A DNA stretch of 34,011 nucleotides from Firmicutes bacterium ZCTH02-B6 (GTDB lineage: Bacteria; Bacillota; Limnochordia; Limnochordales; ZCTH02-B6): positions 1-34,011 of the forward strand of contig LZRQ01000027.1 in assembly GCA_002159155.1 (NCBI GenBank), in the 5' to 3' direction. Below the pieces are notes generated by a model. It worked only from the letters and a program-made list of their open reading frames with translations. It did no database searches and was not told the origin of the DNA. The stretch's first letter is position 1. Each line of letters starts with the position of its first letter. This document shows, in pieces, positions 1-34,011 of this stretch. The position numbers and the translations under genes were made by a program.

Positions 1-1
1 G

Positions 2-1708
2 AAGAGCGACAAGGGCCCCCGATGGTACCACTGGGCTCTGGCCGCGGCAGCGGCTGTGAGCGGGCTGTACGCGGTCCTCGTGTGGCCTGAGCGGGTGCTG
101 AAGGTGGGCGACGTGCCCATCACCGACACGGTGATGGGCACCATTACCATCATCCTCGCGCTGGTGGTGGCCGCAAAGCACGCTGGGCTCACCTTGAGTG
201 TGGTCGCGGGGTTGTTCCTGGTTTACGCCCTCTACGGCCCGTACTTCCCCGGCGTGCTCGCTCACCGTGGTGTGGGCTTCCGGCGCCTGGTAGACTTCCT
301 CTTCATGACCACCGAAGGCGTGTTCGGAACGCCGATGGGCGTCTCCGCCACCTATATCATCCTGTTCGTCATCTTCGGCGCGGCCTTAAGCGCCTTCGGC
401 ACCGGCAGTTGGTTCGTGGATTTGTCCTACGCCATCGGTGGCCGCTTCCGGGGCGGGCCGGCCAAGACGGCGGTGTTCGCCAGCGCTCTCATGGGCACCA
501 TCTCGGGGGCCCCGGTCGCCAATGTGGTGACCACCGGCACCTTTACGATTCCCCTTATGAAACGGGTGGGCTACCCACCGGCGGTGGCGGGGGCGGTAGA
601 GGCCGTCGCATCTACAGGCGGCGCCTTCATGCCACCCATCATGGGGGCCGGTGCGTTTATCATGGCCGAGTACCTCGGCCGCCCGTATAAGGACGTGGCG
701 CTAGCCGCCCTTGTGCCGGCGCTGCTCTACTTCTTCGCCCTGTTTCTGGCGGTGGATTCCCAAGCCGTGAAACTCGGGCTAAAACCCACCTCGGCCGACG
801 AGCTGCGGGACCTGTGGCCGAAGGTCTTGAGAAAGGTCCATCTGGCCGTACCGTTGGTGTTTCTCATCGGCAGCATCATGATGGACTGGAACCCCATGCG
901 GGCGGCCTTTTGGGCATCCCTATTGGCTTTTGGAACGGCGTTTCTCAACGAGGAAACACGCCCGACATGGCGCCACGTGATTCAAGCCCTTGATGAAGGA
1001 TCCCGGCACGTGATGCCCATTGCGGCCGCGTGCGCCGCCGCCGGGATCATTGTGGGCGTCGTCTCCATTACCGGTGTCGGCGCTAAGCTGGCCACGGCCG
1101 TCGTGAGCTTGTCGGGCGGCAACCCGCTGATCGCTCTTGCCCTCACCATGGTGGCGGCCATCATCCTGGGTTGCGGCATGCCCATCACCGCGGTTTACAT
1201 CATCCTCGCTGCCACCCTGGCCAACCCGCTGATTCAAATGGGGATCACTCCCTTGGCGGCCCACATGTTCATGTTCATCTTTGCCTGCGTGGCGGGCCTG
1301 ACGCCGCCGGTCGCGCTGACGGCGTACGCGGGTGCCGCCCTGGCCGACGCCAGTCCCAATCGGACCGGCCTGGTGGCCTTTCGCATGGCGTTGCCGGCCT
1401 TTATCATGCCCTACCTGTTTGCCACGTCGCCGGCCCTGCTCTTGGACGGCGCGGCAGGTGCGGTCATCCAAGCGGTGCTGACCGCGACCATCGGCGTCAT
1501 GTGTTTCGTAGCCGCCCTCGAGGGCTATCTCTTCATTTGGTGGCCTGCAGTGTCGCGGGTGTTCTTAGGGGCAGCGGCCCTGCTCCTTCTCGACCCCGGC
1601 CTTACCACGGACATCATGGGCACCGCCCTCATCGCCCTGGCCGTGATGGTCTACTTGGTACAGGGGCTGACGCGCAAGGCCAGTACGGCGTCGCCGCCGA
1701 CGGCATAG
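2..1708 (+). CDS. TRAP transporter permease, fused 4TM/12TM (TAXI type), 5' partial
   Basis: Integral membrane permease of a tripartite ATP-independent periplasmic transporter, in which the small (DctQ) and large (DctM) subunits are fused. It would import an organic acid or amino acid delivered by a TAXI-type binding protein, using an ion gradient. The frame is open from base 2, so the true start lies left of the window; the first in-window GTG (56) is internal. About 568 residues are visible, against roughly 630-700 usual for the family. The conserved large-subunit core rich in Gly, Pro and Thr (GAPVANVVTTGTF, then GGAFMPPIMGAGAF) lies near 500-655. A second half-repeat (GCGMPITAVYI, then GLTPPVALTAY) lies near 1170-1325. 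Many hydrophobic helices continue to the C-terminus. The aldolase gene follows after 36 bases in the same direction, so both may handle one substrate. The family call is firm; the substrate is unknown. Confidence 0.9.
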   Translation, partial: KSDKGPRWYHWALAAAAAVSGLYAVLVWPERVLKVGDVPITDTVMGTITIILALVVAAKHAGLTLSVVAGLFLVYALYGPYFPGVLAHRGVGFRRLVDFLFMTTEGVFGTPMGVSATYIILFVIFGAALSAFGTGSWFVDLSYAIGGRFRGGPAKTAVFASALMGTISGAPVANVVTTGTFTIPLMKRVGYPPAVAGAVEAVASTGGAFMPPIMGAGAFIMAEYLGRPYKDVALAALVPALLYFFALFLAVDSQAVKLGLKPTSADELRDLWPKVLRKVHLAVPLVFLIGSIMMDWNPMRAAFWASLLAFGTAFLNEETRPTWRHVIQALDEGSRHVMPIAAACAAAGIIVGVVSITGVGAKLATAVVSLSGGNPLIALALTMVAAIILGCGMPITAVYIILAATLANPLIQMGITPLAAHMFMFIFACVAGLTPPVALTAYAGAALADASPNRTGLVAFRMALPAFIMPYLFATSPALLLDGAAGAVIQAVLTATIGVMCFVAALEGYLFIWWPAVSRVFLGAAALLLLDPGLTTDIMGTALIALAVMVYLVQGLTRKASTASPPTA

Positions 1709-1744
1709 ACCAACGTACTCTTTTGAGTGAGGAGGGTTTTTTGC

Positions 1745-2671
1745 ATGGTTCGCGAAGAACTGCGCGGGGTATTCCCGGCCGTCCTGGTACCGTTCAAGGA
1801 CGACTACAGCATTGACGAGGAAGGCTTCAGGCGCCTCGTCAACTGGGTGGCGAGCCACGACGGCGTTAAGGGAATTGTCGTCAATGGCCACACGGGCGAA
1901 ATCCAGTCCCTACTGCCCGAGGAACGGGCAGAAGTGGTGCGCATCGCCGTCTCGGAACTTAAGGGCCGTATCCCCGTCTTCTCCGGCGTATCCGCCGAGG
2001 GCACCATCGAAGCAGCCAAGCATGCCCGGGCCGTCCAAGAGGCTGGCGGCCAGGGCATCCTGCTGATGCCGCCCCACTCGTGGTTGCGGTTCGGCATGCA
2101 GCCCGAGTCGCCGGTAGAGTTTTTCCGGGGCGTGGCTAAGGCCATTGACATTTCCATCATCGTGCATCAGTACCCCAAGTGGACCAAGGCCAGCTACAAC
2201 TTGCAGCAGCTGTTGGCCATGAGCGAGATCCCGAACGTCATCGCCGTCAAGATGGGTGAACGGGACATGGCCACCTATGAGCTGCACGTGCGCACGCTGC
2301 GCAAGGAAGCGCCCCACCTGGCCCTGTGGACGTGCCACGACGAGTACTTGCTGCCCACCCTGGTGCAGGGGATGGACGGTGCGCTCGTCGGCTTCGCTTC
2401 CTTTGTCCCTGACCTCATCGTCGCCCTGGTGCGGGCGGTATGGGCGCAGGACCTGCCCGAGGCCAAGCGGGTGTACGATCGCATCTACGAGCTGAAGCAA
2501 GCCGTCTATCGCATGGACGAGCCCTCGGCGACGTCCCACGCGCGCATGAAGGAGGCCATGTTCCAGCGGGGCCTGATCCCCAACGCGCTGGCCCGGCCGC
2601 CGGTGGTGCCTCTCACCGAGGCCGAAAAGGCGTCCATCCGCGAAGGTCTGGTGCGGGTCGGCCTGCTGTAA
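1745..2671 (+). CDS. DapA-family aldolase/lyase (dihydrodipicolinate synthase-like)
   Basis: A 308-residue class I aldolase of the DapA / N-acetylneuraminate lyase family, a TIM barrel that makes or breaks a C-C bond in a 2-keto acid through a Schiff base. Visible motifs are NGHTGE (48-52 region), the catalytic Tyr143 in HQYPKW, and the Schiff-base Lys169 in VIAVKMGE. The start was taken at ATG 1745 because GGAGGG at 1731-1736 lies 8 bases upstream; the in-frame start at 1727 precedes that site. True lysine-pathway DapA carries a GTxxTGE active-site loop. Here it is GHTGE, so a catabolic lyase (keto-sugar acid, sialic-acid-like or other 2-keto acid) is likelier than lysine synthesis. The location downstream of a TRAP permease supports a catabolic role. 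The substrate cannot be told from sequence. Confidence 0.85.
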   Translation: MVREELRGVFPAVLVPFKDDYSIDEEGFRRLVNWVASHDGVKGIVVNGHTGEIQSLLPEERAEVVRIAVSELKGRIPVFSGVSAEGTIEAAKHARAVQEAGGQGILLMPPHSWLRFGMQPESPVEFFRGVAKAIDISIIVHQYPKWTKASYNLQQLLAMSEIPNVIAVKMGERDMATYELHVRTLRKEAPHLALWTCHDEYLLPTLVQGMDGALVGFASFVPDLIVALVRAVWAQDLPEAKRVYDRIYELKQAVYRMDEPSATSHARMKEAMFQRGLIPNALARPPVVPLTEAEKASIREGLVRVGLL

Positions 2672-2704
2672 GAATTCGCCGCGCTGCCAGCCTCCCGCCG
2701 GCGT

Positions 2705-2751
2705 CCGGTAGCGCCGTGGGCCCCTGGGAAGGGTTGTCCCGGCGCTACCGG
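2705..2751. terminator. Hairpin between convergent genes, possible bidirectional terminator
   Basis: CCGGTAGCGCC at 2705-2715 and GGCGCTACCGG at 2741-2751 form a perfect 11-bp inverted repeat around a 25-base loop. It sits between the 3' ends of the DapA-family gene and the GNAT gene, which face each other. No T-tract follows on either strand, so intrinsic termination is uncertain. Confidence 0.45.
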
Positions 2752-2832
2752 CGTGCCTGCCGGCCGTGTGCAGCGACGACCCGAGACACGGGGGCTGGTG
2801 CCATTGCACAGGGCGCCGCTTGGCCACCATTG

Positions 2833-3579
2833 TCACGCGGCATTCGCCAGCGGGTGCTTCATCCACACGTGCGGGTCTGCGTAGACGCCGACGTCGGCCT
2901 CCCGGTCGACAGCCACAGGCTGCAAAGCGCCGGGCACGACGTACTGGCCGCTGCCCGGCATCGGCACCCCGGTCCACTCCTCCCACTGGGCAACAGGCGC
3001 CTCTACAGTCAGCGTGTTCCGGGCGACCTTGAGAAAGCTAGCGCCCATGCGCCAATGAACCCGCAGCCACGGGTCAAAGGGCGCACCATCCGTGCGGGTC
3101 CAGCGGACGTATTCCTCCAAGGGGATAAGGGGATAGCGGGCTTTCCAGGTAGGCCGGACGGGGATGATGAGGTCCGCGCAACCCAGTTGCCGGCCGCTCC
3201 GGCGCATCTCCCGGAGAATCATCCTGCTAAGTCCCCTGCCCTGGTACTCTTGCGCCACGATGGCGGCCAACGCGCAGACGGCGTTGGGCTTGCGCCCCTC
3301 CTCCTCGGTTTGCAAGGCCCGTACGAGGATTTCATCAAGGGTTTCCGGAAGATCGGTCAACGTGCCGTCCCAGACAAGGGGCACCATATACCCCACCGCT
3401 GCCACCCGGTTGGACCCGTCACAGATAAGAATCTGGTGGTGTGCGAACGTGTCGAACACGTGCTTCCAATGGGGCGTGTCCCGGTACCGCAGAAAATCAG
3501 GCCACGCGCCTTTGTCCAGCTCTAAAACTTGGTCTAATAGGTCAGGTCTTTCACTGAGACTGTGGGTAGCGAAAGCCAT
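2833..3579 (-). CDS. GNAT-family N-acetyltransferase
   Basis: A 248-residue acetyl-CoA-dependent acyltransferase. The acetyl-CoA pyrophosphate-binding motif A of the GNAT fold is seen at 110-118 (QEYQGRGLS, the Q/R-x-x-G-x-G/A pattern), following the beta strand VCALAAIVA. The start was set at ATG 3579 because AGGAGG lies 7 bases upstream; longer in-frame versions back to 3666 have no such site. The C-terminal ~80 residues, including the WKARYPLIPLEEYVRW stretch, are not a standard GNAT element, so the protein is longer than the usual 150-180 residues. It follows the tandem TetR gene on the same strand with an 83-base gap. It may be the last gene of that operon or be transcribed alone. The acceptor substrate is unknown. 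Confidence 0.75.
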   Translation of the reverse strand: MAFATHSLSERPDLLDQVLELDKGAWPDFLRYRDTPHWKHVFDTFAHHQILICDGSNRVAAVGYMVPLVWDGTLTDLPETLDEILVRALQTEEEGRKPNAVCALAAIVAQEYQGRGLSRMILREMRRSGRQLGCADLIIPVRPTWKARYPLIPLEEYVRWTRTDGAPFDPWLRVHWRMGASFLKVARNTLTVEAPVAQWEEWTGVPMPGSGQYVVPGALQPVAVDREADVGVYADPHVWMKHPLANAA

Positions 3580-3662
3580 GCCCAGTCCTCCTGTGCCGTG
3601 TTTGCCGGCGTTCGACAAAGACGCCGCAAAGGATTGGCGACAGCCGCGGGGCCGCCTCATGC

Positions 3663-5018
3663 TCACCGGGGTGCGGCAAGACCATCCCGCAGAAGCTCCA
3701 GGTACACCGCGGTCTGCTCGGTGATGCTGGGCAGCAGGTTGAGCCCTTTCTGCGGGTGAGAGCTCAATTCCACCAGCAAGCGGTCAGCCAACGTGTCGGT
3801 AACCATCATGACCAGCTGCACCGCCTGGGCGGGCTCGACATCAGGCCGGAACGACGTGGTGTCGACACCGTCCATGATCAGTTCCCAGCCGCGCTGCGTC
3901 GCTTCGGCGACGTATTGCTGCAGCGCCTCTCGCGCACCCTCAGGCGGCTGGGCCAAGGCGGCAAGCACCAATCCGTATAAAGTCGGTTGCTCTTGAAAAA
4001 TAAGCGTCTTCCGGCGGGTCCAATTCAATAACCGCCGGATGAGGTCCGGTTCGGGACCGTCCTCGCGTTCGAAAAAGACCTTTGAGATGCGGGCGGCGGC
4101 GTCGGCCACAGAGGCCAGGTAGAGCTCGGCCTTAGACCCAAAGTGGTGAAAGATCAAGCCCTTGGCCACCCCGGCACGCTCCGCGACCGCTTCGGCAGAC
4201 GTGCCGTTATAGCCGCGCTCGGCAAACAACTCCTGGGCGGCACGGAGAATGCGCTCCCGCCGCTCATCCGCAGCTTGGACGGCTGGTGCGAGCCGCTCCA
4301 GCGCCGCGAAAAACGGTTTTGGATCGAGGGAAACCGGCCGAGCCCCAGGATGAGTTCCGGGACGGTACAGACCGTGGCGCAGCAAGTCGGCAAGCGCCCG
4401 GGCCCGTAGGCGCGCGTCCTCTGGGTTTGCGACCGACGCAGCAGCGTGGAGACCATCAGTAGCCAAGACCTCCGCTAGCCCGTCCAACGCCTGGTTTTCA
4501 AACCCTTCCGCCACCATCGCCAGCAATTCAATGGCGGCTCGGGGCTCGACACCAGACCGGAAGGCGCGGGTGTCGACGCCTTCCCGGAATCGGCTCCGCA
4601 GCCGGCTATAATGCTCGTCGATGCGGCGGGCAGGTGGACTCAACACAGAGTGCAAACGGCCCCGGAAGCGGGCGACGAACCACGCCTCCACCGGATGGGC
4701 GGCCAGCCGTGCGCACCTACGGGTGAGAAACTCCTCCAGCCGCGCGAACGGATCCGCCGGAAGAGGCTCATCCTCGGTGGGAAACAACCGTTCACATGCC
4801 CACTCGAGAGCAGCGTTGAAGAGGTCCTGCTTTGAGCCGAAGTGCCGGAAGAGGAGTCCTTTGGCCACTTGTGCGCTTTTGGCCATGCGGTTGGTGGACG
4901 CGGCATCATAGCCCCAGCGGGCAAACTCCGCGACCGCGGCGGACAAAATTGCCCCCCGCCGCCGGCCGCGGCGGATGCCATAAACCCGATCCTCGGTATG
5001 CGGGATTTCCACTGTCAC
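3663..5018 (-). CDS. Tandem (double) TetR/AcrR-family regulator
   Basis: A 451-residue protein made of two complete TetR units in one chain. The first DNA-binding domain spans about 20-66 (RRGAILSAAVAEFARWGYDAAS, then VAKGLLFRHFGSKQDLF). The second spans about 253-299 (RERILRAAQELFAERGYNGTS, then VAKGLIFHHFGSKAELY). Each is followed by an all-helical ligand/dimerisation-type region of about 150-180 residues. A normal TetR protein is about 200 residues and dimerises; here one chain holds two HTHs and could act as a pseudo-dimer or bind two sites. The start is GTG 5018, with GGAGG about 8 bases upstream and 18 bases after the porin-like gene. It is the fifth gene of the ABC export operon, whose promoter carries two TGACC-N4-GGTCA sites, so autoregulation is likely. 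The ligand is unknown. Confidence 0.88.
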   Translation of the reverse strand: MTVEIPHTEDRVYGIRRGRRRGAILSAAVAEFARWGYDAASTNRMAKSAQVAKGLLFRHFGSKQDLFNAALEWACERLFPTEDEPLPADPFARLEEFLTRRCARLAAHPVEAWFVARFRGRLHSVLSPPARRIDEHYSRLRSRFREGVDTRAFRSGVEPRAAIELLAMVAEGFENQALDGLAEVLATDGLHAAASVANPEDARLRARALADLLRHGLYRPGTHPGARPVSLDPKPFFAALERLAPAVQAADERRERILRAAQELFAERGYNGTSAEAVAERAGVAKGLIFHHFGSKAELYLASVADAAARISKVFFEREDGPEPDLIRRLLNWTRRKTLIFQEQPTLYGLVLAALAQPPEGAREALQQYVAEATQRGWELIMDGVDTTSFRPDVEPAQAVQLVMMVTDTLADRLLVELSSHPQKGLNLLPSITEQTAVYLELLRDGLAAPR

Positions 5019-5036
5019 GTGGTCGGCCTCCAGCGA

Positions 5037-6137
5037 TCAGAAAAACCAACGAAGGCCGCCTGCAAGTCCGAGCCCGGCCGGCTGGGGCGGCCGCACCTGG
5101 CGGCGGAGCGACAGTTCCACCTCCGCCTGCCCGGGCAGCAGTCCGTAGGAGAGGGCAACACCCACCTCGTATGCCCGCTCGTTCCCTGCAAGCCCCCCAC
5201 CTCCGGCAGGCGCTCCCTTGTCAAGGAAGACGAGGGCGTCTGCGATCACCGCCCACCCGGAAGGAAACGCATAAGCCAGCTGTGCCGCGGCCACAGAAGC
5301 CTCGGTGGTCTCATCTCCAGCGCCGCCCGCCGCCGTAACGCTCGCCCGGCCGACCTCCGCAGTCCATAAAAAGTCGCCCACGTAGCCGGTGGCTCCCACG
5401 CTGCCGCGCAGGCCCGGCGCGCCTTTGAGGCTCCACAATTCCCCGTAGACGACCGTGGATCCTATCAGCCCGCTGGCACCGACACCTGCTGCGAGGCCGT
5501 CCTCCCGCCAAAGTACGTACCCCGTCGCCTCCCAGCCCACCAGTTGCTGCCGCCAGCCTAGAAGCCGCGTCCACTCCTCCCCCGCTCGCACGACCCCCAA
5601 CTGCAGCCGCCCGGTAGGCAAATACACATCGGTGCGCGCGCCGTCGACCCCCGGCCGGCGCCCGGCTTGGTCATGCGGCGTCAACGTGAACGGCATCGTC
5701 AAGCGGGCGGTTTCCAGCGGCAGCTGAAATCGGCCCACATACACATCCACGGCGGGAAACCGGAGGCCGGCGTAGGCTTCCGTCACAAGGGCAACGGAAC
5801 CCGCGACAACGCCGGTGCCGCTCAGGTCCACCGGAAACCACGGCTCCACCGTCAACGCAACCCACCACGGCGCAGCGACCGCCGGATTCAGCTGCAACGC
5901 CAATCTTCCTGCGAAAACGCCCACGGTCTCGGACACTGCACCGTGAGCTTGATGAGCGACCGTCACTGATGCCTCTCCTGCCACCGCCGCCTCGACGCCA
6001 TGGTCAGGCGCGGCCAGTGCGACGGCCCCGGGTCCGGCCAACAGATCGCCCCACAGGGCGAGTCCCGTCACGAGAATCAGCCGCAGCACCAAACGCCCAA
6101 GCCCCCAGCGCCGGCGCCAACTTAAGCGGCGGCTCAT
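5037..6137 (-). CDS. Exported porin-like beta-rich protein
   Basis: A 366-residue protein with an Arg-rich N-terminus, one hydrophobic segment and a signal-peptide-like region ending near residue 43 (GAVALAA). The mature part is Gly/Ala/Val rich with alternating hydrophobic and polar strands and no further helices that look membrane-spanning. The segment around VYVGRFQLPLE resembles the short turn-strand units of small-ligand porins. The chain ends LRWFF, and a C-terminal Phe after a beta strand is the classic outer-membrane barrel signature. ATG 6137 overlaps the stop of the ATPase gene (ATGA), so translation is coupled. It is encoded in an ABC export operon with a LolA-like domain. No named family is claimed. 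If the organism is monoderm, a secreted or surface beta protein is the alternative. Confidence 0.55.
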   Translation of the reverse strand: MSRRLSWRRRWGLGRLVLRLILVTGLALWGDLLAGPGAVALAAPDHGVEAAVAGEASVTVAHQAHGAVSETVGVFAGRLALQLNPAVAAPWWVALTVEPWFPVDLSGTGVVAGSVALVTEAYAGLRFPAVDVYVGRFQLPLETARLTMPFTLTPHDQAGRRPGVDGARTDVYLPTGRLQLGVVRAGEEWTRLLGWRQQLVGWEATGYVLWREDGLAAGVGASGLIGSTVVYGELWSLKGAPGLRGSVGATGYVGDFLWTAEVGRASVTAAGGAGDETTEASVAAAQLAYAFPSGWAVIADALVFLDKGAPAGGGGLAGNERAYEVGVALSYGLLPGQAEVELSLRRQVRPPQPAGLGLAGGLRWFF

Positions 6138-6829
6138 GCCGCCCCCACCCGCTCGTCAGCCACCACGCGGCCGTCCTCAAGGCGAATGATGCGCTTCACG
6201 TGCTCCAACAGGCGCGGGTCGTGGGTGGAAAACAAGAACGTGATGCCCCGTTCCTCGTTGAGCTTTTTCATGAGCTCGATGAGGGACAGCCCGGCTTTCG
6301 AATCGAGGTTGGCCGTGGGCTCGTCGGCCAACACCACCCGCGGTTGTGCGGCGAGCGCCCGGGCCACCGCGACCCGTTGTTGCTGGCCGCCGGACAGCTG
6401 GTTGGGCCGGCGGTGGGCCAGTTCCGCGATTCCCAATGCCTCCAGGGCCGCCATCGCCTTCGCGTTCCGTTCCTCTCTAGGTACTCCCTGCAACTCCAGG
6501 ACAAAGGCCGCGTTTTCCAGCGCCGTCAGGACGGGGATAAGGTTGTAGGCTTGAAACACGAACCCAATCTCCCGTAGGCGCAGATGGGCCCGGGACACGT
6601 CGTCCAATTGGTCGGTGCGCCGCTCGCCGAGCCACGTCTCGCCCGCTGTCGGCTTGTCCAAACAGCCCAACAGGTGCAGCAGCGTGCTCTTGCCGGAGCC
6701 GCTCGGGCCCGCGATGGCGGTGAACTCCCCCGGCACGATCTCCAGGTCAACCCCTTGCAGCGCTGGCGTCCTCACACCTTCATTCTCGTACACTTTGGTC
6801 AGCCTGACGGCGCGCAAGATCGGTTTCAT
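6134..6829 (-). CDS. LolD/MacB-type ABC transporter ATP-binding protein
   Basis: A 231-residue cytoplasmic ATPase that would drive the two FtsX-type permeases encoded just upstream. Walker A GPSGSGKST is at 41-49, the Q-loop Gln at 93, the signature LSGGQQQR at 145-152, Walker B VVLADE at 165-170 and the switch His at 203 (STHD). All catalytic elements are intact. Length and motif spacing match the LolD/MacB/FtsE group, which powers mechanotransmission transport of lipoproteins, peptides or drugs rather than import. The start was chosen at ATG 6829 because GGGAGGG lies about 10 bases upstream; the upstream in-frame extension to 6907 lies inside the permease gene. It begins 17 bases after the permease stop. 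Confidence 0.9.
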   Translation of the reverse strand: MKPILRAVRLTKVYENEGVRTPALQGVDLEIVPGEFTAIAGPSGSGKSTLLHLLGCLDKPTAGETWLGERRTDQLDDVSRAHLRLREIGFVFQAYNLIPVLTALENAAFVLELQGVPREERNAKAMAALEALGIAELAHRRPNQLSGGQQQRVAVARALAAQPRVVLADEPTANLDSKAGLSLIELMKKLNEERGITFLFSTHDPRLLEHVKRIIRLEDGRVVADERVGAA

Positions 6830-6846
6830 GACCGCAAATCCCTCCC

Positions 6847-8073
6847 CTAGGCCGCGTGCCGCATGGCTTCCACGGGCTGCAGGCGTCCTGCAACCCATGC
6901 TGGCCAAAGGGCGGCCGCCAGCGCGGTGAAAATCGCGAACGTCACCGTGACGGCCACCTGTACGGGAGTTACCGATGGGTACAGCACCAGCGGGAGCCCA
7001 TACTCGGCCATGACCTCATCGAACCCCGGCATACGGAACCCGTCCGCCCAGCTCGCGATGAGCAGCCCGCCGGCCAGCAGCCCAACGGCCGTGCCGGCCA
7101 GTACCAGAGTGAGACTCTCCGCGACCACCATGCGCATCACCCGCCACCGGTCGGCGCCGACGGCGAGGATGACGCCGAACTCCCGGATGCGCTCCACCAG
7201 GCTCAGGTAAATGGTGTTGACCACCATAAGGCCGGCCAGGACAAAGATGAAGAAGGAAAAGACGGTCATGACGGGGTCCATCATGTCGAGGAGCGCGGCC
7301 GTGTCGGGCGAGGCTTCGCGCCACGTTTCGACCAGCACCTCCTCCCCCAGCAGGGCTGTCGCCCTGGCCTTGGTTTCCTCCACCAAGGCATCCGTCGGTG
7401 CACCGCGCTCGGCTGCGAGGTGTACCTGGAGGCGGGTGACGGCACCCGGTGCAGCCAGTTCCTGGGCTCCTTCCAGGGACAAGTACGCCGCCTGGATCTC
7501 GTGGGATGTCTGGGGGAAGTCCAACAGCCCGACGAGGGTGTAGGCAGCTGCACCCCAGCCGTCGGTTCCCGGAGCAAACACGTAGACCGGATCTCCCAAC
7601 TCGACTTGCAAAGCCTTGGCAAGCGCCTGGCCGAGGGCGATCTCGTCCCAACTGCCGGGGGCGGGGAGCCGGCCGGCCGCGACGTATTCCCTGGCAAAAC
7701 GCTCGCCGAGGGCCTCGTCCTGCTCCATCCCGACGACCATGGCCCCACGGGCTCGCGTTTCGCCGCTGATGAGGGCAGGTACTTCCAAGAGCCGCCGCAG
7801 CCGGACACCCCGCAGTTCCTTGAGGAGCGCCATTTCCACCTCAGCCGCGTTGCGGATGAGGCGTGCGTCAAAGTCCTGAGCTTCCTTCGCTTGGGCATGA
7901 GTGATCTGCAGATGGCCTGACTCGGAAGTCAACACTTCGACCATGCCGTTCATGGTGGCGGTGACAAACCCGAAGAAAACGAGCGTAAACACAACGGCCA
8001 CTGCCACCGCACCGCCAGCCACGAAGCTCCGGGTTTTATGTCGCCAGACATTGCGCCAGGCCAATCCCCACAC
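6847..8073 (-). CDS. FtsX/LolC-type ABC transporter permease
   Basis: A 408-residue permease with the topology of the MacB/LolCE family. One membrane helix lies at about 17-40, a large extracytoplasmic domain at about 41-265, and three further helices at about 270-292, 316-342 and 368-394. The conserved cytoplasmic element ERIREFGVILAVGA at 294-307 contacts the ATPase in this family, and the C-terminus AGRLQPVEAMRH is typical. GTG 8073 directly follows the TGA of the preceding permease gene, so the two are translationally coupled. With the other permease it would form a heterodimer. It is predicted to move lipoproteins, lipids or a toxic compound outward from the membrane; the substrate is unknown. 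Confidence 0.88.
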   Translation of the reverse strand: MWGLAWRNVWRHKTRSFVAGGAVAVAVVFTLVFFGFVTATMNGMVEVLTSESGHLQITHAQAKEAQDFDARLIRNAAEVEMALLKELRGVRLRRLLEVPALISGETRARGAMVVGMEQDEALGERFAREYVAAGRLPAPGSWDEIALGQALAKALQVELGDPVYVFAPGTDGWGAAAYTLVGLLDFPQTSHEIQAAYLSLEGAQELAAPGAVTRLQVHLAAERGAPTDALVEETKARATALLGEEVLVETWREASPDTAALLDMMDPVMTVFSFFIFVLAGLMVVNTIYLSLVERIREFGVILAVGADRWRVMRMVVAESLTLVLAGTAVGLLAGGLLIASWADGFRMPGFDEVMAEYGLPLVLYPSVTPVQVAVTVTFAIFTALAAALWPAWVAGRLQPVEAMRHAA

Positions 8074-10122
8074 TCACCGGCACCCTCTTTCCAACGCTTG
8101 CAGCGTGAAGCAGGCGTCGGGAACCGACGTGTCCAACTCCACGCCCGACAGGCGAACAAGGGTCCTGTACCCTTGCTTGGTCAGGTCCTCCACCACCATC
8201 AGCTGGGGCAGACGACTACCCCCGACCTCGAGATACTCCGAGAGCGTCAAGCGCTTGACGACTCGGCCCCGCTGGTCGTAGTAGTCGAGCCACTGCGGCG
8301 TCAAGCTGGTCTCCTCGACGCCGATGACGACACGGCCATAGGGCGTCGGGGCGCCCTGGCGCGGGGTGAGCTCGAGCACGATGGTGGCGTCCGTCCCACG
8401 GCCGCCGGCCGCTTCAGGGGCGGCGAACATCGCGGTGTAGTCCTTCTCGATGTCCCGGCCGACAATGTCGTTGTAGCTCACGTCCGAACTCAGGAAGGCG
8501 TTGCTGCGACCGCTGGGAGGAAGCCGGAGAGAGCGGCCTAAGCGGGCGTTGTACAGCCAAAGATCAGCACCGTCCATCAGAAACGCCTGCCCGGCTTCCC
8601 GGGGCGGCGCGACGATCCTGATGAGACCGCGGTCTTGACCGTCCGCGACGATCTCCATCACGTACTCCGTGGTCCGGCCCGGCCGCTCAATCGTGAACGT
8701 GTAAGTGCCCCGCAACGGCCCGCCGCGCCAGTTGTCCACCACCGCCTCTAACACGCCGGTGGCGTCCACCCCGGGGTGCACCGCGCCCTGGGTCGCGGCT
8801 GCAACGCCAGCCACTGTTAGAGCCACCACGATGCCCACAACCGCAGCGAACGCCCGCATGGCGATCGCGGTCCGCAGGCGTGCCGCCCGCCGCCCCGGGA
8901 CCAGGGCGCTCAGGACGACCGCCGCGGCGATCACCATGCCGGAGTACACCACATAGACGGCCCGCACCGCGCCGTACACCTCCTCGCTCAAGCCCGCCGT
9001 CGGCATGCTGGCGCTGACGGCGCCAAACAGCGGGCCGAGGATGTTGTAGCTGGCGAGAAGCCAAGCGAACGCGTAGCCTAGGCCCAAACCCGCAAGCCAG
9101 CCTAGAACACACGTGAACAACGCCTCCAGCGTCACCAGCGCCCCCAGACGGCCGGGCGGCACGCCCAGAGCGGAGATGACGCCCAACTCCCGAGTCCGTT
9201 CCATCACGCTCACAAAGACGGTACTGGCCACGGCCACCGCGGCGAAGGCGTAGACGATGAGCGCCAACACGTGGGCAAACACCCGGTTGGCTTCCACGTC
9301 GGCCTTGATCGGCCCGACGAGGTCCCAGACACCCCGGGCCGTAACGCCTGCGGGCAACACCGCCTGGGTTCGTCGTGCCACCTCGTCCTCCGCCCCCCGG
9401 GCAACGTCCAGGTCGAGCGTGGTGGCGGTGGACACCCCTGTAAGGCGGCGGGCGTCGTCGAGGTGAATAATAACGGCCGTTTGATCGACCAACGCCACCC
9501 CGCCGCGCACTATCCCCACAACCCGCAGCCCCATGGCCTGTGGTCCAGCCAGTGACCCGGCGCTCACCACCACCTGCTCGCCGATCCGGGCGTCGATGCG
9601 GCGGGCCACCTCTTGCCCCAAAACGATTTCTCCCGGCCCGGCGAGCCAGCGCCCTTCCGCCACCTTGCCGGGGATGCGGCTCAAGCGCGGCTCCCCCGCG
9701 GGGTCGACCCCCACGACTTCAACCCCCTGGGTGACGTAGACCGATTGGAGGAGCGCGGGAAACTGAAGCCTCGGCGAGGCCGCCCTGATGCCCGGGACAT
9801 CGGCCAGTGCCTGCTGGAACGCCAAATCGCTGAGGTGGTTCTCCGGGTCGGGGTCTTCGTACCAAGCATCCGCGGCGATACGCACGGGGGCAATGATGTA
9901 GCGGGCGTACGACTCGACGACCGACTCCGCGTACCCGTCCACGAAGCTCCAGTACACGATGGTAAGAAAGGTCACGTACGTTACGACCACCAGCAGCAGG
10001 ATGGTCCGCTGTCTGTGGCGCCACAAGTTGCGCCAAGCGAGACGCACGAGAGCCATGGCAGGAGAGGAACGCATCAGGGATATGGCAGGAGCGGGAGCCG
10101 GTTGGCGGGTTCCTTGCGTCAC
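8074..10122 (-). CDS. FtsX-type permease fused to a LolA-like outer-membrane-lipoprotein-sorting domain
   Basis: A 682-residue single open frame. Residues 25-418 are a MacB/LolCE-type permease: a helix at about 39-60, an extracytoplasmic domain, helices at about 283-305, 325-355 and 388-410, the motif ERTRELGVISALG at 308-320, and the family-type end GRRAARLR. At Met422 (ATG 8859) a signal-peptide-like hydrophobic stretch begins. From about 447 to the end is a beta-rich LolA-like domain (TYTFTIERPGRTTEYVMEIVADG, then LWLYNARLGRSLRLPPS). Such domains carry or sense lipid moieties and are usually separate secreted proteins. The start is GTG 10122, with AAGGCGGTG 8 bases upstream. It is the first gene of the operon, directly behind the operator/promoter region. 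The fusion would tether the LolA-like part outside through a fifth helix. Confidence 0.82.
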   Translation of the reverse strand: MTQGTRQPAPAPAISLMRSSPAMALVRLAWRNLWRHRQRTILLLVVVTYVTFLTIVYWSFVDGYAESVVESYARYIIAPVRIAADAWYEDPDPENHLSDLAFQQALADVPGIRAASPRLQFPALLQSVYVTQGVEVVGVDPAGEPRLSRIPGKVAEGRWLAGPGEIVLGQEVARRIDARIGEQVVVSAGSLAGPQAMGLRVVGIVRGGVALVDQTAVIIHLDDARRLTGVSTATTLDLDVARGAEDEVARRTQAVLPAGVTARGVWDLVGPIKADVEANRVFAHVLALIVYAFAAVAVASTVFVSVMERTRELGVISALGVPPGRLGALVTLEALFTCVLGWLAGLGLGYAFAWLLASYNILGPLFGAVSASMPTAGLSEEVYGAVRAVYVVYSGMVIAAAVVLSALVPGRRAARLRTAIAMRAFAAVVGIVVALTVAGVAAATQGAVHPGVDATGVLEAVVDNWRGGPLRGTYTFTIERPGRTTEYVMEIVADGQDRGLIRIVAPPREAGQAFLMDGADLWLYNARLGRSLRLPPSGRSNAFLSSDVSYNDIVGRDIEKDYTAMFAAPEAAGGRGTDATIVLELTPRQGAPTPYGRVVIGVEETSLTPQWLDYYDQRGRVVKRLTLSEYLEVGGSRLPQLMVVEDLTKQGYRTLVRLSGVELDTSVPDACFTLQALERGCR

Positions 10123-10171
10123 GGTCTGACCACCGCCTTTCGCGGAGCAGACAAGGGGGCTGCCCGAAAAG

Positions 10172-10185
10172 TGACCGCGCGGTCA
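10172..10185. promoter_or_regulatory. Operator 2, perfect palindrome TGACCGCGCGGTCA
   Basis: A perfect 14-bp palindrome of the form TGACC-N4-GGTCA, preceded by AAAAG. It lies at the predicted transcription start of the export operon, just downstream of the -10 element. The shape is typical of TetR-family operators. The encoded tandem TetR regulator is the natural candidate to bind it. Confidence 0.75.
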
Positions 10186-10193
10186 GCACCTCA

Positions 10194-10223
10194 AGTCTAC
10201 CGCGAAAGTGACCACTTGGTCAA
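10194..10223 (-). promoter_or_regulatory. Sigma-A-like promoter of the ABC export operon
   Basis: Reading the minus strand, TTGACC (10223-10218) and TAGACT (10199-10194) are separated by 18 bases, giving 5/6 and 4/6 matches to the sigma-A consensus. Initiation would fall near 10187. The -35 is contained in one TGACC-N4-GGTCA operator and the start site touches the other, so a bound repressor would block polymerase at both ends. Confidence 0.6.
10209..10222. promoter_or_regulatory. Operator 1, TGACCACTTGGTCA
   Basis: A second copy of TGACC-N4-GGTCA with perfect 5-bp arms, preceded by the same AAAG as the first copy. It overlaps the -35 hexamer of the operon promoter. Centre-to-centre distance to the other operator is 37 bp, about three and a half helical turns. 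Confidence 0.75.
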
Positions 10224-10289
10224 CGCGTCGCGCCTTCCAGGGGATCGCGCGAGGGTGTCGAAGCGGTGCATCGGTTTGGAGCGCGCCGG

Positions 10290-10868
10290 CTAAAGTTCCC
10301 GGATCACTCGGCACGGGTTTCCCGCGGCCAGCACCCGAGGCGGGACCTCCTTGGTGACCACCGCGCCGGCACCGATGACGGCCCCGTCGCCGACCCGCAC
10401 CCCAGGGCAAATGATCGCGCCGCCGCCGACCCACACGTCGTTGCCGATGTACACCGGCAATGCGGACTCCAGTCCCCGCCGCCGCTCGTCGGGATCGAGG
10501 GGATGGGTGGCCGTGTAGATGTGCACCCCGGGGCCAAACAAGACGTTGCTGCCGATGTGCACCTCGGCCGGATCAAGGATCACGCAGTCGAAGTTGAAAA
10601 ACACCCGGTCCCCCAGGTAAATGTTCTTGCCGTAGTCGCAGTAAAACGGCGGCTCGATGACCACTTCCGCGCCGACCGCGCCGAACAGCTCTTCATACAG
10701 TGCCCTCCGGGAGGAGGGATTGCCGTAATCCGGATCGGGTGCAAAGTTGAGTCGCCGCAGAAGTTCCCGCGCCCGGCGCCGGCCCGCCAACAGCTCCGGG
10801 TCCGAGGCGTCGTAAAGCTCGCCTTCCAGCATCTTCATTCGTTCCGACTTCAACCCCATCGCCTCCAC
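10290..10868 (-). CDS. Maltose/galactoside-type O-acetyltransferase (hexapeptide repeat)
   Basis: A 192-residue trimeric left-handed beta-helix enzyme that would transfer acetyl from acetyl-CoA to a sugar hydroxyl. The N-terminal helical region (KMLEGELYDASDPELLAGR) is the maltose/galactoside acetyltransferase cap domain. Hexapeptide repeats run from about 68 to 180, with the catalytic His122 in YTATHPLD and the familiar AGNPCRVIREL ending. The start is GTG 10868, with GGAG 6 bases upstream; ATG 10859 has GGAGG too close. It precedes the export operon on the same strand, but the 167-base gap carries that operon's own promoter, so it is probably a separate unit. The in vivo substrate may be a sugar detoxification or envelope target. 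Confidence 0.87.
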   Translation of the reverse strand: MEAMGLKSERMKMLEGELYDASDPELLAGRRRARELLRRLNFAPDPDYGNPSSRRALYEELFGAVGAEVVIEPPFYCDYGKNIYLGDRVFFNFDCVILDPAEVHIGSNVLFGPGVHIYTATHPLDPDERRRGLESALPVYIGNDVWVGGGAIICPGVRVGDGAVIGAGAVVTKEVPPRVLAAGNPCRVIREL

Positions 10869-10980
10869 CGACGTCTCCTATGCGGCGGTCACCGCGGGTC
10901 AATGGTAGTCTCCCCACCGGTACGGCGAACGACGCCGTCCGGAAGTGCAAAAGACAGCATGCTGTGACGACGACGTTGGC

Positions 10981-11889
10981 CTACCCGTGCAGGAACGAAA
11001 GCCCGCGCCGGAGGCTCGAGCCAAAGCCGTTTGGGTAGTCGTGGCCGAGTCCGGGGTGCTCCTCCACGTCGCAGGCCAGACCAGCTTGCTTCATGGCCAA
11101 CGCGAGCTCTTTGGCGGGCCCATAGCACCAGTCCTCGGTTCCGACCACGACGTATCCCCGGACGCCGCGGGGCGCCGTTTGGACCAGCGGGCCCATCTGC
11201 TCCGTGCGAAAACTCGGAGCGACAGCCAGGAACCCGCAGGCCGGTATCGATCCGCTCAACGTCGCGCGAATGGCCAAGCCTCCCCCCATCGAGAAGCCCG
11301 CGAGCACGATCGGGGAACCCTCCCCGATCTCCTCAAGGTGGCGGCGCACTTCTTCTATGGCTTTGGCCGCGTCTTGCCAGTGGTAGCGTCGAGGGGCAAA
11401 GACTTGCGATGACTGCAGCATGGCAACGCGCCATCCTAGCTGTACCGCTTGGCGCCAGTAATCGCCTTCGGTCAGGATGCTGCCGCCGGCTCCGTGCAGG
11501 GCGACCAAAAGACCGCACGGCTGCCCGGCCGGCTCCCACACTTGCCGCTCCGGTTTCGCCTCCGCTTGCGCCTGCTGGTGTCGCTCGTTAAATAGGCGCT
11601 GCAGGTCAGCCAGTTCCGCGGAATCGCGGATGATGTCCAAGTCCGGATCCCGGAGCATGCGCTCATGGTACCAGTGGCCGCGTTCGGCCGCCGACTGGAG
11701 CGCCCTGATGGCCTCGGAGCGGTTCCCCAGGCGCCCATAGAGACAAGCCCGCCAAAAGAGAAGGTCGCTCTCGAACTGCGTCAGCGCCTCGGCATGCTCG
11801 TCAATCAGCGCCAGCGCTTCCGCGTACGCTTGGCGCTCAGAGAGGGCGAACACCCGGTCGCGTAGTCGCTTAAACTGGGCGTCTTGCAT
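10981..11889 (-). CDS. Alpha/beta hydrolase with N-terminal helical (TPR-like) region
   Basis: A 302-residue protein with two parts. Residues 1-105 are helical and repeat-like (AYAEALALIDEHAEAL, then LFWRACLYGRLGNRSEAIRAL), resembling TPR units. From about 122 a serine hydrolase fold begins: an LHGAGGS oxyanion-hole region at 131-137, nucleophile Ser200 in GFSMGG, probable acid Asp253 in GTEDW and His283 in GLGHD. The pattern fits the phospholipase/carboxylesterase or dienelactone hydrolase group. ATG 11889 is preferred, with a GGGGGA run about 9 bases upstream; a GTG at 11949 is possible but has no clear site. It appears monocistronic, diverging from the TPR remnant. The substrate is unknown. 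Confidence 0.72.
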   Translation of the reverse strand: MQDAQFKRLRDRVFALSERQAYAEALALIDEHAEALTQFESDLLFWRACLYGRLGNRSEAIRALQSAAERGHWYHERMLRDPDLDIIRDSAELADLQRLFNERHQQAQAEAKPERQVWEPAGQPCGLLVALHGAGGSILTEGDYWRQAVQLGWRVAMLQSSQVFAPRRYHWQDAAKAIEEVRRHLEEIGEGSPIVLAGFSMGGGLAIRATLSGSIPACGFLAVAPSFRTEQMGPLVQTAPRGVRGYVVVGTEDWCYGPAKELALAMKQAGLACDVEEHPGLGHDYPNGFGSSLRRGLSFLHG

Positions 11890-12014
11890 CTCCCAACGTC
11901 CCCCGTTGGACAAAATTCCTTTAGACCGATGGGTTCTACCTTTGAACACCCAGGTGCGCGATCCTTCGCCCCCAAGTAGCGGAGGAGGGAGGTCACCGGC
12001 TCGTCCTCTTTTAC

Positions 12015-12530
12015 GTGCTAGGCAACTCCGGCTTCCTCGCCTACAAGCGATCGCTATTGGCTGAGGCCGAGTCGTCCTGCTTGGAAGCCCTTGATCTCGC
12101 GGTCGAGTTGGGCCTCAAGAGCGGCCAGGCCAATATCGCTTACTACCTCGCGCTCATCGCTCTCGACCGGCGCAACCCGGCCCAGGCCTTGCCCTACCTG
12201 CGCCAAGCGCTGGAGCTGTCCATCGATGCCCACGCCTTGCACCTGACGCTGCAGGCCATGCACGGCTACGCCCGATACTTGGCCTTGGTGGGCCAAGGAG
12301 AGGCCGCGGCTGCCCTGCTGCATTTCGTCATCAACCAACCCAGTTACTCAAGCGCGGCCCGCACCCGTTCCGAAGAAGTACTGGGCGGTGTGCTTGCGGA
12401 TCTGACCCCGCAACAGCGAGCCAGGGCGGCCCGCAAGGCGGCCGAGTGGCCCCTGGAAGCCTTTACCGAGGAGCTGCGCCGCCTGGACGCGACCAGTCAG
12501 GAAACCTCAGGAGGAAAGCCCTCTAGCTAA
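12015..12530 (+). pseudogene. TPR-repeat fragment, probable 3' remnant of a large ATPase-type regulator
   Basis: A 171-residue frame of helical repeats. YVLGNSGFLAYKRSLLAEAESSCLEALDLAVELG and YYLALIALDRRNPAQALPYLRQALELS match the last TPR units of the large AAA/TPR regulators (LuxR, MalT or SARP-associated type). The end, with LADLTPQQRARAARKAAEWPLEAFTEEL, resembles the conserved tail of those proteins. The only start is GTG 12015. The frame stays open back to 11946 and the TPR pattern continues upstream of the GTG, while the purine-rich GGAGGAGGGAGG (11981-11992) is 22 bases away. Full-length relatives are 800-1000 residues and carry an ATPase part that is absent here. I read it as a decayed remnant; a small standalone TPR protein is the alternative. 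Confidence 0.5.
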
Positions 12531-12570
12531 CGGGTGAGTGCGGCCGCGGTTCGCATCACTGTCCGGCAGG

Positions 12571-13692
12571 CTAGCGATACTTCCCCCTGGCCATCACGGG
12601 GATCTCTCGCACCACTCGCCCGTCGCGATAGCCGTAAAGAACATCGCTCAAGTTGACCGCGGGACAAACGTGATTGGGAATGATGTGCAGCCGATCGCCA
12701 ACCCGCAGTTGGACGCCGTTATGGTCTGGATCGAAAACCAGAACGCCGTGTTCCTCGCTGAGCCGCTGCAGCCGCACCCCGGGCCAACCGACAACGTGCC
12801 CAAAGGTGCCGTCGCCCCGCACCGAAGGGTCGGAAGAGAACACCTTGCTCCCTGCGTCGATAACGGCCCGGTCGGGCGCCGGGCGACTCACCACTGTGGC
12901 CAGCACGGTGAGGGCGCAGTCGGCCTCTCCGGCCGCCCACCGATCCATGGTGTTGCGGTCGTTGAAGACATATGTTCCTGGCCGAATCTCGGTAACGCCG
13001 GACACTTGCGCCTCAAAGCACGCCGCCGGCGTCGATCCGGGGCTGACGTGGGCGATAGGCAGGCCGCGCCGGCGCAAGATCTCGGCGGTTTCCACCAAGG
13101 CCTCCGCAGCCCGGCGGGCCGTCGCCGCCAACTCCTCAGGGGTGCGAGCGGCCGCCACGTGCCCTGCGTGGGACATGAGCCCGGCCACCTCGAGCCCTTG
13201 GATCCGGGCAATCCGCTCGGCCAGCTCCACCGTGGGCATGCCGGGCCCTAGCCCCATGCGGCGGAGGCCCGTGTCCACGTCGATAAAAACCCGCGCCCGT
13301 CCCCGCCCACTGCGGCGCACCGCTTGGGCCATGGCCTCCGCCGCCTCCAACGAGTCGACGGACAGGATGATGTCCGCTTCGTTAAGCAACCGCTCCAGGC
13401 GGGACAGCTTTTGCTCGCCGAGGATGGGATACGCGAGCAGGATATCCCGGATGCCGGCCTCCACCATCGCTTCGGCTTCGCCCAGCTTGGCGACGGTGAT
13501 GCCGATGGCGCCGGCACGCAGCTGCTGATGGGCGATCCACGGCGACTTGTGCGTCTTGGCATGGGGACGCAAACCCACCCCCGTCTGCCGCGCCAGGCCG
13601 GCCATCCGCTCGATGTTCCGTTCCATAACCGCCAGGTCAACCACTAGGGCGGGAGTGTCCAGTTCTTCCAGCAAGGGGCGCGGCAATGCCAT
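12571..13692 (-). CDS. D-threonine aldolase / D-serine dehydratase-like PLP enzyme (alanine racemase N-domain)
   Basis: A 373-residue fold-type III PLP enzyme acting on a D-amino acid or D-hydroxy-amino acid. The N-terminal barrel carries TPALVVDLAVMERNI (13-27) and LRPHAKTHKS (41-50), with Lys46 the likely PLP Schiff-base residue. The C-terminal domain ends with PNHVCPAVNLSD, where His341 and Cys343 match the divalent-metal site of D-threonine aldolase and eukaryotic-type D-serine dehydratase. Substrate specificity between these cannot be decided. The start is ATG 13692, with GGAGGTG just upstream (short spacing). It follows the truncated Rid gene by 16 bases, a pairing suggesting handling of reactive enamine/imine products of amino acid breakdown. 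Confidence 0.85.
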   Translation of the reverse strand: MALPRPLLEELDTPALVVDLAVMERNIERMAGLARQTGVGLRPHAKTHKSPWIAHQQLRAGAIGITVAKLGEAEAMVEAGIRDILLAYPILGEQKLSRLERLLNEADIILSVDSLEAAEAMAQAVRRSGRGRARVFIDVDTGLRRMGLGPGMPTVELAERIARIQGLEVAGLMSHAGHVAAARTPEELAATARRAAEALVETAEILRRRGLPIAHVSPGSTPAACFEAQVSGVTEIRPGTYVFNDRNTMDRWAAGEADCALTVLATVVSRPAPDRAVIDAGSKVFSSDPSVRGDGTFGHVVGWPGVRLQRLSEEHGVLVFDPDHNGVQLRVGDRLHIIPNHVCPAVNLSDVLYGYRDGRVVREIPVMARGKYR

Positions 13693-13708
13693 GGCACCTC
13701 CGTATCCA

Positions 13709-14032
13709 TTACGGCTCGGGGACGACGGCAATGGCCTCGATCTCCACAAGGAAATTCGGATCCGCCAGTGCAGCCACAAAGACCACCGTCAGTGCCGGCG
13801 GCTTGCCCCGCTTTCCCCCATAGCGCATGAACACCTCAAACCCGGCCCTGGCCGAATGGCCGTGCACCACGTACACCGTCCACTTCACCACATGTTCGAG
13901 GCGGGCCCCAGCCGCGGCTAGTGTGGCCTCGATGTTCTTAAGCACCTGCTCGGTCTGGGCCGCCACGTCCCCAATGCCCACAATCTGGCCGGACCCGTCG
14001 ACCGCGTTGGTCCCGTCGACAGGCTGCTGCGT
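13709..14032 (-). pseudogene. Rid-family (YjgF/YER057c/UK114) protein, N-terminally truncated
   Basis: The frame carries the last ~90 residues of a Rid protein (GDVAAQTEQVLKNIEATLAAAGARLEHVVKWTVYVV, then FLVEIEAIAVVP). The family pattern extends upstream of the only plausible start (GTG 13981): TNAVDGSGQIVG is readable back to 14032, where TGA (14035-14033) closes the frame. The first ~30 family residues are missing, and no ribosome binding site precedes GTG 13981. The arginine that binds the carboxylate in RidA proper is Leu here (PPALTVVFV), as in other Rid subfamilies, so classical imine deaminase activity is not expected even if a product is made. It was probably an intact neighbour of the PLP enzyme gene. 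A sequencing frameshift is a possible alternative. Confidence 0.6.
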
Positions 14033-14244
14033 TCATCGTACGGGCCGCCTATCCTCGCCGGCGTGGCCTCGAGGCCTGGACCGGCTCCCCGGCAAGGCCG
14101 GCAAGCTCAGTCGGCGTCGACAGGAACACACATTCGGTTCCAGACGAGTCCATCCTGCTGCGAGTTCTCCAGGCCTTTGCGACAGCTCCTCGTTGCGGCT
14201 GGACGTCTGAAAGTGGTGCGATAGCAGCTGCAACGGCGGGTCTA

Positions 14245-15294
14245 TCATGCCGCAAACAGGAAATCCCGGCCCTCCTCTCGCCCCCAGGCTCGCAGCTGAG
14301 CCCGGATCTCCGCCCGGGCGTGGGCCGCGGGCACGGCGACAATGACGAACCGCCGGGTTTCTCTGAGATAATCGATCGCGTGGACAGGCCGACCGTGACG
14401 GGTGCGGCCGATGGAACGGGGCGTGATGTCCACAAACGCCTCGATGTCCACGCCCTCCCGCATCAGCTCCTTTCCCAGCCGGCGCCCGGTCATGCCGGCG
14501 CCCCAGATGATCACGGGGCCCCGGCGCACCCGCGGGTCGTGCGCGAGGAAATGCGCCTTGCAGCGGATAAAACCGCCCAGAGAGCAGCGCGGGTCACTGA
14601 ATGACAGGCGCTCGGGGTACATCCGCCAGCCCAACAGCACCTGGGACAGTTTCGCCAGGTGGTAGCCCGCTTGGTGATACCGGAGCCACAGATCGTAATC
14701 CTCCGGCCACGGCACGTCGCGGTAGCCGCCGAGCCTTAACACCTCGTCCCGGCGGTACATGGCCGACGGGTGAACGATCGGGCTTTCGATGTAGATCTCG
14801 CGAGCGATGTCCTCAGGCTGCACGAGGCGATTGGACCATGCTTCGTAGGCGTAAAAGGCGTCGCTGACGGCCCGCTTTGGAAATGACCGGACCCGGGTGC
14901 CCACCACCCCGACGGGCGGATGATTAAGCAGAAACGCGGCCTGCCGCGCCAGCCGCTCTGGATGCGCCACGTCGTCGGCGTCCATGCGGGCGATAAGCGC
15001 GTATCTGGCTGCCTCAAGTCCTGTGTTGAGCGCCGCCACGATGCCGCGGTGCGGTTGGGCGATAACCCGCAGTTCCGGATACGCGGCCGCCATCTCGGCC
15101 AAAAGCGCAAGACTGCCGTCCGTCGAACCGTCGTCGACGCAGATCAGCTCCACCTGCACGCGGCGCTGCCGGCGGATGCTGGCCACCGCCTGCGCCAGGG
15201 TCTCACGGGCGTTGAAGACCGGCATCACCACGCTCACCGCCGGGATGCGTAAAGACGCGGCCCCCGCAGACGCTCCCGCTTCTACGGCCATCAT
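14245..15294 (-). CDS. Family 2 glycosyltransferase with C-terminal Rossmann-like domain
   Basis: A 349-residue protein. Residues 18-235 are a GT-A glycosyltransferase: VSVVMPVFNARETL at the start, a DDGS nucleotide-sugar motif at 54-57, the metal-binding DADD at 105-108, and an acceptor-side WPEDYDLWLR at 196-205 (the ED base motif). Residues 259-349 are a second domain beginning VIIWGAGMTGRRLGKEL, a dinucleotide-binding-like Rossmann pattern (GxGxxG) followed by an acidic strand end (IEAFVDI). No membrane helices are seen, so it is cytoplasmic or peripheral. ATG 15294 or 15291 could start it; only a weak GGACGG is present. It stands alone without other polysaccharide genes. The product, acceptor and role of the second domain are unknown. 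Confidence 0.85.
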   Translation of the reverse strand: MMAVEAGASAGAASLRIPAVSVVMPVFNARETLAQAVASIRRQRRVQVELICVDDGSTDGSLALLAEMAAAYPELRVIAQPHRGIVAALNTGLEAARYALIARMDADDVAHPERLARQAAFLLNHPPVGVVGTRVRSFPKRAVSDAFYAYEAWSNRLVQPEDIAREIYIESPIVHPSAMYRRDEVLRLGGYRDVPWPEDYDLWLRYHQAGYHLAKLSQVLLGWRMYPERLSFSDPRCSLGGFIRCKAHFLAHDPRVRRGPVIIWGAGMTGRRLGKELMREGVDIEAFVDITPRSIGRTRHGRPVHAIDYLRETRRFVIVAVPAAHARAEIRAQLRAWGREEGRDFLFAA

Positions 15295-15362
15295 AGTCCG
15301 TCCGACACCAGCACTGTCCAGACACGCCGCGCCGACGGGCTCTCAGTCGCGCGGCTGCCTTC

Positions 15363-15818
15363 CTATCCGAGCATGGGCTTCCCAAGCAGGGCCCGGAGGG
15401 TGGAGATCTTGCCGATGTGATAGCCCCGGTGCAGATTCATAAACGTCAGGGCGCCACCGACCGTCCCGTATTCGTTGCCCCCGTCGGCCGCTTTGTCCAG
15501 ATCCGCCGTCTCCGCAAGGCGTATCATCCCTTCATTGGCGCGGCAAAACGCGTCATACACCTCCTGCAGCGGCGGCAGCGGCCCGTCCCCGGTGCTGCCC
15601 TGGCGGAACAGCTCCCGGTATCCCGCCGGCACCAGGAGCTCCCCTCCGGCCACATCCTGCACGAGCCACGCGTCGTAGTACGCCATATGCCCTACGTGCC
15701 AGACAATGGGTACAAGGCCTTGAGGGCGCGCCGTAGCATCCTCCTCCGAGACGTCCCGGAGGCTCTGTCTGAGCCATTGGGCTGTGAAATGCAGCTGGTT
15801 TTTGATCTCATCCCGCAC
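15363..15818 (-). CDS. DinB/YfiT-superfamily putative metal-dependent protein
   Basis: A 151-residue four-helix-bundle protein of the DinB/YfiT superfamily, a group that includes mycothiol- and bacillithiol-dependent S-transferases. The metal-ligand histidines are visible at 41/44 (WHVGHMA), 130 and 134 (NLHRGYHIGK). The start was placed at GTG 15818, 8 bases after AGGAGG; TTG 15821 is only 5 bases away and is the alternative. The YbjQ gene precedes it by 20 bases on the same strand, so they may be cotranscribed. The substrate is not predictable. In Bacillota, thiol-dependent detoxification is the usual suggestion. Confidence 0.78.
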   Translation of the reverse strand: MRDEIKNQLHFTAQWLRQSLRDVSEEDATARPQGLVPIVWHVGHMAYYDAWLVQDVAGGELLVPAGYRELFRQGSTGDGPLPPLQEVYDAFCRANEGMIRLAETADLDKAADGGNEYGTVGGALTFMNLHRGYHIGKISTLRALLGKPMLG

Positions 15819-15838
15819 CAAACACGCCTCCTACTGCT

Positions 15839-16150
15839 TTATCCCTTGATGCGGATAGCCGTGCCGTAGACCACGATCTCGGCGGCGCCGGTCGTGATAG
15901 AGTTGGTCGCCATCCGAACCCCAATGATGGCATTGGCACCGAGCCGCCGGGCTTCAGCCTTCATTTCCTGGATAGCCTCTTCCCGGGTTTCTTCCAAAAG
16001 CCTCGCGTACTCCGTGATCTCGCCGCCGACGATCTTTCGCAAGCCCGCCACTAGATCCTGGCCTACGTGCCGGGAGCGCACGCGACTTCCTTTCACCAAT
16101 CCCAGCACCTCATACTCGGCCCTCAGGTCATCCGTCGTCGTCAGAAGCAC
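15839..16150 (-). CDS. YbjQ/UPF0145-family protein
   Basis: A 103-residue cytoplasmic protein of the YbjQ (UPF0145) family, once described as heavy-metal-binding, with a pentameric fold and no established reaction. It matches over its whole length: VLLTTTDDLRAEYEVLGLVKG at the N-terminus, EYARLLEETREEAIQEMKAEA in the helix, and LGANAIIGVRMATNSI followed by EIVVYGTAIRI. The start was set at GTG 16150 because GGGGAGG (16159-16165) is 8 bases upstream and the resulting 103 residues fit the family length of about 105. A longer TTG start at 16198 adds 16 non-conserved residues. It lies 68 bases below the ABC-2 permease gene. Confidence 0.85.
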   Translation of the reverse strand: MLLTTTDDLRAEYEVLGLVKGSRVRSRHVGQDLVAGLRKIVGGEITEYARLLEETREEAIQEMKAEARRLGANAIIGVRMATNSITTGAAEIVVYGTAIRIKG

Positions 16151-16158
16151 TTGGCCAA

Positions 16159-16165
16159 CCTCCCC
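16159..16165 (-). promoter_or_regulatory. Ribosome binding site that fixes the YbjQ start
   Basis: GGGGAGG on the minus strand, 8 bases before GTG 16150. It lies inside the longer frame that begins at TTG 16198 and so argues against that start. Confidence 0.6.
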
Positions 16166-16218
16166 GCGCCTTGGTCTCGCGCCATCTTGCTGCGTCAATC
16201 GCGCATGCGCCCTTCCCT

Positions 16219-16998
16219 TTAAGCTATATCCCGCTTCTCAAGTGCGGCTGCGGCTGAGGCCACGAGACCCGCTGCGAGGGCGCTCATAACGAGTACGGGC
16301 AGCCATGGGAACGTTTCGTTGCGAAACAGCGCCGGGCTCGTCATTTGCACGTACACCGACAGGCTCCGCCAGGTGGGCAGAAAGCTCGGGATGGAGAATA
16401 TGGCCGCAACCAGGGCGGCAGCGACGCCGGCTCTCACGGGGTCGTCTAAGCGCGTGGAGACGACCAGCGCCAACCCGTACACAAACGCCCCACCGGCCAT
16501 GATGGGCACCAGGCCCGCGTAAAACGTCCACGGCACCGTGTACCCGTGGGCGATGCGAGCGGTGACGGCCAAAGCAAGCGTCCCCAACAGCGCCGCCGCG
16601 GCGATCCAAATTAGATCTACCGCTGTTTTCACCAGCACGACGGTCCCGCGGGACACCGGCCGGGAAAACAGGTATTGCGCCGACCCTCGGGCGAACTCGC
16701 CGGCCACCGCGCTCGACCCAAAGATGATGGCCACGATGACCACCGTCTGGTACAAATTTTTGGCGTGCCAGTTGGACCACAGGAACGTGCCCATTTGCAA
16801 CAGGTCCGGCGGCAACAGCTCCTTGAGGAACTGCGGGATCGACGTATCCTCCAAGAGCTGCCCGAGTACCCCGCCAAACAACTCGTAAGTCAGCGGCACG
16901 CCGGCCCCGAGCGCGATCAGCACCAGGGCGGCGATGGCAAACTTCCAACGGCCCTCTCGCATCTCTTTGTACCAAAGTGCGCGCACCGCCGCCGTCAT
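16219..16998 (-). CDS. ABC-2 type transporter permease
   Basis: A 259-residue membrane protein with about six helices: roughly 19-38, 86-103, 123-146, 160-181, 190-208 and 232-252. The conserved family element is GSSAVAGEFARGSAQYLFSRPVSRG around 94-118, in which the ATPase-facing loop (E-x-x-x-G-t-x-x-x-L-s-x-P-x-s-R) is recognisable. It would export a compound or act in envelope stress together with the ATPase whose stop it overlaps (ATGA at 16998-16995). The order GntR, ATPase, permease matches the YtrA-type operons of Bacillota, which respond to cell-wall antibiotics. The actual inducer is unknown. Confidence 0.85.
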   Translation of the reverse strand: MTAAVRALWYKEMREGRWKFAIAALVLIALGAGVPLTYELFGGVLGQLLEDTSIPQFLKELLPPDLLQMGTFLWSNWHAKNLYQTVVIVAIIFGSSAVAGEFARGSAQYLFSRPVSRGTVVLVKTAVDLIWIAAAALLGTLALAVTARIAHGYTVPWTFYAGLVPIMAGGAFVYGLALVVSTRLDDPVRAGVAAALVAAIFSIPSFLPTWRSLSVYVQMTSPALFRNETFPWLPVLVMSALAAGLVASAAAALEKRDIA

Positions 16999-17924
16999 GG
17001 GCGAGAGCCCTCCTTTCCGGCCGTTTCGAAATAGAGCTCCTCGAGATTCCGCTCGACCACCTCGACGACAAACGGGTTATATGCCCTGAGGCGAGCCACC
17101 AGCGCATCGATGTCACCGCTAACCTGTAGAAGATGCAGCTTCCCGTCGGTCTCGACCCGGACGACGCCTTCCCACGTCCCGAGGTCCGCCGGCGGCTGGC
17201 CTTGAAACACGACGCGGATGCGTCGCGCGGCCTCCTTGAGCTCATCCAGATCGCATTCCCGGACAATGCGTCCGTTCCGCATGAAGGCCACCCGGTCTGC
17301 GACGCGCTCGACCTCATGCAACTGGTGGGATGACATGACGACGGTGACGCCCTCACGGGCAACCGCGCCCAGGATGACGTTGAGGAAGTCCCTGCGCCGC
17401 TCGGGATCCAAGCCGGAGGTCGGCTCGTCCAGCAAGAGCAGTTCAGGTCGCTGCGCGACCGTGAGGGCCAGGGACAGCTGGCGCTTCATGCCCTTGGACA
17501 TCTTGGAAACCGGGACCTTGATGGGCAAGCCGAACACGTCGAGGGTCTCCCGCGCCAGGACGTCACTCCAAGTCGGATAAAGCCGGCGTGAGAAGGCCAT
17601 CGCATCCTCCGCGGTCAGCCAACGAAAAAGCGAGTCCTCTTCCGGCATGTAGCCGGTGCGCTCCCGAATCTCGAGGCTAGCGGCCACTACATCGCGACCG
17701 AGCACCCGTGCCATGCCCGCGGTGGGGCGCACGAGTCCAATGAGCATCTTGAGCGTCGTCGATTTGCCCGCGCCGTTGGGGCCCACCAACCCCGTCACGC
17801 TGCCCTTTGGTACAACCCAATCGATGCCGTCCACGGCTACCGCGGCGCCGTAGCGTTTGGTCAGTCCCTCGCACACGATGGCGACCTCGTCGGTGCCCAG
17901 CACTGCCCTTTGGACGACGGTCAT
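16995..17924 (-). CDS. ABC transporter ATP-binding protein (YtrB-like)
   Basis: A 309-residue cytoplasmic ATPase. Walker A GPNGAGKST is at 48-56, the signature MSKGMKRQL at 142-150, Walker B LLLLDEP at 162-168 and the switch His in SSHQLHE. The position usually held by the Q-loop reads GYMPEED, and the signature is the S-K-G-M-K-R type seen in YtrB-like exporters. About 80 extra residues after the nucleotide-binding domain (from ~228) form a small accessory region. AAGGAGG lies 7 bases before ATG 17924. Its start overlaps the GntR stop and its stop overlaps the permease start, so the three genes are translated as a coupled set. Confidence 0.9.
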   Translation of the reverse strand: MTVVQRAVLGTDEVAIVCEGLTKRYGAAVAVDGIDWVVPKGSVTGLVGPNGAGKSTTLKMLIGLVRPTAGMARVLGRDVVAASLEIRERTGYMPEEDSLFRWLTAEDAMAFSRRLYPTWSDVLARETLDVFGLPIKVPVSKMSKGMKRQLSLALTVAQRPELLLLDEPTSGLDPERRRDFLNVILGAVAREGVTVVMSSHQLHEVERVADRVAFMRNGRIVRECDLDELKEAARRIRVVFQGQPPADLGTWEGVVRVETDGKLHLLQVSGDIDALVARLRAYNPFVVEVVERNLEELYFETAGKEGSRP

Positions 17925-18352
17925 GATCCCGCCTCCTTCCCGTCAAGCCGGCCGTCCGTTGGCCCGTCGTCTCCGGTTTCACGCCCTAAAGCGGCCCGAA
18001 CCGCTGCGATAATCTCCTCTTTCTCAAACCCGAGCGCCCTGGCCTCGGCCACCATCACCTCGACGGCAGTTGCCAGGCGCATTTGACGCACCTTGGCCGA
18101 CATGGTCGGGGCCTGGGCGGCTTTGACATACGTGCCGCGCCCCGGCGCCGTTTCGATGAACCCTGCCCGCTCCAGCTCCCGATACGCCCGGGCGACCGTG
18201 TTGGGATTGATGGTCAATTCCAAGGCCAGTTCCCGGACCGTGGGCAAGCGGTCACCTGCCCGCAGCACACCGGCGGCGATGGCCGTCTTGACCTGCTGCT
18301 CGAGCTGGATGTATATGGGCACGCCTGAATGCGGATTGACATGCCACTGCAT
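17921..18352 (-). CDS. GntR-family transcriptional regulator, YtrA subfamily
   Basis: A 143-residue repressor. The winged helix-turn-helix spans about 12-77: VPIYIQLEQQVKTAI, then LPTVRELALELTINPNTVARAYRELERAGFI and GRGTYV, which is close to the GntR consensus. The tail of about 65 helical residues is short, as in the YtrA subfamily, where it serves for dimerisation and has no large ligand domain. ATG 18352 was chosen because GAGAGGG lies 8 bases upstream; the longer frame to 18436 lacks a site. It heads an operon with an ABC ATPase and an ABC-2 permease. A palindrome at 18445-18460 overlaps the predicted promoter, which fits autorepression. Confidence 0.9.
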   Translation of the reverse strand: MQWHVNPHSGVPIYIQLEQQVKTAIAAGVLRAGDRLPTVRELALELTINPNTVARAYRELERAGFIETAPGRGTYVKAAQAPTMSAKVRQMRLATAVEVMVAEARALGFEKEEIIAAVRAALGRETGDDGPTDGRLDGKEAGS

Positions 18353-18444
18353 TGAAGTCGCCCTCTCACGAGGCCGACCAGTATCGCTGCGCAAAACGCG
18401 GCGAGCGCCGTCGGCCAGAAGTGATGAGCACGGCACGTTGTATC

Positions 18445-18460
18445 ATTGTATTAGTACAAT
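18445..18460. promoter_or_regulatory. Palindromic operator ATTGTATTAGTACAAT, probable GntR site
   Basis: A 16-bp palindrome with one mismatched pair, in the AT-rich gap between the divergent GntR and methylase genes. Its location across the -10/start region of the GntR promoter is what an autorepressor site would occupy. Binding by the encoded regulator is inferred. Confidence 0.6.
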
Positions 18461-18486
18461 ATCATTTTCCCTGGTACACATGTCAA
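18458..18486 (-). promoter_or_regulatory. Sigma-A-like promoter of the GntR-ABC operon
   Basis: On the minus strand, a perfect TTGACA (18486-18481) is followed after 17 bases by GATATT (18463-18458, 4/6). A 19-base spacing to TATTGT (18461-18456) is another reading. Transcription would start near 18451, inside the palindrome. Confidence 0.6.
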
Positions 18487-18594
18487 GCCCTTCACTCTCC
18501 CATCATCCAGAAGGGGAGTGTTTCGCGACGGGGGAATAACCACCACAACATCCCACGGGGTTCAACAGACCGCTGAAAAGAGTTGGTCACGCCG

Positions 18595-19470
18595 ATGGAG
18601 CGGATTACGGTGAACGCCGATGCACGTCAAGTACCGCCGCTTTTCTCCGAAACGATTCGAGGGGATGACGCGCCGGGGACCGGCGCGGCCACCGGTCCCC
18701 TCAAGCCCATCCTCAAATGGGCAGGCGGCAAGCGCTGGCTCGTACCCGAATTGAGCCGCATCTGGAAAGAGCACGCCCATCGCCGGCTGGTGGAACCAAT
18801 GTGCGGCGGGCTGGCCGTCACATTGGGGCTGATGCCGCAGCGCGCGTTGCTTAACGACGTGAATTCTCATCTTGTGAACTTCTACCGGTGGGTGAAGGCG
18901 GGACTGAGGTTTGGCTTGCCGATGCGGAACGAGTCCACGATGTATTACGAACACCGGCGTCGTTTCAACGAGCTGATCCGCCAAGGTAAAGCGGACACCA
19001 GTGAAGCTGCCCAGCTGTTCTACTATCTAAACCGGACGGGATACAACGGTCTCTGCCGGTTCAACCGCCGCGGGGAGTTCAATGTGCCGTTTGGGAGGTA
19101 TAAGCGCATCAACTACGAGCCCGACCTGGCCCCCTACCAGCAAGCGTTCGCCAATTGGGAATTCCGGGTCGGGGACTTTGCCTCGGTGCCGCTGGAACCC
19201 GGCGATTTTGTGTACGCTGACCCCCCGTATGACGTCGAGTTCACGCAATACGCCAAAGATGGTTTCAGCTGGGACGATCAGGTTCGGCTCGTCGAATGGC
19301 TCGCTGCCCATCGGGGACCGGTCGTCCTGTCCAATCAGGCGACCAGCCGCATCGTGTCGCTGTACGAACGCTTCGGATTTCAACTGCGGTTTCTCGAGGC
19401 GCCGCGGATGATTAGCTGCAACGGAGATCGTACGCGAGCCCTGGAAGTTCTCGCGCTCAAAGGGGTCTGA
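18595..19470 (+). CDS. dam: Dam-type N6-adenine DNA methyltransferase (probable GATC)
   Basis: A 291-residue class D12 (alpha) methyltransferase that moves a methyl group from S-adenosylmethionine to adenine. Motif X, ILKWAGGKRWL, is at 39-49; the SAM-binding motif I is VEPMCGGLAVTL at 66-77; the catalytic DPPY is at 209-212. The target-recognition block NGLCRFNRRGEFNVPFGRYK (151-170) is almost that of enterobacterial Dam, so GATC specificity is likely. ATG 18595 is used; TTG 18583 is an alternative, and neither has a strong ribosome binding site. No restriction endonuclase gene is adjacent, so it is an orphan enzyme with a probable role in repair, replication timing or gene regulation. Confidence 0.9.
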   Translation: MERITVNADARQVPPLFSETIRGDDAPGTGAATGPLKPILKWAGGKRWLVPELSRIWKEHAHRRLVEPMCGGLAVTLGLMPQRALLNDVNSHLVNFYRWVKAGLRFGLPMRNESTMYYEHRRRFNELIRQGKADTSEAAQLFYYLNRTGYNGLCRFNRRGEFNVPFGRYKRINYEPDLAPYQQAFANWEFRVGDFASVPLEPGDFVYADPPYDVEFTQYAKDGFSWDDQVRLVEWLAAHRGPVVLSNQATSRIVSLYERFGFQLRFLEAPRMISCNGDRTRALEVLALKGV

Positions 19471-19499
19471 GCCTCGTCCCGGGATGCTCAGACACCGTT

Positions 19500-21602
19500 C
19501 TACCGCAGCCGGAAGCGCTCCATGCGCGCCTGCATTTCCGCAGCGCTGGTCCGTAGGCCCTCCGCGCTGGCCGCGAGCTGCTGGGTGACCGCAGCGTTGT
19601 TTTGGGCGATTTGGAACAACGACGACGTGTGGCCACCAACCCGCTCCAAGCTCGCCTGTTGCTGTTGCAGCACTTGATTGACCTGGCGCAGCATGGCGTC
19701 GGCCGACTGCACGCTCTGCTCGATGGACTCCATCATGGCGTCCACCTCGCCGGCCCCGGTGTCCGCCTGCCGCACCCATGTCAAGGTATTGTCCACCAGA
19801 CCGCGGATCTTGCCGGTCGACTCCGCGGCCCGTACGGCGAGACGCCGCACCTCCTCTGCGACCACCGAAAACCCGCGTCCCTCGTGACCTGCCCGTGCCG
19901 CTTCGATGGCCGCATTGAGAGCCAAGAGGTTCGTCTGTTCCGCCACTTCCTCGATAAGCCGGGTGATGCCGGCGATTTCGTGGCTGCTGCGCTCGATGGC
20001 GCTGGTCAACTCCACCATGTTGCGCATCTTCACGCGGCCTTCCCGGACCAGTGCCACGGCTTCCTGCGAACGGCGCCCGGCTTCCAGCGCGTCTTCGCCA
20101 GCTTGCGCCACCACCGCCATGATCTCGTGAATGGCTGCCTGCATACGCTCCACGGCTTCGGTCTGCTCTTGGGCGCCCCGGGCGATTTCCTCCGATGCCG
20201 CGGCCACCTCCACAGCGCCCCTGGCGACGCTGTCACTGCTTTCGCGCACCGCGGCCATCGCGTCCCGCAGATTGGCCAATGCCTGGTCAACGTTTTGCTG
20301 GAGCTCCCGGAGGTCGCCCACGGCCTCTGCGGTAATGGAGTGGGTCAGATCCCCCCTGGACAATGCCCGGGTCGTCTCCATGATTTCCGCAAAGAGGCTC
20401 GACAGCCGCTGCGCGGCGGCGATCGCTCGTGCCTGGGCCTCGCGAAACGTACCGGCGCCCGACACCTTGACCCCGTTTTGGGCGTGGATGCGGCCTTCCG
20501 CAAGCTCCGACAGCCGGGCCGACAGCTCGTTGATGGTGGTTTCAATTTGGTCCGCCGCGGCATTTACGGACTGTTTAATGCGCTCAAGCTCGCCGGGAAG
20601 GGTGATGAGCACCCGCCGGCCCAACTCGCCCCGGGCCAGGCCGCTGAACACCTGGGCCATCTCGGAAAGCAGCAACTCGACGCCGTCTAAGGCCAAGTCC
20701 ACTTCCCGCAGCGTTCTCGACAAGTCGGACCGCCCGCGGGCGTCGATCCGGACCGACAAGTTGCCCGACTCTAGGGCCCCGGCCACGCTCTGCAGCTTGC
20801 GCAAGGGGCCGGCAAACTGGTCAATCACGAGCACACCGGCGGCCAGGGTAGTGGCGGCGGCAAAGCCGAACATACCCCAAATCAGCGCGGGCGCGGCGCC
20901 CCCGTGCATGGCCGCCAGCGCGGCGGCAAACCACAAAAACGGCCATAGCAACATCAGGCCGATCTGGCGCGCCACCGGCAACCGCCCAAAGTAAAACCGC
21001 TCAATCCACGGCTCCCGCCGCCGAATCTCGGCCAACGTGTCGGGCTTGACCTCACCCCGGTTGACCTTTTCGTACAGCTCCTCGGCCTGACGGATCTCTT
21101 CGCGGGTCGGTTTCACACGCACGGACCGGTAACCGACGATTTGCCCGTCCCGGATGATAGGGGAGACGAACGCACGGACCCAGTAGTGATCGCCATTCTT
21201 GCAGCGGTTTTTGACGAGGCCGGTCCAGCGGTGTCCCGCCTGGATCGTGCGCCAGAGATCCGCGAACACCTCGCGCGGCACGTCCGGGTGGCGCACGATG
21301 TTGTGGCGCTGGCCCATGAGTTCCTCATAGGCGTAACCCGAGACGGTGCAAAACGACGCGTTGGCCATGGTGATAAAACCCTTGAGGTCCGTCTCGGAGA
21401 TGAGCCGCTCTTCCGCGGAATAGTCGCGCTCGATCTGCGTTACCGGGCGGCTGCGGGAATCGATCCTGCGGCGGCGACTCCCGGGCTGGCTCGGGGGCCC
21501 AGCCTCGCCGGTAGTGGGCGGCTGGGCCGGTGCCTCTGCCTCCCAAAGAGTTCCCGGCTGGTCCGGACTTTCGACGAGAGGAGGGCCAAAGGCTGTGTTC
21601 AT
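19500..21602 (-). CDS. Aer-like methyl-accepting chemotaxis protein (PAS-FAD, HAMP)
   Basis: A 700-residue receptor whose sensor is cytoplasmic. After a Pro-rich leader (1-50), a PAS domain runs from about 55 to 170. It has the Aer hallmarks NIVRHPDVP (101-109, with Arg104, His105 and Asp107 at the FAD-binding positions) and [15 protein letters not shown] (135-149). Two close membrane helices follow (~213-231, 238-260) with almost no external loop, then HAMP-like repeats (~261-380). The signalling hairpin tip is [24 protein letters not shown] (555-578). By homology it senses redox or oxygen state and signals to CheA/CheW. ATG 21602 has GGGAG 9 bases upstream. It converges on the dam gene (29-base gap) and has a close paralogue at 25367. 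Confidence 0.92.
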
Positions 21603-22112
21603 GCCTACCAGCTCCCTGCTTTCTGTTTGCCAACGAACAAAAGTCCGGAATGAGCGACTTTTCTCTTTCCTGGCCCCGCTTTCAGTGGCCTCTTGAACCT
21701 CGACGCGAACCGACAGTCGATGAACGCACAAACCTAGTGAATCCGGTCTTGGGTGCCTTTCCTCCAGGGGTCAAGCGCGTGAGGAAGGACAACTACCGAC
21801 GAGAAACCGATGCACGATACGGCACGGCGGCAATGTGCGGCGCAGCTAAGTCCGAGCTCGCCGCCCCCCCCATCGACAATATCCGGATTTTTCCCTCTTC
21901 CGTTGTACGGGAAACCAAGCGAATCCTGCCGGAGATGGTGTCACTGCCTTCAAGACGCAATTTGCCACTATCTTCCTGACAACACGTCCCTGCAACCGCC
22001 CAGCGCCGCGCACTCCGGCAGCGCTTGCGTTTCTCAAGCCAAGCACCGACAGGACTTTTGCCGCAAATGATTAAAACATGATTCACATCGTCGCCTTGGA
22101 GGTGCGGTTTCC
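21603..22112. other. 510-base intergenic region between divergent receptor and ECF genes
   Basis: No convincing gene is seen. Near the receptor start is an inverted repeat AAAAGTC/GACTTTT (21639-21645 and 21656-21662, 10-base loop), which could be a leader hairpin on either strand. The right end carries the ribosome binding site of the ECF S gene (TTGGAGGTG, 8 bases before GTG 22113). Upstream of that gene I looked for thiamine, cobalamin, folate, FMN and preQ1 riboswitch core motifs and recognised none. A minus-strand frame at 21793-22122 has no family features. Confidence 0.4.
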
Positions 22113-22727
22113 GTGGGTGCACAAGGGAAGTCCAGCCCCTGGTCGATGCAGTTTTCGACGCTCACCATTGTGTTGATTCCGGTCGCCATCGGCGTCAATT
22201 ACGTAGGCAAGCTCATCGCGGCCGCGCTCAAGCTGCCGCTGTGGCTTGACTCCATCGGCACCGTTTTGGCGGCCATGCTGGCCGGCCCCTGGGTCGGGGC
22301 CATCTCGGGCGCGGCCAACAACGTCATCTTTGGCCTCACCGCTGATCCGATTTCGTTCTGGTATCTCATCACCAGCATCGCCATCGGCTTCGTTGTGGGT
22401 TACATGGCCTTCACGGGCTGGGTGTCCTCCTTCGGGCGCGCCGTTGGGCTTGGGCTCATCGTCGGCATCGTGGCCACGGTGGTGTCGACGCCCATTAATG
22501 TCATCCTGTGGGAAGGCCAGACCGGCAACGTCTGGGGCGACGCCCTCTACGCGTACCTCGTGGGCAGCGGTTGGCCCATCTGGCTCGCTTCCTTCTTGGA
22601 CGAGCTCGTGGTGGACATTCCCGACAAGTTGGCCACCGTCATCGTCTCTTACCTGATCCTCCGGGCCCTGCCTGAGCGCCTGGCCACGCTGTTTGCGGGC
22701 GGCAGGGACCAGGTGGAAAGGCTGTAG
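22113..22727 (+). CDS. ECF transporter substrate-binding S component
   Basis: A 204-residue membrane protein with about six helices (first ~17-40; then ~45-65, 85-105, 108-130, 150-165 and 170-190). The stretch LPLWLDSIGTVLAAMLAGPWVGAISGAANNVI (41-72) is the typical signature of an ECF S-component family of the energy-coupling factor transporters. The S protein binds a vitamin or other micronutrient and topples in the membrane when the A-A-T module hydrolyses ATP. The start is GTG 22113, with GGAGGTG 8 bases upstream. It is the first gene of a complete, dedicated S-T-A-A cluster (group I type). The ligand cannot be assigned, as S components are specific and no biosynthetic neighbour points to one. 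Confidence 0.82.
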   Translation: MGAQGKSSPWSMQFSTLTIVLIPVAIGVNYVGKLIAAALKLPLWLDSIGTVLAAMLAGPWVGAISGAANNVIFGLTADPISFWYLITSIAIGFVVGYMAFTGWVSSFGRAVGLGLIVGIVATVVSTPINVILWEGQTGNVWGDALYAYLVGSGWPIWLASFLDELVVDIPDKLATVIVSYLILRALPERLATLFAGGRDQVERL

Positions 22728-22832
22728 CCGGCGGGAGAGGCTCCCTCTGAGGGAATGGCCCCCTTTGCGGGGAAAGGGTCCCCCTGACGAGCGAGGCTCT
22801 CACTTACGGAAAAGGCTCCGCTCTTGCCGTGC
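22720..22832 (+). repeat. Degenerate 19-bp tandem repeat, six units
   Basis: From 22720 to 22832 the sequence falls into six consecutive units of 19, 18, 19, 19, 19 and 19 bases. Each starts GGC or GGG, and most end in an A-rich run; the approximate consensus is GGCTCCCCCTGACGGGAAA. Unit starts are 22720, 22739, 22757, 22776, 22795 and 22814. The array begins in the last codons of the S-component gene and fills most of the 159-base gap before the T-component gene. Units are poorly conserved, but the spacing is regular. Short self-complementary pieces (CCCTC/GAGGG, CCCC/GGGG) could form hairpins in the transcript. Confidence 0.5.
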
Positions 22833-22886
22833 GAGTCGTCGCGAACGCGAGCCCGGACACAAGCGGGCGGCTGAGGACCGGATCAC

Positions 22887-23657
22887 ATGCGCGTTAGCCT
22901 GTACGTTTCCGCCGACACGTGGCTGCACCGGCTGGACCCGATGACGAAACTGCTGATGGCGGCCACCGGTGTCACTCTCACGTTCATCTTGACCCGGACT
23001 GAAAGCGCCGCGGTCCTGCTGGCCATCTTCCTCGCAGCGCTTGGCACAGGCCGCGTCTTGCGCCAGGCGGCGTCGGTCTTCGCCGGCGTCGGCATCGTCG
23101 CCGCCACCTTTCTCATCGTCCAGGGGCTGGTGCACCCGACCAACGCCACGCCGCTGATCGCCTTGGGGCCGGTCGTGCTTTACACGGAGGGCCTGCTCAT
23201 CGGGCTGCGCCTTGCGCTGCGGCTTTACAACATCCTGTCGGCCACCCTCATCCTCGTGCTGGCCACCAACCCGGCCGACCTGACCGAAGCGTTGGTGCGC
23301 CGCGGGGCGCCTGCGCGCCTCGGCTACGTCATCATGTCGGTACTCCAGATCATCCCGACCATGGTGGCGCAGTCCGCCGCCATCACCGACGCCCAACGCT
23401 CCCGGGGCATGGAAACCGAAGGGAGCCTCTGGACTCGGGCGAAGGCGTTCTTGCCACTCATGGGGCCGCTGGTCACCAGCTCCCTCATCGCGACCGAAGA
23501 GCGGGCGCTGGCGCTAGAAGTGCGCGGCTTTGGCTCCACAGTTCGGCCGACCTTCCTGAGAGCCGAAACCCGGCCTCCCCACGCCGTGCCCGTCCGGATC
23601 TTGTGTGTCTTGACGCTCGCCCTAGGGGCAACGGGCCGCTGGGTGCTCGGATGGTGA
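22887..23657 (+). CDS. ecfT: ECF transporter transmembrane T component
   Basis: A 256-residue membrane protein that couples the two ATPases to the S component. Helices lie at about 20-36, 40-55, 62-82, 97-130 and 232-252. The long cytoplasmic coupling region holds both family motifs, RSRG at 171-174 (AQRSRGME) and EVRGF at 211-215, whose Arg residues insert into the grooves of the ATPases. The N-terminal WLHRLDPMTKLL (12-23) is the usual EcfT opening. ATG 22887 has a short GAGGA upstream. It is separated from the S gene by the 19-bp repeat array and followed after 9 bases by the first ATPase gene. Confidence 0.9.
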   Translation: MRVSLYVSADTWLHRLDPMTKLLMAATGVTLTFILTRTESAAVLLAIFLAALGTGRVLRQAASVFAGVGIVAATFLIVQGLVHPTNATPLIALGPVVLYTEGLLIGLRLALRLYNILSATLILVLATNPADLTEALVRRGAPARLGYVIMSVLQIIPTMVAQSAAITDAQRSRGMETEGSLWTRAKAFLPLMGPLVTSSLIATEERALALEVRGFGSTVRPTFLRAETRPPHAVPVRILCVLTLALGATGRWVLGW

Positions 23658-23666
23658 AACGTTGCC

Positions 23667-24542
23667 ATGGCCGTCGTTGAGGTCGAAAACTTGCGCTACC
23701 GCTACCCGCGGCAGACGACGCTGGCCCTGGACGGTGTCAGTTTCACGGCCGAACCGGGCGAGTTTGTCGGCATCGTCGGGCCCAACCTTTCGGGCAAGTC
23801 CACCTTGTGCCACGCGCTCATCGGACTTGTTCCCCACTTCTACAAAGGCGCCATCGGTGGACGCGTCGTCGTGGCCGGCCTGGACGTTCATCAAACGCCC
23901 GTCGCGGAGATGAGCCGGCGCGTCGGGCTCGTGTTTCAAAACCCCTTTACGCAGATTACAGGGGCCAAGCTGACGGTGTATGAGGAAGTCGCCTTTGGCC
24001 TGGAGTATACCGGTGCTCCGCGGGAGGAGATGGCGCCCCGCATCGAAGAGGCGCTGCGGCTCTTGGGCCTCTGGGAGCTGCGCGACCGCAGCCCCTTCGC
24101 CCTTTCAGGGGGGCAGATGCAGCGGCTCGCCATCGCGTCGGTACTGGCCATGAGGCCGCAAGTGCTGGTGCTGGATGAACCCACGTCGCAGCTGGATCCT
24201 GCGGGAACCCGAGAAGTGTTTGACGCGGCTGCAACCCTCTGCCGCCAAGGGATAACCGTTATCATGGCTGAGCACAAGATCGAGCTCTTGGCGGAACACG
24301 CCGACCGGCTGCTAGTGCTCCACCAAGGCAGGCTGGTAGCCGACGGCACGCCCCGGGACATATTGACCCGGGCGGCGAGCCGGGAGTTGCCGGGCGAGCC
24401 TGCGCCGGCACCGCCTGTGACCCAAGCGGCGGCATCCCTGGACTGGCGCATGCCCGGAGGCGGTTTCCCGGTAACACTGGCAGAAGCGGTGGCCGTGGGG
24501 CGCCCCATCGTCGAGCGACATTCTGGGGTGGACAGCCGATGA
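23667..24542 (+). CDS. ecfA1: ECF transporter ATPase A1
   Basis: A 291-residue ATPase of the energy-coupling module. Walker A is GPNLSGKST at 38-46, with Leu at the third variable position where most relatives have Gly. The Q-loop Gln is at 91 (FQNP), the canonical signature LSGGQMQR at 146-153, Walker B VLVLDE at 166-171, and the switch His follows in AEHK. Catalytic elements are therefore complete. A C-terminal tail of about 50 residues, rich in Pro and Ala, follows the usual end of the domain. ATG 23667 has only a weak ribosome binding site, so translation may depend on coupling from the T gene. Its stop overlaps the next start (ATGA). Confidence 0.9.
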   Translation: MAVVEVENLRYRYPRQTTLALDGVSFTAEPGEFVGIVGPNLSGKSTLCHALIGLVPHFYKGAIGGRVVVAGLDVHQTPVAEMSRRVGLVFQNPFTQITGAKLTVYEEVAFGLEYTGAPREEMAPRIEEALRLLGLWELRDRSPFALSGGQMQRLAIASVLAMRPQVLVLDEPTSQLDPAGTREVFDAAATLCRQGITVIMAEHKIELLAEHADRLLVLHQGRLVADGTPRDILTRAASRELPGEPAPAPPVTQAAASLDWRMPGGGFPVTLAEAVAVGRPIVERHSGVDSR

Positions 24543-25357
24543 GCGCCGTCATCGAAGCTCGAAGCGTCCATTTTCACTATACGCCCGGCGTACCGGTCCT
24601 GACGGGCGTTACTTTGAGCCTTGGCCCCGGTGCGACCGCCATCATCGGACAAAACGGGGCGGGCAAGTCCACCTTTGTGCGCCTGCTCAACGGCCTGCTC
24701 AAACCGGTCAGCGGCTCGATCCTCGTCAACGGGGCGGATACCCGCAGCCTCACGGTGGCGTCCCTGGCCCGCACGGTGGGCCTTGTATTCCAAAACCCTT
24801 CCGACCAGCTTTTCAAGAGCCGGGTCATCGACGAGGTCACGTTTGGGCCGCTCAATCTCGGATTCTCTAGAGAAGAGGCGGAAGAGCGCGCTCGAGAAGC
24901 CCTGGCGCAAGTCGGCCTTCATGGGGTGGAAACGCGCAACCCTTATGATTTGGGTCTGGCCGAGCGCAAGCTCGTCACCATTGCAAGCGTTTTGGCTATG
25001 GGCACCAGTGCCCTCATCTTTGACGAGCCGACCATCGCCCAAGACTATGCGGGCGTCCGCCGCCTGGGAAAGATCGTTGACGAACTGACCGCGGCGGGCC
25101 GAACCGTCATCGTCATCAGCCACGACATGGATTTCGTGGCCCGCCACTGCCATCGCGTCGTCGTTTTCTCCCGCGGGCGAGTGCTGGCCGATGGCGACGC
25201 GGCCAGCGTCTTCTCCCGACCGGATATCCTGCAGCAGGCAGCGCTGGAGGCGCCCCAGATCGCCCGCTTGGCACACGCCCTATCAATGGACCAGACGCCT
25301 CTCACTCCAGAGCAATTTGTCGATCTGGTGCGGCGCCGTCTTTCTGGCTCTTCCTAG
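24539..25357 (+). CDS. ecfA2: ECF transporter ATPase A2 with degenerate ABC signature
   Basis: A 272-residue partner ATPase. Walker A GQNGAGKST is at 37-45, the Q-loop FQNPSDQLF at 84-92 is typical of EcfA proteins, Walker B reads ALIFDEPT at 158-165, and the switch His sits in ISHDMD. The signature is unusual: LGLAERK (138-144) replaces the LSxGE/QRK of the family, so both the Ser and the Gly that contact ATP bound to the partner are missing. Paired with A1, which has a full signature, this predicts one competent and one weakened ATP site. It overlaps the A1 gene by four bases and ends 9 bases from the convergent receptor gene. Confidence 0.9.
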   Translation: MSAVIEARSVHFHYTPGVPVLTGVTLSLGPGATAIIGQNGAGKSTFVRLLNGLLKPVSGSILVNGADTRSLTVASLARTVGLVFQNPSDQLFKSRVIDEVTFGPLNLGFSREEAEERAREALAQVGLHGVETRNPYDLGLAERKLVTIASVLAMGTSALIFDEPTIAQDYAGVRRLGKIVDELTAAGRTVIVISHDMDFVARHCHRVVVFSRGRVLADGDAASVFSRPDILQQAALEAPQIARLAHALSMDQTPLTPEQFVDLVRRRLSGSS

Positions 25358-25366
25358 CGCCCGGGA

Positions 25367-27421
25367 TCACGCTACCCGGAAGCGGTTTACCCGCGCCTGC
25401 ATTTCGGCAGCACGGCGGTTAAGCTCCTCCGCCCGCGCGGCCAACTGCTGCGTCACCAGTTGCTGGGTAGCAGCCGCGCTGTCGTGGGCCATCCGGTACG
25501 ACGCCGAAGCCTCTTTGCTGATCTGCTCCAAGACCGCCTGCTGCTTCTCAAGGACGCGGGTGACCTGGTGCAGCGTCTCATGGGCCGACTGGATGCTCCG
25601 CTCGATATTATCCATCTGGGAGACCACTTCGTCGGCTCCCGCAGCCGCCTGCCGGACCAACCCTAGCGCGTGGTCCACCAGCGACCGGATTCGCTCCGTC
25701 GACTCGGCGGACCGCACCGCGAGCCTGCGCACCTCGTCGGCCACTACGGCGAACCCGCGCCCCTCCTCGCCTGCGCGGGCCGCCTCGATAGCGGCGTTGA
25801 GGGCCAACAGGTTGGTTTGATTGGCCACTTCCTCGATGAGGCTGGTGATGCCCGCAATCTCCTGGCTGCCCCGCTCGATGGCACGGATAATTTCCACCAT
25901 GCCCCGCAGCTTCTCACGGCCGTCCTGGGCATGATCCACCGCTGCACGGGAGCGAGAGCCGGCGTCCACCGCGGCTTTGGCCGCCCCGCTGACTTCCGCG
26001 ATGACCTCAGAAATCGCTTCCTGCATGCGCTGCACCGCGTGGGTTTGCTCCTCGACCCGCCCGGCCAGGCGGTTGGCCGTTTCCGCAAACTGCCGGGCAC
26101 CATCGGCTACGGCGTCGCTGTTTTCCCGCACGGCGGCCATGGCCTCCCGCAGGTTGGCCAGCGCCGCATCCAGATGGGCTTGTAGCCCCCGCAACTCTCC
26201 CTCGGCCGATACGGCCACCGGCCTCGTCAGATCTCCTTGGGACAATGCCCGTGCCAGTTCCGTCAAGTCCGCGAGCAGGTCGGCCACTTGCCGTGCGGCC
26301 GCCATGGCCTGCTCCTGCGCTTCCCTAAACTTTCCCGCCCCCTCCGCCTCCATCTTTTGCTGAGCGTGGAGGCGGCCAGCGGCCAAAGCCGACAAGCGGT
26401 CGGTCAAGTCTCGTATGGTGGTTTCCACCTGATCGGCTGCTGTGTTCACGGCCTGCTGGATACGCGCCAAGGCCGGCGGCAAGGTGACCAGTATGCGCCT
26501 GCCGAGGTCGCCCTGGGACATGCTAGTAAACACTTGCGCCATTTCGGCGATGAGCAGTTCGACGCCGTCCAGCGCCAAATCCAGTTCCCTCAAGGCCTTG
26601 GCTAGATCCGAGTGACCGTACACGTTGAGCCGCACGGACAAATTGCCCTGCTCCAGGGCTTGCGCCAGATGGCGAAGCCTGATGACCGTCTTTGACCATT
26701 GGGCTGCGACTTGGATGGCCATCGCGATGCCCGTCACGGCGGCCACTGCCCAAAGGGTCCACACCATCGCCGGCGCTACACCCCACTGAAACGCGGCCAA
26801 CGCCGCGGCCGACCAAACCAACGTCCACCCAATGATGAAAAGCAACTGGTGTCGGACGGCCAGGCGTCCAAACACGCTGCGCTCTAGCCACGGCGCTTCC
26901 CGCTTCAAGGCGCCTAAGGTGTCCAGCTTGACCTCGCCAGCGCGAACCTTTTCGTACAATCGCTCGGCCTCCGCGATCTCCTGGCGGGTCGGCTTCACCC
27001 GTACGGACCGGTAGCCCACCGTCTTGCCGTCCCGCACGATCGGCGACACGAAGGCTCGCACCCAGTAATGGTCGCCGTTGCTGCAGCGGTTCTTGATGAC
27101 CCCGGTCCACCGGGCGCCGGCTCGGATCGTGCGCCAAAAGTCGGCGAACACCTCGCGCGGTACGTCCGGGTGGCGTACAATGTTGTGTCGCTTGCCAATC
27201 AGCTCTTCGTGGCTGTATCCCGCCACGGCGCAAAACGAGGCGTTGGCCGACGTGATAAAGCCTTTCAGGTCAGTTTCGGAAATCAGCCGTTCGTTTTCGG
27301 GATAGTCCCGCTCTACCTGCGTCACTGGCCGCTCCCTGGCCATGACGCGGCGTGGACCAACGGAATCCCCACTCTCCCACTCCTCTTGCTCCGCCTCAGG
27401 AGCTGCGACAAAGGTCGACAT
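25367..27421 (-). CDS. Aer-like methyl-accepting chemotaxis protein (PAS-FAD, HAMP), paralogue
   Basis: A 684-residue receptor with the same layout as the one at 19500-21602: PAS domain about 35-150, Aer-type FAD residues Arg83, His84 and Asp86 in [23 protein letters not shown], two close membrane helices (~190-240), HAMP-like repeats and a conserved signalling tip ([26 protein letters not shown]). Long identical stretches in the PAS and tip regions show recent common ancestry, while the leader and middle have diverged. The start was set at ATG 27421, 9 bases after AGGAG; ATG 27427 is only 3 bases away. It would report redox or energy state to the Che pathway. No che genes are nearby. Confidence 0.92.
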   Translation of the reverse strand: MSTFVAAPEAEQEEWESGDSVGPRRVMARERPVTQVERDYPENERLISETDLKGFITSANASFCAVAGYSHEELIGKRHNIVRHPDVPREVFADFWRTIRAGARWTGVIKNRCSNGDHYWVRAFVSPIVRDGKTVGYRSVRVKPTRQEIAEAERLYEKVRAGEVKLDTLGALKREAPWLERSVFGRLAVRHQLLFIIGWTLVWSAAALAAFQWGVAPAMVWTLWAVAAVTGIAMAIQVAAQWSKTVIRLRHLAQALEQGNLSVRLNVYGHSDLAKALRELDLALDGVELLIAEMAQVFTSMSQGDLGRRILVTLPPALARIQQAVNTAADQVETTIRDLTDRLSALAAGRLHAQQKMEAEGAGKFREAQEQAMAAARQVADLLADLTELARALSQGDLTRPVAVSAEGELRGLQAHLDAALANLREAMAAVRENSDAVADGARQFAETANRLAGRVEEQTHAVQRMQEAISEVIAEVSGAAKAAVDAGSRSRAAVDHAQDGREKLRGMVEIIRAIERGSQEIAGITSLIEEVANQTNLLALNAAIEAARAGEEGRGFAVVADEVRRLAVRSAESTERIRSLVDHALGLVRQAAAGADEVVSQMDNIERSIQSAHETLHQVTRVLEKQQAVLEQISKEASASYRMAHDSAAATQQLVTQQLAARAEELNRRAAEMQARVNRFRVA

Positions 27422-27849
27422 CGGCATCGGCTCCTAACTAAACTGCGATCTCGCAAACCGGAAGCAATGGCTGCGCTGATAACCACGAAGGCTCGGCGCA
27501 GCCAAGAATCAAGAATTGATTGCAATCCTTTATCCCCAAGATGTACTATTTCCTGCCAACTCTTTCTTATGGGATTTACGCCTACGCAAGCGCTTCAGCC
27601 ATGTTTTGCTAGCATGGACTCGTGTTTAAGGATTATTGATTTTCATACTGTCCCGTTACATTATTGGTGTATAATGGCCTTGTCGGCGTCATGTCAGCAA
27701 AGGTGCAAGGGGGGTGCATCGCGACGGTCGCCCGATGGGGGGCGGGCGAACGGCCAGCTGTAAAACTCCGTTGCCTTCTTTAGCATTCTCGCGAGCGATT
27801 TTGCGGATAGTGCCCCAACATCATCGGAAGCGACCACGGACGGTAACCA
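27422..27849. other. 428-base AT-rich intergenic region between divergent genes
   Basis: No gene is recognised. Next to the receptor start are two inverted repeats: TGCGA/TCGCA (27444-27455) and GGCTGCGC/GCGCAGCC (27469-27476 and 27496-27503, 19-base loop), which would fold in the receptor leader transcript. The middle, about 27510-27680, is much more AT-rich than the rest of the window. It holds a TATAAT at 27670-27675 that could serve the lipoprotein gene. Confidence 0.5.
27670..27675 (+). promoter_or_regulatory. Candidate -10 element for the lipoprotein protease gene
   Basis: A perfect TATAAT lies 174 bases before GTG 27850. No good -35 is found at 16-18 bases upstream (sequence near ACTGTC), and there is no extended -10 TG. 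The call rests on the consensus -10 and its AT-rich setting. Confidence 0.35.
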
Positions 27850-28872
27850 GTGCAGCCACATAAGGCCAAAGTCGTATTGCTTCTCCTGCTGCTCTCCCTT
27901 TTGCTCTCAGCCTGTGGTGGAGCATTAAGCGGCGGTGGACTCACGACACCAGGACCTCCGACACCGCATAACCCTGGCGACCCCAATTTGACAGGCGGCG
28001 ACGGGCGCGTTTCCCCGTTGCGCGGACGCGTCGTGTTTGCAGACACAGACTTGGGAATGAGGTCGTGGGTTGTGTTTCGCGACGCTTCCATCTTTACCGA
28101 GGACGGCTATTTCGGGCTCGATCTCGTACAGGGAGAGAATGAGTTTGCCGTCCGCAATTTGCTTGGGGAATATCGAAGCTTTTTGGTTCATGACGGGTCG
28201 ACGCGCCACACACTCCGATTCCCTCCCTTTGAGGGTTGGAGCCGTGAATACTTCGACGAACTACTCACTTTTGCCAGCACCGGTACCGTGGGTCGATGGC
28301 CCAACGGGGCCGAGATACCCGTTTGGGTCGAGTCTCCCAGGGAGGACCCGCTAATCACCGACAAAGGGCTACAGAAGGCCTACGAAGCGCTGGAGATCTG
28401 GGAGGCCGTCCTCGGCGGCGAAGTGCGCTTCAGGGAGACCACCAATAAGAAGCTGGCTGAGGAACAAGGGCTTGTGCTCTATTTCGCGACACGTGCGGAA
28501 GTGCAGGAGCAGAGCAGCGTCACAACGGCCATCGGGGTCTGTTCACGCAGTTGGTATCCATCCGAGGGCCGCATCGTAGCGGGTCAGGTCTTCGTCGACC
28601 ACGCGTACCAAGATTCCCTGTCCCGCTGGCTACATGAAATCGGTCACTGCATAGGCCTAGGACACAGTCCGGATGAGGGCGACGTGATGCACCCCATTTT
28701 GTGGGAGCGAGATGGAAACCTGACGGAAAAGGAAAAGAACATGGCTAGATTGCTGTACACCATTCCGATGGGTACCCAGGGGTTCCGCACTTCCAAAAAT
28801 GCTTTGCAGTCTCTACCCGTCATTCCCAACGGCGTGGTCGTCGACATAATCGTCGCTGAGGCCGGAATGTAG
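27850..28872 (+). CDS. Lipoprotein zinc metalloprotease, metzincin/matrixin-like
   Basis: A 340-residue exported lipoprotein. The N-terminus has basic residues, a Leu-rich core and the lipobox LSAC with Cys22 as the lipidated residue. A Gly/Pro/Thr linker follows (about 24-50), then a beta-rich region (55-125) of unknown family. The C-terminal part carries HEIGHCIGLGH at 262-272, the complete metzincin zinc motif HExxHxxGxxH. Met280 in DVMHP fits the matrixin-type Met-turn, with an unusually short gap after the motif. It should cleave protein or peptide outside the membrane. GTG 27850 has GGACGG 6 bases upstream. The small secreted-protein gene follows after 18 bases and may encode an inhibitor or partner; that is a guess. 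Confidence 0.85.
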   Translation: MQPHKAKVVLLLLLLSLLLSACGGALSGGGLTTPGPPTPHNPGDPNLTGGDGRVSPLRGRVVFADTDLGMRSWVVFRDASIFTEDGYFGLDLVQGENEFAVRNLLGEYRSFLVHDGSTRHTLRFPPFEGWSREYFDELLTFASTGTVGRWPNGAEIPVWVESPREDPLITDKGLQKAYEALEIWEAVLGGEVRFRETTNKKLAEEQGLVLYFATRAEVQEQSSVTTAIGVCSRSWYPSEGRIVAGQVFVDHAYQDSLSRWLHEIGHCIGLGHSPDEGDVMHPILWERDGNLTEKEKNMARLLYTIPMGTQGFRTSKNALQSLPVIPNGVVVDIIVAEAGM

Positions 28873-28890
28873 TGCGGAGGTGCCTGGGGG

Positions 28891-29421
28891 ATGTTCACCA
28901 GACGCTCGCCGATACGAACGTGGTCCACGCTCATAACAATCGCGCTGTTGCTCTTCGGCGCTTCGGGGGTGTCCGAAGCAGAAACCAGTGGTGACGTAGC
29001 TGTCGTAGAACTCTATGTAGACCGGGCTTCCCCTTTAGAGTGCAAGGTTCAGGAGCAGTGGGTCACCCAGCCTCGCCCGGCCCTTCGGGCGAGCTGGTTT
29101 GCTAAAGGTTTTGACGCCGCCCGGTTGATGGTACTGGTGTCCGTAGCCGACGGCGAAACGATCCACCATACCGGCGTAGTGTTCTTCGACGAGGATTTCG
29201 GCATCGTCGACGTGGTCGATCCCTGCAACGAAACTGTCCTGGCCCGTGTATCCATTCATCACCTGTTCCCCGACTCGGTGCGGCTCAGCACCGCAGGAAA
29301 CGAAGACAGCGCCCGATGGATTCGAGCTAATGACGAATTGCGCACAGCGGAGGGCTATACGGTTGTGTTTCGCGGTGTCTTCGGAAAAAGAGAGATCCTG
29401 GCCTTTGAGGTAATCGAATAG
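28891..29421 (+). CDS. Small exported protein of unknown function
   Basis: A 176-residue protein with a clear signal peptide (RTWSTLITIALLLFGASGVSEA, cleavage near residue 30). The mature part of about 145 residues is predicted beta-rich, with only two cysteines (51 and 112) that could form a disulfide outside the cell. I do not recognise a family. GGAGG lies about 10 bases before ATG 28891, and the gene follows the metzincin lipoprotein by 18 bases in one probable operon. The pairing of a secreted protease with a small secreted beta protein suggests an inhibitor, chaperone or substrate. A perfect 8-bp hairpin (29072-29079 and 29086-29093) lies inside the coding sequence. Confidence 0.75.
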   Translation: MFTRRSPIRTWSTLITIALLLFGASGVSEAETSGDVAVVELYVDRASPLECKVQEQWVTQPRPALRASWFAKGFDAARLMVLVSVADGETIHHTGVVFFDEDFGIVDVVDPCNETVLARVSIHHLFPDSVRLSTAGNEDSARWIRANDELRTAEGYTVVFRGVFGKREILAFEVIE

Positions 29422-29481
29422 CCGGCGCAGACCGGACGTTCGTCGGCACCAGGCCCTCTTTTTGGCGGTCCGGGAAACCGG

Positions 29482-30429
29482 CTAGTTTTGCCCACCCGTC
29501 CATGCGGCCACGGTTTCCCGGATCGCCTGCTCGTGGGGGGTGACGTAACCGCCAAAAGTCCGCTGGAACTTGGTGGCATCGACGATAAAGGAACGCTCAA
29601 ATTGGTACAGCACTTCTCCAACCTCCCGCAGATCGCGGGAAAAGAAGCCGGCCAGCGCCAGCATCCATCGCCTGACGGGCATGCCGATGCGCGGGGGACG
29701 GCCTAGCGCTGCAAAGACCAAGCGGATAAACTCCCGGCCGGTGATAGGTTCAGCCGCGGGCAGGTGCCAAACTTCCCCGAAGGCCCGGGCGTTCTCTGCG
29801 AGGGTGACCAGGTTTCTCCCGACATCGGGCAAATAGGCCAGTGTATGGGGGACATCGAGACTGCCCAGCCAGGCAGCTCGTTTCCCAGCGATCGCCGGTT
29901 GGAACACCAACTGCGCGGCGACATTGTTTCCCATGCTTCCCGGCGAGGGCGGACCGTAGAAATCCGAGGCCCTAGCGATGCAGACATCCGCTTTTCGCTC
30001 CCGGTGGGCGTTGAGGAAAAACTCCTCTAGTTGTGCCCGCAGCCTGCCCTTCGGGCCCACGGGCCGCCGGGGCGTTTCCTCCGTGATAGGACCCTCTGCC
30101 GGGCCATACATGTACACGTTGTCCACAACCACTAATCGGGCGCCTGCTTCAGCGCACGCGGCGAGAATTTCCCGGGCCAGCTGAGGAAGGGTTCGTTCCC
30201 ACTGGACATATGGGACGTTGACACAGTGATAGACGACGGCCGCTCCCTTGCACACCCGCGCCAAGGTGGATCGGTCCGTCGCGTCGCCCCGGACGTAGTC
30301 CACCCCGCCTGGGAACTGAACATCCTTTCGTCCAACGGCGCGCGTGGGAAATCCACGGGCCACCAATTCACGCACAACGGCACCGCCAGCTCCGCCTGTG
30401 GCACCGAGCACGACGTGAAAGCCAGTCAT
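29482..30429 (-). CDS. NAD(P)-dependent epimerase/dehydratase-like SDR protein (atypical)
   Basis: A 315-residue protein with an N-terminal Rossmann fold: VVLGATGGAGGAVVREL with the glycine motif GATGGAGG at 9-16, then a GDATD acidic strand end at 48-52. The middle contains VVDNVYMYG (101-109), the position of the S/T-x-x-V-Y-G element of extended SDRs. The expected YxxxK catalytic pair is not evident; the region reads GPKGRLRAQLEE (125-136). It may therefore be an atypical SDR such as an NmrA-like sensor, a reductase or a binding protein rather than a standard sugar epimerase. ATG 30429 has no strong ribosome binding site. It converges on the small exported protein gene and lies 150 bases after the glutamate synthase gene on the same strand. 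Confidence 0.75.
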   Translation of the reverse strand: MTGFHVVLGATGGAGGAVVRELVARGFPTRAVGRKDVQFPGGVDYVRGDATDRSTLARVCKGAAVVYHCVNVPYVQWERTLPQLAREILAACAEAGARLVVVDNVYMYGPAEGPITEETPRRPVGPKGRLRAQLEEFFLNAHRERKADVCIARASDFYGPPSPGSMGNNVAAQLVFQPAIAGKRAAWLGSLDVPHTLAYLPDVGRNLVTLAENARAFGEVWHLPAAEPITGREFIRLVFAALGRPPRIGMPVRRWMLALAGFFSRDLREVGEVLYQFERSFIVDATKFQRTFGGYVTPHEQAIRETVAAWTGGQN

Positions 30430-30508
30430 ACGGACGCTAAAACCCCGCCAGCGAACTTTGATTACGTCTCACGCGGCAACCGCGCGGCGGCAAGCTTCAA
30501 AGGTCGCC

Positions 30509-30555
30509 TGCCGCTATCTTCGCCTGCGGGCGGCCTTGCCCTGCCGCCAGCGGCA
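30509..30555 (-). terminator. Nested hairpin after the glutamate synthase gene, possible terminator
   Basis: Outer arms TGCCGCT/AGCGGCA (30509-30515 and 30549-30555) enclose inner arms GGCGGC/GCCGCC (30529-30534 and 30543-30548) with an 8-base loop. It lies just past the stop of the gltB-type gene. No T-tract follows, so termination is only a possibility. Confidence 0.35.
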
Positions 30556-30579
30556 ACGGGATCGCGGAAACACGGCGGA

Positions 30580-33500
30580 TTATCCCGCTCGGATCATTTC
30601 CTCGACGCCGCGACGAGCCGTTTCCGCCGGCTGGGCACGCTTCCACCCCTTCGGCCGTATCGCCACAAACCGCTGCAAGACCGTTCCCCAGTCGGCGAGC
30701 AGCGCCCGGGCCTTCGGGCTACCGGTGAGCTGGTAGTGCCGCTCCACGATGGCAAACAGCCGCTGGCCATCGCTTTCGTCGATGGGACCGTAGGTCACCA
30801 GCTCATGGTTGACGCGCTGGGGTACCCGGCCCGTTTCATCGAGCACAAAGAGCTCCCCGCCGGTCATGCCGGCGGCCAGGTTGTAGCCGGTCGGTCCGAG
30901 GATGACGACCGTGCCGCCGGTCATGTACTCGCACGCGTGGTCACCAGTGCCCTCGACCACCGCGAGGCAGCCGCTGTTGCGCACGGCAAAGCGCTCGCCG
31001 GCACGGCCGCAGGCAAACAACGCCCCGCCGGTGGCGCCATAGAGCACGGTGTTGCCCATGATGACATGCTCGTGGGGGGCGTAACGGGTTCCGTCAAAGG
31101 GCCGCAGCACGATCTCCCCGCCGGCCAGCCCCTTGCCGACATAGTCATTGGCCTCGCCGATGAGGGTAAACCGCACGCCCGGCGGCAAGAAGGCTCCAAA
31201 ACTCTGTCCCGCCGAGCCGCGGAACGTCGCGTGGAGGCTCCCCTTGGGCAGGCCGCCGTCGCCGAAGCGGCGGGCAATGGTGAAAGCCAGCGTCGCCCCG
31301 ACCGCCCGGTCGGTGTTGGCGATGGGAAGTTCCACCTTCACATCCCGACCCAGGGCCATGGCTGGGGCCGCGTGGATGAGCAGCGCTGCGTCCGCCCTCA
31401 ACATGCCCTCCGACCGCCGCGGGCGCAGCAGGTCGTTGCGGGCCAACACCCGGTGGCGGGGCCGACCCTCGCACCCTTCCGGCACGGCCAGGAGCGGCGA
31501 CAGGTCCAACCGGGCGTAGGCCGGGTGTCCCGTGCGCACTTGCTCCAGCAGGTCCGTGCGGCCGATGATCTCGTCCAGGCTCCGGTAGCCAAGCTCGGCC
31601 AGGATCTCGCGCACTTCTTCCGCCACAAGGAGCATGTACGCCATCACGTTCTCAGGCCGTCCCACAAACTTGGCCCGCAAGTCCGGCCGCTGCGTCGCCA
31701 CGCCCGCCGGGCACGTGTTGTTGTGGCACACCCGGGCCATGACACAGCCTTCAGCGATCATGGCCGCGGTGCCAAACGAGAACTCATCGGCCCCGAGCAT
31801 CGCCGCGATGACCACGTCCCGGCCCGACTTGAGGCCACCGTCCACCCGCAAGCCCACCCGGTGCCGCAGGTTGTTGTCCAACAGCGCCTGCTGCGTTTCC
31901 GCGAGGCCGATCTCCCACGGCAGGCCGGCATTTTTGATGGAGTTGAGGGGCGAGGATCCGGTGCCGCCCGAGTGGCCGCTGATCACGATAATGTCCGCTC
32001 CACCCTTGGCCACCCCGGCCGCAATGGTGCCGACGCCGGTTTGGGCGACGAGCTTCACCGAAATCTCCGCGTCCGGATTCGCCGCTTTTAAGTCGTAAAT
32101 AAGTTGTGCCAGATCCTCGATGGAGTAAATGTCGTGGTGCGGCGGCGGCGAGATGAGAGCGACGCCCGGCGTCGTCTTGCGCAAGCGTGCGATGAGCGGC
32201 GTCACCTTGTCTCCGGGGATTTGGCCGCCTTCGCCGGGCTTGGAGCCCTGGGCGATCTTGATTTGGATTTCCGCTGCGGAGGCGAGGTATGCCGGCGTCA
32301 CGCCAAAGCGCCCGGACGCCACCTGCTTCACGGCGCTGTTGTGCTCCGTCCCAAACCGGTCTGGGTCTTCCCCGCCTTCGCCCGAGCCGGAGCGGGCACC
32401 GAGCCGGTTCATGGCGATGGCCAGCACCTCGTGAGCCTCGGGCGACAACGATCCCAGCGACATCTGCGCCGTGGAAAACCGCTTCACGATGGCCTCTGCC
32501 GGCTCCACCTCATGGATGGGGATCGGGCGCCGGTCGCTGTGAAATGTCAACGCCGAGCGCAGCTGGCTGGGCAAAGCGTTGACCATCTGCACCCATTCGG
32601 CGTAGGCGGCCCGGGAGGGGACGGCGGGGGCCGCTGTCCCGCTGCCGGCGCTGTCCGGGCTCTGCAGCCCGACGGCCTCGTGCAGTTTGCGGGCCGTCTC
32701 AGGCGTAAAGTCGTGATGCTCGCCCCCCTTGCGGGGCTTGTAAAAACCGTAGCTGTCCAGCTTGCCCGCCTGTGGAAACGCCTTTGCGTGCCAGGCGAGC
32801 ACGACCCGGGCGATGTCGGCGAAACCATTGCCCTTGACCACCGACGGCGTCCCCGGGAAGCACGTCTGCACCACCTCGTCCGCGAGTCCCACGGCCTCGA
32901 AGATCTGTGCCCCCATGTAGCTGTCGACAGTCGAGATGCCCATCTTGGACATAACCTTGAGCAAGCCTTCCTCGCACGCCTTGCGGAAACGGTCCTGGGC
33001 GGAGTCCGGCGTCATGGACTCGTCCTTGTACCGCATGGTCGCCACGGTTTCCAGAGCCAGATACGGGTACACCGCGGCCGCGCCATAACCCAACAGCGCG
33101 GCCATATGGTGCACCTCCCGCGGCTCGCCGCTCTCGACGACGATCGAGCAACGCATGCGCTTGCCGCGCCGGATGAGATGGTGATGAACGGCGCCGACCG
33201 CCATCAGGGACGGGATGGGGGCGTGCGCTTCGTCGACCTTGCGGTCGCACAGGACCAGCAGCGTCGCACCGGCGTCCACCGCGGCCTCCGCCTCGCGCAC
33301 CAGGCGCGTTACTGCCCTCGCCAGCTCTTCCGGTCCCCCGGCGACCGGAAACACGGTGTCCAGGCGCACCAGCGCAAACCGCGGATCCCGCCGGGCCACC
33401 TCCTCCAGCGCTGCCATCTCGCGTCCGAGCAGCACCGGCCCCGGCAGCTCGATCAGTGCCGCCGCCTCCGGGCGCTCAGCCAACAAGTTGTCCCGGGCGC

Positions 33501-34011
33501 CCAAAAGCGTTCGCAGCGAAAAGACCAGCCGCTCCCGCAGGTGGTCGATGGGCGGGTTCGTAACTTCGGCAAAGCGCTGCTTGAAGTAGTGAAACAGCGG
33601 CCGGGGCTGGTACGACAGCACGGCCAGCGCCGTATCGTCTCCCATGGAACCGCCCGGCTCCTTGCCGTCCTCGGCCATGGGCCGCATGATGACGATGAGC
33701 TCTTCCGAGGTGTACCCAAAAGCGAGTTGCCGTTGGGTAAGCTGGACCTGATCGGGCTCAAGATCGTCGTGCCCGGCAGCCGCTGGCCCGATCTCGGGTG
33801 AGTGCTCAGCGGCCGCAGCCGCCTGTCTTGCCAGCGGCACCATGTGCTGGCGGAGCCAATCGCCATAGGGCCGGTGCGCTGCCATCTCCGCCTTTATCTC
33901 GTGATCTTTATGCACACGGCCGCCCTCCAGGTCGACCGCGATCATCTGCCCAGGTCCGAGCCGCCCCCGCTCCACGACCCGCTCAGGCTCGATGGAGGCG
34001 ATACCCACCTC
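30580..34011 (-). CDS. gltB: Glutamate synthase large subunit, 5' partial
   Basis: The C-terminal ~1,143 residues of the large (alpha) subunit of glutamate synthase, which makes two glutamates from glutamine and 2-oxoglutarate. The frame runs off the right edge; the missing ~370 residues correspond to the N-terminal glutaminase domain with its catalytic Cys1. Present are the central domain (start to ~33000), the FMN-binding synthase barrel, and the 3Fe-4S cysteines in CVMARVCHNNTC (31711-31746, C-x5-C-x4-C). The final GxGxG beta-helix domain includes GGTVVILGPTGYNLAAGMTGGELF. GSEGGEDPDRFGT and GGHSGGTGSSPL are canonical loop segments. The small subunit gene (gltD), often adjacent, is not downstream; an SDR gene follows instead. 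Confidence 0.96.
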   Translation of the reverse strand, partial: EVGIASIEPERVVERGRLGPGQMIAVDLEGGRVHKDHEIKAEMAAHRPYGDWLRQHMVPLARQAAAAAEHSPEIGPAAAGHDDLEPDQVQLTQRQLAFGYTSEELIVIMRPMAEDGKEPGGSMGDDTALAVLSYQPRPLFHYFKQRFAEVTNPPIDHLRERLVFSLRTLLGARDNLLAERPEAAALIELPGPVLLGREMAALEEVARRDPRFALVRLDTVFPVAGGPEELARAVTRLVREAEAAVDAGATLLVLCDRKVDEAHAPIPSLMAVGAVHHHLIRRGKRMRCSIVVESGEPREVHHMAALLGYGAAAVYPYLALETVATMRYKDESMTPDSAQDRFRKACEEGLLKVMSKMGISTVDSYMGAQIFEAVGLADEVVQTCFPGTPSVVKGNGFADIARVVLAWHAKAFPQAGKLDSYGFYKPRKGGEHHDFTPETARKLHEAVGLQSPDSAGSGTAAPAVPSRAAYAEWVQMVNALPSQLRSALTFHSDRRPIPIHEVEPAEAIVKRFSTAQMSLGSLSPEAHEVLAIAMNRLGARSGSGEGGEDPDRFGTEHNSAVKQVASGRFGVTPAYLASAAEIQIKIAQGSKPGEGGQIPGDKVTPLIARLRKTTPGVALISPPPHHDIYSIEDLAQLIYDLKAANPDAEISVKLVAQTGVGTIAAGVAKGGADIIVISGHSGGTGSSPLNSIKNAGLPWEIGLAETQQALLDNNLRHRVGLRVDGGLKSGRDVVIAAMLGADEFSFGTAAMIAEGCVMARVCHNNTCPAGVATQRPDLRAKFVGRPENVMAYMLLVAEEVREILAELGYRSLDEIIGRTDLLEQVRTGHPAYARLDLSPLLAVPEGCEGRPRHRVLARNDLLRPRRSEGMLRADAALLIHAAPAMALGRDVKVELPIANTDRAVGATLAFTIARRFGDGGLPKGSLHATFRGSAGQSFGAFLPPGVRFTLIGEANDYVGKGLAGGEIVLRPFDGTRYAPHEHVIMGNTVLYGATGGALFACGRAGERFAVRNSGCLAVVEGTGDHACEYMTGGTVVILGPTGYNLAAGMTGGELFVLDETGRVPQRVNHELVTYGPIDESDGQRLFAIVERHYQLTGSPKARALLADWGTVLQRFVAIRPKGWKRAQPAETARRGVEEMIRAG

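Follow-up and report, generated by a model that had tools for sequence, protein, structure and literature searches.

A single protein chain with two TetR DNA-binding domains is encoded at the end of an exporter operon whose promoter carries two palindromes with the same arms. This raises the question of how a two-headed regulator would read two such sites: with one chain spread over both, holding them together, or with a separate chain on each. A previous sequence-only reading of the locus took two sites and two HTHs in one protein as a pointer to a one-chain clamp, or to looped repression, that might dispense with classical dimerisation. Here, the locus is considered within its window, by which we mean the whole stretch of 34,011 nucleotides that was analysed, and alongside its relatives in other genomes.

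Paired palindromes and promoter geometry

The two palindromes, TGACCGCGCGGTCA at 10172-10185 and TGACCACTTGGTCA at 10209-10222, are as first described: each has perfect TGACC-N4-GGTCA arms, the same in both, each is preceded on the plus strand by AAAG, and the distance between their starts is 37 bp. The operon lies on the minus strand and, read in its own direction, the region has the order TTGACC(AAGTGGTCACTTTCGCGG)TAGACT(TGAGGTGC)TGACCGCGCGGTCA. Its elements are as follows.

10209..10222, minus strand: predicted operator O1, TGACCAAGTGGTCA on the operon strand; perfect arms; overlaps the -35 hexamer; conserved in L036, L037, L038 and G001
10218..10223, minus strand: -35 hexamer TTGACC from a promoter scan; within O1; TTGACC is found there in all four double-TetR operons
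10194..10199, minus strand: -10 hexamer TAGACT from a promoter scan; 18 nt after the -35 hexamer; between O1 and O2
10172..10185, minus strand: predicted operator O2, TGACCGCGCGGTCA; perfect palindrome; at the expected transcription start; conserved in G003

This is the sole sigma-70-like promoter match within positions 3000-11000, and it falls on the operon strand at O1/O2. Shuffled versions of the same region gave a mean of 0.7 matches, compared with the one seen, so that the promoter call rests on conservation in relatives. In the other three double-TetR promoters the hexamers read TTGACC-17-TATACT, TTGACC-17-TATGCT and TTGACC-18-TACACT, followed in each case by 8 nt and then O2, just as O2 starts here 8 nt past the -10 hexamer, at the expected transcription start. 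The scan and the shared layout together confirm the proposal that one palindrome covers the -35 hexamer while the other sits at the predicted start.

O1 and O2 are 36 bp apart in operons with a -35/-10 spacer of 17 nt and 37 bp apart in those with a spacer of 18 nt. Since the distance tracks the spacer and O2 always lies 8 nt past the -10 hexamer, promoter geometry accounts for the fixed distance. A 37-bp spacing tuned for bridging is thus an unnecessary assumption, all the more so as the spacing varies in other loci (see below). Similarly, the placement of the sites on opposite helical faces is correct for this locus, where 37 bp amounts to about 3.5 turns, but the phase varies across the family.

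The rarity of the motif was assessed at three levels. Perfect TGACC-N4-GGTCA has four matches in the 2.77 Mb genome, against three for a reversed control pattern. The O1/O2 pair itself makes up half of the four, and the genome holds no second pair. Lone sites are therefore at chance level, and the pairing alone is significant. A wider regulon founded on the remaining perfect matches, C52:5016 (within a coding gene) and C211:5207, was set aside, their number being at the level of the control. Across the phylum, 16 of 398 genomes contain the paired motif and 0 of 398 the paired control (gap 15-45 bases), and across the class the figures are five of 72 genomes and none (gap 8-38).

The exporter operon

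Downstream of the promoter are five minus-strand genes of the ABC/FtsX exporter type, with the double TetR last.

8074..10122, minus strand: gene 1, FtsX/MacB-type permease fused to a LolA-like domain, 682 residues from the first possible start; Pfam FtsX, MacB_PCD and LolA_like
6847..8073, minus strand: gene 2, FtsX-family permease; Pfam FtsX, 8.8e-17
6134..6829, minus strand: gene 3, ABC transporter ATPase; Pfam ABC_tran, 1.4e-33
5037..6137, minus strand: gene 4, no family match; a similar reading frame occupies the same place in L035-L038, L104 and L105
3663..5018, minus strand: gene 5, double-headed TetR, 451 residues; two Pfam TetR_N domains

The gene 4 protein was searched against both Pfam and NCBIfam without a match. 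Gene 5 follows gene 4 on the same strand after 18 nt, and the regulator thus lies inside the operon. The gene order is common to L036, L037 and L038, but the permease and the LolA-like protein are two genes there. The single frame at 8074-10122 likewise corresponds to two genes in G001, G003, G008, G015 and G020, and could be either a true fusion or a draft-assembly error. By analogy with TimR (see below) and with exporter operons generally, the ligand of the regulator is probably something that the ABC/FtsX system exports or moves.

The double-headed TetR protein

Two Pfam TetR_N matches (113 bits) bear out the claim that the fifth gene encodes one chain with two TetR DNA-binding domains. The 451 residues divide into an N module (about 19-218), a linker (about 219-247) and a C module (about 248-450), the modules being of about 200 residues each, with HTHs at about 20-66 and 257-302. 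The protein is accordingly a TetR family member with two complete modules, as in double regulators of the Mce3R type. The closest solved structure to the C module is the Thermotoga maritima protein TM1030 (PDB 2id6, 4i6z), which shares the VAKGLIFHYF recognition helix but is single-headed. The C module aligns end to end with this complete TetR protein, which indicates that each half carries its own ligand-binding part.

Of 13 positions in the recognition helices, the two heads share 10-13 (all 13 in G008), and identity between the N and C halves is 33-39%. Single-chain TetR is also known as an engineered protein, in which two joined modules make one chain equivalent to a dimer on one palindrome. 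That protein is man-made from identical copies of Tn10 TetR, whereas the fusion here is natural and old, and its halves have only the identity just given.

Five orthologues of the double TetR, those of G002, G015, G020 and G008 among them, show 48-67% identity in alignment and keep the open frame. The protein was absent from all other genomes sampled, and no place in the plasmid collection covered 80% of it. Trees place the five N halves in a clade of their own and do likewise for the five C halves. Both clades lie within a single-headed group that includes TimR; the heads group with pair-associated single-headed TetRs with clade support of 99/98 and 99/99. The separate N and C clades imply that the fusion predates the regulators of the five species and, within the sample, had a single origin. 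The trees, which do not place the N and C clades relative to each other, are compatible with an internal duplication as well as with a fusion of two relatives.

Two minor observations concern the proteins themselves. The double TetR of G015 (L038:470-1930) has an extra low-complexity insert of repeated SEV (EVSEVSEVSE) in its N module. There is also a second, unrelated double-headed TetR (L123:3689-4929 on G000:C60, L124:3388-4806 and L125:5976-7367), present in this genome as well as in G001 and G002, with HTHs of the form ...VANGTFYRYF and ...VAQGTFYVHF; no TGACC pair was found in the stretches read around L123, L124 and L125.

Homologous operons with and without the regulator

Conservation of the motif upstream of homologous operons had been put forward as a check on the twin sites, and paired conservation is what was found. 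Each of the three homologous operons with both a double TetR and an assembled promoter keeps the O1/O2 pair, at a distance of 36-37 bp. In two further genomes, G001 from the same genus and G003 from the same family, the operon ends with gene 4, and its gene 1 homologue is 80% identical. Neither shows a trace of the double TetR beside the operon or a high-scoring match in the genome (the G001 assembly being 89% complete). G001 retains a perfect O1 alongside an O2 decayed to TAACCGCTTTGTTA, and G003 a perfect O2 alongside an O1 decayed to TGTCCGGCTGGCCG. In both the sites are exactly 37 bp apart. The decayed sites match at seven of 10 arm bases and, as the chance of at least seven of 10 at one named position is 0.0035, they are remnants. 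Upstream of the more distant homologous operon of G009, which likewise lacks a double TetR, there is neither a perfect nor a near-perfect site.

That one site has decayed in both G001 and G003, which lack the regulator, indicates that the paired state goes with the double TetR. It is well supported by this comparison across relatives that O1 and O2 are operators of this operon and, given that the pair is kept with the double TetR and one site decayed without it, the protein is very probably the cognate autorepressor. A different assignment would have O1 and O2 belong to another, single-headed TetR encoded elsewhere, with the double TetR acting on a different target. The same motif is indeed used by single-headed TetRs in other organisms, and one site is still perfect in G001 and G003 without the double TetR. 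Nevertheless, such an arrangement seems very improbable: the gene for the double TetR stands last in all the operons found to contain it, one site has decayed in G001 and G003, which lack it, the other TetRs sampled from same-family genomes (L020, L021 and L033) fall outside the pair-linked clade, and there is no further pair in the genome.

The sites that are still perfect where there is no double TetR are L105:5718 and L104:1793, and another regulator may use them. G002 was considered as an additional comparison and rejected, because the promoter is missing from its double-TetR contig and an FtsX promoter is found instead on C219 (L106), a possible contaminant. The L106 leader is almost identical to that of G003, which suggests that the G002 assembly may hold DNA of a second organism.

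The same pair with single-headed TetR proteins

Outside the double-TetR operons, 13 paired loci (L059, L109-L116 and L119-L122) adjoin a complete single-headed TetR gene. At L117 and L118 the pairs are 33 bp apart, with no complete TetR gene within about 5 kb and a TetR frame at the edge of the stretch. Where examined, the neighbours are mostly ABC exporters or alpha/beta hydrolases, the exporters comprising ABC, FtsX and HlyD genes at L109, ABC and ABC-2 permease genes at L122 and an ABC gene at L114, and the TetR gene is often last. Here too the -35 hexamer may be found inside one site of the pair. Spacings among the single-headed loci are 32, 33, 38, 39, 40, 44, 49 and 50 bp, with no common helical phase, and this range argues against a rigid bridge. 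A relaxed pair scan of unselected TetR loci of the clade, with 1.5 kb flanks for most, found none, so that use of the pair cannot be claimed for every clade member.

The best-characterised comparison is with the timABR operon of Listeria monocytogenes, whose promoter is bound by TimR until tartrolon B is added (PMC11970672). The two systems share a regulator encoded last in an ABC exporter operon, an HTH of the type ASTNKICEKAGVSKGLIFHYFGSK, and paired TGACY-N4-GGTCA sites with the -35 hexamer in the first site and the -10 hexamer between them. In Listeria the sites are TGACTACCTGGTCA and TGACTAAGTGGTCA, around TTGACT-17-TATACT, and they differ from O1 and O2 in being 33 bp apart and in having T for C in one arm. 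TimR itself is an ordinary single-headed protein of 206 residues with 24-29% identity to either half of the double TetR; operons of its type are regulated by a single-headed homodimer, whereas gene 5 is double-headed. RutR was also tried as a comparator with the same operator, and rejected, since the single rut intergenic stretch found in E. coli has two mismatches.

That single-headed TetRs, TimR included, have the same pair rules out its being peculiar to the double head. Twin operators are rather a general feature of a TetR group, independent of the double head. It follows that a clamp or loop cannot be read from the coincidence of two sites and two HTHs, given that the same pair, at spacings of 32-50 bp, serves single-headed proteins.

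Probable binding of one chain per palindrome

Single-headed TetRs are expected to bind as homodimers, one per palindrome, and the fused chain has both heads that such a homodimer supplies; this favours one chain per palindrome. Mce3R of Mycobacterium tuberculosis (PDB 9b7y), a double TetR of solved structure in which both heads of one chain lie on one site, 32 Å apart (PMC11667970), is a precedent that favours the same arrangement. It was the only protein found in the literature on tandem or single-chain TetRs. Mce3R and the gene 5 protein are alike in being single chains of two complete TetR modules, in autoregulation (predicted here), in having two sites per regulatory region and in their link to a transport operon. 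They differ in that the Mce3R sites are non-palindromic, 25 bp long and 53 bp apart, compared with palindromic sites 36-37 bp from start to start here, and in that the heads of Mce3R are non-identical, while the recognition helices here are nearly identical. The gene 5 protein matches 9b7y weakly and in the HTH regions alone, with no relationship along the full chain, and is therefore not an Mce3R orthologue; nor do its sites, with their perfect palindromic arms, resemble the asymmetric, non-palindromic operator that an orthologue would be expected to use.

We thus favour, with a probability of roughly 0.6, an autoregulated exporter operon in which the double TetR would be the repressor, one chain would occupy each palindrome and two chains would occlude the promoter. 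From the sequences compared we infer binding, repression and induction of the following kind. One chain would fold as an intramolecular pseudo-dimer and place its two near-identical recognition helices on the two TGACC arms of a single palindrome. A second chain on the other site would mean that O1 and O2 were both filled, covering the -35 hexamer and the transcription start, and RNA polymerase would be kept off the promoter for as long as this lasted. A ligand, probably a compound handled by the exporter, would then release both chains.

The bases flanking the arms may carry a trace of such a reader. When O1 and O2 flanks are compared in the double-TetR operons, right halves are alike at 11 of 12 positions and left halves at three of 12 (Fisher p 0.003, from a post hoc count over four related loci that are not independent, and with left halves that are also constrained by the promoter). 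Single-headed operons show no side bias (21/36 and 25/36). The polarity of the flanks runs in the same direction at O1 and O2, which fits a polar, two-headed reader. On the other hand, the O1 left half is always ...TTGACCA and the O2 left half mostly ...CTGACCG, and so consistent a difference could mean different readers at each site.

A rival reading is a tetravalent clamp, in which two chains would pair N to N and C to C and the two TetR dimers so formed would hold O1 and O2 together, closing the promoter. Two palindromes and two kinds of head are compatible with this, as are the consistent differences between the left halves of O1 and O2 at the inner and at the outer base, and a symmetric assembly was one of two models weighed for Mce3R (PMC11667970). 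However, the intrachain arrangement is the one demonstrated for Mce3R, and the pair also serves single-headed TetRs, at spacings of 32-50 bp. In addition, the distance in double-TetR operons follows promoter geometry, and the sites are about 3.5 turns apart on opposite sides of the helix. We consider the clamp distinctly unlikely, and the evolutionary scenario that goes with it, in which TetR fusion brought an ordinary twin-operator promoter under a single tetravalent two-chain clamp that closes it, a shade less likely again.

A compromise would keep one chain per palindrome but have the chains on O1 and O2 touch, with the short DNA between them bent or looped. The Mce3R homodimer carries two DNA duplexes in its complex, looping between sites has been suggested by its authors (PMC11667970), and that system resembles the present one in having two sites per promoter. 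Against contact, sites whose centres are only 36-37 bp apart and which lie out of phase by half a turn would make for a costly loop, spacing and phase vary within the family, and steric occlusion explains the layout by itself. We regard contact as unlikely; neither bridging nor a loop is needed to account for the layout of O1 and O2. Of the original proposal, then, the single-chain reading is plausible and has its precedent in Mce3R (PMC11667970), but the clamp or loop attached to it finds no support.

Implications

With Mce3R, there is already an example of a double TetR whose two heads read a single site. The present comparison adds a natural before and after, in which the same twin operators serve ordinary TetR homodimers and a fused, two-headed TetR. 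With the DNA held constant, it can be asked what fusion changes in polarity of reading, in cooperativity and in response to ligand. Double-TetR regulators, described mainly from actinobacteria (PMC11667970), are also extended to a compost lineage of Bacillota. Finally, paired TGACC-N4-GGTCA sites can serve as a signature by which to recognise autoregulated TetR operons, of which many are exporter operons.

One further feature of the window may be recorded: the open frame at 18583-19470 resembles a Dam-type adenine-specific DNA methyltransferase, as judged by eye from its translation.
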